Below are positions 1-64,000 of a DNA stretch of 64,000 bases, piece by piece. The notes beneath the pieces were generated by a model, which had not been told where the DNA came from, ran no database searches, and was given only the letters and a program-made list of their open reading frames with translations. Numbering within the stretch: the stretch's first letter is position 1; each line of letters opens with the position of its first letter. Source of the stretch: Vibrio pelagius (GTDB lineage Bacteria > Pseudomonadota > Gammaproteobacteria > Enterobacterales > Vibrionaceae); contig NZ_AP025503.1 of the NCBI RefSeq assembly GCF_024347575.1, positions 2,542,001 through 2,606,000 of the forward strand. The letters are read 5' to 3'. A program made the position numbers and the translations under genes.

Positions 1-1102
1 AACCACATAGTGCGAACGAGATAATTGCTTGAGTCTTAACAGACATTACTTGACCCGTTGCTTCAACGATTTGCGCGTTTTCACCAACGAAAGGTACGAA
101 GTTTAGGTATGCAACGAATTCGTTAACTACGATCTTCTGACCGATGAATGAACCAGCGATATCTGCTTCAGCCCATGGCACACCAATAATGAATGCTAGT
201 GGAGAGAATAGTTTACCAAGAATCCACTCAAGAGTTAGGCCTTCAAAACCAATCCAACCACCGATACCACCTAGGATACCGTTGATTAGAGCGATTAGAC
301 CGATGAACGCTAGTAGCATTGCACCAACGTTTAGAGCAAGTTGAAGACCAACAGATGCACCACCAGCGGCTGCGTCGATTACGTTAGCTGGCTTGTCGTC
401 GCCACCGTCCATTTCGTCAGCGATGTCATCAGCAGGTGTATCAGTCTCTGGCTTGATGATCTTAGCGAATAGTAGACCACCTGGTGCTGCCATGAATGAT
501 GCAGCAACTAGGTACTCTAGAGGTACACCCATAGAAGCGTAACCTGCTAGTACACCACCAGCAACAGAAGCTAGACCACCACACATTACAGCGAATAGTT
601 CAGACTGAGTCATTTTTGGTACGAAAGGACGTACAACTAGAGGAGCTTCAGTTTGACCAACGAAGATGTTTGCTGCAGCAGACATAGACTCCGCACGAGA
701 TGTGCCAAGAGCTTTCTGTAGGCCACCACCAAGAATCTTGATAACCCATTGCATTACACCAATGTAGTAAAGTACAGAGATAAGTGCAGAGAAGAAGATT
801 AGAGTTGGTAGTACTTGGAATGCAAAGATGAAACCGATACCGTCAACTGAGAAGTTAACTAGGCTGCCGAATAGGAAACCAGTACCGTCTTTACCGTAGT
901 CGATCACGTTTGCTACACCTGCAGAGAAACCTGCAAGAAGATCACGACCCCAAGGGATGTAAAGTACGAATGCACCAAGTGCGAATTGGATAGCGAATGC
1001 GCCACCCACCGTTCTAAAGTTAATAGCTTTGCGGTTGTCAGACAGTAATACTGCGATTGCAATCAGTACTACCATACCGACTAGGCTCATAAACAGGCTC
1101 AT
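1..1102 (-). CDS. nupC: Concentrative nucleoside transporter NupC (C-terminus cut by window edge)
   Basis: Inner-membrane Na+ or H+ coupled nucleoside importer of the CNT family. About 367 codons are present before the window edge; the family is about 400-420 residues, so the last few helices are missing. The translation starts [13 protein letters not shown] and is very hydrophobic. It carries the CNT signature GQTEAP in the first half-repeat and NEFVAY in the second; these hold the glutamine and glutamates that bind nucleoside in the crystallised V. cholerae CNT, which this protein resembles closely from memory. The ATG at 1100-1102 follows AAGGAAG at a suitable distance. It is monocistronic in appearance and has a well-formed CRP-type promoter. 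Confidence 0.95.
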
Positions 1103-1167
1103 AGTTTATGACTTCCTTATTGGTTATTTATTGGCGTGTTACAAAATGGGGCTATAAAGCGGAGGCA

Positions 1168-1262
1168 ATTATACTCATGCGACCACTAATAAAGTAATGC
1201 CGTCCTCACACTTTGGTATAAGATTCATGTATCATTCATTTACATCTGTGAGCCAAGTCACG
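1168..1262 (-). promoter_or_regulatory. nupC promoter with two CRP-like sites
   Basis: Reading the minus strand, a perfect TATAAT -10 lies at 1173-1168. A near-consensus CRP site lies at 1247-1262 (plus strand TGTGA, six bases, TCACG), and a half-conserved one (TGTGA, six bases, CATTA on the minus strand) at 1210-1195. With a start near 1161 they centre near -93.5 and -41.5. This layout is that of E. coli CytR/CRP promoters for nucleoside genes. The distal site is strong; the proximal one is inferred mainly from position. Confidence 0.6.
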
Positions 1263-1306
1263 ATACAGTTGTAAAACACGCAAACGATAAACAAAAACTT
1301 TAGATT

Positions 1307-2107
1307 TTATTCACATATACCGAATAGCCGATGGCTATTTTGCCAAATTTGAGTTGCAATCGATTGCTTTGGCTCTTTTCTAAGCGAAACAAGTTCATTT
1401 AATATCGTAACTAAATATTTGGAATGATTAATGTTTCCTTGCTGACCACTGATCGGCATATCCGGTGCATCTGTCTCTAAAACAACCCATTCAAGAGGAA
1501 GACGAGCAACTGTGGTGCGCGTTTTCTGCGCTCTTGGGTAAGTTATCGTTCCACCGACACCAATATAGAATCCTAAGCGAATCCACTCTAAAGCTTGCTG
1601 TTCGCTGCCCGAAAAACCATGAATCACTCCACCATTGGTGAATTTTTGCTGCTTAATAAGCTGAATAAGGCGGTTATGTGATTTCCGTTCGTGGATAATC
1701 AGAGGCAGTTCAAAAGCGGTCGCGAGCTGTATCTGATGAATCAAAAAGCGCTCTTGCTTCTCGATACCCACATCCGCAAAGAAGTCTAAGCCGCACTCCC
1801 CGATCGCAACACACCGTTCAGAAGCGCCACTTAAGTGCTGTTCAAGTTGAGCAAATTCGCTCTCATTCACTGTCGCTAGAAAGTAAGGATGAAAACCCAA
1901 CGCATAGTAAAGGTTGGCGTGTTCCAAGCTCAGTCGATCGAGCTTTTCCCAGTTGGTTTGACCAATTGACGGTACAACAACCTTCTCAACACCTCTCTCT
2001 CGAGCGGTTGAGAGATAATCTAGAGCAGCCGTAGAACTGTCTTGTTCACCAAGTGAAAAGACGTCGAAGTCTAGATGACAGTGGGTATCGAATAGCGGTA
2101 TCGACAT
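1307..2107 (-). CDS. yjjV: TatD-family metal-dependent hydrolase, YjjV-like
   Basis: Predicted metal-dependent DNase/hydrolase of the TatD family with a TIM-barrel (amidohydrolase-type) fold, 266 residues, the usual length. The metal ligands are visible in order: DTHCH at residues 8-12, GECGLDF near 102, the histidine of IIHERKSHNR near 138, VIHGFSG near 163 and LETDAPDMP near 211. The GVGGTITYPRAQKTR segment closely resembles E. coli YjjV. The start ATG overlaps by one base the stop (TAATG) of the small gene upstream, so the two are translationally coupled. The physiological substrate of YjjV is not firmly established. Confidence 0.88.
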   Translation of the reverse strand: MSIPLFDTHCHLDFDVFSLGEQDSSTAALDYLSTARERGVEKVVVPSIGQTNWEKLDRLSLEHANLYYALGFHPYFLATVNESEFAQLEQHLSGASERCVAIGECGLDFFADVGIEKQERFLIHQIQLATAFELPLIIHERKSHNRLIQLIKQQKFTNGGVIHGFSGSEQQALEWIRLGFYIGVGGTITYPRAQKTRTTVARLPLEWVVLETDAPDMPISGQQGNINHSKYLVTILNELVSLRKEPKQSIATQIWQNSHRLFGICE

Positions 2108-2241
2108 TACGGCTTATCTTTGGGTTCAGGTTGAGGATCGCTACGATAAGGGGTGCAGCTGCGCTTATTTTCTGGAGTTAACCCTAACTCTTTACACCAT
2201 TTATCGTACTGCTTAATCCATCGTTTAATGACTTGAAACAT
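2107..2241 (-). CDS. Small conserved-type protein, 44 residues (DUF5363-like)
   Basis: A short gene encoding a basic, tryptophan-containing peptide that begins MFQVIKRWIKQYDKW and ends in a proline/lysine-rich tail. The ATG at 2241-2239 has an AAGGAG ribosome binding site five bases upstream, and the stop overlaps the start of the TatD-family gene by one base (TAATG). A strong SD plus coupled overlap argues that it is real. I recall a family of Vibrio small proteins (DUF5363) that looks like this, but no function is known to me. It lacks a signal peptide or membrane segment; two cysteines (residues 16 and 29) are present. Confidence 0.7.
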   Translation of the reverse strand: MFQVIKRWIKQYDKWCKELGLTPENKRSCTPYRSDPQPEPKDKP

Positions 2242-2263
2242 CCATTCTCCTTAAGGCCAACAT

Positions 2264-2299
2264 AAAAAAACGCCTATTGCAGAACAATAGACGTTTTTA
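2264..2299 (-). terminator. Rho-independent terminator after prfC
   Basis: Minus strand: AAAACGTCTATTG, loop TTCTG, CAATAGGCG then a run of seven T. The stem is about 10 bp. It separates prfC from the small gene and yjjV. The plus-strand side is also T-rich. Confidence 0.85.
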
Positions 2300-2348
2300 A
2301 TCACTTCGACTAGCACCAGCTCAGTGAGTTGGCACCGTCATCAATAGA

Positions 2349-3929
2349 TTAGTGCTCGCGAGTTGCACGGAACTCAACATCAGGGAAACGCTCTGATGCT
2401 AGGTTCAAGTTAACCATAGTTGGTGCGATGTAAGTTAGGTTATCGCCACCATCCAACGCTAGGTTAGTCTGGTTCTTACGCTTGAACTCTTCGAACTTCT
2501 TCGCATCACCACACTCAACCCAACGTGCTGTCGCAACGTTCACGCTCTCGTAGATCGCTTCAACGTTGTATTCCGCTTTCAGACGAGCTACAACCACATC
2601 AAACTGAAGCACACCAACCGCACCTACAATCAGATCGTTGTTCTGTAGTGGACGGAATACCTGAACCGCACCCTCTTCAGAAAGTTGAACTAGACCTTTA
2701 AGTAGCTGCTTCTGTTTTAGTGGATCGCGCAGACGAATACGACGGAACAGTTCTGGTGCAAAGTTAGGAATACCAGAGAACTTCAGTGACTCACCTTGAG
2801 TGAAGGTATCACCAATCTGGATTGTACCGTGGTTATGCAGACCAATGATGTCACCCGCGTATGCTTTCTCAGCACGTGCACGGTCGCCCGCCATGAAAGT
2901 TACCGCATCAGAGATACTTACATTCTTACCAGTACGAACATGGTTCATCTTCATACCTTGAGAGTAAGTACCCGATACGATACGCATGAATGCGATACGG
3001 TCACGGTGTTTTGGATCCATGTTTGCTTGGATCTTAAATACGAAGCCAGAGAACTTCTCTTCTGTCGCTTCAACATCACGCTCAACTGCTTGACGAGTTT
3101 TCGGCATTGGCGCCCATTCCGTCAGGCCATCTAGCATGTGGTCCACACCAAAGTTACCCAATGCAGTACCAAAGAAAACCGGTGTTAGTTCGCCCGCTAG
3201 GAATAGGTCATGGTCAAACTCAGGGCACGCGCCCATGACAAGTTCAAGCTCTTCACGAACACTTTCCGCTAGATCTGCGCCAACTTCTGCATCCAGTTCC
3301 GGGTTATCTAGACCTTTGATGATACGAACTTCTTGGATCTCATGGCCGTGGCCAGATTCGTACAAGATCGTCTCATCGCGGTGAATGTGGTAAACACCTT
3401 TAAACTCTTTACCACAACCGATTGGCCAAGAGATTGGTGCGCACGCCATGCTCAGCTCGCTTTCAACTTCATCTAGAACTTCCATTGGATCACGCACATC
3501 ACGGTCCAATTTGTTCATGAAGGTTACGATTGGAGTATCACGTAGACGTGTTACTTCCATTAGCTTACGTGTACGGTCTTCGACACCTTTTGCAGCATCG
3601 ATAACCATTAGACATGAGTCAACAGCCGTTAGTGTACGGTAGGTATCCTCCGAGAAGTCTTCGTGTCCCGGAGTATCTAGTAGGTTTACTAGGCAATCAT
3701 TGTACGGGAACTGCATCACAGACGTGGTTACCGAGATACCACGTTCTTTTTCCATCTCCATCCAGTCAGATTTAGCATGCTGGTTAGAGCCACGGCCTTT
3801 TACGGTACCCGCTTTTTGAATCGCGTTTCCGAATAAAAGAACCTTTTCAGTAATCGTGGTTTTACCCGCATCCGGGTGAGAGATAATCGCAAACGTTCTA
3901 CGTTTGCTCACTTCTTGTTGGAAAGACAT
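2349..3929 (-). CDS. prfC: Peptide chain release factor 3 (RF3)
   Basis: Translational GTPase that recycles RF1/RF2 from the ribosome after peptide release and takes part in post-peptidyl-transfer quality control. At 526 residues it has the family length. GTPase motifs are intact: HPDAGKTT near residue 18 (G1), RGISVTTS (G2), DTPGHEDF (G3) and NKLDRD (G4), followed by the beta-barrel domain 2 and the RF3 C-terminal domain ending RATREH. The start [25 protein letters not shown] matches RF3 proteins. It has its own terminator on each side, so it is probably transcribed alone. Confidence 0.98.
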
Positions 3930-3954
3930 AGTCGCCCTTTGCTGATCTAAAGCG

Positions 3955-3984
3955 TAAAAAGGGCAAGTTGTTGAGACTTGCCCT
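3955..3984 (-). terminator. Terminator after the membrane GGDEF-EAL gene
   Basis: On the minus strand GGGCAAGT, loop CTCAAC, AACTTGCCC is followed by TTTTT. It lies between the end of the GGDEF-EAL gene and the start of prfC. Confidence 0.85.
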
Positions 3985-4066
3985 TGAATTTTGTGTGCGG
4001 ATTATACAGAAGTCGCCCAGCTTTCTAAAGCCTGAGCTAGAAAAAGTTAGGGTGTGGGAAGGTGCG

Positions 4067-6079
4067 CTACCCTAGAGAGCTAGACATAGGTACCACATTA
4101 GAAACAGAGTTCAGCCTAAGATTCTCTATTAATTTATCAGCCGTTTGAGGAGAAGTAAGATAGAAACCCTGTCCTATTTCACACCCCATCACCATTAGAT
4201 CACGTTGTTGTTGCAACGTCTCTACCCCCTCCGCGACGACCGCAACACCAAGTTCATTGCCTATCTGAATCATGCTTTTGAGAAGCACTAATGAGGTTGA
4301 ATTGGTGACATAGTCCATCACAAAACTACGATCGATCTTCAGAGTATCGAATTCAAAATCTTTGAGATAAGAGAGAGATGAAAAGCCAGTACCAAAATCA
4401 TCAAGCGCGATACGAACACCAAGTTGATGAAGCTCTTTAAAGATTATCTGTGCAAACTGATCATTCTCTATCATCACGGTTTCGGTGATCTCCACTTCAA
4501 TTCTGTGTGTTGCCACACCACTGGAGATGATCACACGCTTCAACGCATCAAAGAACTGAGGATGTTTCAAGCTGCGAGCTGAGATGTTAAAGCTCATCAC
4601 ACCAATATCAATACCGCGAGTAAGCCAGTTTTTGTGTTGTGCCAACGCCATTTCTGCTACCAACAGATCTATCTGACGAATTTGCCCGGTCGCTTCTGCT
4701 ACAGGAATAAAATCATTCGGACCCATCAAACCTTTAGTCGGGTGATTCCAGCGTACAAGTGCTTCAACCCCTTCCACATCCCTCGATTTTAATGCCCATT
4801 TGGGTAAGTAGTGAATTTCAAACTGCTGCTTATCGACCGCTTGTCTTAACTCGCGTTCCAACTCTTTCTGCGACATCGCAATATAGTTGAGCTCTCTTGA
4901 GTAGAACTGAAAATTGTTTTTCCCTGATGACTTAGCATGATACATCGCGTCGTCAGCATAACGGATCAGTGAGTGCTGAGAGGTACTATCATCCGGGTAA
5001 ATCGAAATACCAATACTCGCTGTAACTTCTGCAGTGCCATGTTTCAGTGTGAAAGGCTCTCTTAGACGCTTAATCAACTTCGAGGCGATCTTGTTCGCTA
5101 CACTCACCGCCATATCGACGTCGCGCAAGTGTTCCAAAACGATGACAAATTCATCACCGCTAAATCTCGCTGATAGATCCGTTACTCGAATCGACTGTGT
5201 TATGCGCTGCGCGACCTGCTTTAATAGTTCATCACCCGCAGCATGACCATAGAGATCGTTAACCTCTTTAAAATGATCAAGGTCGAGGAATAACAGCGCG
5301 AATGGGCGTTGAGTCTGCTGAGCATTGAGTATCGACTGTCCAAGCCTATCGAGAAACAGAGTACGATTGGGTAATTCGGTCAAAGGGTCGAAATAGGCTT
5401 GAGTATGTAACTGCTTGTTCTTGAGCTCAATCGATGACTTGGCATCCGTAAGCGATTTCAATAGCAAATCTCGGCTCTGCTCATATTTAAACTGAACACG
5501 AAGTGAGTACACAGCGATAAAAACGGCGGCAATAATTAGAGTAATACTGGTTTTGGTGTAGCTCGCAATGCCGGATTCATAGCTGGTTTTGATTACGCGT
5601 TGAATCTCATCTGCCTGACTAGCGAAATCGAGATAATACTCGTCAGTTTTTAACCCCAATGACGGTGTCTCTAAAACCGATTGCTGATAATGCGAACCCG
5701 CATATTGACGAAACTCAGCCAGCGTTTGACGCAGCATCATCAATCGCTCTCGAAGTTCGGGATCGCTGATCGCTTGGTAACTGCCCATGATGCTCTCTCC
5801 CCCATCGAGCAACGCCCCTACATGCCAATCCGCAATCTCTAGGTAGTACCAGACCTCTTGGATCGATTGGGTTGTATCGCCGGAAACAATCTCATCGAAC
5901 CATAAGTAAGCCAGAGAGCCGTTGATCTTTATCTCAGCTGCGGCTTCTGCAAGGGGGGATTTTTTAACCAAAAGATGGGTCGATTGCATCACGAGAACCG
6001 TGGTTGACGCGACCACCAGCAACGCCAATAGAGAGGTGAACAAGAACTTTCGCTTATTTAGCACTTTGGGGAACAACAT
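4067..6079 (-). CDS. Membrane GGDEF-EAL protein (c-di-GMP turnover)
   Basis: A 670-residue inner-membrane protein: TM helix at about 12-33, a periplasmic alpha-helical region of about 140 residues, a second TM near 180-198, a short coiled coil, a GGDEF domain (about 230-395) and an EAL domain (about 415-660). The cyclase signature is SGDEF at 307-311 instead of GGDEF, a variant often still active. The phosphodiesterase side keeps EALVRW at 439, the ETVM glutamate, DDFGTG and VAEGVE, so it looks catalytically competent. Position relative to prfC matches V. cholerae VC0658. It is divergent from a PstS-like gene. Net activity (synthesis or hydrolysis) cannot be told from sequence; the EAL looks the better preserved. 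Confidence 0.92.
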   Translation of the reverse strand: MLFPKVLNKRKFLFTSLLALLVVASTTVLVMQSTHLLVKKSPLAEAAAEIKINGSLAYLWFDEIVSGDTTQSIQEVWYYLEIADWHVGALLDGGESIMGSYQAISDPELRERLMMLRQTLAEFRQYAGSHYQQSVLETPSLGLKTDEYYLDFASQADEIQRVIKTSYESGIASYTKTSITLIIAAVFIAVYSLRVQFKYEQSRDLLLKSLTDAKSSIELKNKQLHTQAYFDPLTELPNRTLFLDRLGQSILNAQQTQRPFALLFLDLDHFKEVNDLYGHAAGDELLKQVAQRITQSIRVTDLSARFSGDEFVIVLEHLRDVDMAVSVANKIASKLIKRLREPFTLKHGTAEVTASIGISIYPDDSTSQHSLIRYADDAMYHAKSSGKNNFQFYSRELNYIAMSQKELERELRQAVDKQQFEIHYLPKWALKSRDVEGVEALVRWNHPTKGLMGPNDFIPVAEATGQIRQIDLLVAEMALAQHKNWLTRGIDIGVMSFNISARSLKHPQFFDALKRVIISSGVATHRIEVEITETVMIENDQFAQIIFKELHQLGVRIALDDFGTGFSSLSYLKDFEFDTLKIDRSFVMDYVTNSTSLVLLKSMIQIGNELGVAVVAEGVETLQQQRDLMVMGCEIGQGFYLTSPQTADKLIENLRLNSVSNVVPMSSSLG

Positions 6080-6278
6080 AATCAGGACAAAAAGATTGGG
6101 AATAAATCGACCTTAATCCATCAATGTTTCAAATTAATGAACAACCAAGCATTTCAATTAGTTATGAAGTTTTGATGAATATTGATAAGTGCACATTGTA
6201 TAACCAAGTTCAACACCGTATATTTCAGTGGCTTGATTAAATCTGACAATGCTGGCCGATAGAAGCGTAACGTACACT

Positions 6279-7268
6279 ATGATGGAAAGGTTCTTACACA
6301 AAGCAATCACCACTGTTATCTGTTTGTCTCTATGGCCAACGATGGGCATGACAAAAGATCTGATCAAGATCGAAGGTTCAAGCACGGTTTACCCCATCAC
6401 TCATCAATTCGCTCAGCAGTTTATGGCCCAGCAGAAAGAAGTCGCCCAGATAGTGGTTGGTGTCACTGGAACAGGGGGCGGATTTCGCAAGTTTTGTCGT
6501 GGTAAGACGGATATCTCTAACGCCTCTCGCCCTATCAAAACGCAAGAAAAAGCCCTGTGTCGAGAAAACGGCATTGAGTTTTTAGAACTGCCTATCGCAC
6601 TTGATGCGGTCACTCTCGTGGTCAGTAAAGACAACCATTGGTTAAAACGCCTATCTCTAGAAGAGTTGGCAACCTTATGGCATTCCTCTTCAGAAAAAAC
6701 CATTACTCATTGGAATCAGCTCAATTCAAACTTCCCAGCAGAGCCGGTTAAGCTCTACGCCCCGGGGAGTGACTCTGGAACATACGACTACTTTACCAAT
6801 GTTGTTCTCAATGGCGACGAGTTGCGCGGTGACTATATCGCCAATGAAGACGATTATCTATTAGCCTCAAAAGTCGCGACTGATCCCAATGCCCTCGCCT
6901 TCTTAGGCTTTGCTTATTACCAAAACAATCAAACCCAACTCAAGGCGGTCTCTATCACCAATCACAAGCAGCAGGCCATTGCTCCAAGTATCAATAGTGT
7001 CACCAGTGGCCAGTACAGCTCACTGTCTCGGCCACTGTTTATCTACGTCAACAAAGCAGCCGTTAACCGACATTCCGTCAATCAGTTCATCGAACACTAC
7101 TTGAATCAAAAACATTTATCGTATGTCGTGAGCACGGCTGGCTATATTCCACTTTCCCCGAAAATGCAGAGTGCAGCCCAATCAATTTTTGAAGATCAAA
7201 CCATTGGCTCGGTATTTAATAGTAAAGAGCTGAGTACCAATTTCGAACACTTTATGGAACGTAAGTAA
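6279..7268 (+). CDS. PstS-like phosphate-type periplasmic binding protein
   Basis: A solute-binding protein of the PstS family, about 329 residues. It shows the three anion-binding segments: GSSTVYP near the mature N-terminus, ISNASRP and GSDSGTYDYF, as in phosphate-binding PstS/SphX proteins. A signal peptide follows the start (MMERFLHKAITTVICLSLWP). I prefer the ATG at 6279 over the one at 6249 because the signal peptide then begins normally. A second ATG follows directly at 6282. No permease or ATPase genes lie beside it, so it is an orphan. It may serve a PstABC system elsewhere or act as a sensor. It is transcribed divergently from the GGDEF-EAL gene. Confidence 0.85.
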   Translation: MMERFLHKAITTVICLSLWPTMGMTKDLIKIEGSSTVYPITHQFAQQFMAQQKEVAQIVVGVTGTGGGFRKFCRGKTDISNASRPIKTQEKALCRENGIEFLELPIALDAVTLVVSKDNHWLKRLSLEELATLWHSSSEKTITHWNQLNSNFPAEPVKLYAPGSDSGTYDYFTNVVLNGDELRGDYIANEDDYLLASKVATDPNALAFLGFAYYQNNQTQLKAVSITNHKQQAIAPSINSVTSGQYSSLSRPLFIYVNKAAVNRHSVNQFIEHYLNQKHLSYVVSTAGYIPLSPKMQSAAQSIFEDQTIGSVFNSKELSTNFEHFMERK

Positions 7269-7301
7269 ACGTCTGTCTTAGTTTCAGAAACATCAGACAG
7301 T

Positions 7302-7325
7302 AAAAAGCCCAACCGAAGTTGAGCT
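7302..7325 (-). terminator. Terminator after rimI
   Basis: Minus strand AGCTCAAC, TTCG tetraloop, GTTGGGCT followed by TTTTT. It sits between the convergent PstS-like gene and rimI. Confidence 0.8.
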
Positions 7326-7355
7326 CTACTGATTTCGATATTGTCGAGTAAATCA

Positions 7356-7802
7356 TTAAAAGAAGATGTAGCTCATGATAATAGCGTCTTCTTTACCTGT
7401 TGTTGTTGGGTAATAGTTACGGCGACGATCCACCTCATTAAAACCAACCCACTCGTACAAACCAAATGCGTTAGTGTTACTTTCGCGAACTTCTAGCCAT
7501 GCACTCTCTGCTTTCGCTTTTTCGCACACCAACAGAAAGTGCTCAATCAGTGCTTTGCCATATCCCTTACCTTGGTGATGAGGGGCAACCGCAATATTCA
7601 GTAACGTTACTTCGCCAACAATGTTTTGTGCGTAGAAGTACCCGACAACTTCGTCATCGACCAGCATTACATGATGGCAACCACCTCGACTGTCGAGATC
7701 GCGAATCATGTTTTGTGACCAAGGATGAGTATGAGCTTGCTGCTCAATCTGCCAGATCGCGTTGAGGTGCGAGTCTGACATACTAATAAATTGACTATTC
7801 AT
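7356..7802 (-). CDS. rimI: Ribosomal protein S18 alanine N-acetyltransferase RimI
   Basis: GNAT enzyme that acetylates the N-terminal alanine of ribosomal protein S18. The 148-residue product starting at MNSQFISMSDSHL has the family length. The acetyl-CoA loop is visible as APHHQGKGYGKALIEH, preceded by TLLNIAV, and the C-terminal NAFGLYEWVGFNEVDRRRNYY is typical of RimI. The reading frame is open farther upstream, but the ATG at 7802 overlaps the holD stop by eight bases (ATGAATAG), an arrangement that matches the E. coli holD-rimI pair and suggests translational coupling. Confidence 0.93.
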   Translation of the reverse strand: MNSQFISMSDSHLNAIWQIEQQAHTHPWSQNMIRDLDSRGGCHHVMLVDDEVVGYFYAQNIVGEVTLLNIAVAPHHQGKGYGKALIEHFLLVCEKAKAESAWLEVRESNTNAFGLYEWVGFNEVDRRRNYYPTTTGKEDAIIMSYIFF

Positions 7803-8193
7803 AAGAACAAATTTGCTGCCATAGAGCGCGACGTTGCTGGTTATTACCATCAATCTGAGATAGTAAAGGGGATTGCAGCGTTTTAGCCGCGATATCAGTA
7901 TCGGATTCACACCCAGCAAACCACACCCACTGCGGTGAAGTTAAATCAAAATGGTTCAGTTCACTTGGATGGATATACTGCGCTTGTGATAGATCCAATT
8001 TAATGCTTTTTAGCACTCGCTCAAACATCTCAGCTAGCGCGCCTTGCGGCTTTTCTGGTGAAACCAATAGTAACTGGCATATTTCAGGCAGTTTAACGAG
8101 CTCAGTCTGATAACCGGCCAAGCGTTCAGGGTGGCTCAGTTCCCACTGAGTAATTCCCATTTCCTGTAAATACTGCGCATGAATCTGTGACAT
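7795..8193 (-). CDS. holD: DNA polymerase III psi subunit
   Basis: Psi links the clamp-loader to single-strand binding protein through chi. The product is 132 residues from MSQIHAQYLQEMGITQWEL, which matches the conserved N-terminal chi-binding segment of HolD. The frame is open for 23 codons upstream, but those residues are not HolD-like and the ATG at 8193 gives the normal family length. The QWVWFAG segment and the downstream overlap with rimI support the call. HolD is a poorly conserved family, so synteny carries part of the weight. Confidence 0.88.
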   Translation of the reverse strand: MSQIHAQYLQEMGITQWELSHPERLAGYQTELVKLPEICQLLLVSPEKPQGALAEMFERVLKSIKLDLSQAQYIHPSELNHFDLTSPQWVWFAGCESDTDIAAKTLQSPLLSQIDGNNQQRRALWQQICSYE

Positions 8194-8242
8194 GTCTGTG
8201 CCTATCTGACGGAGCTCAAGGTTGAATCGAGCTGATACTAAC

Positions 8243-8270
8243 AAAAAATAAAGGAGCATCAAGCTCCTTT
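8243..8270 (-). terminator. Terminator between the GNAT gene and holD
   Basis: AAAGGAGC, loop TTGAT, GCTCCTTT followed by ATTTTTT on the minus strand. It ends the ubiT-GNAT unit before holD. Confidence 0.85.
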
Positions 8271-8339
8271 ATCTCTATTGGTCACGTTTCTTCTATCCGC
8301 ATCTTATGTGCTGGCGAAGTCGATGAGGGTTACGTTCGC

Positions 8340-8843
8340 CTAGAGCTCATTAAACTCAGGGCTGAACTCAATGGTACCACTGTGTCCAGAAAACGCACCT
8401 TCCACCAGCTCAATCGCTTGAAAGGCGCCTTCAGGCACATCCCAAGGGCACTGAAAACCAAACTCACTGGCAGCCTTAAAACCGGCCTTACTGTAAAAGC
8501 TTGGGTCGCCCAGAACCACACAGGCTGGATAACCAAAATCGCGCAGTGACGAAAAAGCCTCTTCCATCAAAGAGTGAGCAATGCCTTGACCACGAAAGTC
8601 CTCGCGCACAGCTAATGGCGCTAAGCCCTGCCAGTTATGATCTTCGCCTTTTAGTGTCAGTGGGCTAAACATCACATGGCCAACCACTTCACCTTCATCA
8701 GAGCACGCCACCAAAGAGAGTGTCAGATGACTGTTTTCACGTAGGCTCATCACTAGGTTCGCTTCTGCATCGGTTTCAAAAACAGATTTCAGCAAGCGGT
8801 CAATTGCAAGTATATCTGCAGGTGCCTCAGTTCGAATAAGCAT
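8340..8843 (-). CDS. GNAT-family N-acetyltransferase, YhbS-like
   Basis: A 167-residue GNAT enzyme. The acetyl-CoA signature is LAVREDFRGQGIAHSLMEEA near residues 77-96, and the segment VVLGDPSFYSKAGF is typical of the YhbS subgroup. It overlaps ubiT by 17 bases, so both are co-transcribed; in E. coli yhbS also neighbours yhbT (ubiT). The substrate is not known from sequence. YhbS of E. coli has been reported to take part in small-RNA-linked acetylation, but I would not transfer that here. Confidence 0.85.
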   Translation of the reverse strand: MLIRTEAPADILAIDRLLKSVFETDAEANLVMSLRENSHLTLSLVACSDEGEVVGHVMFSPLTLKGEDHNWQGLAPLAVREDFRGQGIAHSLMEEAFSSLRDFGYPACVVLGDPSFYSKAGFKAASEFGFQCPWDVPEGAFQAIELVEGAFSGHSGTIEFSPEFNEL

Positions 8844-9354
8844 TCATTACCTCATTTTGTGTCTGAGGCGATTGTACCCCCTTCTGCACAAAATCAGCTA
8901 ATTGATTCAATAACATTTTCATTGGAGCCGGAAGTAGGTCTAAATCTACACTGTCCATCAGGTTCTTCACCTCTAGGCCCAGCTCGGTATCCCCTTCAAT
9001 AGAAAGGCGGCGTTGAAAGAACAAAGTATCTGGGTCTTCTTTGCGTCCAGCGATCAATACAAGGTCGTTCAGATTACCGCTAAAGCTGACATCTTCTATC
9101 ACTTCTTTATCTGCAACAATGAGTTGCTCATCTCTATAGCTGATACACCAACTCAACCCCATATCTTTAATCGACACTTTTAACCACTTCTCTTCAAGAA
9201 ATTCAAAGTCGCCATCTTCCAGCGCTTCCTTAAACACATTTTTTAGCGCTTCTAACAAGGCTCTTTTTTGTACTGTTTTTGGCAATAACTGGACTGGAGA
9301 TCGCAAAATTGATGCGGCATTTTGAACTAGTTGAGTGCGAATCTTGTTTATCAC
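8827..9354 (-). CDS. ubiT: UbiT, SCP2-domain factor for anaerobic ubiquinone synthesis
   Basis: UbiT (formerly YhbT) is an SCP2 lipid-binding protein needed for oxygen-independent ubiquinone synthesis together with UbiU and UbiV. The core QDPDTLFFQRRL-type motif appears as KEDPDTLFFQRRLSIEGDTELGLEVKNLMD, nearly identical to E. coli UbiT. I chose the GTG at 9354 (residues start V/M-INKIRTQLV) because it aligns with the E. coli start MLDKLRSRIV and is preceded by GGATAAG. The frame stays open to an ATG at 9396, but that ATG lies within a 15-bp palindrome that looks like an operator. 175 residues. It is divergent from the rocS-like gene. Confidence 0.88.
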   Translation of the reverse strand: MINKIRTQLVQNAASILRSPVQLLPKTVQKRALLEALKNVFKEALEDGDFEFLEEKWLKVSIKDMGLSWCISYRDEQLIVADKEVIEDVSFSGNLNDLVLIAGRKEDPDTLFFQRRLSIEGDTELGLEVKNLMDSVDLDLLPAPMKMLLNQLADFVQKGVQSPQTQNEVMNAYSN

Positions 9355-9386
9355 GTGACTTATCCGTAACTTTATCAATAATATGG

Positions 9387-9452
9387 CACTTATCATAAGT
9401 GATGTTGAAAGCTCAATTCCTGTTATGTATCAAATTAATTTCGGTTTGATAC
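9387..9452. promoter_or_regulatory. Two palindromes in the ubiT / rocS-like divergent region
   Basis: Two dyads lie in the 260-bp divergent space. CACTTATCATAAGTG is a perfect 15-bp palindrome at 9387-9401. GTATCAAA (9427-9434), ten bases, TTTGATAC (9445-9452) is a perfect 8-bp inverted repeat. Neither fits the FNR consensus TTGAT-N4-ATCAA exactly, although the outer TATCAA/TTGATA arms contain inverted FNR-like halves. The rest of the divergent region shows nothing I can name. Confidence 0.45.
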
Positions 9453-9614
9453 TTGGGCTTTAACATCCCCGGAATCGCGGTTATAGTAACTCAGACCTTA
9501 AGGACAGTCGCAAGATCGCTGCTATTTTGACTAAATAGCAAAAATTACATCATTCAGTAATAAACATTCATCGATAATGAATGCTCAAGCTCTTGGAGAA
9601 TTGGTAGTACTTTG

Positions 9615-11654
9615 ATGCCTCCCCAGCAACTACAACATTGGTTTTCACAGCTCACAGCAAATAGCCCTTTCTTTTTTGCTATTCTTGATGCTCAGCATAA
9701 CTATTTTATAGTTAATGAGCGTTACTGTGATATTGCGGGGTTAGACCAATCAGAGTTAACAGGGATGAACGACCGCCAAACCCTTGGTGAACAGTTCTAC
9801 CAACACCTTAAACCATATTACGAACGCGCCTTTAAGGGTGAGTCCATTGAGGCTGAAATTACGCTCAACGAAACCGACCTCGATACCAGCCTTCACTTTA
9901 GCCTAGCACCTCTGTCTAACGGAAAAGACACCGATTACATTGTTTTTCACGCCTTTGATACATCAGAAAATCAAGTACTTGTCCGTTCACTCGAAGAGTC
10001 TGAAGCCAAGTTCCATAAGCTAACCCATTTGTTGCCTGACGGTCTTCTTCTTGTCGAAGATGATTTCATTCTCTCTTCTAACCCAGCGGCTGCTCGCTTA
10101 CTCGGCTTTAACTCTCCATCAGAGCTGCTCGGCGAAGAGCTAGGACGCCTATTCATTGATGAGCAAACCAAAACAGTCTTCAACAATAAGCTGAGCTCTA
10201 TTGTTTCTGAGTCTGGTTTGGTGTGCTTAACTGGCGCGCGCTGTGGGTTTGAACGCAAGGTTCAGTTGCATATTGATTCAACTGCGCTATTGGGCAGTAC
10301 TACCCAATTGGTCTTGATTCAAGATGCGCAAGAAGCACCGAAGACGCTCACTACCAACATGAATGAAGATGCCTACATTGACGGACTGACTAAGTTGTAT
10401 AACCGTGTTGGTTTCACTAAACGATTAGAGCAGTTTATTCATAATGAGACGCCAGCGGTGATGTTGTACTTAGACATTGATAACTTTAAAAATATCAATG
10501 ACTCACTCGGTCATCACATCGGTGATAAGGTGATAAAAGAGGTCGCCTCTCGACTTAAACGCCTGCTGCCAAGACGCGCTGTTGTCGGCCATTTAGGGGG
10601 GGATGAATTTGGTATCATTCTGCCGGAGCCAGAACACAAAAAGACCGTTGAAACTCTAGCCGAAAAGATCATTGCTCTGATCAACCAACCGTTCGATCTT
10701 CACCATTTTAGCAAACGCTTAGCTTGCTCTATCGGCAGCGTCAACTTCCCTCAAGATGGGACCGATGCGCGTATCTTGCTACAAAATGCTGATACCGCAA
10801 TGTATGAAGCCAAAGACCGAGGTCGTAATCGCCTGATTAAGTTCAATGAGCAGATGAACAAAGAGGCTCGTATGCGTCTCTGGCTTGAAATCGAACTTCA
10901 GAAAGCACTGCAGCAAAACGGTCTGGAGGTTTGGTATCAACCTAAGGTCAATGCCCGTGACTTTACCATCAATGGTGCAGAAGCCTTGGTACGTTGGAAG
11001 CACCCCGTCGAAGGCTACATCAGTCCTGCCGCGTTTATCCCTGTGGCTGAGCGTGCTGGCTTGATTGAACAACTAGGCCGAGTGGTGATGCGCGAGGTGT
11101 TTGCAACAGTTAAGCGTTGGAAGATCCAAGGGATCTTACCAGGACGTGTTGCGATCAACCTTTCGCCGGAGCAATTTGGTAATCCTAAACTGATCGACTA
11201 CATGGAAAAGCTGCTGCGAACGACAGAGCTAGACCCAAGCGCCATCACCTTTGAGCTGACCGAAAGTGCGGTGATGAGTGACAGCGAACACACACTTCAA
11301 ATGCTCAACGCCATAAAAAAACTTGGCTTTGCTCTCTCGATTGATGACTTTGGAACAGGTTACTCTTCACTTTCGTATTTGGCTCGCTTCCCTATCGACG
11401 AGTTGAAAATAGACCGTGCCTTTATCACCGACATTGACACTCTACCAAAGCAAGTCACAGTGATAGAGAACATCATCAACCTCGGTAAGTCTCTCAACCT
11501 AACAGTGGTTGCTGAAGGTGTTGAAACTAGCGAGCAAGCGACACTCCTATCAAACCTCAACTGTAGCTCAATTCAGGGCTTCCACTTCTACCGACCTCAG
11601 CCAAAACAGGAAGTTGAAGAGCTGTTTGCCCAGAACCGCCGCCATAAAAATTAA
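9615..11654 (+). CDS. rocS: RocS-like PAS-PAS-GGDEF-EAL protein
   Basis: A cytoplasmic c-di-GMP enzyme of about 679 residues, with no TM helix. Domains: PAS at about 13-120 (SPFFFAILDAQHNYFIVNERYCDIAGL), a second PAS at about 135-235, GGDEF about 255-420 with an intact GGDEF at 328-332, and EAL about 430-670 with EALVRW at 456, DDFGTGYSS and VAEGVET. Both catalytic domains look intact. In V. cholerae the gene next to ubiUV is rocS (VC0653), which controls rugosity, biofilm and motility; the domain layout and position match. A TTG codon directly precedes the ATG and GGTAG lies about nine bases upstream. Confidence 0.88.
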   Translation: MPPQQLQHWFSQLTANSPFFFAILDAQHNYFIVNERYCDIAGLDQSELTGMNDRQTLGEQFYQHLKPYYERAFKGESIEAEITLNETDLDTSLHFSLAPLSNGKDTDYIVFHAFDTSENQVLVRSLEESEAKFHKLTHLLPDGLLLVEDDFILSSNPAAARLLGFNSPSELLGEELGRLFIDEQTKTVFNNKLSSIVSESGLVCLTGARCGFERKVQLHIDSTALLGSTTQLVLIQDAQEAPKTLTTNMNEDAYIDGLTKLYNRVGFTKRLEQFIHNETPAVMLYLDIDNFKNINDSLGHHIGDKVIKEVASRLKRLLPRRAVVGHLGGDEFGIILPEPEHKKTVETLAEKIIALINQPFDLHHFSKRLACSIGSVNFPQDGTDARILLQNADTAMYEAKDRGRNRLIKFNEQMNKEARMRLWLEIELQKALQQNGLEVWYQPKVNARDFTINGAEALVRWKHPVEGYISPAAFIPVAERAGLIEQLGRVVMREVFATVKRWKIQGILPGRVAINLSPEQFGNPKLIDYMEKLLRTTELDPSAITFELTESAVMSDSEHTLQMLNAIKKLGFALSIDDFGTGYSSLSYLARFPIDELKIDRAFITDIDTLPKQVTVIENIINLGKSLNLTVVAEGVETSEQATLLSNLNCSSIQGFHFYRPQPKQEVEELFAQNRRHKN

Positions 11655-11792
11655 CCCACCAATTTTAAGTTTTTCTCTACCTCAAACGGAGTAAAAACAG
11701 ATTTATCAGACTAAACCTGCCTTACATCAATTCTGACGTTCACATTTCTTCATAAAATGCTCGCTTCAAATTTATCTACTGGTAGTGAGCAA

Positions 11793-12806
11793 ATGGAACT
11801 CTTATGCCCAGCAGGAAACTTACCTGCTTTGAAAACAGCCATTGACTGTGGTGCGGATGCTGTCTACATCGGATTCAAAGACGATACCAACGCACGTCAC
11901 TTTGCTGGCTTGAACTTCTCTGGCAAAAAGCTAGATCGTGCCGTTGAATACGTCCACGACCGCAAGAAAAAAATTCATATCGCACTCAACACATTCGCTC
12001 ACCCTAATGGCTTTGAACGCTGGACCAATGCTGTTGACCAAGCCGCTGCGCTAGGTGTGGATGCGCTGATCGTCGCAGATATTGCTGTTCTTGAATACGC
12101 AGCGAATAAATACCCGCATATGGAGTTACATCTATCAGTACAAGCGTCAGCGACCAACGCTGCAGCGATTGATTTCTACCACAAAAACTTCAACGTCAAG
12201 CGAGTGGTACTGCCACGCGTGCTCTCTATTCACCAAGTAAAACAGCTCTCTCGCAATATCTCTTCAGATGTTGACCTCGAAGTGTTTGCCTTCGGTAGTC
12301 TGTGCATCATGGCAGAGGGGCGCTGCTACCTTTCGTCTTACATGACAGGGGAATCCCCAAATACCGTAGGCGCTTGCTCTCCAGCAAAATACGTTCGCTG
12401 GCAAGAGACCGAAACCGGGCTTGAGTCCCGCCTTAATGAAATCTTGATCGATAAGTATGCGCAAGGTGAAAACGCTGGCTACCCGACTCTGTGTAAGGGT
12501 CGCTTTGAAGCTGAAATTGAAGGCGAACGTAAACGTTATCACGCACTGGAAGAGCCAACTAGCCTCAACACCTTATCGATGCTGCCAGAGCTATTTGCCG
12601 CCAACGTAGCGTCAGTCAAAATTGAAGGCCGTCAACGTAGCCCTGCTTACGTAGAACAAGTGACTCGTACTTGGCGTGCTGCCATTGATCGTTACCAAGC
12701 AAACCCAGAAGCTTACCAAGTTGAAGCCGCTTGGAACGCTGCTCTAGCGAACGTATCTGAAGGTACACAAACCACGCTTGGTGCTTACCACCGTAAATGG
12801 CAATAG
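11793..12806 (+). CDS. ubiU: UbiU, anaerobic ubiquinone hydroxylation protein (U32 family)
   Basis: UbiU forms with UbiV an iron-sulfur complex that hydroxylates the ubiquinone ring without oxygen, probably using prephenate as oxygen donor. The sequence MELLCPAGNLPALKTAI and the ending EGTQTTLGAYHRKWQ match E. coli UbiU almost residue for residue. The four cluster-ligand cysteines are present in FGSLCIM, GRCYLS, GACSPAK and PTLCKGR. I start at the ATG at 11793, giving 337 residues; twelve upstream in-frame codons have no homology. ubiV follows after 17 bases. Confidence 0.96.
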   Translation: MELLCPAGNLPALKTAIDCGADAVYIGFKDDTNARHFAGLNFSGKKLDRAVEYVHDRKKKIHIALNTFAHPNGFERWTNAVDQAAALGVDALIVADIAVLEYAANKYPHMELHLSVQASATNAAAIDFYHKNFNVKRVVLPRVLSIHQVKQLSRNISSDVDLEVFAFGSLCIMAEGRCYLSSYMTGESPNTVGACSPAKYVRWQETETGLESRLNEILIDKYAQGENAGYPTLCKGRFEAEIEGERKRYHALEEPTSLNTLSMLPELFAANVASVKIEGRQRSPAYVEQVTRTWRAAIDRYQANPEAYQVEAAWNAALANVSEGTQTTLGAYHRKWQ

Positions 12807-12823
12807 GATTGATGGAGAACACA

Positions 12824-13702
12824 ATGAAATACGCATTAGGCCCACTGCTCTATTTTTGGCCAAAACAAGACGTAGAGAGCTTCTACGAACAAGCTAAGAC
12901 AAGCTCGGCTGACATCATCTACCTTGGTGAAGCGGTCTGTTCGAAACGCCGTGAGATGAAAGCAAAGCACTGGTTGGATATCGCCAAAGAGCTGTCATCG
13001 TCAGGCAAGCAAGTCGTACTATCGACGATGGCGCTGTTGGAAGCACCAAGTGAAGTGAACATCATGAAGAAGTACGTCGACAATGGCGACTTTGCGATTG
13101 AAGCCAATGATGTATCGGCAATCCAGCTGGCAAGTGAAAGTAAGGTTCCATTTGTGGTTGGCCCAGCGGTCAACACCTATAACGCGCACACGCTGAACCT
13201 ATTTCTTAAGCAAGGTATGACTCGTTGGTGTATGCCGGTTGAGTTATCTCGAGAGTGGTTATCAAACGTGATGACTCAATGTGAAGAGCTCAACATTCGC
13301 AACAAGTTTGAAGTGGAAGTTTTCAGCCACGGCTACCTGCCTTTGGCCTACTCTGCACGCTGCTTTACAGCTCGCGCAGAAAACAAAGCGAAGGACGATT
13401 GCGAGACCTGCTGCATTAAGTACCCAACCGGTCTTCAAGTAGAGAGCCAAGAAGGACAATCCGTCTTCAACCTAAACGGTATTCAAACCCAGTCAGGTTA
13501 CTGCTACAACCTGATCAATGATTTGCCAAATATGCATGACTTGGTTGATGTGGTTCGTTTAAGCCCATTGGGCATTGATACCTTCTCTGAGCTCAATAAC
13601 TTTAGAGCCAATGAAAAGGGTGAGAACCCAATTCAGATTGCTGACCGCCAATGTAACGGTTACTGGCATCAGTTAGCGGGTTTAGAAGTCAAAAACATTT
13701 AA
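12824..13702 (+). CDS. ubiV: UbiV, partner of UbiU
   Basis: U32-family partner of UbiU, 292 residues, the same as E. coli UbiV. Cluster cysteines are visible in GEAVCSKRR near residue 39 and in ARCFTARAENKAKDDCETCC near 180-197. The start MKYALGPLLYFW is preceded by GGAG (12814-12817) at good spacing; nine extra in-frame codons upstream are not part of the protein. Its neighbours ubiU (17 bases upstream) and the divergent ubiT complete the anaerobic ubiquinone gene set. Confidence 0.96.
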   Translation: MKYALGPLLYFWPKQDVESFYEQAKTSSADIIYLGEAVCSKRREMKAKHWLDIAKELSSSGKQVVLSTMALLEAPSEVNIMKKYVDNGDFAIEANDVSAIQLASESKVPFVVGPAVNTYNAHTLNLFLKQGMTRWCMPVELSREWLSNVMTQCEELNIRNKFEVEVFSHGYLPLAYSARCFTARAENKAKDDCETCCIKYPTGLQVESQEGQSVFNLNGIQTQSGYCYNLINDLPNMHDLVDVVRLSPLGIDTFSELNNFRANEKGENPIQIADRQCNGYWHQLAGLEVKNI

Positions 13703-13736
13703 GCGCTATTTTCAAAACGAAGCGATTTTCAAAACG

Positions 13737-13769
13737 AAAAAGGTCTAGCACTCACTAGACCTTTTCTTT
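13737..13769. terminator. Bidirectional terminator between ubiV and the MATE gene
   Basis: AAAAAGGTCTAG, loop CACTCA, CTAGACCTTTT: an 11-bp stem flanked by A and T runs, suited to both convergent genes. Confidence 0.9.
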
Positions 13770-13788
13770 ATCGATCATTCTGAATGAA

Positions 13789-15126
13789 CTACGCAGTTGC
13801 TGTCTGCAGCGGCTGCGCATTGAGCTTCTTTACATCTTTCACCAACATCAGAATCACTACCACACTCAACGCGATGTTCGACAGTGGGTAAGCAATCCAG
13901 ATCCCCGGCACACCAAACAGCTTCGGCATAATGTACAAGAACGGCAGTTGAATCAACATATTGCCGACCGTTACAAACATCGCTTTGCTGCCTTTGTTTA
14001 CGGCTTGATAGTAAGCACCTGCGACGACTAAGAAGCCATCCAGTGCCAAGGCGAACATATGCAGTCTAATCCCCAAAACTGTGTATTCGACTAGCTGCGG
14101 ATCTTGTGAGTTAAACACCGATACAAACTCTCTCGGGAAGATGTTCAACAGAACGATAAAGACCATACCCACAGAGACTGAGCTTACCATCGCAATCTTA
14201 AGCAGTTGGCGAATATTGTCGTGACGCTTAGCACCGTGGTTGTAGCTTACGAGTGGTTGCATGCCATTGGCGATCCCCTCTGCTGTGAGGTAGTAAACCG
14301 TCACGATGTAGCCAAGAATCGCATACGCACCAATCATCAGTTGATTACCATATTGTGCAAACAACGCGTTATGTAGCGCCACCATCATTGAGCCATAAGC
14401 GTACATAAAGAAGCTCGACGTACCGATAGCGAAGATCTTTGGAATCACATCAAGCTTGAGTCTCAGTTCACTCCAACGCAGACGCAGGTTCGCTCTGCGT
14501 GAGAAGAAGTAAGCTAAACCTAGTCCTGTTACCACTAGCTGTGCGATTGCCGTTGCTAAAGCGGCACCTGTCAGTTCCCAGTTCAACCATGCGATAAACA
14601 GATAGTCGAGTACGATGTTAATCACGGCACCAACTACCATCAAAATAGTCGCTAAGTTGGGGCTATCGTCATTGCGCAGCAAAAACGGCATTGCTATCGA
14701 GCCCAAGGTAAAGACACTGCCCACAATCAAGATCTGTAGATATTGCAAACCCAGCTCAAAGACGCGCCCTTCCGCACCCTGCCAACGCAAAAAGTCGTCG
14801 GCAAAGAAGAAAAGAACACCCGCGACTAACGGCGTCAACGCCAATAATAGAGTAAGACCAGTGGCGAGGATCTGTTTCGCTCCTTGGGTATCTTTTTCCC
14901 CTTGGCGAATCGATACTAAAGCCCCGGTACCCACACCAACAAGCATGCCTAGACCGAGGATTGAACCTATCACCGGCCAAGCCACGTTGATACCGGCAAG
15001 GCCATCGGCGCCCACAAAACGACCAATGAAAATACCATCAACCACTTGGTATAAACCATTGACCAACATCGCAGCCACGGTTGGGATTGTGTAGCGCCAA
15101 AATTGACGACTGATTGACTGACTCAT
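13789..15126 (-). CDS. MATE-family multidrug efflux transporter
   Basis: A 445-residue inner-membrane protein with about twelve TM helices and the two-fold MATE repeat: FWRYTIPTVAAMLVNGLYQVVDGIFIGRFVGADGLAGINVAWP in the first half and GEGIANGMQPLVSYNHGAK-type sequence (TAEGIANGMQPLVSYNHGA) between the halves. It fits the MepA/DinF-like subgroup of cation/drug antiporters. Substrate cannot be assigned. A MarR-type gene lies 126 bases upstream in the same direction, and a large inverted repeat lies in the gap, so repression by that regulator is likely. Confidence 0.92.
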   Translation of the reverse strand: MSQSISRQFWRYTIPTVAAMLVNGLYQVVDGIFIGRFVGADGLAGINVAWPVIGSILGLGMLVGVGTGALVSIRQGEKDTQGAKQILATGLTLLLALTPLVAGVLFFFADDFLRWQGAEGRVFELGLQYLQILIVGSVFTLGSIAMPFLLRNDDSPNLATILMVVGAVINIVLDYLFIAWLNWELTGAALATAIAQLVVTGLGLAYFFSRRANLRLRWSELRLKLDVIPKIFAIGTSSFFMYAYGSMMVALHNALFAQYGNQLMIGAYAILGYIVTVYYLTAEGIANGMQPLVSYNHGAKRHDNIRQLLKIAMVSSVSVGMVFIVLLNIFPREFVSVFNSQDPQLVEYTVLGIRLHMFALALDGFLVVAGAYYQAVNKGSKAMFVTVGNMLIQLPFLYIMPKLFGVPGIWIAYPLSNIALSVVVILMLVKDVKKLNAQPLQTATA

Positions 15127-15213
15127 CTTCTACTCTTACTTTCTACTGTTATCTCACTATAACCAGTGAGTGATGACGTTTCTGTTGTCCCTGAAACCTA
15201 TGCTCATCCTACT

Positions 15214-15246
15214 GACCATTTAGTTAACTAAGCTAACTAAATGGTC
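15214..15246. promoter_or_regulatory. Large inverted repeat, candidate MarR operator for the MATE gene
   Basis: GACCATTTAGTTA (15214-15226), seven bases, TAACTAAATGGTC (15234-15246): perfect 13-bp arms. It contains the 12-bp palindrome TTAGTTAACTAA. It lies just past the marR stop and about 90 bp before the MATE start. It could also act as a hairpin terminator for marR, but it lacks a strong T run on the minus strand. Confidence 0.6.
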
Positions 15247-15252
15247 AAATTT

Positions 15253-15681
15253 TTACTTGAGGGCCTTATTCAACAATAAGTTCAGCTGCTCTATTTCTTG
15301 CTCGCTTAACTGGCTCTCTAATGTGTTCGCCATAACCTGATAGATCTTACTCTCTTCCTCTAAGCCCGTTTCAGCTTTTGCTGTGAGTACAACTAGCTTC
15401 GAACGTGCATCTTCAGGGCTCGGCAGTCGCTCGACTAACCCTTTTCGCTCTAAGCGCTGCACCATAGTGGTCGCAGAGGGTTTGGTCACTTGCATCTCTT
15501 CTGCAAGATCAGTCAATCGAATCGGCTCTTTCGCCGCCTCAATGACCTTGAGGTAGTCATACTCATTAAAGCTAAGCTGACCAATTGGATCCTCTTTCGA
15601 TTGCGTTCGCCATATTTTCGATGCAAATCGCTCGATCTTTTCTAGGTTCTCATTCAACACAGTTTTTCGAATAATCCACAT
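15253..15681 (-). CDS. MarR-family transcriptional regulator
   Basis: A 142-residue winged helix-turn-helix protein. The recognition region reads IRLTDLAEEMQVTKPSATTMVQRLERKGLVERLPSPEDARSK, with the wing DAR motif typical of MarR. The N- and C-terminal helices form the usual dimer interface. The gene precedes the MATE transporter, and related dyads flank its own start and the MATE promoter, pointing to joint autoregulation and repression. The first ATG at 15681 has no clear SD and is only four bases from an operator-like palindrome, so the message could be nearly leaderless or the true start could be a few codons farther in. Confidence 0.9.
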   Translation of the reverse strand: MWIIRKTVLNENLEKIERFASKIWRTQSKEDPIGQLSFNEYDYLKVIEAAKEPIRLTDLAEEMQVTKPSATTMVQRLERKGLVERLPSPEDARSKLVVLTAKAETGLEEESKIYQVMANTLESQLSEQEIEQLNLLLNKALK

Positions 15682-15685
15682 TTAA

Positions 15686-15698
15686 TTAGCAATGCTAA
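15686..15698. promoter_or_regulatory. Candidate autoregulatory operator at the marR start
   Basis: TTAGC, AAT, GCTAA is a perfect 5-bp dyad directly upstream of the marR ATG. It shares the TTAGC/GCTAA element with the repeat before the MATE gene (15231-15240). Confidence 0.5.
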
Positions 15699-15748
15699 CT
15701 ATTTTAATCCAAGTTGATTAAATTGCAATCAGAAAAAGTGTGCCGCAT

Positions 15749-15777
15749 AAAAAAACCGCTCATCAGAGCGGCTTTAT
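15749..15777 (-). terminator. nlpI terminator
   Basis: Minus strand GCCGCTC, TGAT, GAGCGGT then TTTTTT. Confidence 0.88.
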
Positions 15778-15795
15778 TGAGATCTATTGAAAGGA

Positions 15796-16716
15796 CTAGT
15801 TCTCTTCAGCTTTTGCCTGTTCTAGCTTAGCCTGAGCAAGACGCTCTTCCTTAAGGTCCATAAAGATTCGACCAAGCTCAAGGAAAGAGTAACGGTGCTC
15901 TACATACTCATAGACATTAAATGAAACCGCTAACTTATAAAGAGAGATCGCATTCGCGTAGTCACCACGTAAATGATAACGCTTACCTAAGTAGAAGTAG
16001 GTCTCGGTTAAGCGCTGCGCCAACAGTGTGTTGTCACGAGTGCCACTCAAGATCGCTTTGAATGCCTGCTCTTCTGAAATCTCATCGAGCATAATCGCAA
16101 CCAGTACCCAGCCCCACTGCTCATCACGATCTTGGTAGCGTGACTGCAGATCTTTTAGTGCTTGTTCTGGCGCCAGTTCAGTTTGAACAATGTAAAGCCA
16201 TAGTGCTCGAAATGGATCACTTGGGTCATCATTATAATGCTTAAGCATCTCTTCGTTTGACAACTCGTAGCGCTCGCCATAGTAGAGAGCAATGGCACGG
16301 TTACGCTCTGCGTATGAGTTGCTTGGATCAAGCTCTAATGTTGAGTCGAAAGATTCATAAGCCGCATCAAACTCACCCACTTGGGTAAAGTAAACACCCA
16401 ATAGATTAAAGATGTCAGGTTGTGCCGGATTCAAAGATAAAGACTGATTAAAATCGAGTCGAGCGAGATCACGCAAGCCGACGCTGTCGTAATAGTTGCC
16501 GCGTTCAAATAGCATCTTAGCTCGAACGTCATCACCAAGGTCAGGTCTTTGTAACAGTTGAGATAAACGAGCTATCTGAACTTCTTGCTGCACACTCGGC
16601 TGCAGTGGCACTGCCATAGGTGGGTAGACCCAGCGCTGAGCTGAACTGTCCATTGTCGATGCACAACCTGTTAAAACAAGCAGCAGAGACAGACTCGCGG
16701 TTTGAAACCATTTCAC
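15796..16716 (-). CDS. nlpI: Lipoprotein NlpI
   Basis: Outer-membrane TPR lipoprotein that scaffolds peptidoglycan hydrolase control (in E. coli it adapts the protease Prc to MepS). Here 306 residues. The signal peptide ends in the lipobox LTGC (Cys18). TPR-like repeats follow: AKMLFERGNYYDSVGLRDLARLDFNQSL, PDIFNLLGVYFTQVGEFDAAYESFDSTLELDP and, near the C-terminus, TYFYLGKRYHLRGDYANAISLYKLAV. It is downstream of pnp, as in E. coli, but a terminator lies between them. Confidence 0.95.
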   Translation of the reverse strand: MKWFQTASLSLLLVLTGCASTMDSSAQRWVYPPMAVPLQPSVQQEVQIARLSQLLQRPDLGDDVRAKMLFERGNYYDSVGLRDLARLDFNQSLSLNPAQPDIFNLLGVYFTQVGEFDAAYESFDSTLELDPSNSYAERNRAIALYYGERYELSNEEMLKHYNDDPSDPFRALWLYIVQTELAPEQALKDLQSRYQDRDEQWGWVLVAIMLDEISEEQAFKAILSGTRDNTLLAQRLTETYFYLGKRYHLRGDYANAISLYKLAVSFNVYEYVEHRYSFLELGRIFMDLKEERLAQAKLEQAKAEEN

Positions 16717-16742
16717 AAATACTTACTCCTGTTATGACCGCA

Positions 16743-16772
16743 ATAAAAAAGGGAGCGATATGCTCCCTTTAT
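16743..16772 (-). terminator. pnp terminator
   Basis: Minus strand AAAGGGAGC, ATAT, CGCTCCC then TTTTTT. Confidence 0.88.
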
Positions 16773-16838
16773 AACATGCTTTGTTAATGATGGGTTAGAA
16801 ATCACTAAAAAGCGATAGTTCCATCATTTTACTGAGAA

Positions 16839-18959
16839 TTACTCAGCAGCAGGTGCTTCGCCTTCAGCTGGCGTTTCAACTGCTTCTTTCATGCTTAGAC
16901 GTACACGGCCTTGACGGTCGATTTCAAGAACCTTAACAGGAACTTCTTGACCTTCAGTTAGGTAGTCAGACACTTTCTCAACACGCTTGTCAGCGATTTG
17001 AGAGATGTGTACTAGACCATCTTTACCTGGAAGGATAGTAACGAATGCACCGAAGTCTGCAAGACGCGCAACCTTACCTTGGTAGATGCGGCCAACTTCA
17101 ACTTCTGCTGTGATCTCTTCAATACGGCGGATTGCTTCTTTCGCAGCTGTACCTTCAGTTGCAGCAATCTTAATTGTACCGTCGTCATCGATTTCGATAG
17201 TTGTACCTGTCTCTTCAGTTAGAGCACGGATAACTGCACCACCTTTACCGATAACGTCTTTGATCTTCTCAGCGCTGATCTTCATTGTGTGAATACGCGG
17301 AGCAAACTCAGAGATATCTTCACGAGCACCAGAGATAGCTTCATCCATTACAGAAAGGATGTGCTTACGTGCACCTTGCGCTTGGTTAAGAGCAATTTGC
17401 ATGATCTCTTTAGTGATACCTTCGATCTTGATGTCCATTTGAAGTGCAGTGATACCAGTGTTAGTACCCGCTACTTTAAAGTCCATGTCGCCTAGGTGGT
17501 CTTCATCACCAAGGATGTCAGAAAGAACAACGAAATCGTCGCCTTCTTTAACAAGACCCATTGCGATACCCGCAACAGAAGACTTGATTGGAACACCAGC
17601 ATCCATAAGTGCTAGAGACGTACCACATACAGAAGCCATTGAAGAAGAACCGTTAGATTCTGTGATTTCTGATACTACACGTACTGTGTATGGGAACTCG
17701 TCTACAGATGGCATTACTGCAGCAATACCACGCTTAGCCAGTTTACCGTGGCCGATTTCACGACGCTTAGGAGACCCTACAAAACCAGTCTCACCTACAC
17801 AGTATGGAGGGAAGTTGTAGTGTAGTAGGAAGTGATCTTTACGCTCACCAGTTAGCTCGTCGATGATTTGAGCATCTCGCTGCGTACCCAGAGTCGCAGT
17901 TACTAGAGCCTGAGTTTCACCACGAGTGAACAGTGATGAACCGTGAGTACGTGGAAGAACACCAGTACGTACGTCTAGTGCACGAACCATGTCTTTTTCA
18001 CGACCATCGATACGTGGGTTACCCGCAATGATGCTGCGACGTACCACTGTCTTCTCTAGATCGTGGAAGATAGTGTGAACTTCTTTTAGATTCACTTCTT
18101 CGTTTTCTGAAACTAGTACTTCGTTAACTTCTGCTGCGATCTCATGGATGCGGTCGTAACGAGCCATCTTCTCAGTGATTTGGTAAGCTTCAACAAGCTT
18201 AGCTTCTGCTAGTTCAGCGATCTTGTTTACAAGCGCTGTGTTCTCTTCTGGAGCAACCCAATCCCAAGCAGGAGTCGCAACTTCAGCTTTGAACTCGTTG
18301 ATAGCATTGATAACAACTTGCTGTTGGTCGTGACCGTAAACAACCGCAGATAGCATCTCTTCTTCAGTTAGGTTGTCAGCTTCTGACTCAACCATAAGAA
18401 CAGCGCCTTCAGTACCCGCTACAACTAGGTCTAGCTTAGACGTTTCTAGTTCAGTGTTGCTTGGGTTAAGAACAAGTTGACCGTCGATGTGACCAACACG
18501 TGCTGCACCGATAGGACCGTTGAACGGAATACCAGAGATAGCAAGTGCTGCTGACGTACCAATCATTGTTGGGATGTCTGGTTGAACGTTCGGGTTCACA
18601 GATACTACAGTTGCAATAACTTGTACTTCATTTTTGAATGCATCTGGGAATAGAGGACGAATTGGACGGTCGATTAGACGAGCCGTTAGTGTTTCGCCTT
18701 CAGAAGGACGACCTTCACGCTTGAAGAAGCCACCAGGGATTTTACCAGCAGCGTATGTACGCTCTTGGTAGTTTACTGTTAGTGGGAAGAAGTCTTGACC
18801 TTCTACCGCTTCTTTTTTACCTACTACAGAAACGAATACTGCTGTATCGTCCATAGTTACCATTACTGCAGCCGTAGCTTGACGTGCAATAACACCGGTT
18901 TCTAGAGTTACGGTGTGGTTACCGTACTGAAACGTTTTTACAACTGGTTTTTCAAACAT
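16839..18959 (-). CDS. pnp: Polynucleotide phosphorylase (PNPase)
   Basis: Phosphorolytic 3'-5' exoribonuclease of the RNA degradosome, 706 residues. Two RNase PH domains (about 10-215 and 310-535) are joined by an all-helical domain. A KH domain follows with [21 protein letters not shown] near 560-585, and an S1 domain with [33 protein letters not shown] near 622-655. The first half starts [13 protein letters not shown] as in other Vibrio PNPases. It is downstream of rpsO and has a long structured leader, the target type for RNase III and PNPase autoregulation in E. coli. Confidence 0.98.
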
Positions 18960-19022
18960 TGTATTTCCTTCATCTAAAGATTGCTCTTTAGAATAAGTGA
19001 ATGGGTACTCCGCAATGACTAA

Positions 19023-19088
19023 TCGCGACTAGTAAAAAAAGACGAAAAACAACCACGTTTTACACTCATCTGTTTTTAATAGTCGCGA
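19023..19088 (-). promoter_or_regulatory. Long stem-loop in the pnp leader (RNase III-type)
   Basis: TCGCGACTA (19023-19031) and TAGTCGCGA (19080-19088) form a perfect 9-bp stem that continues, after one mismatch, into an A/T-rich helix (TAAAAA paired with TTTTTA). It starts about 65 bases before the pnp start codon. E. coli pnp has a comparable leader stem that RNase III cuts and PNPase then uses to control itself. The rest of the 363-bp gap 18960-19322 holds the rpsO terminator and nothing else I recognise. Confidence 0.65.
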
Positions 19089-19271
19089 CCTATTGGCCGA
19101 CATCTGTGACTGTCATTGTTGAGTAAAGTGAAGTGCCAGAGTTTCATAGAATTACTGGCGTGCAAGAGTATAAACTATTTTTCTGACAAGAGACATTTTC
19201 AGAGCCAAAAAACGAGTTTACAGCACACATAGCAGGTGCTTTTCTCTGCGTTGTGACGATATTTCAAATAT

Positions 19272-19303
19272 AAAAAAAGCCCCAGCAGTTGCTGAGGCTC
19301 TTT
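19272..19303 (-). terminator. rpsO terminator
   Basis: Minus strand GAGCCTCAGC, AACT, GCTGGGGCT (one G-T mismatch pair) followed by seven T. It lies between rpsO and pnp; partial readthrough would explain rpsO-pnp co-transcription. Confidence 0.85.
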
Positions 19304-19322
19304 CATCAAATTCGAGATTTGA

Positions 19323-19592
19323 TTAGCGACGTAGACCTAGACGCTTGATAAGCTCTTGGTAACGACCAAGATCTTTACCTTTTAGGTAGTCTAGAAGCTT
19401 ACGACGGCTAGAAACCATACGTAGAAGACCACGACGGCTGTGGTGATCGCCTTTGTGAGCTTTGAAGTGACCTTGTAGGTGGTTGATAGAAGCAGTAAGT
19501 AGAGCTACTTGTACTTCTGGTGAACCTGTGTCGCCTTCAGAGCGCGCGTATTCTGCAACGATTGCTGCTTTAGTTTCTGCATTCAGAGACAT
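19323..19592 (-). CDS. rpsO: 30S ribosomal protein S15
   Basis: Primary 16S rRNA binding protein, 89 residues, the usual size. [32 protein letters not shown] is the diagnostic N-terminus; [26 protein letters not shown] is the rRNA-contact region. AGGAGA precedes the ATG. S15 is known in E. coli to repress its own translation through a leader pseudoknot; I did not resolve one here. Confidence 0.99.
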
Positions 19593-19728
19593 AATTCTCT
19601 CCTGATAAGAGTAGTTTGATATTTGTAGCAGCCAATCTCTGATTCAGCCGCTACGCGAGCCGTGGATTATAGGGAAGTTTGCCTAGTGGTGCAATAACAA
19701 TCTATCGCGATCTCACTGAACGAAAAAC

Positions 19729-19764
19729 AAAAAAGCAGAAGACCTAAATGGGACTTCTGCTTTT
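19729..19764 (-). terminator. Terminator after truB
   Basis: Minus strand GCAGAAG, twelve-base loop, CTTCTGC followed by TTTTTT. Ends the rimP-nusA-infB-rbfA-truB unit before rpsO. Confidence 0.85.
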
Positions 19765-19799
19765 CGCAGCATATAAACGAAGATTGCACTTAATCTTGT

Positions 19800-20753
19800 T
19801 TACGCTTGCGGCTCTTCTTCACGGAAAACCACCAAGCGTTTTGGGGCTACACGACCATCATTATCGATCTGAGCCACACCGACAAACAGTTTCTCTTCAC
19901 CACTTGTCATACGCACTGTGCCTTCTGCTGGTGCACCAGCAACTTGTACTGGCATACCGTGCTGAACTAAATCTGTCAGCTCCGCATTCAGGTTCACTTC
20001 TGGTAGATCTTCTACTGCGGTGTCCATTGGCATCAACAGGGGATCAAGCAACTCTTTAGGTGCAATATCTTGCTGTTGAGCTTGCTCTAGGATCTCGTTC
20101 AACTGCTCTAGCGTTACCATACGCTCGTATGGGTACTTTGCAACACCGGTACGACGCAGCATGGTTACGTGCGCGCCACAGCCTAGCATTTCGCCCAGAT
20201 CGTCAGTGATGGTACGGATGTAAGTGCCTTTTGAACAGTGCACTTCCATCTCCACTTCATCACCTTCAAAGCGAAGCAAGTCGATAGAGTAAACCGTGAT
20301 CTTACGAGATTCACGTGGTACTTCGATGCCTGCACGCGCGTATTCATACAAAGGCTTACCTTGGTACTTTAACGCCGAGAACATGGATGGAACTTGGTCG
20401 GTTTCACCCTTGAAGCTCTCAATGCAGCGCTCAAGCTGCTCGCGAGTGACATTCACTTCGCGAGTTTCAACAACTTCGCCATCAGAATCGGAAGTGTTGG
20501 TACGCTCACCTAGCTTAGCGATCACAACATAACGTTTATCAGAATCTAATAGAAACTGAGAAAACTTGGTTGCTTCACCTAAACAGATTGGTAGCATGCC
20601 TGTCGCAAGAGGATCCAAAGCACCGGTGTGCCCTGCTTTCTCTGCAAAGTAAATACGCTTTACTTTCTGCAGTGCGTCATTCGATGAGATGCCTGTCGGC
20701 TTATCTAATAAAATAACCCCGTTAATCGGGCGACCTTTACGACGGCGAGCCAT
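19800..20753 (-). CDS. truB: tRNA pseudouridine-55 synthase
   Basis: Makes pseudouridine 55 in the T loop of tRNAs, 317 residues. The catalytic aspartate lies in [24 protein letters not shown] near residues 42-60. The N-terminal [19 protein letters not shown] and the [12 protein letters not shown] region are typical, and a PUA-like C-terminal domain follows. The start overlaps the rbfA stop by one base, showing translational coupling. Confidence 0.98.
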
Positions 20754-21163
20754 TACTCTTCACCTTCCGATGTTGATTCATCACGGCCAGCAGCCTGTTG
20801 CTTACGCTTGTCTTCGCTTACCACTTCAGACACTAGGTTAGACATACGCATACCTTCAACCAAAGTGTTGTCGTAAGTGAAACGAATTTCTGGTGTTAGG
20901 CGTAGGCGGATACGCTTACCTAGCATCATACGTAGTTGAGGCTCGTGCTCTTTCAGTGCAGCTAGGCTCGACTCTGGTGTTTGCTCGCCCACACATAGGA
21001 AAGTAACGAATACTTTTGCGTAAGCAAGGTCACGAGAAACCTCTACATCAGAGATAGTAACCATACCGATACGTGAATCACGAACTTCACGTTGCAGCAT
21101 GATGGCTAGCTCTTTTTGTAGTTGCTGAGACACGCGCTGCGTGCGGCTAAATTCTTTTGACAT
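20753..21163 (-). CDS. rbfA: 30S ribosome-binding factor A
   Basis: Late 30S maturation factor with a KH-like fold, 136 residues. [31 protein letters not shown] and [22 protein letters not shown] are the family signature. Its C-terminal tail is charged. The stop codon overlaps the truB start. It is 133 bases downstream of infB, with a GC-rich hairpin in the gap. Confidence 0.98.
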
Positions 21164-21184
21164 TTTCTTTTCTCACTTAGAAAG

Positions 21185-21215
21185 ATGGGGGGCTTGGTAA
21201 TAACCAGCCCCCCAT
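21185..21215 (-). other. Strong hairpin between infB and rbfA
   Basis: ATGGGGGGCT-GG paired with CC-AGCCCCCCAT (one bulge), five-base loop. No T run follows on the minus strand, so it is unlikely to be an intrinsic terminator. A role as RNA processing or stability element is inferred. Confidence 0.7.
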
Positions 21216-21296
21216 GGTGTATTCAACAACCGATTACCACTTACCTATACCAGTAATGTTAGTAACCTTAGTCAATATGTCGAGTCAGCGGACTGA

Positions 21297-23984
21297 TTAG
21301 TCTAGAGTACGCTTAACTTCAACGATTTCGAATACTTCGATTTGGTCACCAACGCGAACATCATTGTAGTTCTTAACGCCGATACCACACTCGTAGCCAT
21401 TCTTAACTTCTTGTACGTCATCTTTAAAGCGACGTAGTGACTCTAGTTCACCTTCGTAGATAACAACGTTGTCGCGTAGTACGCGGATTGGGTTGTTACG
21501 CTTGATCGTACCTTCAGTAACCATACAACCTGCGATTGCACCAAGCTTAGGCGACTTGAACACGTCACGTACTTGAGCAAGACCGATGATCTCTTGTTTG
21601 AACTCAGGAGCAAGCATACCGCCCATCGCCTGTTTCACTTCGTCGATCAGTTGGTAGATGATTGAGTAGTAACGTAGATCTAGGTTTTCGTTCTCAACAG
21701 TACGACGAGCTGTCGCGTCTGCACGAACGTTGAAGCCTAGGATGATAGCGTTAGATGCTGCTGCAAGTACTGCATCAGTTTCTGTAATACCACCAACACC
21801 AGAACCTACGATGTTCACTTTAACTTCGTCAGTAGACAGTTTCAGTAGAGAGTCTGCAATAGCTTCTACAGAACCTTGTACGTCAGCCTTAAGAACAACG
21901 TTAAGCTCAGCAACTTCACCAGCTGCCATGTTAGAGAACATGTTCTCTAGTTTCGCTTTCTGTTGACGTGCTAGTTTCACGTCACGGAATTTACCTTGAC
22001 GGTAGTTCGCTACTTCACGTGCTTTACGCTCATCACGTACAACTGTTGCTTCATCACCAGATGCTGGTACACCAGAAAGACCTAGGATCTCTACTGGGAT
22101 AGATGGGCCTGCAGATGTTACTTCTTGACCGTTCTCATCGCGCATTGCACGAACACGGCCGTACTCTTGACCACAAAGAACGATGTCGCCCTTGTTTAGA
22201 GTACCAGACTGTACAAGTACAGTAGCAACTGGACCACGGCCTTTATCTAGGCGAGATTCTACAACCACACCAGATGCCATGCCTTCTTCTACTGCTGTTA
22301 GTTCTAGAACTTCAGATTGTAGAAGGATAGTCTCTAGAAGACCTTCGATGTTAGTACCTTGTTTCGCAGAGATGTGAACGAACATGTTCTCACCGCCCCA
22401 CTCTTCAGGGATAACGTCGTACTGTGCCAGCTCGTTCTTAACGTTGTCTGGGTTAGCATCTTCTTTATCGATCTTGTTTACAGCAACGATTAGCGGTACT
22501 TCAGCAGCTTTCGCGTGCTGGATCGCTTCGATCGTTTGTGGCATTACGCCATCGTCTGCTGCTACTACTAGAACAACGATATCTGTCGCTTGAGCACCAC
22601 GAGCACGCATTGCTGTAAATGCCGCGTGTCCAGGAGTATCAAGGAAAGTGATCATGCCGTTGTCAGTTTCAACGTGGTATGCACCGATGTGCTGCGTGAT
22701 ACCGCCCGCTTCGCCTGAAGCAACGTGAGCTTTACGGATGTAGTCAAGTGTAGACGTTTTACCGTGGTCAACGTGACCCATGATAGTTACAACAGGAGCA
22801 CGTGGAACCGCTTCAGCGTTGTTGTCACGGTCGTTTAGTACCGCTTCTTCTAGCTCGTTCTCTTTACGTAGGATTACCTTGTGACCCATCTCTTCAGCAA
22901 CAAGTTGTGCTGTCTCTTGGTCGATCACTTGGTTGATAGTCGCCATAGCGCCCATCTTCATCATTACTTTGATAACTTCAGTTGCTTTAACCGCCATTTT
23001 GCTAGCCAGTTCAGAAACAACGATAGTTTCACCGATAACAACATCAGCTTTCGCTACAGATGCTGTCTTATCGAAGCCCTGTTGCATTGAAGTTGGTTTA
23101 GCCAGTTTACCTTTACCGCCACGACCACGTTGGTTACGACCACCACGGTTGTTAGTAGCTTGCTTGTCAGCTGGCTTCTTCTTACGACGACGAGGCGCCT
23201 TCTCTTCTTTCTGGTCAGCTGCATCTTCCGCTTCACGAGCGTACGTAGAAGTTGTCACATGGTAGTCCGCAGACTTCTCTTGCTCTTGCTTCTTCTGCTC
23301 TTCTTCAGACCAGCGCGCTTCGTTCTCTTCTGCTAGTTTACGTGCTTCTTCAACTAGCTTCGCCGCTTCAGCTTCAGCTTTACGCTGTGCTTCTTGCTCT
23401 TGACGAGCTTTTAGCTCATCCGCTTCTTTTTTCGCTTGTGCGTTAGCGTCTGCATTTTTTGCATTCATGTCTTTTTTAGCCTTATCAGCTTGTGCGCGTT
23501 TTGCTTTTTCTTCAGCTTCACGTTTTGCGTCCGCTTCACGTTTTGCCTTCTCTTCAGCTTCGCGCTGTGCTTTCTCTGCAGCTTCACGTTTCGCTTGCTC
23601 TTCAGCTTCACGACGTGCTTTCTCTTCAGCTTCACGCTTCGCTGCTTCCTCAGCTTCACGTTTCGCTTCATCTTCAATAGCGCTGCGCTTCACGTAAGTA
23701 CGCTTCTTGCGTACTTCTACTTGAACATCCTTACTCTTACCGCCTCCAGCGGCAACACTTAGCGTGCTGCGGGTCTTGCGTTGAAGAGTTAAACGAGTCG
23801 GTTCTGCTTCACCAGATGTATCACCATGCTCTTTCTTAAGATGCGTCAGTAATGCTTGTTTTTCTGAATCAGTAACTTGATCCGACCCTGTTTTCTTCAT
23901 GCCTGCATCAGCAAGTTGTTCAATTAAGCGGTCAACTGGCGTACCAATCTCTTCACTCAGTGCTTTAACTGTTAATTGTGTCAT
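21297..23984 (-). CDS. infB: Translation initiation factor IF-2
   Basis: GTPase that brings fMet-tRNA to the 30S subunit, 895 residues. IF2_N domain at 1-50 ([29 protein letters not shown]), a second small IF2-associated region, a long charged linker (about 100-300) made of Glu/Ala/Lys/Arg repeats, the G domain near 395-565 with GHVDHGKTS at about 402-410, DTPGHAAF and NKID, then domains II-IV ending [12 protein letters not shown]. Internal start codons produce shorter IF2 forms in E. coli; this cannot be settled here. It is followed by rbfA and preceded by nusA with a 22-base gap. Confidence 0.98.
23500..23680 (-). repeat. Degenerate 24-30 bp repeats inside infB
   Basis: The coding sequence repeats units of about 8 codons of the form KREAEEKA. 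On the plus strand this shows as repeated CTTCAGCTTCACG. The units vary in length and sequence. It encodes the charged alpha-helical IF2 linker and is the reason that long false reading frames appear opposite it. Confidence 0.85.
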
Positions 23985-24006
23985 ACCGCTTTCTCTCCTT
24001 GCTGAA

Positions 24007-25494
24007 TTATTCTTCGTCGCCGAACCAACAGATGTTACGTGCAGCCATAATTAGCTCGCCCGCACGCTCTGCAGTTAGGTCTTCAATGCCTTCTAGTTCA
24101 TCAACGCCTTGGTCAGCTAGGTCTTCTAGTGTTGCTACACCTTTCGCTGCCAGTTTGTACGCCATTTCACGCTCTAGGCCTTCAAGTGCTAGAAGGTCTT
24201 CTGCTGGCTCAACACCGTCAAATGTCTCTTCTTTCGCTAGTGCTAGCGTTGTTAGAGCATCTTTAGCACGGCTACGTAGCTCTTCTACGATGTCTTCGTC
24301 TAGACCATCAATTTCTAGAAGCTCGTTTACTGGTACGTAAGCAACTTCTTCTAGCGTAGAGAAACCTTCTTCAACAAGCATTTGAGCGAAGTCTTCTTCG
24401 ATGTCTAGGTGCTTCATGAAGTTTTCAATAGAAGCAACGGCTTCTTCTTGGTGTTTCTTCTGAAGGTCTTCAACTGTCATCACGTTCAGTTCCCAACCAG
24501 TCAGTTGAGACGCTAGACGAACGTTTTGACCGCTACGGCCGATAGCTTGCGCTAGGTTGTCAGCTTCAACAGCGATGTCCATAGAGTGTGCATCTTCATC
24601 AACGATGATAGAAGCAACGTCTGCTGGAGCCATTGCGTTGATAACAAATTGTGCTGGGTTATCGTCCCAAAGCACGATATCGATACGCTCACCGCCAAGT
24701 TCGCTTGATACCGCTTGTACACGTGCACCACGCATACCAACACACGCACCTACTGGGTCAATGCGCTTGTCGTTTGTTTTCACAGCGATTTTAGCACGAG
24801 AACCAGCGTCACGTGCAGCACCTTTTAGTTCAATCAGCTCTTCACCGATCTCTGGTACTTCTACGCGGAATAGCTCAGCAAGCATTTCTGGCTTAGAACG
24901 AGTGATGAACAGTTGGAAACCACGCGCTTCAGGTGCAACTTTGTAAAGAAGACCACGTACACGGTCGCCTGGACGGAAGTTTTCACGAGGAAGTTGGTCA
25001 TCACGTAAGATAACTGCTTCAGCGTTGTTACCTAGGTCTAGGATAATAGTATCGCGGTTAACTTTCTTAACGACGCCTGTTACTAGCTCGCCTTCGTTGT
25101 CGATGAACTGCTCAACGATTTGTGCGCGCTCAGCTTCACGAACTTTCTGTACGATAACTTGCTTAGCCGTTTGAGTCGTAATACGGTCGAATGTTACAGA
25201 CTCAATCTCGTCTTCGATGAAACCACCAAGTTCGATTGTTTCGTCTTCGAACTGTGCTGCTTCTAATGAGATCTCTTTTGTTGGATTCTCAACTTCTTCA
25301 ACCGCTTCCCAACGACGGAAAGTTTCGAAATCACCAGTCTTACGGTCGATCTCTACGCGAACTTCGATTTCGAATTCGCTTTTCTTTTTCGTTGCTGTAG
25401 CAAGCGCGATTTCAAGCGCTTCAAAAATACGCTCACGAGGAACTGCTTTCTCGTTAGAAACAGCTTCTACTACCGCCAAAATTTCTTTGTTCAT
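24007..25494 (-). CDS. nusA: Transcription termination/antitermination protein NusA
   Basis: RNA polymerase elongation factor acting in pausing, termination and antitermination. 495 residues, identical in length to E. coli NusA. N-terminal RNAP-binding domain ([28 protein letters not shown]), S1 domain about 135-200 ([21 protein letters not shown]), KH1/KH2 about 200-345 ([29 protein letters not shown]), then two acidic helix-hairpin-helix repeats in the C-terminal 135 residues, the autoinhibitory AR1/AR2 repeats of gammaproteobacteria. Confidence 0.98.
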
Positions 25495-25529
25495 TAATCT
25501 AGCCTCTTAAGCTCTTCTCTCAGGGAGAA

Positions 25530-25985
25530 CTAAAATTTAGGGATCAGGTTCGCTTTTGAAATATTGCTGAGGGCGAATTCTTCTTGTTGCCCTTCAACCA
25601 ATACTGTTACGGTTTCGCCTTCAATAGATTGGATATCACCTTTCCATTTACGACGGTTGCCGACAGCCATTTTCAAAACGATGCTTACCTCGTGACCAAT
25701 AAATTGTTGGTAATGCTCTGCTTTGAACAGTGGTCTTTCTAAACCTGGTGAAGACACTTCAAGGTTATAAGCCACTGAAATTGGATCTTCAACGTCCATT
25801 ACGGCACTTACTTGGTGACTTACTTCTGCACAGTCATCCACATTGATACCGTTTGGTGAATCGATGTAAATACGTAGCGTTGAGTGCTCACCCGCACGAA
25901 TAAATTCTAATCCAACTAACTCATAACCTGATGCTGCTACTGGAGCTTCAAGCATTTCAGTAAGTTGTCTTTCTAAACCAGTCAT
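25530..25985 (-). CDS. rimP: Ribosome maturation factor RimP
   Basis: 30S assembly factor, 151 residues, the usual size. [45 protein letters not shown] and [15 protein letters not shown] are the family signatures. First protein gene of the rimP-nusA-infB operon; tRNA-fMet and two terminator-like hairpins precede it. Confidence 0.97.
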
Positions 25986-26002
25986 TTAACCACTCCAGAA
26001 AC

Positions 26003-26027
26003 AAAAAAAGGGCTCAAAGCCCAATTT
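26003..26027 (-). terminator. Terminator-like hairpin directly upstream of rimP
   Basis: Minus strand GGGCT, TTG, AGCCC followed by seven T. It lies 17 bases before the rimP start, in the path of readthrough from the tRNA genes, so it probably acts as an attenuator. Confidence 0.75.
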
Positions 26028-26074
26028 AAATTCCAAGCAAACATATCTATTAGCATTTACAAATGCTTAGATAA

Positions 26075-26105
26075 CAAAAAACCCCGTATAAGCCGGGGTT
26101 TTTGT
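26075..26105 (-). terminator. Terminator after the tRNA pair
   Basis: AAAAACCCCG, TATAAG-type loop, CCGGGGTTTTT: near-symmetric with A and T flanks. First of two successive terminators between tRNA-fMet and rimP. Confidence 0.85.
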
Positions 26106-26221
26106 TGCTGGACCCTTATATACTAAGCGCCTTCATAAAATGAGTTACTGCACTTAGTTCACAGTGAGGTTCACACTGTGCAAACTTGCTACCAATCAAG
26201 ACTAAATATAGCACTAAAAAT

Positions 26222-26298
<77 letters not shown>

Positions 26299-26352
26299 TC
26301 CGACTTGCGAGCATTATACGCCCAACAAGATGTTTTACAAGTTTGTAAATAA

Positions 26353-26436
26353 TGGTGCCGAGAGAGGGACTCGAACCCTCACACCATAGGCACCAGCACC
26401 TCATGCTGGCGTGTCTACCAATTTCACCATCTCGGC
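26353..26436 (-). tRNA. leuU: tRNA-Leu (GAG)
   Basis: 84 nt with encoded CCA and a long variable arm. Anticodon stem CCAGC/GCTGG encloses the loop ATGAGGT, giving anticodon GAG. Lies 15 bases past the secG stop and 54 bases before tRNA-fMet, the same secG-leuU-metY-rimP order as E. coli. Confidence 0.97.
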
Positions 26437-26451
26437 ATCAATTCTTTCAGA

Positions 26452-26784
26452 TTATTGTGGAATTTCGTCGCCTTGCGCCGGAACTTCACTCACTGCATCT
26501 TCAGCTTGTTGGATAACTTGACCTTGTGTAGGATCTACCCATTGTGACTCAGTTTTATGTGTAGACATATTACCAAGCACTAAGCTAAGGATAAAAAATG
26601 TAGTTGCAAAAATTGCAGTCATTCGGGTTAGGAAATTTCCTGAGCCACTAGCACCAAACACAGTGTTTGAAGCGCCAGCACCGAAAGAGGCTCCCATATC
26701 TGCGCCTTTACCTTGTTGAATTAACACTAGGCCAATTACACCAAGCGCTGCCAACAGGTAAATCACAAGTAGAACTGTAAACAT
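26452..26784 (-). CDS. secG: Preprotein translocase subunit SecG
   Basis: Small membrane subunit of SecYEG, 110 residues. Two TM helices (about 1-22 and 52-72) frame the conserved [30 protein letters not shown] loop. Start at the ATG at 26784 with AGGTGG upstream; the open frame before it has no family match. The two tRNA genes follow directly, so transcripts from this gene probably carry tRNAs downstream. Confidence 0.96.
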
Positions 26785-26960
26785 TTTTCCACCTATGTTC
26801 CAAATTGTTGAGCCAGCGCCGTTAAGTATTAACATAAAGTCATGTTATACAGAACAAGGCTAGCGACCTCCTTACTGAAGGCCGAGCAATACTAGCGAAT
26901 GCGACGTACGCTGACAAGTGGAATTTACCAAAAAATAAGCCTTTGACTAACGAACGCTCA

Positions 26961-27020
26961 AAAAAAGGGCAAAACGCTATAAAACCCAGTCGAAAGATAG
27001 GTAAAGCGCCGCCCTTTTTA
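26961..27020 (-). terminator. Long-loop inverted repeat between glmM and secG
   Basis: Minus strand AAAAAGGGC, then GGCGC... with an inner GCGC/GCGT match, then GCCC followed by seven T. The outer arms are 40 bases apart. Best read as the glmM terminator with an irregular apical part, or an attenuator for secG. Nothing else is evident in the 286-bp space between the two genes. Confidence 0.5.
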
Positions 27021-27070
27021 CAATTTTCGCTAGCTAGGTAAGCCACTTTAGTTAATTAGCTAGAGGCAAC

Positions 27071-28411
27071 TTAGCAGCTTGCTTTCACAGCTTCAGCAAT
27101 CTTAAGTGCTGAGTTTTGCACGAGTTCAGCGTCTTCACCTTCCACCATTACACGTAATAGAGGCTCAGTACCCGACTTACGCAGCAATACTCGACCTTTT
27201 TCACCAAGTTCAGCTTCAACTTCAGCAACAGACTGTTTCACAGCTTCAGCTTCAAGTGGATTTGAATCACCACTAAAGCGTACGTTCTCAAGTACTTGTG
27301 GGTAAAGCGTCATACCTTGAGACAATTCATTCAATGACATTTCGCTACCAACAACTGATGCCAGAACTTGCAGCGCCGCAACAATAGCATCACCCGTTGT
27401 GACTTTATCTAGTAGGATGACGTGACCAGAGTTTTCAGCACCGATCTTCCAGTCTTTAGCAAGAAGCTGCTCCATGACATAACGGTCACCCACAGCCGCA
27501 CGAACAAACGGAATACCTAGTTGTTTTAGGCCATTTTCCATGCCAAGGTTTGTCATTAGCGTACCAACAACACCGCCTTTTAGCTCGCCACGACGCAGTG
27601 CATCACGTGCAATAATGTAAGCGATTTGGTCACCATCGACTTTGTTGCCTAGCTCATCAACCATGATGATACGGTCACCATCACCATCAAACGCTAGGCC
27701 AAGATCTGCTTTCTCTTCAACAACGCGAGCTTGCAGAGCTCGTACATCTGTTGCACCAACTTCGTGGTTGATGTTAGTGCCGTTTGGCTCAACACCCATC
27801 GCGATTACGTCAGCACCCAACTCACTGAATACAGCAGGCGCAATGTGGTAAGTCGCACCGTGTGCACAGTCGACAACGATTTTCTTACCCGCAAGGCTCA
27901 ACTCTGATGGGAAAGTGCTCTTACAAAACTCAATATAACGACCCGCAGCATCATTCAGACGAGTTGCTTTACCAAGTTCTGCTGATTCTACACACTCGAT
28001 CTCTTTGTCTAACTCAGCTTCAATCGCCAGTTCGATATCGTCAGGCAGCTTTGTACCTTCAGAAGAGAAGAACTTAATACCATTGTCATAGTAAGGGTTG
28101 TGTGAAGCCGAAATGACGATGCCCGCTTCAGCACGGAAAGTTTGCGTCAAGTATGCTACTGCCGGTGTTGGCATTGGCCCCGTAAAGGTCGCTTTCAGAC
28201 CAGCCGCAGCCAGACCAGCTTCTAGTGCTGATTCCAGCATGTAACCAGAGATACGTGTATCTTTACCTATGATGACTTTCTTTGTGCCTTGTTTTGCAAG
28301 TACACGACCAGCAGCCCAGCCAAGCTTTAGAACAAAATCAGGTGTGATTGGGTACTGACCAACCTTACCGCGTACACCATCTGTACCAAAGTAACGTCTT
28401 TCGTTAGACAT
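27071..28411 (-). CDS. glmM: Phosphoglucosamine mutase
   Basis: Converts glucosamine-6-phosphate to glucosamine-1-phosphate for peptidoglycan and LPS synthesis. 446 residues. Phospho-serine loop [20 protein letters not shown] near residue 102; metal loop [11 protein letters not shown] near 241-250; sugar-binding GAENSGHVI near 323; C-terminal phosphate loop [14 protein letters not shown] near 411. Follows folP in the same direction with a 31-base gap, the standard folP-glmM pair. Confidence 0.98.
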
Positions 28412-28442
28412 GTTGTTTTCCTTAATTATATTTCTATCTTTT

Positions 28443-29282
28443 TTAATGATTGTTATTCATCATTTTAATAATTTGCATTGCTTCCAATGTATCTTCTACA
28501 TCGTGAACTCGAATGATCTGAGCGCCTTTTATGGCGGCAATCGTAGCACAAGTTACACTACCAACCATACAATCGGCAGGTTTCTTATCCAACAACTTAA
28601 AGATCATTGACTTGCGAGACATCCCAGCAAGTATTGGCAAACCAAATGCGTGGAACTTATCAAGGTGCGCTAACAGCTGATAGTTATGCTCGAGCGTCTT
28701 ACCAAACCCAAAGCCAGGGTCCAGAATCAGCTTATCTTTTGATATTCCCACAGCTTCACACGCTGCGATACGCTCTTGAAGAAAATCAGAGACATCTTGC
28801 AACAAGTCATCATAAGTTGGACTGGTTTGCATTGTACGTGGCTGCCCCTGCATATGCATTAGACAGATCGGCACACCTGTTTCGGCTGCCACTTCAAGTG
28901 CGCCTGGTTCTTGCAATGCACGAACATCGTTGATCAGATCAGCGCCTGCAGCAACGGCTTGTCGCATGACCTCGGCTTTACTGGTATCGATAGAAATCCA
29001 CACATCGTGACGTGCGCGAATGGCTTTAATAACCGGTATCACTCGTTCGAGCTCTTCCTCAAGGGACACATCTGGCGCGCCCGGTCGAGTCGACTCACCA
29101 CCGATATCAATAATAGATACACCAGCATCTATCATCTTTTGAGCTTGAGCCAATGCGTTATCTATGGAGTTGTATTTACCACCATCCGAGAAAGAGTCTG
29201 GTGTTACATTTAGGATACCCATCACATGTGGATGGTTGAGAGTAAGGGTTTTGTTGTTTGCTGTTAAGTTCATGAATTCCAT
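28443..29282 (-). CDS. folP: Dihydropteroate synthase
   Basis: Joins p-aminobenzoate to the pterin pyrophosphate in folate synthesis; the sulfonamide target. 279 residues, TIM barrel. [15 protein letters not shown] near residues 21-35, [11 protein letters not shown] near 61, [18 protein letters not shown] and LDPGFGFGK are present. An alternative ATG lies three codons in (29273). A terminator separates it from ftsH upstream. Confidence 0.97.
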
Positions 29283-29309
29283 TCTTTACTGGTCATTAGC
29301 CTAAAAACA

Positions 29310-29341
29310 GAAAAACCCTGAGCGAACACTCAGGGTTTTTA
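29310..29341 (-). terminator. ftsH terminator
   Basis: AAAAACCCTGAG, CGAACA, CTCAGGGTTTTT: 12-bp stem, bidirectional in appearance. Confidence 0.9.
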
Positions 29342-29356
29342 TTAACGATTTAGATA

Positions 29357-31315
29357 TTAAGAATCTTTATTCGTGTTATCTTCAGAATCTGTTTTTGCTT
29401 CTTCAGCTTTCACTTCTTCTTTAGCTTCTGGTTTTGCTTCCGCTTGTGGCTCTTCCTTTGCAGGTTCCGCTTTTACTTGGTCGCCCCAACCAGCAGGCTC
29501 ACGAATTGTGTCTTTGCGGGCCATCAGGTCATCAATTTGACCAGCATCGATCGTTTCGTATTTCATCAGAGCATCTTTCATTGCGTGCATGATATCCATG
29601 TTCTCTTCAAGGATCTTCTGCGCGCGTGCGTAGTTGCGGTCAATCAAGATACGAATCTCTTCGTCGATAAGCTTAGTGGTATCGTCAGAAACGTGTTTAG
29701 TCTGACTTACACTGCGACCTAAGAAAACCTCACCTTCTTCTTCAGCGTAAAGAAGAGGACCAAGCTTCTCAGAGAAGCCCCACTGAGTCACCATCTTACG
29801 CGCAATATCAGTTGCACGTTCGATATCGTTAGATGCACCAGTCGACACTTTGTCTTTACCGTAGATAAGTTCTTCAGCAAGACGACCGCCGTACAAACTA
29901 GAGATCATCGATTCTAGGTGTTGACGAGACATACTTACGCGATCTTGCTCTGGTAGGTACATCGTCACACCAAGTGCGCGACCACGTGGAATGATAGAGA
30001 CTTTGTACACTGGATCATGCTCAGGTACTAAGCGACCAACAATCGCGTGACCCGCTTCATGGTATGCAGTTGACTCTTTCGTCTCTTCCGACATCACCAT
30101 AGAGCGACGTTCTGCACCCATCATGATTTTGTCTTTTGCTAGTTCAAACTCAACCATAGATACGTTGCGTTTGTTACCACGAGCAGCGAACAGTGCTGCT
30201 TCATTAACTAGGTTCGCTAGGTCAGCACCAGAGAAGCCTGGTGTACCACGAGCAATCAACGAAGGCTCTACATCACCCGCTAGAGGCACTTTGCGCATGT
30301 GAACTTTAAGAATCTGTTCACGGCCACGTACGTCTGGTAAGCCAACCACAACTTGGCGGTCAAAACGACCTGGACGAAGTAGTGCTGGGTCCAGTACGTC
30401 TGGACGGTTAGTCGCAGCGATAACGATAATACCTTCGTTACCCTCGAAACCATCCATCTCTACAAGCATTTGGTTCAATGTTTGTTCACGCTCATCGTGA
30501 CCACCACCAACACCAGCGCCACGTTGACGACCTACTGCATCGATCTCATCGATAAAGATGATACAAGGTGCCGCTTTCTTCGCTTGTTCGAACATGTCAC
30601 GCACACGAGATGCACCAACACCAACAAACATTTCTACGAAGTCAGAACCAGAAATAGTGAAGAATGGTACTTTCGCCTCACCTGCAATCGCTTTTGCAAG
30701 TAGCGTTTTACCTGTACCCGGAGGACCAACAAGTAGGATACCTGTAGGGATCTTACCGCCCAGCTTCTGGAATCGGCTTGGATCACGCAGGTAATCAACT
30801 AGCTCTTTCACGTCTTCTTTTGCTTCGTCACAACCAGCAACATCGGCAAATAACGTTTTGATCTGCTCTTCGCTCATCATACGAGCTTTGCTCTTACCGA
30901 AAGACATCGCGCCTTTACCGCCGCCACCGCCTTGCATTTGACGCATGAAGAAAATCCACACACCAATCAGTAAGATCATTGGGAACCAAGAGATGAAGAT
31001 AGTGCCAAGCAGGCTCTGCTCTTCAGGTGGTGTACCTTGAACTTTTACATTTTGATTAATTAAGTCATCAAGCAGCTTCTGATCATAAACAGGCATGTAC
31101 GTAACGTACTTAGCACCACCGCCACGACGTGTGAAAGTGATTTCGCTGTTATTGAACTGCGCCTCTTGAATCTGGCCTTGGCCAACTTCCTGTACAAACG
31201 TGGTGTAGTCTACTGCTCTGCCGTTACTTTCACCAGGGCCAAAGCTCTGGAATACCGACATTAACACTACAGCGATAACAAGCCACAGAATTAAATTTTT
31301 TGCCATGTCACTCAA
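29357..31315 (-). CDS. ftsH: ATP-dependent zinc metalloprotease FtsH
   Basis: Membrane-anchored AAA+ protease that degrades LpxC, sigma-32 and unassembled membrane proteins. 652 residues. TM helices at about 7-25 and 104-124 enclose a small periplasmic domain. Walker A GPPGTGKT starts at 197, Walker [16 protein letters not shown] follows, and the zinc site is HEAGH at about 419-423. The C-terminal tail of about 50 residues is an Ala/Glu/Lys-rich low-complexity stretch. Preceded by rlmE at 97 bases. Confidence 0.98.
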
Positions 31316-31412
31316 GGTGTCAGCCTCGCGATAACTAATTGTAATTAAAGGTAGGGTACTACAGTTTGTAACCTGTAGCTATATTGTTAACGCACACTAT
31401 TTAAGAGAATCG

Positions 31413-32042
31413 TTAACCTTTGTAACCAGTGGCTACAATAAACACTTCACGGGAACGAGCTCGCGAAGAATCGGGTTTTCTCACTTTTACCGTTTTGAAC
31501 ATCTCACGAACGTCCTTAACGTATTGGTCGAACCCTTCGCCTTGGAATACTTTAACAACAAAACTACCATTGGTAGCTAGAACTTGTCGACACATATCCA
31601 ACGCTAATTCAACTAAATACATAGCTCTTGGTTGATCTACAGAGTTGTTACCTGCGATATTCGGAGCCATATCAGACATTACTACGTCCACCATGTCCGG
31701 TTGGATCCTATCTAATAGTGCTTCTAGTACTGCATCCTCTCTGAAGTCCCCTTGCAAGAAGCTCACACCTGCGATTGGGTCCATAGGTAATAAGTCACAT
31801 GCAATGATTTGACCACTGTCACCTACAATCTTAGCAGCATATTGAGACCACCCGCCAGGTGCAGCCCCTAAATCGACAACTGTCATGCCTGGAGACAGCA
31901 ATTTGTCTTTCGTTTGAATCTCTTCCATTTTGAAGTAAGCGCGTGAACGGTAGCCTTTCTTACGGGCTTCGTTCGCGTACTTGTCGTCGAAGTGTTCCTT
32001 CAACCAACGGCCTGAACTGGCCGAATGTTTCTGTTTGCTCAT
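31413..32042 (-). CDS. rlmE: 23S rRNA 2'-O-ribose methyltransferase RlmE (FtsJ)
   Basis: Heat-shock methyltransferase modifying U2552 of 23S rRNA. 209 residues. SAM site [17 protein letters not shown] near residues 55-71; catalytic tetrad residues fall in the K of [11 protein letters not shown] of VMSDMAPN, K of [10 protein letters not shown] and E of SREVFIVA. Precedes ftsH as in E. coli and is divergent from yhbY. Confidence 0.97.
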
Positions 32043-32156
32043 TGGGTACCTAAACTGGAGGAAAGTACTAATTGCTGAATAAATTATAGTCTTCAGCTTT
32101 AGATGGCGTTAAAATAGGTTTTTTCAACCCTAATAGTAAAGAAAATTGGCCGCGTA

Positions 32157-32453
32157 ATGAACCTAAGTACCAAACAAAAGCAGCATCTAAAGGGCCTAGC
32201 TCACAGTTTAAAACCTGTTGTGCTAATGGGCGCAAATGGACTTACTGAAGCTGTTCTAGCGGAAATCGAAATCGCTCTAGACCACCACGAACTGATCAAG
32301 ATTAAAGTTGCATCAGAAGACCGTGAGACTAAGCAACTGATTATCGACGCCATTGTACGTGAGACTAAAGCAGAAAAAGTACAAACTATCGGTAAAGTAC
32401 TTGTGCTATTCCGCCAGTCTGAAGAGCGTAAAATCGAGATTCCACGTAAGTAA
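32157..32453 (+). CDS. yhbY: CRM-domain RNA-binding protein YhbY
   Basis: 98-residue pre-50S associated protein with a CRM/YhbY fold. NLSTKQKQHLKGLAHSLKPVVLMGANGLTEAVLAEIE contains the GxxG-like GANG loop. Divergent from rlmE and convergent with greA. Confidence 0.95.
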   Translation: MNLSTKQKQHLKGLAHSLKPVVLMGANGLTEAVLAEIEIALDHHELIKIKVASEDRETKQLIIDAIVRETKAEKVQTIGKVLVLFRQSEERKIEIPRK

Positions 32454-32517
32454 TTTAAACACGAGAGGCAATCTCAAACATCAGAGATTATCTTGTTGTT
32501 GAATCACTAGGTGAGAA

Positions 32518-32548
32518 AAGAAAAAGGTCGCAATTGCGACCTTTTTTT
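32518..32548. terminator. Bidirectional terminator between yhbY and greA
   Basis: AAAAAGGTCGCAATTGCGACCTTTTTTT: perfect dyad with A and T flanks. Confidence 0.92.
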
Positions 32549-32567
32549 CCATCTAGAGATTGATAAA

Positions 32568-33041
32568 TTAGATGTATTCTACTTTATCAATTTCAAAGTC
32601 TTTCTCGCCGCCCGGCGTTGAAATAATGACTTCATCACCTTCCATTTTACCGATAAGGCCACGAGCGATTGGTGATTTCACAGAGATACGGCCAGTTTTG
32701 ATGTCCGCTTCATCTTCAGAAACGATTTGGTAGCGAACTTCTTCATCGGTATCGACATCGATTAGCGTTACGGTCGTACCGAAGATGATCTTACCCGTAT
32801 TTTCCATCTGTGTAACGTCGATGATTTGAGCGACAGATAGCTTATATTCGATATCACGAATCTGCGCTTCACAAATACCTTGCTCTTCACGTGCAGCATG
32901 GTATTCCGCGTTCTCTTTTAAGTCACCTAGCTCACGAGCTTCACCGATCGCTGCTGAAATGATTGGACGCTGTTTTAGTAAGCGCTCTAATTCTTCACGT
33001 AGCTGCTGTGCGCCACGAACTGTCATTGGAACCTTTTCCAT
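32568..33041 (-). CDS. greA: Transcription elongation factor GreA
   Basis: Rescues backtracked RNA polymerase by stimulating transcript cleavage. 157 residues: N-terminal antiparallel coiled coil with the tip acidic residues in [14 protein letters not shown] near 41-54, then the C-terminal FKBP-like domain ([23 protein letters not shown]). Confidence 0.98.
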
Positions 33042-33557
33042 TTTCTACCTCTATGCTGAAAGTTTTCTTCAGCCAAAATAAAACCACCCAACCGCGCGGG
33101 TTAGGTAGTTAGAACAAAACGATTTAGCTTAGTGTAAACAAACTTAGTGGCTAAATCACCTTTATTCAGCGTTGTATTATAAAACCGCTATCTAGGTCTA
33201 AATTACACATATCACAAAAATGAATATTAACCTTACAATCAATAACTATCGAAATAAAAACCTAAAAAAAACAAAAACAAGCAAAAATCCACAGTTGAGA
33301 TTAAAAACAAAAACCAAATAAAAACAACAATTTGAGTTATAAAAACAAGAAAAAAACACTGTTCATTATTTTTATTGATATCATTTTACTATCTTGCGGC
33401 GGAACTTTAAGGGTAAAAAGTACCCCATGGATTGCTCTGGCAAGTTTCTCGCTTATGTTCTAAGCCTGATTATGAAGCTTGATTTATACGAGCAATACAA
33501 AAAAGGATTCAAATCCTTGATAACAACCTTTATGGACAGTAATTAGGAATTAATAAC
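33042..33557 (+). promoter_or_regulatory. ompU upstream region, A-tract rich
   Basis: 516 bp without a gene. From about 33256 to 33356 the plus strand carries at least seven runs of five to eight A spaced roughly by helical turns, interleaved as AAAAACAA units; such DNA is usually bent and attracts ToxR- or H-NS-type proteins. In the leader, GGGTA (33411-33415), AAAAG, TACCC (33421-33425) form a small hairpin. ToxR activation of ompU is known in V. cholerae; I could not place an exact ToxR box. Confidence 0.5.
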
Positions 33558-34586
33558 ATGAACAAGACTATGATCGCGCTTGCTGTATCGGCTGCAGCTC
33601 TTGCAACTGGTGCTAACGCTTCTGAGCTATACAACCAAGATGGTACTTCTCTAGAAATGGGCGGCCGTGCTGAAGCTCGTCTATCTATGAAAGATGGCAA
33701 AGTTGAAGACAAAACACGTGTTCGTCTTAACTTCCTAGGTAAAGTAGAAATCCAAGACGGCCTATACGGTGTTGGCTTCTACGAAGGTGAGTTCACAACT
33801 AACGAAGATGGCGGCGCAACTGATAACAGCGATAGCAGCGACCTAACAAACCGTTACACGTACGCAGGTCTAGGCGGTACATTCGGTGAAGTGACTTACG
33901 GTAAGAACGAAGGTGCACTAGGTGTAATCACAGACTTCACAGATATCATGGCTTACCACGGTAACTCTGCAGCAGACAAACTAGCTGTTGCTGACCGTTC
34001 TGATAACATGCTGTCTTACAAAGGCGAATTCCAAGCTCTAAACGTAAAAGCAAGCTACCGCTTCGCTGATCGTTCAGAAAATACTAACGGCGAATTCGTT
34101 GACAACGGTAAAGATGGTTACTCTCTATCTGGTATCTACGCAATCGGCGAGACTGGCATTAAAGTAGGTGCAGGTTACGCAGACCAAGATAAGAGCAACG
34201 AATACATGCTTGCTGGCTCTTACGCTATGGGCGACCTATACTTCGCGGGTGTATTCACTGACGGTGAGAAGCAAACAACTGGCGCTGTTACAAACAAAGC
34301 GGTTGACTACACAGGTTACGAACTAGCTGGTGCTTACACTCTAGGTCAAACAGTATTCTCAACTACGTACAACAACGCTGAAACTGACGGCAAGACTTCT
34401 GCTGACAACATCGCTATTGACGCAACGTACTACTTCAAGCCTAACTTCCGTGGCTACGTATCGTACAACTTCAACCTAATTAGCAAAGGCGACACAATCG
34501 GTACTACTGTATACGCAGCTAACGGTGTTGCAACTTCAGCAGACGCTGAAGACGAGCTAGCTCTAGGTCTACGTTACGACTTCTAA
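33558..34586 (+). CDS. ompU: Outer-membrane porin OmpU
   Basis: Major trimeric general porin, 342 residues. Signal peptide MNKTMIALAVSAAALATGANA, then EMGGRAEARLSMKDGKVEDKTRVRLNFLGK, RYTYAGLGGTFGEVTYGKNEGALGVITDFTD, and the C-terminal beta-signal ending in RYDF. Very close to V. cholerae OmpU from memory, and located between greA and dacB as there. Codon use is strongly biased to the preferred set (GGT, GAC, CTA, AAC), consistent with very high expression. Its own terminator follows. Confidence 0.95.
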   Translation: MNKTMIALAVSAAALATGANASELYNQDGTSLEMGGRAEARLSMKDGKVEDKTRVRLNFLGKVEIQDGLYGVGFYEGEFTTNEDGGATDNSDSSDLTNRYTYAGLGGTFGEVTYGKNEGALGVITDFTDIMAYHGNSAADKLAVADRSDNMLSYKGEFQALNVKASYRFADRSENTNGEFVDNGKDGYSLSGIYAIGETGIKVGAGYADQDKSNEYMLAGSYAMGDLYFAGVFTDGEKQTTGAVTNKAVDYTGYELAGAYTLGQTVFSTTYNNAETDGKTSADNIAIDATYYFKPNFRGYVSYNFNLISKGDTIGTTVYAANGVATSADAEDELALGLRYDF

Positions 34587-34628
34587 TTCTGATTATCTAA
34601 TTGATTAATTAGTTAATTTCGAATCAAA

Positions 34629-34655
34629 GCGCCCGCTGACTAGCGGGCGTTTTTT
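34629..34655 (+). terminator. ompU terminator
   Basis: GCGCCCGCT, GAC, TAGCGGGCG followed by TTTTTT. Confidence 0.92.
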
Positions 34656-34697
34656 ATATCTGTATACTGAAATTATCACCCACGACTCAGCACTCTT

Positions 34698-36104
34698 ATG
34701 CGTCTATTGTCTTCTTTGCTGGCTATCAGCTTCACTTACACAGCATCAGCTTATGCTCCACTCGACAAACTCCCTGACGGCAGCTCTGGCAGCCTAATCT
34801 TACAATCTTTAAGCGAGAATAAAGTTCAGCTTAATACCAATACTCAAGGCTACTATCCACCAGCAAGCACACTCAAGCTAGTAACAGCACTGGCAGCTAA
34901 ACTAGAACTCGGTGATAACTTTCACTACACCACCAGCATCGCTCAGTCTGGGAAGGATGCCATCATCCAGTTCAGTGGTGACCCCACCCTGCAACGTGAC
35001 GACCTAAAAAAGCTATTAAATCAATACGCGAAAAAGCAAAGCAAAACGATTCAAGGAAATCTCTATTTAGACAACTCCGCTTTCACTGGTTATCAGCGTG
35101 CCGTCGGTTGGCCGTGGGACATTCTTGGCGTCTGCTACAGTGCACCGTCCACAGCTATCACACTAGACAGCAATTGTGCGCAAGCGTCTATCTACACTCA
35201 GGACAACGGCAAAACGCGTGTCTACATCCCTGTTCACTACCCTGTGATTGTCTCAACCATTGCTGATACCGTGACTAAATCTGGCCAGAAAGCAACACAG
35301 TGCGAGTTAGAACTTCTAACCACACCAGACAATCATTATCAGCTATCGGGGTGTTTGATTGAACGTAAGAAGCCATTGCCGCTTAAGTTTGCGATTCAAA
35401 ACCCGGAGCTTTATACCCAAAAGGTAACGCAATCGCTGCTCAAAGAGTCAGGAATAGCCGTCAAAGGCAAAGTTATCATTGGGTCTAAGCCTTCATCTGA
35501 TCAGCATAAAGCAATCGCAAGCCATCTATCACAGAAGCTCCCCGCTCTGCTCGATACCATGCTTAAGAAATCAGATAACTTGATCGCTGATAACCTGACT
35601 AAGACTCTTGGTTCTAAGTTTTACGTACAACCGGGCAGCTTTAATAACGGTACTGAGGCGATAAAACAGATTTTACTCACTAAAGCAGGTATCGACTTAT
35701 CCCAAGCGCACCTTGCAGACGGCTCAGGGCTCTCTCGCAACAATCGAATGACATCGCAAAGTATGGCTGAGGTATTGCGTTACATATGGCAGAACGATAC
35801 AGAGCTTCAACTTATCAAAGCGATGCCAACCTCTGGGGTCGATGGCACACTGCGTTACCGCCAGAGCATGCGCAAAGCCCCTATCAAAGAGAACATTATC
35901 GCCAAGAGTGGTTCGGTGTATGGGAGCTACAATATGGCAGGTTATGGTCTTGATAAGTCAGGTATACCTAACTCTCTGTTTGTACAGTTTGTACGTGATT
36001 ACTTCCCAAACAAACAAGACCAAGATAAGCCTGTAGAAGCGCCTATAGTGACCTTCGAAAAGGCGTTTTATCGTGATGTGATTGAATTTAGTCAGGATAA
36101 ATAA
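34698..36104 (+). CDS. dacB: D-Ala-D-Ala carboxypeptidase/endopeptidase, PBP4
   Basis: Periplasmic class-C low-molecular-mass penicillin-binding protein, 468 residues, of the S13 family. Signal peptide MRLLSSLLAISFTYTASAYA. Catalytic motifs: STLK at 57-60 (SxxK), SDN in KKSDNLIADN, and KSG (in IAKSGSVYGSYN) in place of KTG. The extra domain II inserted after SxxK is present. It trims peptide stems and cuts DD crosslinks. Follows ompU, but with an intervening terminator. Confidence 0.94.
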   Translation: MRLLSSLLAISFTYTASAYAPLDKLPDGSSGSLILQSLSENKVQLNTNTQGYYPPASTLKLVTALAAKLELGDNFHYTTSIAQSGKDAIIQFSGDPTLQRDDLKKLLNQYAKKQSKTIQGNLYLDNSAFTGYQRAVGWPWDILGVCYSAPSTAITLDSNCAQASIYTQDNGKTRVYIPVHYPVIVSTIADTVTKSGQKATQCELELLTTPDNHYQLSGCLIERKKPLPLKFAIQNPELYTQKVTQSLLKESGIAVKGKVIIGSKPSSDQHKAIASHLSQKLPALLDTMLKKSDNLIADNLTKTLGSKFYVQPGSFNNGTEAIKQILLTKAGIDLSQAHLADGSGLSRNNRMTSQSMAEVLRYIWQNDTELQLIKAMPTSGVDGTLRYRQSMRKAPIKENIIAKSGSVYGSYNMAGYGLDKSGIPNSLFVQFVRDYFPNKQDQDKPVEAPIVTFEKAFYRDVIEFSQDK

Positions 36105-36108
36105 ACAT

Positions 36109-36149
36109 AAAAAACGGCGCAGTAAGTCAACACTTACTGCGCCGTTTAC
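36109..36149. terminator. Bidirectional terminator between dacB and the MgtE-type gene
   Basis: AAACGGCGCAGTAAG, TCAACA, CTTACTGCGCCGTTT: a perfect 15-bp stem, A- and T-flanked. Confidence 0.93.
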
Positions 36150-36175
36150 TGTTTGGAGCCAGTTAAAACGTGAAA

Positions 36176-37021
36176 TCAAGCGATACCAAGAAACGTATTC
36201 ACCACTGTAAAATAGATCCACATCCCTGAAATATCGACAATAGAGGCGAGCACAGGGCTCACTAATACCGCAGGGTCGAGCTTGAGCAGACAAGCAACAA
36301 TTGGCAAACCGCCACCAAGTACCGTAGAAATCGTCACCTGAATAAACAGAGCAACCGCAATCGCAAATGCGATCATGTTAATGTCATAACCGCCCGTTGA
36401 CTGGTTTTCGCTAAACAGCAGAATACGGCCAACCATCACTACAGCAATCGCTCCAGCTAAGCAGATAGCCACTCGCAACTCTTTCCAAACTACGCTTAGC
36501 CATTGACGTTTTTTGAGTTCGCCCGTTGCCAAGGCTCGAATTACCAGAGTCGCAGCTTGTGTGCCCGTATTTCCCCCAGCAGCCGCAATTACAGGCATGT
36601 AAATCGCAAGTAAGACCAACTGGCTGAGAATATCCTCGTACTGGGCGATAATCAGGCCAGAAACGATCCCTAGCAGGGCTAGCGCGACAATCCAACCGAT
36701 ACGTTGCCTTACGTGGCTCATTACTCCAGTTGTGAGATACCCCTGTTGAGGTTCAACTTCAGAATAGATAAGTCCTAACTGGTGAGCTAAATGGCGAGAG
36801 CGTTTTTCATGCCCCTGTTCTTCTAACTCACTAAGTAGAGCTTGGATAACACTGAGAGAACACTGACCCAGTACCAAGACTGCGTCTTCCAATGGCATAC
36901 GATTAAGCAGGTCAACTTGCTGCTCACGCGTGTGCTGTTGAAAGGCTCTCGATACGGCCTGAATGTCTCGTTCAGTGTATAGAGCTTCAATAGATAAAAA
37001 AGTGTTGTTCATTACCGTCAT
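36176..37021 (-). CDS. MgtE-type divalent cation transporter without CBS domains
   Basis: 281 residues. The N-terminal 90 residues resemble a shortened MgtE N domain (helical repeats LLNRMPLEDAVLVLGQCS), and the C-terminal 170 carry five TM helices with the MgtE pore segment YMPVIAAAGGNTGTQAATLVIRALATGEL and the conserved LDPAVLVSPVLASIVDISG. The tandem CBS domains of full-length MgtE (about 450 residues), which gate it by Mg2+, are missing. Start at the ATG at 37021, with GGGAGA seven bases upstream. Mg2+ (or Co2+) transport is inferred from the family. A structured leader with a short peptide gene precedes it. Confidence 0.87.
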   Translation of the reverse strand: MTVMNNTFLSIEALYTERDIQAVSRAFQQHTREQQVDLLNRMPLEDAVLVLGQCSLSVIQALLSELEEQGHEKRSRHLAHQLGLIYSEVEPQQGYLTTGVMSHVRQRIGWIVALALLGIVSGLIIAQYEDILSQLVLLAIYMPVIAAAGGNTGTQAATLVIRALATGELKKRQWLSVVWKELRVAICLAGAIAVVMVGRILLFSENQSTGGYDINMIAFAIAVALFIQVTISTVLGGGLPIVACLLKLDPAVLVSPVLASIVDISGMWIYFTVVNTFLGIA

Positions 37022-37251
37022 GGCGAATCTCCCGATTGGCAAAGGTAACGACCATCAAAACAAGTAGCCTGCAGTGAGTACCTCACAAACATAAAGCGGT
37101 ATACATCAAGAGCGTATAACTCGATACATAAAGCATATAACTGAGCGCACCAAGAGCTGAAAGCACTGATGTGTCTACTTGTAGAGTCTAGAGTATGGAA
37201 AAGAATGAGGGGAAAACAAAGATACCCTACCTGAACGGCAGGACATGAGAT

Positions 37252-37306
37252 CAATACCGAGACAGGTTATTCTTCTCCCTTCAAACTAGGAGGATGGTCG
37301 GTATTG
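37252..37306 (-). promoter_or_regulatory. Stem enclosing the leader peptide of the MgtE-type gene
   Basis: CAATACCGA (37252-37260) and TCGGTATTG (37298-37306) are perfect 9-bp complements. In the minus-strand transcript the 5' arm falls in the first codons of the leader peptide and the 3' arm just after its stop. Translating ribosomes would prevent the stem from forming. Confidence 0.55.
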
Positions 37307-37311
37307 TTCAT
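37267..37311 (-). CDS. Leader peptide of the MgtE-type gene, 14 residues
   Basis: Encodes MNNTDHPPSLKGEE and stop. TTTGGAG lies seven bases before the ATG, a strong ribosome binding site, and about 245 bases of further leader lie between its stop and the transporter start. The Asp-His-Pro-Pro and Glu-Glu segments recall the proline/acidic leader peptide MgtL of Salmonella/E. coli mgtA, where low Mg2+ disturbs translation of such stretches. Not similar in sequence otherwise. Function here is inference. Confidence 0.5.
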   Translation of the reverse strand: MNNTDHPPSLKGEE

Positions 37312-37350
37312 AAAAATCTCCAAAATTACTGCCAATTTGACAGCGTGCGT

Positions 37351-37359
37351 AGTGTAGCA
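37351..37359 (-). promoter_or_regulatory. Possible extended -10 for the MgtE-type leader transcript
   Basis: Minus strand TGC then TACACT fits an extended -10 (TGnTATAAT with two changes). It would start transcription about 33 bases before the leader peptide. No good -35 at 17 bp. The remainder of 37022-37408 is untranslated leader; nothing else was recognised. Confidence 0.3.
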
Positions 37360-37408
37360 AGTCCTTACAAAATACTTGGTCAAATTCCTGTCAATAAATA
37401 GGGGTCAA

Positions 37409-37438
37409 TAAAAAAGGCATCCGTAGATGCCTTTTTAC
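37409..37438 (-). terminator. tyrS terminator
   Basis: AAAAAGGCATC, TACG, GATGCC followed by TTTTTT on the minus strand. Confidence 0.9.
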
Positions 37439-37458
37439 TAACTCATTGAGATTGAATA

Positions 37459-38646
37459 TTACTTGATAGTAATACGAGCAAACTTACGCTTACCTACTTG
37501 GTAAACTGCTGTACCTGCTGCAGGTACTAGTTTGCTGTCTTCAATTTTTTCGCCTTCGATCTTAGCCGCGCCCTGCTTGATCATACGCATTGCATCAGAA
37601 GTTGAGTTTACTAGACCTGCTTCTTTTAGAACGTTAGCGATTGGTAGGCCTGCTTCGAATTCGAACTCTGGCATTTCATCTGGCACTTGGTTCTTAGCAA
37701 AACGGTTTACGAACTCTTGCTCTGCTGCGTCAGCATCTGCTTCACTGTGGAAACGAGCAATGATCTCTTTCGCTAGCAGAACTTTAACGTCGCGTGGGTT
37801 TTTACCCGCTTCAACGCCAGCTTTCAGCTCAGCCACTTCCTCAAGAGGACGGAAAGACAGCAGTTCGTAGTAGCTCCACATTAGATCGTCAGAGATAGAC
37901 ATGATCTTACCAAACATTTCGCTTGGTGCTTCGCTGATACCGATGTAGTTGTGTGCAGACTTAGACATTTTCTTAACGCCGTCTAGACCTACAAGTAGTG
38001 GCATCATTAGCACTGCTTGTGGCTTCTGACCTGCCGCTTTTTGCAGTTCACGGCCCATTAGCAGGTTAAACTTCTGGTCTGTACCGCCAAGCTCAACATC
38101 GCTCTCTAGTGCAACAGAGTCGTGACCTTGTAGAAGTGGGTACATGAATTCGTGGATAGCGATAGGTTGGCCGCCAGCGTAACGCTTTTTAAAGTCATCA
38201 CGCTCAAGCATACGAGCAACAGTTTGGTTAGAAGCAAGGCGAATCATACCTTCAGCACCAAGGTCTGATAGCCACTCAGAGTTGAAACGAATTTGTGTTT
38301 TCTCTGGGTCTAGAATTTTGAATACTTGCTCTTTGTATGTTTCAGCATTCTTTAAAACATCTTCACGGCTTAGTGGTGGACGTGTTGAGTTCTTACCAGA
38401 CGGATCACCAACCATTGCAGTGAAATCACCGATCAGGAATGTCACTTCATGACCAAGCTCTTGGAAAGCACGAAGCTTGTTAAAGATAACCGTATGGCCT
38501 AAGTGGATATCTGGTGCTGTTGGATCGGCACCCAGCTTAATACGTAGAGGACGACCCTCTTTCAGTTTTGCAATCAGTTCGTCTTCTGGAATCAGTTCTT
38601 CAACGCCACGTTTGATCTCGGCTAGTGCAGCTTCAATACTCGCCAT
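37459..38646 (-). CDS. tyrS: Tyrosyl-tRNA synthetase
   Basis: Class I aminoacyl-tRNA synthetase, 395 residues. HIGH-type motif [15 protein letters not shown] near 47-60, KMSKS near 230, and a C-terminal S4 RNA-binding domain ([35 protein letters not shown]). The short HIGH-KMSKS arrangement and the ~395 length fit the TyrZ-like subgroup common in Vibrio and Pseudomonas rather than E. coli TyrS. Divergent from the M23 peptidase gene. Confidence 0.96.
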
Positions 38647-38775
38647 TCTTGTTCACTCCCACAGATTTGGCAAAAATATAATAGTTAGACATCTTACTTG
38701 AATAGCGATGTATTTTGAAACCAGTTACACTATTCAGCCGTCTATTTTATTAATTTTTACTATACGAACCGGAAC

Positions 38776-40065
38776 ATGTTGTCTATTTTTGCACGCCTTC
38801 CTATATTGCACCGGGTCTTTATTGCATTTTTTAGTGCTGTAATCTTCGTTGCCCTTTTTCTTCTGCCCGATGTCAGTTCTCTGCGTGATAAAAGTGACTC
38901 TCTCGTTATTGGCAAACATTACCCCCTCACCATCAACGCTGCTGCACTGGTCAGCAATGAAGAACATGTACCTACAGCGGTACTCAACTGGGAGAAGTAC
39001 ACGGTTCGTTCTGGAGAAAGCACCTCAGTGCTGTTCGAGCGTATTGGTCTCTCCTATCGACTCTTAATTACACTGCTGAACACCAACAAAGACATCAACA
39101 AACAACTCTCGAATCTTAAGCCTGGCGATGTTTTGCAGTTTGGTTTTGATGAAAACAACGACCTAATCCAACTAAAAAGGCAGCTCAGTGCCTTCGAGAG
39201 CTTTAAGATCACCAAATCTGGCGACAGTTACACCTCAAACTTTGACAAAAAAGAAGTCGCTTACCAATACAACTATGCGGAAGCAGACATCACCTCTAAC
39301 TTCTGGAACGCAGGCATGAGCGCGGGCTTAACCGCCAACCAAATCATGGAGCTTGCGGGTATTTTTGGTTGGGATATCGATTTTGCATTAGACATTCGCA
39401 AAAACGACAGCTTTAAAATCCTGTACCAAGAAAAAGTGGTTGAGGGTGAAGTGATTGGTCGCGGCAAGATCACCGCTGCGATTTTCAAGAACCAAGGCGA
39501 CACCTTTACCGCGATTCTTGATGACAAGACGGGAAACTACTATGACGATCAAGGGCGAGCGATGAAAAAAGCCTTTCTCCGCTCTCCAGTCGATTTTAGA
39601 CGCGTAACATCGAACTTTAACCCTCGTCGTAAGCACCCAGTCACCGGTAAAGTACGCCCACACAGAGGCACCGACTATGCCGCGCCTGTGGGTACACCGA
39701 TTTGGGCTGCCGGCGATGGTATTGTTCAAAAATCTGGCTACAACCAATTCAACGGTAACTATGTCTTTATTCGACACAGTAATACTTACCTAACCAAGTA
39801 CCTGCACCTTAAGAAACGCTTAGTGAAAACAGGGCAGCGAGTGAAACAAGGCCAAACTATCGGTACCTTGGGTGGTACAGGTCGAGTTACCGGCCCACAC
39901 CTTCACTACGAGTTTTTAGTTAATGGCGTGCACAAGAACGCACGTACTGTGAAGCTACCGCAGTCTAAATCGCTGACTGGTAAAGCGAAAGCAACCTTCA
40001 TTGCTAACTCGAAGCGACGCCTGGAAAAGTTAGACCGGTATAGCCAACTACTGGCCACTAACTAA
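38776..40065 (+). CDS. shyC: M23 peptidoglycan DD-endopeptidase, ShyC-like
   Basis: Cell-wall hydrolase cutting DD crosslinks, 429 residues. N-terminal signal anchor (about 12-30), a LysM-type/OapA-like domain near 70-120 (WEKYTVRSGESTSVLFERIGLSYRLLITLLN), a middle domain, then LytM: HRGTDYA with zinc ligands H296 and D300, and HLHYEFLVNG near 375. In V. cholerae the M23 gene beside tyrS is VC0630 (ShyC), membrane-anchored; this protein also keeps an N-terminal hydrophobic segment without an obvious cleavage site. The symbol rests on synteny and memory of the Shy set. Confidence 0.85.
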   Translation: MLSIFARLPILHRVFIAFFSAVIFVALFLLPDVSSLRDKSDSLVIGKHYPLTINAAALVSNEEHVPTAVLNWEKYTVRSGESTSVLFERIGLSYRLLITLLNTNKDINKQLSNLKPGDVLQFGFDENNDLIQLKRQLSAFESFKITKSGDSYTSNFDKKEVAYQYNYAEADITSNFWNAGMSAGLTANQIMELAGIFGWDIDFALDIRKNDSFKILYQEKVVEGEVIGRGKITAAIFKNQGDTFTAILDDKTGNYYDDQGRAMKKAFLRSPVDFRRVTSNFNPRRKHPVTGKVRPHRGTDYAAPVGTPIWAAGDGIVQKSGYNQFNGNYVFIRHSNTYLTKYLHLKKRLVKTGQRVKQGQTIGTLGGTGRVTGPHLHYEFLVNGVHKNARTVKLPQSKSLTGKAKATFIANSKRRLEKLDRYSQLLATN

Positions 40066-40123
40066 CGTTTTCATTTATCACTTCGAACTCTGTGTAAGCA
40101 AAAACGTTGAACAACATAAAAAG

Positions 40124-40158
40124 ACAAAGAGCACCACTTTGGGGTACTCTTTGTTTTA
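40124..40158. terminator. Terminator between the M23 gene and the RND permease
   Basis: ACAAAGAG, 15-base apical part, CTCTTTGTTTTAT: 8-bp stem with T-rich tails both ways. Confidence 0.8.
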
Positions 40159-40187
40159 TCTATCGTACCTAGCTTTTGCTATTGAAC

Positions 40188-43100
40188 TTATTCATCTGCG
40201 CTGGTGCTCTGTCTGTTTTTATCTCTACCTAGCATTAACAAACAAGGTGTAAGCACCAAGGTTAAAACCGTCGCAAATGCCAAACCTCCAGCAATCGCGG
40301 TTGCCAGTTGCGACCACCACTGGGTACTCGGTGCGCCGAACTCGATCTTCTGATTGATTAAGTCGATGTTCATCTCAAGCACCATCGGCATCAAGCCCAA
40401 AATGGTTGTTACAGTTGTTAGCATTACCGGCCTTAGACGCTGAACACCGGTTCTTAAAATCGCGTCTCGCTTGTCTAGCCCCCGCTTGACCAGCTGATTA
40501 TAGGTATCAATCAGTACAATATTATTGTTCACCACGATACCCGCCAATGCGATCACCCCAATGCCGGACATCACCACTCCAAAAGGACGCTGGAATATCA
40601 GTAATCCCATAAACACACCCACAGTCGAGAATAGCACCGCACTGAGGATAAGGAAGGCTTGATAGAAGCTATTGAACTGAGTGATGAGAATCAAGGCCAT
40701 TGCCGCCAACGCGACCATGAACGCACTTTGCAAAAATGCTGATGAGTTCTCTTGCTCCTCATTCTGACCACGAATACGAAACTCAACGCCATTGGGCAAG
40801 CCCAACTCACTTAACGCTTGTTCAATCTTAGGTAGCTCTAGCGCAAGGTTGAACCCTTCTTTCATATCAGCCAACACGTTGACCACTCGTTTCCCATCTA
40901 GGCGCTTAATGGTGTCTTGCTTATGGTCGGGTACAATCTGAGCGAAATTGGTGATAGGGACCAGACCTGCAGGCGTTTTGACTCTGAGTTGATCGAAGCG
41001 ACCAATATCTCTCTTATCATTTGGATAACGAACTAAGATATCGACCTCTTCCGAAGAGTCATCAGGTAAGTAGTCCCCAATCTTTAGCCCATTGGTGACA
41101 AACTGAACCGTATTTCCGACAAGAGTGGCGTCGGCAGAAAAGCGCGCCGCATCATCACGCCTGATATCCACTTTCCAATCAATACCATCTTTACTGCTAG
41201 TGTCGCTAATGTTGGTCAAAGCAGGACTGGCATCTGCCCACGACCGAACCATTTTAGCAGCTTGATTTAACTGCTGTGGTGTTTTGGCCGAGAGCTCAAT
41301 CACCAAGTCATTCTCTACTGGAGGACCTGCATCCGGAAACTTAAGCTCAATTTCGACACCTGGGTATTGGTCAGTTTGAACTTTTAGCTCTTCAATGATC
41401 GCTTTAACACTGCGACGATACTGCCAATCGACAGGCGTAATCGAAATAAGACCGATCTGATCATCTCCTCCTGTTCTCGTATAAACACTGTCGAACTCTT
41501 CATGGCCAAGCATCATCTGCTCAATATCTCTCATGATGACGTCTTTTTCTTGAATCGAGAGATCACCATGCGATCGCACTTTAACGTTGAAAAACGGAGG
41601 ATCAACCTCAGGGAAGAACTCGGCCCCAAGTCCAGCTTTGGCATAAGAGAAGCCAACTGCGATCGAGAGCAATATCGCACTCAACAAGATTTTGAGTGGA
41701 TGTTGAATCGCTACAGAGAGGGTGTGGTAATAGAGTTTGGTAATCCCTGTCGCTTGTGAGAAGTCCCCATTATGTAGAGCGACCATTCGAGATTGATTAG
41801 AAGCAGAGACATACTGCGGTTTACCAATCAACCCTCCCAACACAGGAACAAACAACAGTGCCATCAACAGAGAAGCAAACAAGGTTGCTATCAAAGTTAG
41901 TGGTAAGTACTTCATGAACTCGCCAGTCACGTCTGGCCAGAACAGCAATGGGGCAAACGCCGCTAAGGTCGTCGCGGTAGATGCCGTGATTGGCCATGCC
42001 ATACGCTTCGCTGCCGCTTGGTAAGCCGTTTTCTTTGCTTCACCCTCTTGCATCCTTCTGTCAGCAAACTCGGTGACAACAATCGCACCATCCACCAGCA
42101 AACCGACGGCCATGATTAATGAGAACAACACCACGATATTGACGGTTAAACCAAACACCGATAACACCAGTAACCCAGTCAAGAACGATCCGGGGATAGA
42201 GATACCGACCAACAACGCAGTGCGAACACCCAAGATCGCGATGATTACGATCACCACCAAAATAATGGCGGAGAGGATGTTGTTTTGCAGATCATTAAGC
42301 ATGATCTTGACGTCTTTCGACTCATCCCAAGTGAACTTAACCAATAAGTTATTTGGCCATTCTGCTCTTTGTTGAGCAACACCAACAACGGACTTAACCA
42401 GCTCTACCGTCTCAATAATATTCTCGCCAGCACGCTTTTTAATATCTAATACTACGGCAGATTTACCATCTAAACGGGCAAAGCTTTCAGGATCGCGAAA
42501 GGCACGCCTTACCGTGGCTACATCGCCAAAAGTGACAACCTGTTTACCGTCAACTTTGATGGGCAGCTCAAGCACATCTTTCAAAGAATTAAACACCGAA
42601 GGAACTTTGACCGAGAACCGACCATAACCGGTATCCACAAACCCAGCGGCTACGACGCGGTTATTCAGTGCGATCAAGTTATAGATATCCGCTTGATCTA
42701 AGCTGTAACTCTCCATAAGCAGGGGATCAACAATGATTTCGACGATATCTTCTCTGTCACCAGCAATATCCACTTCGAGTATTTGGCGATAGCTCTCTAG
42801 CTTGTCTCCCAATTCACGAGCAATCTGAACGATAGTGCGCTCGGGCACCGTGCCATACAAAACCACGGAAAGTACGGGTTGCTCTGAGGCTAAAGTCACC
42901 TCATTAACGGTTGGTTCATCACTGTCTTCTGGCAACTTAGGTTTGGCAAGATCGACCGCATCTCGCACGTCTGCCATTGCCTTGGTGAGATCAACCCCAA
43001 CATTAAATTCCAACACCACTGAGGCATGGCCTTCAGAAGCAGTGGCTGTCATCTCTTTTACCCCCTCAATTGAGCGCAGCTCTTGCTCGATTGGTCGAAC

Positions 43101-43292
43101 TAACAAGCGTTCGGCATCGGTTGGGGAAATACCTTGGTGGCCGACAGAAACATAGATGATTGGGATGGTAATATCTGGGCTCGACTCCTTGGGAATCGTA
43201 ATATAAGTCCCGATGCCCGCGACCAGAATAAACAGCAGCAGTGACAGCATGGTTCGCGAACGAGACATCGCAGCATCAATCAATGAATACAT
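40188..43292 (-). CDS. RND-family efflux permease
   Basis: Inner-membrane proton-driven exporter with 12 TM helices and two large periplasmic loops, 1034 residues. TM4 reads GLLVDGAIVVTEF with a single aspartate (D401) where AcrB has two, and the TM10 position of AcrB Lys940 reads VVNNNIVLIDT. This is a recognised HAE variant, but its proton relay differs from AcrB. By position it corresponds to the V. cholerae VexIJK system (bile/detergent efflux). The adaptor gene lies directly upstream with 11 bases between; no outer-membrane channel gene is here, so a TolC elsewhere is presumed. Confidence 0.92.
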   Translation of the reverse strand: MYSLIDAAMSRSRTMLSLLLFILVAGIGTYITIPKESSPDITIPIIYVSVGHQGISPTDAERLLVRPIEQELRSIEGVKEMTATASEGHASVVLEFNVGVDLTKAMADVRDAVDLAKPKLPEDSDEPTVNEVTLASEQPVLSVVLYGTVPERTIVQIARELGDKLESYRQILEVDIAGDREDIVEIIVDPLLMESYSLDQADIYNLIALNNRVVAAGFVDTGYGRFSVKVPSVFNSLKDVLELPIKVDGKQVVTFGDVATVRRAFRDPESFARLDGKSAVVLDIKKRAGENIIETVELVKSVVGVAQQRAEWPNNLLVKFTWDESKDVKIMLNDLQNNILSAIILVVIVIIAILGVRTALLVGISIPGSFLTGLLVLSVFGLTVNIVVLFSLIMAVGLLVDGAIVVTEFADRRMQEGEAKKTAYQAAAKRMAWPITASTATTLAAFAPLLFWPDVTGEFMKYLPLTLIATLFASLLMALLFVPVLGGLIGKPQYVSASNQSRMVALHNGDFSQATGITKLYYHTLSVAIQHPLKILLSAILLSIAVGFSYAKAGLGAEFFPEVDPPFFNVKVRSHGDLSIQEKDVIMRDIEQMMLGHEEFDSVYTRTGGDDQIGLISITPVDWQYRRSVKAIIEELKVQTDQYPGVEIELKFPDAGPPVENDLVIELSAKTPQQLNQAAKMVRSWADASPALTNISDTSSKDGIDWKVDIRRDDAARFSADATLVGNTVQFVTNGLKIGDYLPDDSSEEVDILVRYPNDKRDIGRFDQLRVKTPAGLVPITNFAQIVPDHKQDTIKRLDGKRVVNVLADMKEGFNLALELPKIEQALSELGLPNGVEFRIRGQNEEQENSSAFLQSAFMVALAAMALILITQFNSFYQAFLILSAVLFSTVGVFMGLLIFQRPFGVVMSGIGVIALAGIVVNNNIVLIDTYNQLVKRGLDKRDAILRTGVQRLRPVMLTTVTTILGLMPMVLEMNIDLINQKIEFGAPSTQWWSQLATAIAGGLAFATVLTLVLTPCLLMLGRDKNRQSTSADE

Positions 43293-43303
43293 GACGTTAT
43301 CTC

Positions 43304-44413
43304 CTAGTTCGCTGCTGTTGGTTGCTCTGTGGCAATCACGTTATCACCATCACGAACAAAACCTTGTCCAACGGTAATGATATCCACTGTCTCACCAAGC
43401 CCAGCAAGCCAAACACCATCTTGCTCAGCTTTCACTAACTGAATTGGAACAAACTTGACGACCTTGGCATCATCAGACGCTACTAAGGTTTTCACACCTA
43501 GGTTGCCCGCATCATCGAGAGCCAACATCGCAGGTGTCACTTTGATCGCTAGCTGGCTTTCTAGATTCAGAGAAACCTCTGCACTGACGCCAGCTGGCAA
43601 ACTGCGCTGCGGGTTTGGGATTTCAATCTCAATTGGGAATGTATTGGTCGACGCTGTCGATATGCGTGAGATATAGCGAAGCTTGCCTTCAACACTTTGA
43701 TGCCCTAATAAGCGAACCTTAGCCGCTTGGCCTAATTGCAGTTGTTGAATGTGACGTTCACTCACATCGGCTTCAATCACCAGTGGGTCGAGGTCAATAA
43801 CACCAGCAACCGGATCGCCAACCCCAACGAAGTCGCCAACTTCAACGTGTAACTCCTGCACAATGCCAGAGAAAGGTGAACGAATCACCGTATTGCGCAG
43901 GGCTAACTCAGCATTACTCTTCATGGCTTTTGCTTCGGTCAGTGCAGCTTCTGCGGTGGTGTAGGCAATCTCACCTTGTAGGCCACGCTTTTTCAAAGAT
44001 TGCGCAGCCTTAAACTCTTTCTGCTTCAAGCGATACAGTGCTGAAGCTCGCTCTAATTGAATACCTAAGTCAGCTTTGTCTATCTGCGCGATCGCTTGAC
44101 CCGCTTCGACCACATCACCTTTCGTAATATTGAGTGTAACGATTTTTCCTGGGATCTCTGCGCCTAAACGAGCATGTCGATCTGGGGCTGTTCTACCATA
44201 CAAATCAATCGTTTTGTAAGTGGGTGAGGCATCAAAGGTTTGAAAGGAGACTTTGGCGAGTGGAACCTCTGTGTTCGCTGAGGACGTTGGCTCTTCAGCT
44301 TGCCCAACACCTAATCCTAACCATGCAGATAGTAGCAGCACCAAAAACAGAGATACCAACCAAGGTTGCTTTGACCAAAAGGAGAACCCAATACGGGAGA
44401 ATCGGCTAGGCAT
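43304..44413 (-). CDS. RND efflux periplasmic adaptor
   Basis: Membrane fusion protein, 369 residues. N-terminal membrane anchor at about 18-38 (WLVSLFLVLLLSAWLGLGVG), barrel-sandwich half-motifs (PGKIVTLNITKGDVVEAGQAIAQIDKADL and VIRSPFSGIVQELHVEVGDFVGVGDPVAGVIDLDPLVIEADV), a short alpha-hairpin, beta-barrel and membrane-proximal domains. First gene of a two-gene unit with the RND permease. V. cholerae vexIJK has two adaptors; here only one is seen. Confidence 0.9.
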   Translation of the reverse strand: MPSRFSRIGFSFWSKQPWLVSLFLVLLLSAWLGLGVGQAEEPTSSANTEVPLAKVSFQTFDASPTYKTIDLYGRTAPDRHARLGAEIPGKIVTLNITKGDVVEAGQAIAQIDKADLGIQLERASALYRLKQKEFKAAQSLKKRGLQGEIAYTTAEAALTEAKAMKSNAELALRNTVIRSPFSGIVQELHVEVGDFVGVGDPVAGVIDLDPLVIEADVSERHIQQLQLGQAAKVRLLGHQSVEGKLRYISRISTASTNTFPIEIEIPNPQRSLPAGVSAEVSLNLESQLAIKVTPAMLALDDAGNLGVKTLVASDDAKVVKFVPIQLVKAEQDGVWLAGLGETVDIITVGQGFVRDGDNVIATEQPTAAN

Positions 44414-44672
44414 AACACGTCCTTTTACTATTTATAACCTGATGATTGAGAGAGAAACTGAGTTCACTTAAGCATGTGCAACTTCCTGATACACACCTAC
44501 AACCATAACAGACCCGAAAAAGGTAAAATTCGATGAGACCGACACTTTATTCAACATGTCGTTCAATAGAAAACAAAGCTAGTTCTTTTAAAGACAACAA
44601 CTTAGCTAGAAACCCGAGTATCTCCTCTCTCAGAATTCATTGGTAAATGTGCCAACGACTAAGATAAAAATA
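44414..44672. other. Intergenic region upstream of the RND unit
   Basis: 318 bp between the adaptor start and erpA. It holds the erpA terminator and must hold the RND promoter. No convincing operator palindrome and no regulator gene adjoin it. The short AAGCTAG/CTTAGCTAG resemblance at about 44576-44616 is too weak to call. Confidence 0.4.
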
Positions 44673-44673
44673 T

Positions 44674-44704
44674 AAAAAAACGCCGAACCTAAGTTCAGCG
44701 TTTC
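44674..44704 (-). terminator. erpA terminator
   Basis: Minus strand AACGCTGAAC, TTA, GGTTCGGCG followed by TTTTTTT. Confidence 0.88.
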
Positions 44705-44731
44705 TATAAAACAATACGTTTTTGTCAGCTT

Positions 44732-45073
44732 TTACACGCTGAACGACGCACCACAACCACAAGTTGTTGTTGCATTTGGGTTGTTTACAAAAAAGCGTGC
44801 ACCTTCAAGCCCTTCTGTGTAATCCACAACACCGCCAATCAGGTACTGAAGGCTCATTGGGTCAACCACTAGCGTTACACCACTATTTTCAATAGTCATG
44901 TCACCATCATTTACTTTTTCATCGAATGTGAAGCCGTATTGGAAACCGCTACAACCACCACCGGTAATGTATACACGCAGTTTTAGATCTGGGTTTTCTT
45001 CTTCAGCAATCAGCGTTTGTACGCGGGTAGCTGCTGCATCAGAAAAAGACAATGGGATATTTGCTTCGCTCAC
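44732..45073 (-). CDS. erpA: Iron-sulfur cluster insertion protein ErpA
   Basis: A-type carrier that delivers [4Fe-4S] clusters, for example to isoprenoid enzymes IspG/IspH. 113 residues from a GTG start ([18 protein letters not shown]), preceded by AGAGAGG. The three ligand cysteines are in [11 protein letters not shown] and CGCGASFSV near the C-terminus. The frame is open upstream to 45169, but the extra residues are not family-like. Divergent from hemL. Confidence 0.96.
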
Positions 45074-45370
45074 GACAACCTCTCTTACCTGTGTCAAAAA
45101 CAACATGATACAAATCGAGTTCGAGATCATAGTTGTTGAATTTATTTTTCTACTGCGTTGATTATCCAATACCTGACTGAAACGTTCAAGTATTCACCAT
45201 CTGATCGCCGCTTTTCCTGCTAAAAACTCATCAAATAAAAATAAATTGGCCGCTTCACCCCTCAAAACCACCAGATTCGGGCGATTATCTCAGCGAAACC
45301 ATTCCTAGTTGGTTTACGGATAGGTACAATGCGAGCCAATTGGTCCCGACAGTCAAAAGAGGATATATCA

Positions 45371-46660
45371 ATGACCAAATCAGCAGAGCTGTACCAAAAA
45401 GCACAGCAAACTATTCCGGGTGGCGTTAACTCTCCTGTACGTGCATTCAACGGTGTAGGTGGTTCTCCAATCTTCATCGAGCGCGCTGATGGCCCGCTAA
45501 TTTTTGATGCTGATGGTAAAGCATATATCGACTACGTTGGCTCTTGGGGTCCAATGATCCTTGGTCACAACCACGCGGTTATCCGTGATGCAGTTATCGA
45601 AGCGGCTCAACGCGGTCTTAGCTTTGGTGCCCCAACGGAAACTGAAATCAAAATGGCTGAACTGGTATCTGAAATGGTTCCTTCAATGGAACAGCTACGT
45701 ATGGTGAGCTCTGGTACTGAAGCAACAATGAGCGCGATTCGTCTTGCTCGTGGCTTTACTGGTCGTGACAAAATTCTTAAGTTTGAAGGCTGCTACCACG
45801 GCCACGCAGACAGCCTTCTTGTAAAAGCAGGTTCTGGCGCTCTGACTCTAGGTCAACCAAGCTCTCCAGGCGTGCCTGCAGATTTCGCTAAGCACACACT
45901 AACGGCAACATTCAACAACCTAGACTCTGTACGTGAGCTATTCGAAGCAAACAAAGGTGAGATCGCTTGTATCATCGTTGAACCTGTAGCGGGCAACATG
46001 AACTGTATTCCACCAGTAGAAGGCTTCCACGAAGGTTTACGTGAGATCTGTGACCAAGAAGGCGCACTACTTATCTTTGATGAAGTGATGACAGGTTTCC
46101 GTGTTGCTGAAGGCTGTGCGCAGGCTTACTACAACATCAAACCAGACCTAACGTGTCTTGGTAAAGTGATTGGTGGCGGTATGCCTGTAGGTGCTTTTGG
46201 TGGTCGTAAAGACGTGATGCAATACATCGCACCAACGGGCCCAGTTTACCAAGCGGGTACTCTTTCAGGTAACCCTGTAGCAATGGCTGCGGGCTATGCA
46301 TGTCTGAACCTTCTACGTGAAGAAGGTAATGAGAAACGTCTAGCGTCGAAAACTAAGCAACTAGCGAATGGCTTCAAGCAGCTTGCTGACAAGCACGGTA
46401 TTCCTCTACTGGTTCACCAAGTTGGTGGTATGTTTGGTTTCTTCTTCACTGAACAAGAAACGGTGACCTGCTACGAAGATGTAACTAAGTGTGATGTAGA
46501 ACGCTTCAAGCGCTTCTTCCACCTAATGCTAGATCACGGTGTATACCTTGCACCTTCAGCGTTCGAAGCAAGCTTCACATCGCTAGCTCACGGTTCAAAA
46601 GAGATCGACGCAACACTAGAAGCGGCTGACCGCTGTTTTGCAATCCTTGCTGCAGAGTAA
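45371..46660 (+). CDS. hemL: Glutamate-1-semialdehyde 2,1-aminomutase
   Basis: PLP enzyme that makes 5-aminolevulinate in the C5 heme pathway, 429 residues. [13 protein letters not shown] near residue 14, [16 protein letters not shown] near 117-132, [20 protein letters not shown] and the PLP lysine in [16 protein letters not shown] near 264. The ATG at 45371 has AGAGGA upstream; fourteen in-frame codons before it are not part of the protein. Confidence 0.98.
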
Positions 46661-46689
46661 AGCGATGTAGCTTTAACACATTGTTTTAT

Positions 46690-46719
46690 AAAGGCTGCAT
46701 TGTGCAGCCTTTTCTTTTT
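46690..46719 (+). terminator. hemL terminator
   Basis: AAAGGCTGCA, TTG, TGCAGCCTTTT then CTTTTT. Confidence 0.9.
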
Positions 46720-46768
46720 CAAGCAAACCTAGAGTGACAAAAAACTTCTCACCTTTTGCGACTTCCAA

Positions 46769-46894
46769 TCAACGCTCCCAAAATAGAAACACCAGTAGCA
46801 TTAAGGTGCCAAGCAACATTCGAAACCACGGGATCGCTTTTTTAGCTTGCTGTTCATTCTCTTGGCATTTGTTGTCGTTATTGCAACACCCCAT
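46769..46894 (-). CDS. Small Cys-rich single-TM protein, 41 residues
   Basis: A short gene too small for standard frame lists. The product begins MGCCNNDNKCQENEQQAK and ends in one hydrophobic helix, MLLGTLMLLVFLFW, then ER. CAGGAG lies ten bases before the ATG. Three cysteines (3, 4 and 10) precede the helix; the arrangement could bind metal or a cluster, or be lipid-modified. Codon choice is normal for the window. It is convergent with hemL and divergent from the AI-2E transporter gene. I do not recognise a family. Confidence 0.6.
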   Translation of the reverse strand: MGCCNNDNKCQENEQQAKKAIPWFRMLLGTLMLLVFLFWER

Positions 46895-46970
46895 AATGAA
46901 AACTCCTGATTGCTAACTCTCTGTTTTGCAGCCATTATAAACTGAGTTAGCAAACATAGAGACCATTACC

Positions 46971-48056
46971 GTGTCAGAAAAGATCAAAATTAACTCAAGT
47001 CATTGGGTGATTATTGTTGCCCTACTTGCGGCGGCGTATGCCTGTTATCTGTTGATTGAACCTTACGTCAATTCGATCGTGATGGCGTTCATCATCTCGC
47101 TACTCATGTTTCCTATCCACGAATGGCTTGAGAAAAAACTTCCCAATAAAGCCAACCTAGTCTCTCTACTCTCGTGCATTATTCTCACGTTCATCATTGT
47201 GATCCCTTTGCTTGCTGTCTTTGCTGCGATTGTTCAGCAAGGTTCGTTGTTCTCGCAAAACACTTATCAGTGGGTCACGCACGGTGGTATCCAAACTCTG
47301 TTTGAACATCCATTGGTGATTAAAGCACTGGCTTTTATCAATGACTACCTGCCATTCGATAAGATTGAACCACAAGCTATTGCGAAGAAAGTCGGCGAGT
47401 TCGCCACCAGCTTTGGCTCTAAACTGGTTGGTATCAGTGCCAAGATTTTAGGCGATGCGACCAATTTCCTAATGGACTTCTTCTTAATGTTATTTGTGCT
47501 GTTCTTCCTACTGCGCGACCACGACAAGATCATCACTGTGGTTCGCCACATATTGCCTCTGTCTCGCAGTCAAGAAGACAAGTTGCTTGAAGAGATCGAA
47601 CAGGTTTCTAAATCCGCTGTTATGGGCTCATTTTTAACTGCGATTGCGCAAGGTTTTGCCGGTGGTTTAGGCATGTGGATTGCAGGATTCCCTGGGCTAT
47701 TTTGGGGCACCATGATGGGCTTTGCCTCATTCATTCCGGTCGTTGGTACTGCACTGATTTGGGTTCCGGCCGCAGTTTACTTATTCCTAACCGGTGATAC
47801 TACATGGGCTATTTTCCTTACGGTTTACTGTGTCGCAGTTGTGGGTTCGATTGACAATCTGCTTCGTCCACTCTTGATGCAAGGCAGCGCAGGTATGAAT
47901 ACGTTGATGATCTTTTTCTCACTATTAGGTGGTATTCAACTGTTCGGTCTTATCGGTCTGATTTACGGTCCACTGATCTTTGCGATTACTATCGTGTTGT
48001 TCAACATCTACGATGAAGAGTTTAAAGACTTCCTCGATCGACAAGACAATAGATAA
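46971..48056 (+). CDS. AI-2E family (PerM/YdiK-like) membrane transporter
   Basis: Inner-membrane protein, 361 residues, seven to eight TM helices, GTG start (MSEKIKINSSHWVIIVALLAAAYACYLLIEPY). Family features: FFLLRDHDKIITVVRHILPLSRSQEDKLLEEI, then the TM pair ending GLIYGPLIFAITIVLFNIY. Substrate is not assigned; members have been linked to AI-2 export, Na+/H+ antiport or unknown roles. A terminator follows. Confidence 0.88.
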   Translation: MSEKIKINSSHWVIIVALLAAAYACYLLIEPYVNSIVMAFIISLLMFPIHEWLEKKLPNKANLVSLLSCIILTFIIVIPLLAVFAAIVQQGSLFSQNTYQWVTHGGIQTLFEHPLVIKALAFINDYLPFDKIEPQAIAKKVGEFATSFGSKLVGISAKILGDATNFLMDFFLMLFVLFFLLRDHDKIITVVRHILPLSRSQEDKLLEEIEQVSKSAVMGSFLTAIAQGFAGGLGMWIAGFPGLFWGTMMGFASFIPVVGTALIWVPAAVYLFLTGDTTWAIFLTVYCVAVVGSIDNLLRPLLMQGSAGMNTLMIFFSLLGGIQLFGLIGLIYGPLIFAITIVLFNIYDEEFKDFLDRQDNR

Positions 48057-48087
48057 TCAGCTTAGCGACGATTAAAACTTCAAGCTT

Positions 48088-48121
48088 AGGGCGGATTATG
48101 CGAAAATCCGCCCCTATTTTT
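48088..48121 (+). terminator. Terminator after the AI-2E gene
   Basis: AGGGCGGATT, ATGCGA, AAATCCGCCC then CTATTTTT. It lies 25 bases before the rsmC start. Confidence 0.85.
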
Positions 48122-48146
48122 GCTAACGATTCAACAGAGAGCCCCT

Positions 48147-49169
48147 ATGTCTGCCTATATCGCCCCAAGCCAAATCGCTCAACGCCAACTCGCCTACTTT
48201 GAAGGCAAACATGTTCTGGTTGCTGGTGAAGCGGAGGACCTCTTCCCTGTTGAATTGGCTAAGCACTGTGAGTCGGTATCGGTATTTACCTCAAACTACA
48301 GCTATTACCGTCAGTTAGAAAACTGTCACACCATTCAACGTTTCTACGGTGCCGAGTTCACTGAAGAGACTCAGGCAGACCTAGTTCTACTGTACTGGCC
48401 GAAGGCCAAAGCGGAAGCAGAGTTCTTATTGGCTATGTTGATGGCGAAGCTAGGTAAAGATACTGAAATTGTAGTTGTCGGTGAAAACCGCTCTGGTGTG
48501 AAGAGTATCGAGAAGATGTTCAAGACATACGGCAATGTCGTTAAATATGATTCCGCGCGCCGCTGTTCATTCTATTGGGGTCAATGTCTAGAGCAAGCAC
48601 CAGCATTCAATCTTCAAGACTGGTTTAAAACCTACTCGGTAAACATTGGTGAGCAATCACTTACCGTTAAGAGCTTGCCCGGCGTATTCAGCCACGGTGA
48701 GTTTGATATCGGCAGCCAATTACTGCTGGATACACTACCAAGCCTAAACGGTAAGGTGCTTGATTTTGGTTGTGGTGCAGGTGTGCTTGGCGCTGTAATG
48801 GCTTCGCGTAACCCAGAGATCGAGCTAGAGATGTGTGACATCAGTGCTTTTGCTGTGGAATCAAGCAAAGCAACATTGGCAGCCAATGGGCTAAACGGCA
48901 GAGTATTCGCTTCAGATGTCTACTCTGACACATCAAAGGACTACCGCTTCATTATCAGTAACCCGCCTTTCCATTCAGGTCTAGACACAAGCTACAGCGC
49001 AACAGAAACACTATTGGCCGATGCGCCAAGCTATCTGAACGCTCAAGGTGAAATAATCATTGTGGCTAACAGCTTCCTCAAATATCCACCCATTATTGAG
49101 CAAGCCTTTGGTAAATGCGCGACTCTAAATAAGACTACAAAATTCGCTATCTATCACGCAGCGAAATAA
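48147..49169 (+). CDS. rsmC: 16S rRNA m2G1207 methyltransferase RsmC
   Basis: Guanine-N2 methyltransferase acting on the 30S subunit, 340 residues. The N-terminal half is a degenerate methyltransferase domain; the C-terminal half has the SAM motif [16 protein letters not shown] near 206-220 and the catalytic [11 protein letters not shown] near 270. Start ATG at 48147 with AGAGAG upstream. Confidence 0.95.
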
Positions 49170-49181
49170 CCGACCTCTTCC

Positions 49182-49207
49182 AAGTGCAGGATAATGCCTG
49201 CACTTTC
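49182..49207 (+). terminator. Probable rsmC terminator
   Basis: AAGTGCAGG, ATAATG, CCTGCACTT followed by TCCGC; the stem is good but the T run is poor. Confidence 0.55.
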
Positions 49208-49220
49208 CGCTCAAATTACT

Positions 49221-49242
49221 CGCAAATTTTAGTAAATTTGCG
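49221..49242. repeat. Perfect dyad upstream of chiS
   Basis: CGCAAATTT, TAGT, AAATTTGCG: perfect 9-bp arms, 145 bp before the chiS ATG. Too few T after it for a terminator, so it could be an operator. Unassigned. Confidence 0.5.
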
Positions 49243-49386
49243 CGACTGCACACGCTTTAAATAGCACTTACTTGTCAAAGTAAAAAAACTCGTTAATTTC
49301 GTTAAATTAGAAACCACTCAACCTATTCTTTGTACTCAATTTTCAAGTGATTTCAGAAGTACATTCAAGGAAGTAGTCCCTAATTT

Positions 49387-52300
49387 ATGTTTAGATTCTA
49401 TCGAAAGCAGAAGTTTAAGCGCCTTCAAAGCACGCTCATGCTAGCGTTTCTCGTGTTAAGTCTGACTCCTGTTACTCTTATCGCAGTCTTTTTCCTCCAA
49501 TCTCATAGTCAAGATCTGCAAGAGCAGAGTACCTCCTATTTAGTCTCAGTTCGTGATACCAAACAACAACAGATCATTGATTACCTAGAAGCTCAAGAGT
49601 CTCAAGTGATTGGTTTTGTCCGTTCAGAGTTGGCTATCGCCAGTGGTGGGCGTTTCTATGGCCTTATTAATGCTTTTCAACGCCTCGGCTTAGACATCGA
49701 AGAAGCACGTAGCAATGCGCAACAACGCTATATTCAAGGTTCGGGTAATGAGGTAAAAACGTCAATTTTACCGGAGTCGAGTAGCTACGTTGGCAGTGAG
49801 CGTTATCGCCTACTTCATAAACGCTACCACAATGCCTATCTAGAGCTGATCAAACGTGCCGATTTTGACGATATTCTTCTAGTCGATATCAACGGCAATG
49901 TGGCCTATTCGGTATTTAAGCATGATAACTACGGTACTAATCTACTCACTGGCAAATACAAAGATTCAAACCTTGGGCTCACTTTCCAAAAATTGGCTAA
50001 AGACGTAACAGAAAAGCGCAAAATTAACGAAGATTACACTCCAGTGATCGTTTCTGATTTCTTAGACGAAAACGGCAAACAGAGCGCTTGGCTAGGTGCC
50101 CCTATTGTTCAGCAAGGTTACCTACACAGCTACGCAATGTTCCGACTGCCAATCAACGGCATCACTAAGCTGATTGCGGATCTCAACAAGAGCTCAAACA
50201 TGCAGACTCTTCTTGTGGGTAGTGACCACCTCCCGAGAAGCCTGGCGCATTCTCAACAAGCCATCGACCTTAGCTTGGATGTGATAGATAAAGCGTTAGC
50301 AGGTGAGACGGCAGTTGGTACTTTCAACAACAGTTTGAATCAGGCCATTATTGCAGCATACGCGCCAATCAAGTTGGATTACGCAAACTGGGCGCTGGTG
50401 GTTGAACTGCCAGAAAAAGAAGCCTTTGCTCGAATCCATCAGCTTGAAAAAATCTTCGTCATCGTGATGTTAACCGCTATCATACTGGTGTTTGCTGCGT
50501 CTCATTACCTGTCTAATTTCATTACTTCTCCCCTGCTTAAGCTCACTTGGGCTGCCGAAAAAGTCTCAGCAGGCGATCTTGATGAAGCGATGATCAACAC
50601 CGAACGAAAAGATGAAATAGGACGCCTAGCGGTAAGCTTTGAGCGTATGCAGCGCTCCATTCGTGAAAAGATGCGCTTAATCAAATCACAAAATGAAGAG
50701 CTTGAAGATAACCTCAAGACCATCCAAAAGCAGAACGAGGAGTTACAACTCGCCAACAAGCTCAAAGATGAATTCCTCGCTACGACCTCGCATGAACTGC
50801 GCACTCCTTTGCACGGCATGGTAGGTATTGCGGAGGCATTAATCTCTGGCGCGAATGGTCCTATCCCAGCAAACCAGAAATACCAACTGGATATCATCAT
50901 CAACAGTGGTCAGCGCCTCGCTACACTGGTCGATGACCTTCTTGATTATCACAAAATGCGTTATGGCAGTTTAGACATTAAAAAGTCTGCTGTTGACCTC
51001 TCTGCTGCGACCAGCTTGGTACTTGAGCTATCACATCATCTACTTGGCAGTAAACCCATTCGTATCATCAACCAAGTTCCAACGGACTTAGGTCTTGTAT
51101 CATCTGACCCGCAACGCCTAGAGCAGGTGATGTATAACTTGGTTGGTAATGCCATTAAGTACACCTCAGAGGGCAAAATCGTCATCTCTGCGAGTGTCAT
51201 TGACGACAATATTCGCGTTCAGGTAGTCGATACTGGCCAAGGTATCCCAGCAGAGCATTTAGAACATATTTTTGAACCGTTAATTCAAGCAGGGCAAGAA
51301 GCAAGTTCATATCGACAAGGCGCGGGGCTTGGGCTATCGATCAGCCGTCAATTGATTGAATTAATGGGTGGTTCACTCTATGTCAGCAGCCAGCCGATGG
51401 TGGGAACAACATTCAGTTTCACCTTACCACTCGCCACACCGGAAGAGCTTGAACACTACAGTGAATCTAGCAGTTACTCACACTTCCAAGCTCCAGAAGT
51501 ACTAGAGAGTAGCCAACAAGATAACAGTGAGATCCACGAAGACCCAGACGGCCCGCTATTAGTGATTGCCGATGATGAACCGGTTAACCTGCGCGTACTT
51601 GATAGCTTCTTAAAGCTGGAAGGCTACCGTGTTCGTACCGCTTGCGATGGTCCGGATACCATTGAGTTAATCGAAAAAGAGAAACCAGAGCTGTTACTGC
51701 TCGACATCATGATGCCAGGTATGAGCGGCTACCAAGTATGTGAAACACTAAGAAAGCAGTATGACCACGCACAATTGCCAATCATTATGCTGACCGCATT
51801 GAACCAACCCGAAGACCGCGTACGAGGCTTTGAGGTTGGCGCTAATGATTACCTATCAAAACCATTTAATAAACAGGAACTAGCGGCGCGAATCACGGCG
51901 CATTTATCAGCAAGTAAAGCGGAGCAAAGACGCATCGAGAACGATCAACTGCAACAAGAGTTGAAACATCGCGCAATGGTAGAAGCCAACCTGCTTGAAA
52001 CCCAAGGTCGACTGCTTGAGCAATTAGAATCAGCGCCTGAAGCGATCATATGCATTCGTGATGACCAACGTATTCGCTTTGCGAATGACGCTGCCGCAAA
52101 ACTCTTTAAACGCAGCCAAGAGCAACTCAAACGCTCAATGGCTGATGAGATCATCGCCCCTAAGTACTTACGCATAGACCAAGCGCACTACTGTGGCGAG
52201 ATTGATGTCTACATCAGTGATACTCGCCAACGAGTGTCAAGTGACATTCTCAAGCTCCCAGAAGGCTCAGGGTTAGATACCATGTATATTTTCAACGTCG

Positions 52301-52776
52301 GTGGTGCAGTAAACTCAAATCGTATCAATGACCTAGAAACAGCCATAGAAGCGCTATCAAGCTATGCGTTTGAAGGCGACAAGGACAAACTGCAGCAACT
52401 AAAAGAGCTGGGGGGCGAGTTTACTCGCCTTGCTGACAAGGCTGCCGGTGAAGGCAAGAATAAACAAGAGTTAATGCGAGAGGTGCTTGTTGAAGCCATG
52501 ACCAACGCCCTTACCTATTGGGAGTCGGTTACCGGAGAAAGTAAATTTGCCTTCGCTGAAAAGAGTGGCTTATGGCGTGTCTACCTCGACAGAAGTACAT
52601 TGCAAACCCGAACACTAGATAAGTACTTGCGCGTAGAAACTCTGCCTAAGACACCTCGCTGGCGCACCGTATTGAGCTCTCTTGAATTTATTCTGGATCA
52701 CTGTAAAGAACAAACGCCGGAAAGAACTCATATTGAGATGCTCCGAGATAAGCTACAAAAGCTCCTCACAAGCTAG
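49387..52776 (+). CDS. chiS: ChiS chitin-responsive hybrid sensor kinase / regulator
   Basis: Master activator of chitin use, 1129 residues, the same length as V. cholerae ChiS. TM1 about 17-37, a periplasmic sensor of about 315 residues that contacts the chitin-oligosaccharide binding protein, TM2 about 355-375, HAMP about 376-430, coiled coil, HisKA with SHELRTPLHG (H469), HATPase with NLVGNAIKYTSEG and DTGQGIPAEHLEHIFEPL, a receiver with LLLLDIMMPGMSG (D773 by count) and a C-terminal region of about 110 residues corresponding to the DNA-binding domain shown for V. cholerae ChiS. Although HK-like, V. cholerae ChiS works as a membrane-bound DNA-binding regulator. Terminator follows. Confidence 0.96.
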   Translation: MFRFYRKQKFKRLQSTLMLAFLVLSLTPVTLIAVFFLQSHSQDLQEQSTSYLVSVRDTKQQQIIDYLEAQESQVIGFVRSELAIASGGRFYGLINAFQRLGLDIEEARSNAQQRYIQGSGNEVKTSILPESSSYVGSERYRLLHKRYHNAYLELIKRADFDDILLVDINGNVAYSVFKHDNYGTNLLTGKYKDSNLGLTFQKLAKDVTEKRKINEDYTPVIVSDFLDENGKQSAWLGAPIVQQGYLHSYAMFRLPINGITKLIADLNKSSNMQTLLVGSDHLPRSLAHSQQAIDLSLDVIDKALAGETAVGTFNNSLNQAIIAAYAPIKLDYANWALVVELPEKEAFARIHQLEKIFVIVMLTAIILVFAASHYLSNFITSPLLKLTWAAEKVSAGDLDEAMINTERKDEIGRLAVSFERMQRSIREKMRLIKSQNEELEDNLKTIQKQNEELQLANKLKDEFLATTSHELRTPLHGMVGIAEALISGANGPIPANQKYQLDIIINSGQRLATLVDDLLDYHKMRYGSLDIKKSAVDLSAATSLVLELSHHLLGSKPIRIINQVPTDLGLVSSDPQRLEQVMYNLVGNAIKYTSEGKIVISASVIDDNIRVQVVDTGQGIPAEHLEHIFEPLIQAGQEASSYRQGAGLGLSISRQLIELMGGSLYVSSQPMVGTTFSFTLPLATPEELEHYSESSSYSHFQAPEVLESSQQDNSEIHEDPDGPLLVIADDEPVNLRVLDSFLKLEGYRVRTACDGPDTIELIEKEKPELLLLDIMMPGMSGYQVCETLRKQYDHAQLPIIMLTALNQPEDRVRGFEVGANDYLSKPFNKQELAARITAHLSASKAEQRRIENDQLQQELKHRAMVEANLLETQGRLLEQLESAPEAIICIRDDQRIRFANDAAAKLFKRSQEQLKRSMADEIIAPKYLRIDQAHYCGEIDVYISDTRQRVSSDILKLPEGSGLDTMYIFNVGGAVNSNRINDLETAIEALSSYAFEGDKDKLQQLKELGGEFTRLADKAAGEGKNKQELMREVLVEAMTNALTYWESVTGESKFAFAEKSGLWRVYLDRSTLQTRTLDKYLRVETLPKTPRWRTVLSSLEFILDHCKEQTPERTHIEMLRDKLQKLLTS

Positions 52777-52794
52777 TGTTAACTTCACTCTTCT

Positions 52795-52820
52795 AGCCCG
52801 CTTACATCAGCGGGCTTTTT
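52795..52820 (+). terminator. chiS terminator
   Basis: AGCCCGCT, TACATC, AGCGGGCT followed by TTTTT. Confidence 0.92.
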
Positions 52821-53129
52821 AATGCCTATAGCACCTACAACCTACTCATTAACCTTAATTCACTTCTCCAAGTCTTAATTCCCTTAGGAATCATTTCTAT
52901 CGTCATATTGTGTGCTCAGGCGATTCACAATAGCCGCTTTAAGAGGTTTTAATACACTAAACATCTATCCCTTCTGCAGCGCTTAAACCACTTCACAAAG
53001 CACTTATTTAAAGATATAAAACAAGCCCTAAATCACGTTATACAAACGGTTGAAAGTGGCTAATTATCGGGCGCATTTCTTCGCTACTGATACATTACTA
53101 GGTGTTGGCTTGACTATTTGTTGGACTTT

Positions 53130-53145
53130 GAGAAGCGAGTCACAA
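53130..53145. promoter_or_regulatory. Candidate CRP site upstream of the chitin operon
   Basis: TGAGA, AGCGAG, TCACA: nine of ten consensus half-site bases (TGTGA-N6-TCACA). It lies about 470 bp before the cbp start. Confidence 0.45.
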
Positions 53146-53175
53146 CAGAACGGCAGATTTAATTTTTTGTGGAAA

Positions 53176-53396
53176 TTTAACGTTATTTGGCTAAGTGATG
53201 GAGATCTACAAATATGAAAACAGGCTATAAAACTCCGTCAACAATGACATTAAAAGTAAGTGACCACTTACAAAATTTATCTACCTGTTATTAACTGCGA
53301 CTCATATCACCCAAGCATTAATTGTACACTTATCCATCAAAAGTGCATTTTTTAACGTTAATGACGTGTCGATTTGTAGTTTTAACGTTTTTAACG
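53176..53396. promoter_or_regulatory. Chitin operon control region: TTTAACGTT repeats and a 16-bp palindrome
   Basis: TTTAACGTT starts at 53176, 53351 and 53381 (the last two exactly 30 bp apart) with a fourth partial copy TTTAACG at 53390. Between them GTAAGTG, AC, CACTTAC (53256-53271) is a perfect 16-bp palindrome that resembles the SlmA operator family. In V. cholerae this promoter binds ChiS at two sites and SlmA at one; which element here serves which protein is inference. The 825-bp gap 52821-53601 carries no convincing gene. Confidence 0.55.
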
Positions 53397-53446
53397 GGAA
53401 ACGAGTTTGATTAATTCATGAATAAGGTGTTTTCTTACTCGTGCCA

Positions 53447-53521
53447 AAGGTCTACAGGCCACTCTTTCCACTTCATAGAAGCAGCGATGATTCTTGGAAC
53501 AATGACAAAGAGGTAGACCTT
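53447..53521 (+). ncRNA. Long hairpin in the cbp leader
   Basis: AAGGTCTAC (53447-53455) pairs with GTAGACCTT (53513-53521). Inside, CTCTTT (53462-53467) pairs with AAAGAG (53507-53512) directly adjacent to the outer stem, with a six-base bulge on the 5' side only; a third short helix TTCCA/TGGAA (53466-53470 with 53495-53499) is an alternative. Lies 80 bases before the cbp start; no T run. Confidence 0.5.
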
Positions 53522-53601
53522 GAACAGAGTGTGTATCTACGAATAGCAAAAGATGACATTCAATCCATTAGTGAAATGAAAGCAAATAGTAAGGAACAGC
53601 T

Positions 53602-55284
53602 ATGCTTGCCAATATAAAAAAAACAGCACTAGCAACAGCAATTATTGCGACTGCTACGACAGGTTTTGCATCGGTAGCAACAGCTGCAGAACGCAGCGAA
53701 CTGACTATCCACCCGAAAGAGTACACAACGTTTGTACGTAACTTTAACCCGTACCTAGGTGCGACGAACTTACATACAACGACGGACTTCTTATACGAAC
53801 CACTTGTTGTTTTCAACGAAATGCACGGTAACACACCTGTATTCCGTCTAGCTGAAAACTTCAAAATGGCTGACGACCTAATGAGCGTAACGTTCGACAT
53901 CCGTAAAGGTGTTAAATGGTCTGACGGTGAAACCTTCTCAGCAGATGATGTTGTTTTTTCTTTCAACCTTGTAAAAGAGAAGCCAGAGCTTGACCAATCT
54001 GGTATCAACTCTTGGGTAACTTCAGTAGAGAAACTTAACGATTACCAAGTTAAGTTCCGCCTAACAGAAGCAAACTCAAACGTGCCTTATGAGATTGCTA
54101 AAGTACCTGTAGTACCTAAGCACATCTGGAAAGACATCAAAGATCCTGCAACGTTCACCAATGAGAACCCTGTAGGTTCTGGTCCATTTACTGAGATCGA
54201 TACTTTCACAGCTCAACTTTACATTCAGTGTGAAAACCCGAACTACTGGGATGCTGACAACCTAGACGTTGACTGTCTGCGTGTTCCACAAATCGCAAAC
54301 AACGACCAATTCCTAGGTAAAGTGGTTAACGGTGAAATGGACTGGACATCTTCTTTCGTACCAGACATCGACCGTACGTACGCAGCAGCAAGTCCTAAGC
54401 ACCACTACTGGTACCCGCCAGCAGGTACTCAAGCATTTGTTGTGAACTTCAAGCACCCAGATGCTGCGAAGAACGAAGCACTAAACAACGTTGAATTCCG
54501 TCGTGCATTCTCTATGGCTCTTGATCGTCAAACTATCATCGATATCGCATTCTACGGTGGCGGTACAGTGAATGACTTCGCATCAGGTCTTGGCTACGCA
54601 TTTGAAGCTTGGTCTGACGAAAAGACTCACAACAAGTACAAAGCGTACAACACGTACAACGTAGAAGGCGCGAAGAAGCTTCTTGCTGACGCTGGTTTCA
54701 AAGATGTAAATAACGACGGCTTTGTTGATACACCATCAGGCAAATCTTTCGAGCTACTGATCCAATCGCCAAACGGCTGGACTGACTTCAACAACACAGT
54801 ACAACTTGCTGTTGAGCAACTGAACGAAGTTGGCATCAAAGCAAAAGCTCGTACACCAGATTTCTCTGTGTACAACCAAGCAATGCTTGAAGGTACGTAC
54901 GACGTAGCTTACACAAACTACTTCCACGGTGCGGATCCATACACTTACTGGAACAGCGCGTATAACTCTTCACTGCAATCTGGTGACGGTATGCCTCGTT
55001 TCGCGATGCACTTCTACAAGAACGACAAGCTAGACGGTCTTCTAAACAGCTTCTACAAAACGGCTGATAAGAACGAACAGCTAGACATCGCTCACGGTAT
55101 CCAGAAGATCATCGCAGCTGACCAAGTAACGATTCCTGTAATGTCTGGTGCTTACATGTACCAATACAACACCACTCGCTTCACTGGTTGGTGGAATGAA
55201 GAGAATCCAAAAGGTCGTCCAAACATCTGGGCTGGTATTCCAGAGCGTCTACTTCACGTACTGGACCTAAAACCAGTTCAATAA
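53602..55284 (+). CDS. cbp: Chitin-oligosaccharide binding protein (CBP)
   Basis: Periplasmic solute-binding protein of the oligopeptide/DppA-type fold (SBP_bac_5), 560 residues. Signal peptide MLANIKKTALATAIIATATTG, then mature start near AAERSELTIHPKEYTTFVRNFNPYLGA. In V. cholerae the orthologue (VC0620) binds (GlcNAc)n and also holds ChiS inactive until chitin oligosaccharide is bound. It lies directly after chiS as there. Strong biased codon use and AAGGA before the ATG fit high expression. A stable hairpin follows the gene. Confidence 0.94.
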   Translation: MLANIKKTALATAIIATATTGFASVATAAERSELTIHPKEYTTFVRNFNPYLGATNLHTTTDFLYEPLVVFNEMHGNTPVFRLAENFKMADDLMSVTFDIRKGVKWSDGETFSADDVVFSFNLVKEKPELDQSGINSWVTSVEKLNDYQVKFRLTEANSNVPYEIAKVPVVPKHIWKDIKDPATFTNENPVGSGPFTEIDTFTAQLYIQCENPNYWDADNLDVDCLRVPQIANNDQFLGKVVNGEMDWTSSFVPDIDRTYAAASPKHHYWYPPAGTQAFVVNFKHPDAAKNEALNNVEFRRAFSMALDRQTIIDIAFYGGGTVNDFASGLGYAFEAWSDEKTHNKYKAYNTYNVEGAKKLLADAGFKDVNNDGFVDTPSGKSFELLIQSPNGWTDFNNTVQLAVEQLNEVGIKAKARTPDFSVYNQAMLEGTYDVAYTNYFHGADPYTYWNSAYNSSLQSGDGMPRFAMHFYKNDKLDGLLNSFYKTADKNEQLDIAHGIQKIIAADQVTIPVMSGAYMYQYNTTRFTGWWNEENPKGRPNIWAGIPERLLHVLDLKPVQ

Positions 55285-55301
55285 GCAGTCGTTCAATCCT
55301 T

Positions 55302-55323
55302 GCGGCGTAACTCCTTACGCCGC
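55302..55323 (+). other. Hairpin between cbp and the permease genes
   Basis: GCGGCGTAA, CTCC, TTACGCCGC with no T run. Intercistronic stems of this kind keep the binding-protein mRNA more abundant than the permease mRNA (as for malE-malF). 131 bases of untranslated sequence follow up to the permease start. Confidence 0.65.
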
Positions 55324-55454
55324 TTATAAAAATCCCCACACTATCAATTGAAAGTATGGCGCTCGTCGTCAGGGGGTTTCTCGTTCCAAATTTTCGCTAG
55401 GAGCGACCTGAATCCAGAAACAGGGAAACAATCTGGGTGAGTAAGGTGTGAGTT

Positions 55455-56441
55455 ATGGGTTATTTTTTAAGACGTTTGTCATTTTATTTTGTCGCGCTAT
55501 TAGTTGCTGCGACGTTAAACTTTGCAATTCCTCGAGCAATGCCGGGCGACCCGGTGACGATGATGTTCGCTAATGCTTCTGTTCAGGTAACCCCTGAGCG
55601 TATCGCAGCAATGAAAGAGCTACTCGGCTTTGTCGATGGCGGTCTGTTAGTACAATACATTGCTTACATGAAGAACATCCTTAGCTGGGAGCTAGGCACT
55701 TCAATTCAATTCTACCCACTGTCTGTAAACTCGCTACTCGGCGGCGCATTCGGTTGGTCTCTATTCCTAGCAGGTACTGCGGTTGTTCTATCGTTCTCGC
55801 TAGGTTCTATTCTAGGCATCTTCGCAGCTTGGAAGCGTGGCAGTAAATACGATGCATTCGTGACCCCAGGTATGCTGATTCTACAAGCGGTACCTCAAGT
55901 GGTTATCGCAATGATTGCCCTGTTCACCTTCGCAATCGGCCTTAAGTGGTTCCCGACTGGCTATGCATATACTGCAGGTACAGTGCCAGATTGGACAAGC
56001 TGGGCATTTATTAAAGACATGGCTTATCACGCTGTTCTTCCTCTATTTTGTGCATCTGTGGTTCAGATCGGTGGCTTCCTAGTCAACATGCGTAACAACA
56101 TGATCAACCTTCTTGCAGAAGACTACATCACTATGGCTAAAGGTAAGGGCCTGAGTGAAAACCGAGTCGTTTTTAACTACGCGGCACGTAACGCACTATT
56201 ACCGAGTGTAACCGCACTTTCAATGTCCCTTGGTATGGCTATCGGTGGTCAGCTCATCATCGAAATCATTTTCAACTACCCAGGTCTTGGTACGGTTCTG
56301 TTCAATGCGATTAACGCGCGTGACTACCAAGTTCTTCAAGGTCAGCTGCTTATCATGACGCTATTCATGCTGTTCTTTAACCTTGTCGCTGACATGCTTT
56401 ACGTTGTTCTTGACCCTCGTCTACGTAAGGGTGGTAAATAA
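55455..56441 (+). CDS. Chitin-oligosaccharide ABC transporter permease 1 (DppB-type)
   Basis: Inner-membrane subunit, 328 residues, six TM helices. N-terminal MGYFLRRLSFYFVALLVAATLNFAIPRAMPGDPV is the DppB/OppB signature; the EAA loop reads DYITMAKGKGLSENRVVFNYAARNALLPSVTAL. Pairs with the next gene (two bases apart). Confidence 0.93.
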   Translation: MGYFLRRLSFYFVALLVAATLNFAIPRAMPGDPVTMMFANASVQVTPERIAAMKELLGFVDGGLLVQYIAYMKNILSWELGTSIQFYPLSVNSLLGGAFGWSLFLAGTAVVLSFSLGSILGIFAAWKRGSKYDAFVTPGMLILQAVPQVVIAMIALFTFAIGLKWFPTGYAYTAGTVPDWTSWAFIKDMAYHAVLPLFCASVVQIGGFLVNMRNNMINLLAEDYITMAKGKGLSENRVVFNYAARNALLPSVTALSMSLGMAIGGQLIIEIIFNYPGLGTVLFNAINARDYQVLQGQLLIMTLFMLFFNLVADMLYVVLDPRLRKGGK

Positions 56442-56443
56442 TC

Positions 56444-57469
56444 ATGAAAGACTTTCTAAAACTCATTTGGCGCAACCCGATGGCACTCACTGGTGTCATT
56501 ATCCTTGGTGTCTTCATCTTAGCAGCGCTGTTTGCACCATTAATTGCAAAACACGCTCCAGACAAACGTACGGGTAATCCACACGAATACCCAAGCTTCG
56601 TAGTGAAGTCAGCTCAATCTAACCCTGATGGCTGGGTAGCAACCAACCTAGCTGATGATCGCCGTACACTGATCATGTCTAAAAAGGCAGACCACGCACT
56701 GGGAACCACTCGTATGGGTCGAGATGTTTGGTCTCAAGTAGTCCACGGTGCTCGCGTATCACTAGCAGTAGGCTTCGGTGCAGGTATCACGGTATGTCTA
56801 CTTGCTACTGTAATCGGTGTATCGGCAGGTTACTTCGGCGGTCGTGTTGACGACATTCTTACCGCAGCGATGAACATCATGCTGGTTATTCCACAATACC
56901 CATTGCTCTTTGTAGTCGCAGCATTCATTGGTGAGGCCGGCCCATTAACCATCACCTTAGTGATCGGCTTTATGTCCTGGGCTTGGGGCGCGAGGGTTAT
57001 CCGCTCACAAACGCTGGCTCTGCGTGAAAAAGAGTTTGTTAAAGCTGCTGAGGTATTGGGTGAGTCTTCTTTCCGAATCATCTTCGTTGAGATTCTACCT
57101 AACCTAATCTCTATCGTTGGCGCGAGCTTCATCGGCTCAGTGATGTACGCAATCATGATGGAAGCGACGCTCTCTTTCCTTGGTCTTGGCGACCCGAATA
57201 CCGTGAGCTGGGGCATCATGCTTTACAACGTACAAGCCTCTTCTTCAATGCTGATTGGCGCTTGGTGGGAACTACTAGCTCCATGTATTGCGCTAACGCT
57301 ACTTGTCACCGGCCTGGCATTACTGAACTTTGCTGTTGATGAGATTGCTAACCCACAACTGCGTTCACACAAAGGCATGAAGCGCTGGAAGAAACTTGCA
57401 GCGCAAGACAAACAAGAGCGTGAGCCTGAACTACCACCACAAAATGCACTTTGGAGCGGAGATAAATAA
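56444..57469 (+). CDS. Chitin-oligosaccharide ABC transporter permease 2 (DppC-type)
   Basis: 341 residues, about five to six TM helices. The ALFAPLIAKHAPD N-terminal segment and TTRMGRDVWSQVVHGARVSLAVGFGAG are DppC-like; the EAA loop is VKAAEVLGESSFRIIFVEILPNLISIVGASF. Overlap-close to the ATPase gene that follows. Confidence 0.93.
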   Translation: MKDFLKLIWRNPMALTGVIILGVFILAALFAPLIAKHAPDKRTGNPHEYPSFVVKSAQSNPDGWVATNLADDRRTLIMSKKADHALGTTRMGRDVWSQVVHGARVSLAVGFGAGITVCLLATVIGVSAGYFGGRVDDILTAAMNIMLVIPQYPLLFVVAAFIGEAGPLTITLVIGFMSWAWGARVIRSQTLALREKEFVKAAEVLGESSFRIIFVEILPNLISIVGASFIGSVMYAIMMEATLSFLGLGDPNTVSWGIMLYNVQASSSMLIGAWWELLAPCIALTLLVTGLALLNFAVDEIANPQLRSHKGMKRWKKLAAQDKQEREPELPPQNALWSGDK

Positions 57470-57471
57470 TC

Positions 57472-58455
57472 ATGACAGCACCACTCATTTCTATCCGCAA
57501 CCTTTGCGTAGATTACATCACAGACGCGGGCGATGTCCGCGCCTGTAACAACGTAAGCTTTGACATTGCGCCCGGAGAAGTCTTCGGTCTAGCTGGAGAG
57601 TCTGGCTGTGGCAAGTCAACGGTCGCGTTCTCATTGATGCGCCTTCACAAGCCGCCAGCGTTTATCACAGGTGGTGAAGTTATCTTCAATGGTGAGAACA
57701 TCTTAGATTATAGCGACGAACGTATGCAGGCATTCCGCTGGAGCGAGATGTCGATGGTATTCCAGAGTGCGATGAACGCGTTGAACCCTGTATTACCAAT
57801 GGAAGAGCAATTCTGTGACGTGATTATGCGTCACACTAACATGACTCGTGAACAAGCAAAACAACGCGCTGAAGGCCTGCTGGAGATCGTTGATATCCAC
57901 CCTAGCCGTCTTAGCGATTACCCGCACCAATTTTCTGGCGGTATGCGTCAGCGCTTGGTGATTGCGATTGCATTAGCTCTGAATCCGAAATTGATCATCA
58001 TGGATGAGCCAACAACGGCTCTCGATGTGGTAGTACAACGCGAGATCCTACAGAAGATCCATGCGCTAAAAGAGGAGTTCGGTTTCTCTATCTTGTTCAT
58101 TACCCATGACTTGTCGCTGATGGTCGAGTTCTCTGACCGTATCGGCATCATGTACTCAGGTGAACTGATCGAGGTGGCGAACTCACAAGATATTCTAGAA
58201 AACCCTTATCACCCGTACACCAAAGGACTGGGAAGTTCCTTCCCTCCTTTAACGGGTCCAAAAACGAAATTGGCAGGCATCCCTGGTAACCCTCTGAACT
58301 TATTAGAAATACCAGAAGGTTGTCGCTTCCAAGCTCGTTGTGACCGTGTACATGAAACTTGTACGAAAGTGCCAACCAAACTGCGCTCAATTGAACCAGG
58401 GCATCTTTCAAACTGCCACCTTTATGGTGAGCCAATAGTACATACCAAGCTCTAG
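57472..58455 (+). CDS. Chitin-oligosaccharide ABC transporter ATPase 1 (DppD-type)
   Basis: 327 residues. Walker A GESGCGKST near 41-49, Q-loop VFQSAMNALNP, signature FSGGMRQR, Walker B LIIMDEPTTALD and the H-loop FITHDLSL. The C-terminal oligopeptide/dipeptide transporter domain has the cysteine set CRFQARCDRVHETC, typical of OppD/DppD (binds a [4Fe-4S] cluster in some members). 84 bases separate it from the second ATPase gene. Confidence 0.94.
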   Translation: MTAPLISIRNLCVDYITDAGDVRACNNVSFDIAPGEVFGLAGESGCGKSTVAFSLMRLHKPPAFITGGEVIFNGENILDYSDERMQAFRWSEMSMVFQSAMNALNPVLPMEEQFCDVIMRHTNMTREQAKQRAEGLLEIVDIHPSRLSDYPHQFSGGMRQRLVIAIALALNPKLIIMDEPTTALDVVVQREILQKIHALKEEFGFSILFITHDLSLMVEFSDRIGIMYSGELIEVANSQDILENPYHPYTKGLGSSFPPLTGPKTKLAGIPGNPLNLLEIPEGCRFQARCDRVHETCTKVPTKLRSIEPGHLSNCHLYGEPIVHTKL

Positions 58456-58509
58456 CTTGCCTGCTCTTAGAGCATCAATACAACAAGGCGGACAAACCGC
58501 CATGCAAGC
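58455..58509 (+). ncRNA. Predicted three-way junction between the ATPase genes
   Basis: Outer stem GCTTGC (58455-58460) with GCAAGC (58504-58509), beginning at the last base of the stop codon. Inside lie hairpin A (TGCTC, TTA, GAGCA; 58462-58474) and hairpin B (GGCGG, ACAAA, CCGCC; 58487-58501), joined by a 12-base single strand. All three stems pair perfectly. Lies 30 bases before the next start codon. Confidence 0.5.
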
Positions 58510-58539
58510 AAAAAGCGATAAAGGATTCTGGAGACAATT

Positions 58540-59535
58540 ATGAGCAAAAATTACGGTCAACTATTGGTAGAAGGTAAGAACGTCGTCAAAGACTTCCCAA
58601 TAAGCAGTACCACAATTCAAACTCCAATGATGCGTGCGATCAACGACGTGTCATTCAAGATGTATAAAAGCCGTGGTCTCGCCGTTGTAGGTGAATCAGG
58701 CTCAGGTAAATCAACCACAGCGAAGATGATCGCTAAGATGTACGCGCCAACTGATGGTGTTATCGAATACAAAGGTCGCGATATCCAAACTATCGCGTCT
58801 AAGCGTGATTTGATGACCTACCGTGAAGGCGTACAGATGGTATGGCAAGACCCGTTTGGTTCACTCAACCCAACTCACAACATCTTCCACCATATTTTGC
58901 GCCCACTGCTGATTCACAAAAAAGTGGACCCTCGCAATAAGCGTGAGCAAGAAGAGCGCGTATACGATCTTCTTGAGCAAGTTGGTTTGATCCCACCAAA
59001 AGAGACAGCTCAGAAGTACCCACACCAACTGTCTGGCGGCCAGCGTCAGCGTGTCAACCTGGCGCGTAATATCGCAGTAGGTGCTGAAGTGGTTCTTGCT
59101 GATGAGCCAACTTCAATGCTCGACGTATCAATCCGTGCTGGTGTTCTCAACCTGATGGAAGAGATGAAGTTTGAGAAAGAGATGTCGCTACTTTACATCA
59201 CCCACGATATCGCGACAGCTCGCTACATCGCGGAAGACCTTTCAGTGATGTATGTCGGACACATGGTGGAATGGGGAGATACCGATGAGGTCATCGCCAA
59301 CCCACAACACCCATATACCCAGCTTTTGGTGTCAGCAGTTCCGGATCCAAAGAAATCAATCCATGAAAAATTGGCTGGCAACAAAGGGGAAATTCCACTG
59401 TGGACTCCTGAGTCTGCAGGTTGTCCTTTTGCTGGTCGCTGCACGCACGCAACCGACAAGTGTAAAGAGCAACTGCCGGGTGTGACTCAGTTGGATGAAA
59501 ACCACTTCGTACGTTGTTACCTGCACGAGAGTTAA
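58540..59535 (+). CDS. Chitin-oligosaccharide ABC transporter ATPase 2 (DppF-type)
   Basis: 331 residues. Walker A GESGSGKST near 53-61, QMVWQDPFGSLNP, signature LSGGQRQRVN, Walker B VVLADEPTSMLD, H-loop YITHDIAT, and the C-terminal CPFAGRCTHATDKC. Last importer gene; a terminator follows. Confidence 0.94.
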   Translation: MSKNYGQLLVEGKNVVKDFPISSTTIQTPMMRAINDVSFKMYKSRGLAVVGESGSGKSTTAKMIAKMYAPTDGVIEYKGRDIQTIASKRDLMTYREGVQMVWQDPFGSLNPTHNIFHHILRPLLIHKKVDPRNKREQEERVYDLLEQVGLIPPKETAQKYPHQLSGGQRQRVNLARNIAVGAEVVLADEPTSMLDVSIRAGVLNLMEEMKFEKEMSLLYITHDIATARYIAEDLSVMYVGHMVEWGDTDEVIANPQHPYTQLLVSAVPDPKKSIHEKLAGNKGEIPLWTPESAGCPFAGRCTHATDKCKEQLPGVTQLDENHFVRCYLHES

Positions 59536-59542
59536 TCATTGG

Positions 59543-59573
59543 GGTTGGGGGCAGCACTGTCCCTAACCTTTTC
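59543..59573 (+). terminator. Terminator-like hairpin after the importer genes
   Basis: GGTTGGGG, ten-base loop, CCCTAACC followed by TTTTC. Partial readthrough into the glycosidase genes is likely. The 245 bases from 59574 to 59818 would hold any second promoter; nothing definite was found apart from the repeat GTAAGTAAGTGA (near 59628). Confidence 0.6.
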
Positions 59574-59818
59574 ACTCTGGTCATTTAACGTCGACCATTT
59601 TTAACCAAAGATTTATACCAATCACAGTAAGTAAGTGATCAAAAATAGCGCAGGAAAAAGGCTTGAGAACAAGACAGAATTTTTCGATAAGTAGTTATTC
59701 TACAATCAAAAATTCTAACGCAGTTATCGAGCATTTTAACAAGCTAGGGTGAGCAATTATTTACTACGATTGATATTAGTACCTAGCCAATAGAAATTAG
59801 GACTGTCGGAGACATTTG

Positions 59819-61540
59819 ATGCTGTTACTCACCAATCACATCGGCTATGAAGCCAACGCGCCAAAGCAAGCGATACTGCAAACTCGTAAGGCTCGTCTTT
59901 CCTCTACCTCCGTACTGTTGGTGTGTGCAGATAATCATGTCACCGTTGATAGTTTTGATGTGGTTAAGCACGGCCAAGTTGCAAACTGGCACACAGGAAA
60001 CTACTTCACGATTGATTTCAGTGAAGTGACCAAACCGGGGCGTTACTATCTGCGCTTTGAAAATCTGCGTTCGGAAATTTTCGAGATTGGTGAAAAGCTA
60101 CTGATGCAGAGAACCTTCTCTGACGTTCTGCACTACTTCAAATCACAGCGCTGTGGTGGCATTTTCGATAAGAAGGACAAACAGGCTCAATTGCTGGGCA
60201 CTGATCGTTATGTTGATGTCCACGGTGGTTGGTACGACGCATCGGGGGACGTCAGTAAGTACTTTAGTCATCTCTCTTATGCAAACTACCTAAATCCACA
60301 ACAGATTCCGATGGTGGTTTGGAATATGCTCAAAGGGCTGCGTTTAGCTCTGGATCATGAAGCATTCCAAAAGTTCACTCAAACTCGCCTTACTGAAGAG
60401 GCACTGTTTGGCGCCGACTTCTTAGTGCGTATGCAAGATGCAGCCGGATACTTCTACATGACTGTATTTGATAAGTGGAGCAAAGATATCAACCAACGTG
60501 ATATCTGTGCCTATGCGACGCAGGAAGGTATCAAATCTGACGATTTTCAAGCTGGTTTCCGTCAAGGCGCAGGAGTTGCTATCGCTGCACTAGCCAGCGC
60601 TTCTGCTCTAGAAGTTTCTGGAGAGTTCTCTAATCAAACCTATTTAGAGACAGCTGAAAAAGGCTACTGGCACCTAAAAGAGTACAACCACCTCTATCTC
60701 AACGATGGTGAAGAGAACATCATCGATGAGTACTGCGCACTATTAGCGGCAAGCGAACTCTATCGCGTAACTAAAGACTCTAAATACCTTGCTGAGGCAA
60801 GAATCTGGACTAAACGCCTTAGCCAGCGCCAACAGTCAGATCAAACCGTTGAGTATTTCTGGTCTACAACTGCTGACGGCTCGCGCCCCTATTTCCATGC
60901 TGCAGAAGCAGGATTGCCTGTTATCGCTCTATGCGAATACTTAGCTATAGAACCGGATGAGCAGCAGCATCAAGCTGCACGTCTCGTGGTCGAGCAAGCC
61001 TGCCAATTTGAAGTCAATATTACCGACAAAGTCACGAACCCATTTGGCTACCCTCGACAATATGTCAAACCAGTCGACGGCGATAAGCGAGACGCCTTCT
61101 TCGTCGCTCACAACAACGAAACGGGCTATTGGTGGCAGGGGGAGAATGCGCGCCTAGGTTCTTTGGCGACTATGGCATTACTCGCTCAACCGTATATTCA
61201 TAACGAAGCACTTAAAGCTCGTCTGATTACCCTATCTCAAAACTGTTTAGACTGGATTTTAGGTCTCAACCCTTACCACATGTGCATGCTAGACGGTCAC
61301 GGCCACAACAACCCAGACTACCTGCCACAACTTGGTTTTTTCAATGCCAAGGGCGGTATTTGTAATGGCATTACTGCGGGTTTTGAAGACGAGGAAGATA
61401 TCGCCTTTAATCCACCCGCTCAGAAAGACGACATGCTGCAAAACTGGCGTTGGGGGGAGCAGTGGATCCCTCATGCTGCTTGGTATCTGTTAGCAACAGC
61501 CGCCCAGTTTAACTTCAGCGTTAATCAAGGGGAGCAATAA
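59819..61540 (+). CDS. Family 9 glycoside hydrolase (chitosan/GlcN exo-hydrolase type)
   Basis: 573 residues, cytoplasmic (no signal peptide). N-terminal Ig-like CelD_N domain (TNHIGYEANAPKQAIL ... GRYYLRFEN), then the (alpha/alpha)6 GH9 domain: GGWYDASGDVSKYF near 137-151 carries the catalytic aspartates; the acid glutamate is in GFEDEEDIAFN near the C-terminus. Vibrionaceae GH9 proteins of this type have been shown to be exo-beta-glucosaminidases rather than cellulases, which fits a location between the (GlcNAc)n importer and glucosamine kinase. The ATG at 59819 has CGGAG seven bases upstream; a TTG directly precedes it. Confidence 0.85.
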   Translation: MLLLTNHIGYEANAPKQAILQTRKARLSSTSVLLVCADNHVTVDSFDVVKHGQVANWHTGNYFTIDFSEVTKPGRYYLRFENLRSEIFEIGEKLLMQRTFSDVLHYFKSQRCGGIFDKKDKQAQLLGTDRYVDVHGGWYDASGDVSKYFSHLSYANYLNPQQIPMVVWNMLKGLRLALDHEAFQKFTQTRLTEEALFGADFLVRMQDAAGYFYMTVFDKWSKDINQRDICAYATQEGIKSDDFQAGFRQGAGVAIAALASASALEVSGEFSNQTYLETAEKGYWHLKEYNHLYLNDGEENIIDEYCALLAASELYRVTKDSKYLAEARIWTKRLSQRQQSDQTVEYFWSTTADGSRPYFHAAEAGLPVIALCEYLAIEPDEQQHQAARLVVEQACQFEVNITDKVTNPFGYPRQYVKPVDGDKRDAFFVAHNNETGYWWQGENARLGSLATMALLAQPYIHNEALKARLITLSQNCLDWILGLNPYHMCMLDGHGHNNPDYLPQLGFFNAKGGICNGITAGFEDEEDIAFNPPAQKDDMLQNWRWGEQWIPHAAWYLLATAAQFNFSVNQGEQ

Positions 61541-61541
61541 C

Positions 61542-62411
61542 ATGTACTACGTTGGTATTGATGGCGGCGGCACCTCTTGCCGAGCTCGAATCCGTGACAC
61601 TGAAGGCCAATTTATTGGTGAAGCCAAAAGCGGCAGCGCCAATATTCTTCTTGGTACTGATATTGCGATGGCGTCCATCGTAGCTGCTATTCGTGATGCC
61701 GCTCTACAAGGCGGTTTAACGGAGTCTGACTTTTCTAAGATGCATGTCGGACTAGCACTTGCGGGAGCTGAACAAAAAGCGGCTTGGTTGAGCTTTATGC
61801 AAATTGACCACCCTTTTGCCTCTATCACCCTAAATACCGATGCCTATGGTGCTTGTGTTGGCGCGCACAACGGGCAAGACGGCGCGATCATGATTGGTGG
61901 TACAGGCTCATGTGGCATCTTGCTCAAAGATGGGGATCAACACGTCGTTGGTGGTCGTGAGTTCCCAATCTCAGACCAAGGCGGTGGTGCCGTGATGGGA
62001 CTGAGACTTATCCAGCAAGTGCTGCTTGCAGAAGACGGTATTCGCCCAAAAACATCACTGTGCCAACACGTCATGAACCACTTCGATAATGACGTCGACA
62101 ATATTGTTGAATGGTCAAAGACCGCCATACCAAAAGACTACGGTCAGTTTTCCCCGGTGATTTTTCAACTCGCTAACGAAGGGGATGAGCTCGCGATTGA
62201 GATGCTCAAACAAACTGCAGCTGACATCGAGATGTTTATCAATGCCCTCCACCGAAAAGGAGCCAATCAAGTGTGCCTAATGGGCAGTATCGCTGAACGT
62301 ATTCTGCCTTGGCTCTCTCCCGTTGTTCAGCAATGGGTTGTACAGCCTCAATTCGACGCCATCGAAGGTGCGTTGATGTTTGCTGGCAAGCCCGAACACA
62401 ACTTGTACTAA
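61542..62411 (+). CDS. gspK: Glucosamine kinase GspK
   Basis: ATP-dependent glucosamine kinase of the BadF/BadG/ROK-like superfamily, 289 residues. Phosphate-1 motif YVGIDGGGTSCRAR at the N-terminus, GALGGTG-type MIGGTGSCGILL near 116-127, FPISDQGGGAVMGLRLIQ near 141-158. Starts two bases after the GH9 stop, so products of the glycosidase are phosphorylated at once. Matches V. cholerae VC0614. Confidence 0.92.
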   Translation: MYYVGIDGGGTSCRARIRDTEGQFIGEAKSGSANILLGTDIAMASIVAAIRDAALQGGLTESDFSKMHVGLALAGAEQKAAWLSFMQIDHPFASITLNTDAYGACVGAHNGQDGAIMIGGTGSCGILLKDGDQHVVGGREFPISDQGGGAVMGLRLIQQVLLAEDGIRPKTSLCQHVMNHFDNDVDNIVEWSKTAIPKDYGQFSPVIFQLANEGDELAIEMLKQTAADIEMFINALHRKGANQVCLMGSIAERILPWLSPVVQQWVVQPQFDAIEGALMFAGKPEHNLY

Positions 62412-62432
62412 TAGACTTAACAGGGAAGTGAT

Positions 62433-64000
62433 ATGAATTACCGCATTGACTTAGCCGTTCTCTCAGAACAGAAGCAAAACTGCCGCTTTGGTCTAACCGT
62501 ACACAACTTAAGTGATGCCGACATCAAAACATGGTCGCTACACTTTGCCTTTGATCGTTTTATTGTTCCAGAGAGCTTATCGCAAGGCACTCTGACTCAG
62601 GTAGGTAGCTACTGCACGTACACGCCGAATGACTGCGAACTTAAAGCCAATAATCACTACTACTTTGAATTCAGTATTCAGAGTGCTCCGTTCCGTTTTC
62701 TTTCGGACGGTTTAAACGATGCGTTTGTCCAAACTCACACTAATAATGAAACGCAAATCTTACCCGTAGATATTTCCCCAATTGTTCTGGCCTCTCCTTA
62801 CCGCGAACGCACTGAAGTTCCTCAGGTTGATGCCGCGCCATTGGCGCTGATCCCACAACCAAACTCAGTCACAATACAAAACGGGCTCTTCCCTCTAAAC
62901 CCAAACACAGCGCTCGCTATCACCTCTGCACTGGCAAGCGATGGTGGAGAGTGGCTGAAAGAAGAATTGCGCACCCATTTCGAGCTATCACTGCCTGAGC
63001 AAGAGGTGGGTGCCATTACATTTAGAGCCAACCCAACACTCGATGATGCTGAATATAAACTCACGGTAACAGAGGAAGCCATAACAGCAGAAGCCGGTAG
63101 TCAAAGTGGTTTTATCCATGCAGCCGCAACCCTGATTCAACTTATTGATCAGCAAGGTGTGGAGTCTTTCTCAGTTCCATGCTGCAAAATCGTCGACAAA
63201 CCAAGATTTAAATACCGCGGGATGATGCTCGACTGTGCACGCCACTTTCACTCACTAGAGGATGTGAAGCGTTTAATCAACCAGCTCGCCCTATACAAGT
63301 TTAATGTTTTCCACTGGCACCTCACTGACGATGAAGGTTGGCGCATAGAGATAAAACAGCTGCCTAAACTGACCGACATTGGCGCATGGCGCGGTCTTAA
63401 TGAAGCACTGGAACCTCAATATACCCATCTGGCACAGCGCTACGGTGGCTATTACACCCAACAAGAGATTCGTGAAGTGATCGCCTACGCCGAAAAGCGC
63501 GGCATTACAGTGATTCCAGAAATTGATATCCCGGGTCACTGCCGAGCAGCAATCAAATCTCTACCACAGATGTTGGTTGAGCAGGAAGATACAACCGCAT
63601 ACAAGAGTATTCAGCACTATACCGATAACGTACTTAACCCAGGGCTTAAAGGCACCTATCAGTTCCTAGATATTGTTATCGAAGAAGTCGCTGCTCTCTT
63701 TCCAAACAAGCTTATCCACATGGGCGCCGATGAAGTGCCACATGGCGTTTGGACAAACAGTCCTGCAGCTCAAGCAGTAATGAAAGAACACGGTTATCAA
63801 GACAGTAAAGAGCTGCAAGGTCACCTATTCCGCTATGCCGAAAACAAGCTCAAACAGCTTGGTAAAAAAATGGTCGGCTGGGAAGAAGCACAACACGGCG
63901 ACAAGGTCAGCAAAGAGACCATCATCTACTCATGGCTAAGTGAAGAAGCCGCTGTCAATTGTGCTAGACAAGGCTTTGACGTGGTGCTGCAACCAGCTCA
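62433..64000 (+). CDS. Family 20 beta-N-acetylhexosaminidase (C-terminus cut by window edge)
   Basis: About 522 codons are present. No signal peptide, so cytoplasmic, acting on imported oligosaccharides. Order: N-terminal sandwich domain, a GH20b domain, then the TIM barrel from about 255 (FKYRGMMLDCARHFHSLEDVKRLINQLALYKFNVFHWHLTDDEGWRIEIK). Catalytic pair in HMGADEVPHG. Similar to Vibrio ExoI chitobiase/GlcNAcase. GGGAAG precedes the ATG; 21 bases after gspK. Confidence 0.93.
   Translation, partial: MNYRIDLAVLSEQKQNCRFGLTVHNLSDADIKTWSLHFAFDRFIVPESLSQGTLTQVGSYCTYTPNDCELKANNHYYFEFSIQSAPFRFLSDGLNDAFVQTHTNNETQILPVDISPIVLASPYRERTEVPQVDAAPLALIPQPNSVTIQNGLFPLNPNTALAITSALASDGGEWLKEELRTHFELSLPEQEVGAITFRANPTLDDAEYKLTVTEEAITAEAGSQSGFIHAAATLIQLIDQQGVESFSVPCCKIVDKPRFKYRGMMLDCARHFHSLEDVKRLINQLALYKFNVFHWHLTDDEGWRIEIKQLPKLTDIGAWRGLNEALEPQYTHLAQRYGGYYTQQEIREVIAYAEKRGITVIPEIDIPGHCRAAIKSLPQMLVEQEDTTAYKSIQHYTDNVLNPGLKGTYQFLDIVIEEVAALFPNKLIHMGADEVPHGVWTNSPAAQAVMKEHGYQDSKELQGHLFRYAENKLKQLGKKMVGWEEAQHGDKVSKETIIYSWLSEEAAVNCARQGFDVVLQPA

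Follow-up and report, generated by a model that had tools for sequence, protein, structure and literature searches.

Several enteric Mg2+ transporter genes, among them mgtA, mgtB and corA, are preceded by leader peptides thought to read Mg2+ through the stability of the ribosome that translates them (PMC11282234, PMC8092293 and PMC11552253, each in excerpt). MgtL, encoded in the mgtA leader of Salmonella and E. coli, carries the residues EPDP (excerpt of PMC11282234), while MgtQ, of the Salmonella mgtC-mgtB operon, has its acidic residues at D2 and E5 (excerpt of PMC8092293), and corL, in the corA leader of Salmonella and E. coli, is accompanied by alternative stems that hide a rut site (excerpt of PMC11552253). 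Elsewhere, Mg2+ control of Mg2+ transporter genes is exerted by the M-box (ykoK) riboswitch. For mgtE genes, the excerpt of PMC11109978 describes an orphan candidate, the mgtE motif, which it reports only in Thioalkalivibrio and for which it mentions no open reading frame (ORF). This motif is the nearest description among the literature matches listed, which leave most subscription journals outside and contain no account of an mgtE leader peptide such as that considered here.

The locus lies in a 64,000-nucleotide stretch of Vibrio pelagius DNA (contig NZ_AP025503.1, positions 2,542,001 to 2,606,000; the window), in which a short ORF with its own ribosome site occupies the 5' leader of a gene that is, by family, that of a Mg2+ transporter (Table 1). 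The transport role is putative, as it is assigned by family membership. The first-pass annotation had described a 14-residue ORF with a ribosome binding site ahead of a transporter without CBS domains, and both observations were borne out. PF01769 (MgtE, residues 142-273) is the sole Pfam match of the 281-residue protein, no CBS domain was found by Pfam search even at E values up to 10, and full-length MgtE from the PDB aligns with it from PDB residue 284 onward, beyond what we take to be the CBS region; the protein can thus be called CBS-less. The ATG at 37021, which aligned relatives share as the mgtE start, is most likely the start codon, and the TTG listed at 37042 merely opens the frame.

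The likeness to the enteric Mg2+ leader peptides noted in the first-pass annotation also stands, in that acidic and proline codons fall within the first eight. As in MgtL, a short ORF in a Mg2+ transporter leader is overlapped by alternative RNA stems and followed by a pyrimidine-rich region; unlike MgtL, its core is [DE]-x-P-P-S rather than E-P-D-P (by eye there is no likeness beyond acid/Pro character), the transporter is an MgtE rather than a P-type ATPase, and the stems differ. With corL it shares an ORF within one stem, a second hairpin with a pyrimidine-rich flank and alternative stems that hide this flank (excerpt of PMC11552253), but no sequence relation was seen. MgtQ is likewise a very short ORF with early acids (codons 2 and 5) and a transporter ribosome site in a hairpin (excerpt of PMC8092293); however, MgtQ is intergenic in an operon, whereas the ORF here is the first element of the leader, and release of the ribosome site is unsupported on average by folding of 36 leaders. 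The Thioalkalivibrio motif is also a structured element before mgtE, one stem of which has the Shine-Dalgarno sequence and start codon at its foot, and is set apart by its description in the excerpt of PMC11109978. By analogy, these comparisons suggest a leader that works like those of MgtL and CorL, yet is unrelated to MgtL.

Table 1. Features of the mgtE locus in window coordinates, in order of transcription.
Feature	Coordinates	Strand	Remarks
Terminator-like hairpin behind tyrS, AAAAAGGCATC-TACG-GATGCCTTTTT	37411..37436	-	Read by eye; absent from scan listing
Extended -10 promoter-like element, TTGCTACACT	37351..37360	-	Absent from sigma-70 consensus scan listing
P0 hairpin ahead of leader ribosome site	37328..37344	-	Stem covaries
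Shine-Dalgarno GGAG (37321-37318) and leader start codon	37309..37321	-	GGAG in 135/139 leaders
Leader ORF, MNNTDHPPSLKGEE, 14 residues	37267..37311	-	Conserved core D5-H6-P7-P8-S9; sequence and relatives
P1 5' strand, CAATACCGA	37298..37306	-	Codons 2-5; partner 37260-37252; 90.9% of alignment cells paired
L 5' strand, CGACCATC	37293..37300	-	Codons 4-7; shares CGA with P1
H 5' strand, GGAGAAGAAT	37269..37278	-	Last ORF codons
P1 3' strand, TCGGTATTG	37252..37260	-	Just beyond stop codon
P3 hairpin, CCTGCC-GTTCA-GGTAGG	37226..37242	-	Between H strands; covaries
P3 with C/U-rich, G-poor stretch, possible Rho-utilisation site	37187..37242	-	Composition
H 3' strand, ATTCTTTTCC	37197..37206	-	Pyrimidine-rich stretch ~60 nt past stop; covaries with ORF end
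L 3' strand, GATGGTCG	37049..37056	-	27 nt ahead of mgtE start
P6, CGTTACC / GGTAATG inside mgtE	37010..37050	-	Encloses ribosome site (AATC-GGGA-GATT) and start codon
CBS-less MgtE-type transporter gene, 281 aa	36176..37021	-	Start ATG 37021, stop 36176-36178

With a terminator-like hairpin behind tyrS and an extended -10 element at 37360-37351, the leader probably opens a transcript of its own. A TGnTA-type element is present in the leaders of 101 of 139 relatives. Judged from the position of the extended -10, the mRNA would start near 37344, for a leader of about 320 nt; the 380 bases first assigned to it are counted from where the tyrS terminator (37436-37411) ends and are to be shortened accordingly. 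An Rfam model search found no family at threshold in the leader, M-box included, in agreement with the first reading, which had recognised no Mg2+ riboswitch. Elsewhere in the window, the known S15 and rimP leader RNAs (19536-19655 and 26003-26134) are ordinary.

Among loci fetched by the MgtE protein alone, the D-[HY]-P-P core is found in 79 of 80, these being the best 80 of 90 confirmed, from named genomes, with many closely related. The sole exception (L104) has a possible D-S-P-P-N ORF, read by eye, which was left uncounted because it opens only from a CTG. A larger set of 163 extracted leaders, 139 of them distinct, was gathered by demanding an mgtE start motif, with twelve loci omitted (L008, L147, L151 and L166, whose mgtE start differs, and eight without the pattern). 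In the set of 139, D-[HY]-P-P is imposed by the search pattern and so invariant by construction, and 79 of 80 is the fair figure. Positions that the pattern leaves free are also informative: Ser9 is present in 137 of the 139, and codon 8 uses all four proline codons (CCT 91, CCG 28, CCC 14, CCA 6; n=139, third base unforced). The acidic codon may be GAC, GAT or GAA and stands at codon 5 or codon 4, a shift of 3 nt that keeps the frame, and the residue after it may be H, Y, F or I. A diverged Vibrio leader (L029) retains D-F-P-P-S though its flanking RNA motifs are gone. The C-terminal half is variable in sequence and in length (peptides of 11-19 residues), and at three loci the frame is shifted after Pro-Pro and the peptide ends early (MNNTDHPPVAG). 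The C-terminal Glu-Glu given in the first-pass annotation lies outside the conserved portion, as relatives end in Glu-Lys or quite otherwise and this end varies jointly with an RNA pairing. Because the letters of the Pro-Pro-Ser codons recur too (CC[CT]-CCN-AGT in 137/139 leaders and in 14/14 further leaders, Ser always being AGT), selection on the peptide itself is likely rather than proven, and RNA-level constraint or common descent could account for much of the conservation of the core.

The leader features are real and far from chance. Allowing one mismatch, the leader DNA pattern occurs in 177 of 296 Vibrionaceae genomes, against 1 for the reversed pattern. A sample of 394 genomes from across the order yielded it in 27, of which 24 belong to the genus of the window; three matches outside Vibrionaceae (L141-L143) have no adjacent mgtE and were discarded. 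An mgtE homologue lies downstream at all 30 loci found by pattern alone in other genera (L111-L140). Within the window's genus, 29 of 37 genomes have the CBS-less homologue, and the leader precedes all 29, with 27 recognised by the strict pattern and two as variants (L028, MNNTDHPPVAG; L029, MQNVDFPPSLNGIGNN). Odd matches of the strict pattern in G013, G034 (the second there) and G056 were taken as chance from their sequence. In G036 an intact leader stands ahead of an mgtE frame truncated to ~130 residues (L168), where the leader has outlived the gene, and in G159 ahead of an mgtE broken by a stop codon (L199). Three Shewanella genomes (L093, L097, L098) have a CBS-less mgtE of the Vibrio type with the leader MKTTDYPPSRKGEK; the two Shewanella transporters included in the tree described below nest among those of Vibrio, and horizontal transfer is probable.

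The perfect 9-bp stem reported in the first-pass annotation, here P1, is indeed present. The leader has other conserved pairings besides, and computed equilibria leave P1 in the minority, the mean pairing over 139 leaders being 0.60 for H and 0.54 for L against 0.14 for P1. During transcription, P1 would be the first to form. It has letters in common with L and crosses L as well as H; these pairings are therefore alternatives or form a pseudoknot, and the alternative structures thereby involve the ORF. The 3' strand of L reads GATGGTCG in 104 of 139 leaders and GGTGGTCG in 18, while six others differ and 11 were missed by the scan. Nearest to the gene, P6 is nearly invariant, with 97.0% of alignment cells paired over 44 leaders and a mean computed probability of 0.42. 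The spacer between GTTACC and the mgtE ribosome site tolerates insertions, as some clades carry an extra, often hairpin-like stretch there (L064, L066, L072, L115, L117, L119 and L120).

Covariation was assessed in an alignment of 44 leaders chosen from 79. Two structures were tested, with 93.0% and 94.6% of cells paired and 12 and 14 pairs changed on both sides; the covariation score was reached by 0 of 500 shuffles, a comparison that related sequences can win without structure. When the structure was slid by 1-3 columns, 33-60% of cells paired, and one slid control exceeded the 12 doubly changed pairs observed, with 13, but had 24 such cells against 58. The double changes sit in P0, P3 and H, with none in P1 or P6 in the 44 leaders; two in L come from Shewanella rows of unsure alignment. 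L and P6 are thus unproven by covariation, as they hardly vary. In Photobacterium-like leaders, a change of AAT to GAT at codon 3 accompanies one of TATTG to TATCG in the P1 partner. Cross-species swaps of strands gave -12.0 kcal/mol for cognate and -10.7 for swapped P1, and -14.6 against -12.3 for H; L showed no gain (-13.3 against -13.2), although its cognate strands exceeded shuffled partners (-13.3 against -8.2). In Photobacterium-like and Shewanella leaders, cognate P1 strands do no better than swapped ones; for H, swapped and shuffled partners are both stronger in the harveyi-like group, and in the g27-like group the cognate strands do not exceed shuffled ones.

Two possible outputs were considered, namely access to the mgtE ribosome site and termination by Rho. 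In 36 of the 139 leaders, folding with a ribosome-sized block gave a mean openness of the mgtE ribosome site of 0.52 with the block at the start, 0.53 at Pro-Pro and 0.45 at the stop, against 0.52 for the free leader. As the mean is left unchanged, the switch is not reproduced overall; only in the splendidus-like group, which includes the window, does a leader ribosome free the mgtE ribosome site in these foldings (9 of 36; 0.40 free, 0.55 at the start, 0.59 at Pro-Pro, 0.50 at the stop). The pyrimidine region opens slightly with the block at Pro-Pro or the stop (from 0.46 to 0.50-0.53). Between 60 and 100 nt past the stop, mean C is 0.26 and mean G 0.09 over 139 leaders, as would suit a Rho site; the excess of C over G in the presumed rut region is weak against background, since 9.5% of the 130-nt segments in the window match it.

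The first-pass annotation had reasoned that a transporter without CBS domains must be controlled from elsewhere. This argument fails, and with it the leader as compensation for CBS loss, because in three other families a leader of the same kind, with [DE]-I-P-P-S, stands before all 12 of 12 sister MgtE genes whose CBS region is retained. Eleven of these leaders were found by a filter and one separately (L208), so that the filter missed 1 of 12 true leaders; their starts include MEIDIPPS, MKKDIPPS, MENEIPPS, MESEIPPS and MLNDIPPS. The twelve sisters have 394-435 residues and 41-49% identity over the matched part, and align with L203 through its CBS region. L203 and L200 in turn align with solved MgtE structures through the CBS region; the Pfam CBS model gives no match on either. 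By the same filter, which is blind by design to NDSRRW peptides, none of 30 canonical MgtE genes has a [DE]-x-P-P-S leader; L226 and L228 gave no match and were dropped, and L212 (36% identity), which lies outside the 30, has no leader by the filter. One of the sister families also has a CBS-less homologue (L198), whose leader has MNDSDHPPS and which retains the mgtE-proximal RNA element; for its P1-like stem few shuffles were as good (0.03). Of the 11 DIPP-type leaders tested for such a stem, few shuffles were as good for L204 (0.02), L206 (0.01) and L210 (0.055), and the other eight are unsupported by the shuffle test. In the DIPP-type leaders L200-L207 and L209-L211, the transporter start codon lies between GGAC and GUCC, a possible small hairpin, and by eye the CCUCC of the Pro-Pro codons is complementary to the GGAGG ribosome site.

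A tree built from 62 membrane domains groups the leader-bearing transporters in a single clade of 33 members (support 100/99), within which the CBS-less and CBS-region branches are adjacent (supports 93/91 and 85/79). The tree is flagged for long branches, and the placement of the long-branch L212 and L234 is unreliable; no leader was found for these two or for L169, a second chromosome copy. A second leader type, M[DE][NG]DSR[RS]W, precedes two CBS-region Vibrio transporters of the clade (L030, L173). Its pattern has matches in 6 of 197 Vibrionaceae genomes, all six at 233-239 nt ahead of a longer mgtE that aligns with L203. All second-type leaders (L277-L282, L030 and L173) come from Vibrio and Photobacterium-like genomes, and each is followed at 203-239 nt by a sister MgtE with the CBS region. 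Peptides of the M[DE]NDSRRW type have acids at codons 2 and 4, without Pro-Pro. The feature common to the leaders found is an acidic residue at codon 4 or 5, mostly then x-Pro-Pro-Ser.

Comparison of relatives establishes the ORF and the conservation of its core, the link to one MgtE branch, and conserved RNA pairings overlapping the ORF. We infer leader translation, ribosome drop-off, Mg2+ as the signal, the direction of the response and its output, which would be either termination by Rho or control of how accessible the mgtE ribosome site is. The reading we favour, at a probability of roughly 0.55, is a leader-peptide attenuator that works in the manner of MgtL and CorL and serves one MgtE branch. 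A ribosome on the short ORF would meet the acidic residue and then x-Pro-Pro with about seven residues joined. At low Mg2+, or low ribosome stability generally, it would pause at the core and tend to fall off, and with ample Mg2+ it would complete the ORF; its progress would decide between P1 on the one hand and H and L on the other. The geometry of ribosome and stems is that of an attenuator: with Pro7 in the P site, a ribosome would lie over the 5' strands of both P1 and L, and at the stop codon over that of H. If mgtA and corA are a guide, mgtE expression would fall when the leader is translated to its end and rise upon drop-off. On the pattern of the excerpted accounts, completion would expose the pyrimidine region to Rho, while after an early drop-off H and L would conceal it; the other option would be release of the mgtE ribosome site (excerpt of PMC8092293). 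Mg2+ is a plausible signal, judged from the transporter family, the acidic/Pro core and the precedents. Against this reading, a single Asp ahead of Pro-Pro provides less of an acidic signal than EPDP does, and two acidic residues alone are insufficient according to the excerpt of PMC11282234.

An unlikely alternative is that the ribosome stalls at Pro7-Pro8 rather than falling off, and so reports EF-P activity or charged tRNA-Pro, with Mg2+ acting indirectly. A Pro-Pro stalling sensor of this sort has been proposed for mgtP. The retention of Pro-Pro in the DxPP leaders of four families would fit, as would the span of a ribosome at that point (about nt +3 to +35, including the 5' strands of P1 and L), but stalling leaves unexplained why an acidic residue is retained alongside and why the M[DE]NDSRRW leaders before sister transporters have acids and no prolines.

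The recurrence of CC[CT]-CCN-AGT as letters, with Ser9 always AGT, would also be expected if the CCUCC codons hide a ribosome site (GGGAG or GGAGG of the transporter, or the GGAG of the leader itself) and translation clears this mask, with the amino acids as a by-product. This is a quite improbable account. Complementarity of CCUCC to the GGAGG before the transporter in DIPP-type leaders (by eye) and the opening of the ribosome site in the splendidus-like group, by a ribosome at the start or Pro-Pro, speak for it; yet some leaders have CCCCC instead of CCTCC, the acid is retained as GAC, GAT and GAA outside the motif, and the ribosome site stays unopened when averaged over 36 leaders.

The near-invariant letters of H, L and P6 beside the mgtE start, together with the orphan motif in Thioalkalivibrio (excerpt of PMC11109978), could point to a riboswitch that binds Mg2+ or another ligand, to which the ORF would be incidental. 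This is very unlikely, as the ORF core persists where the L and P6 motifs are lost (L029 and the DIPP-type leaders) and the leader has no Rfam match. Even less probable is an arrest peptide, in which the DxPPS chain would bind a small molecule in the ribosome tunnel. The short core is strictly conserved, but with just 7-8 residues joined at Pro-Pro there would be little scope for recognition in the tunnel, and the (R/Q/H)-type arrest motif is absent: the RAPP-type motif, (R/Q/H)-(A/G/D)-(P/G/S)-(P/G), is C-terminal as excerpted in PMC10987492, whereas the core here, D-[HYF]-P-P or [DE]-I-P-P, lies near the N-terminus. That the ORF encodes a functional small protein while RNA pairing controls mgtE independently is scarcely credible, despite the conserved start, stop and Shine-Dalgarno sequence, given a variable C-terminal half (11-19 residues) and an ORF close before mgtE in 163/163 extracted leaders (for which an mgtE start motif was required) and 30/30 pattern-found loci.

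Under the attenuator reading, a wider proposal can be made tentatively, at slightly less than even odds: that an undescribed family of leader peptides ([DE]-x-P-P-S, with M[DE]NDSRRW in the sister branch) controls one branch of MgtE in marine gammaproteobacteria, with the ribosome as Mg2+ gauge as for MgtL. Such a family would have evolved separately and be older than the loss of the CBS gate, and in Vibrionaceae it would work through an RNA switch of ~300 nt extending to the start codon of the transporter. Were an unrelated family of peptides to serve MgtE in at least four bacterial families, ribosome-based reading of Mg2+ would seem to be general, and more than 150 natural leaders could be used to ask which early residues destabilise the ribosome. 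For Vibrionaceae, where the leader matches no Rfam family, it offers a candidate for post-transcriptional control of a Mg2+ transporter.
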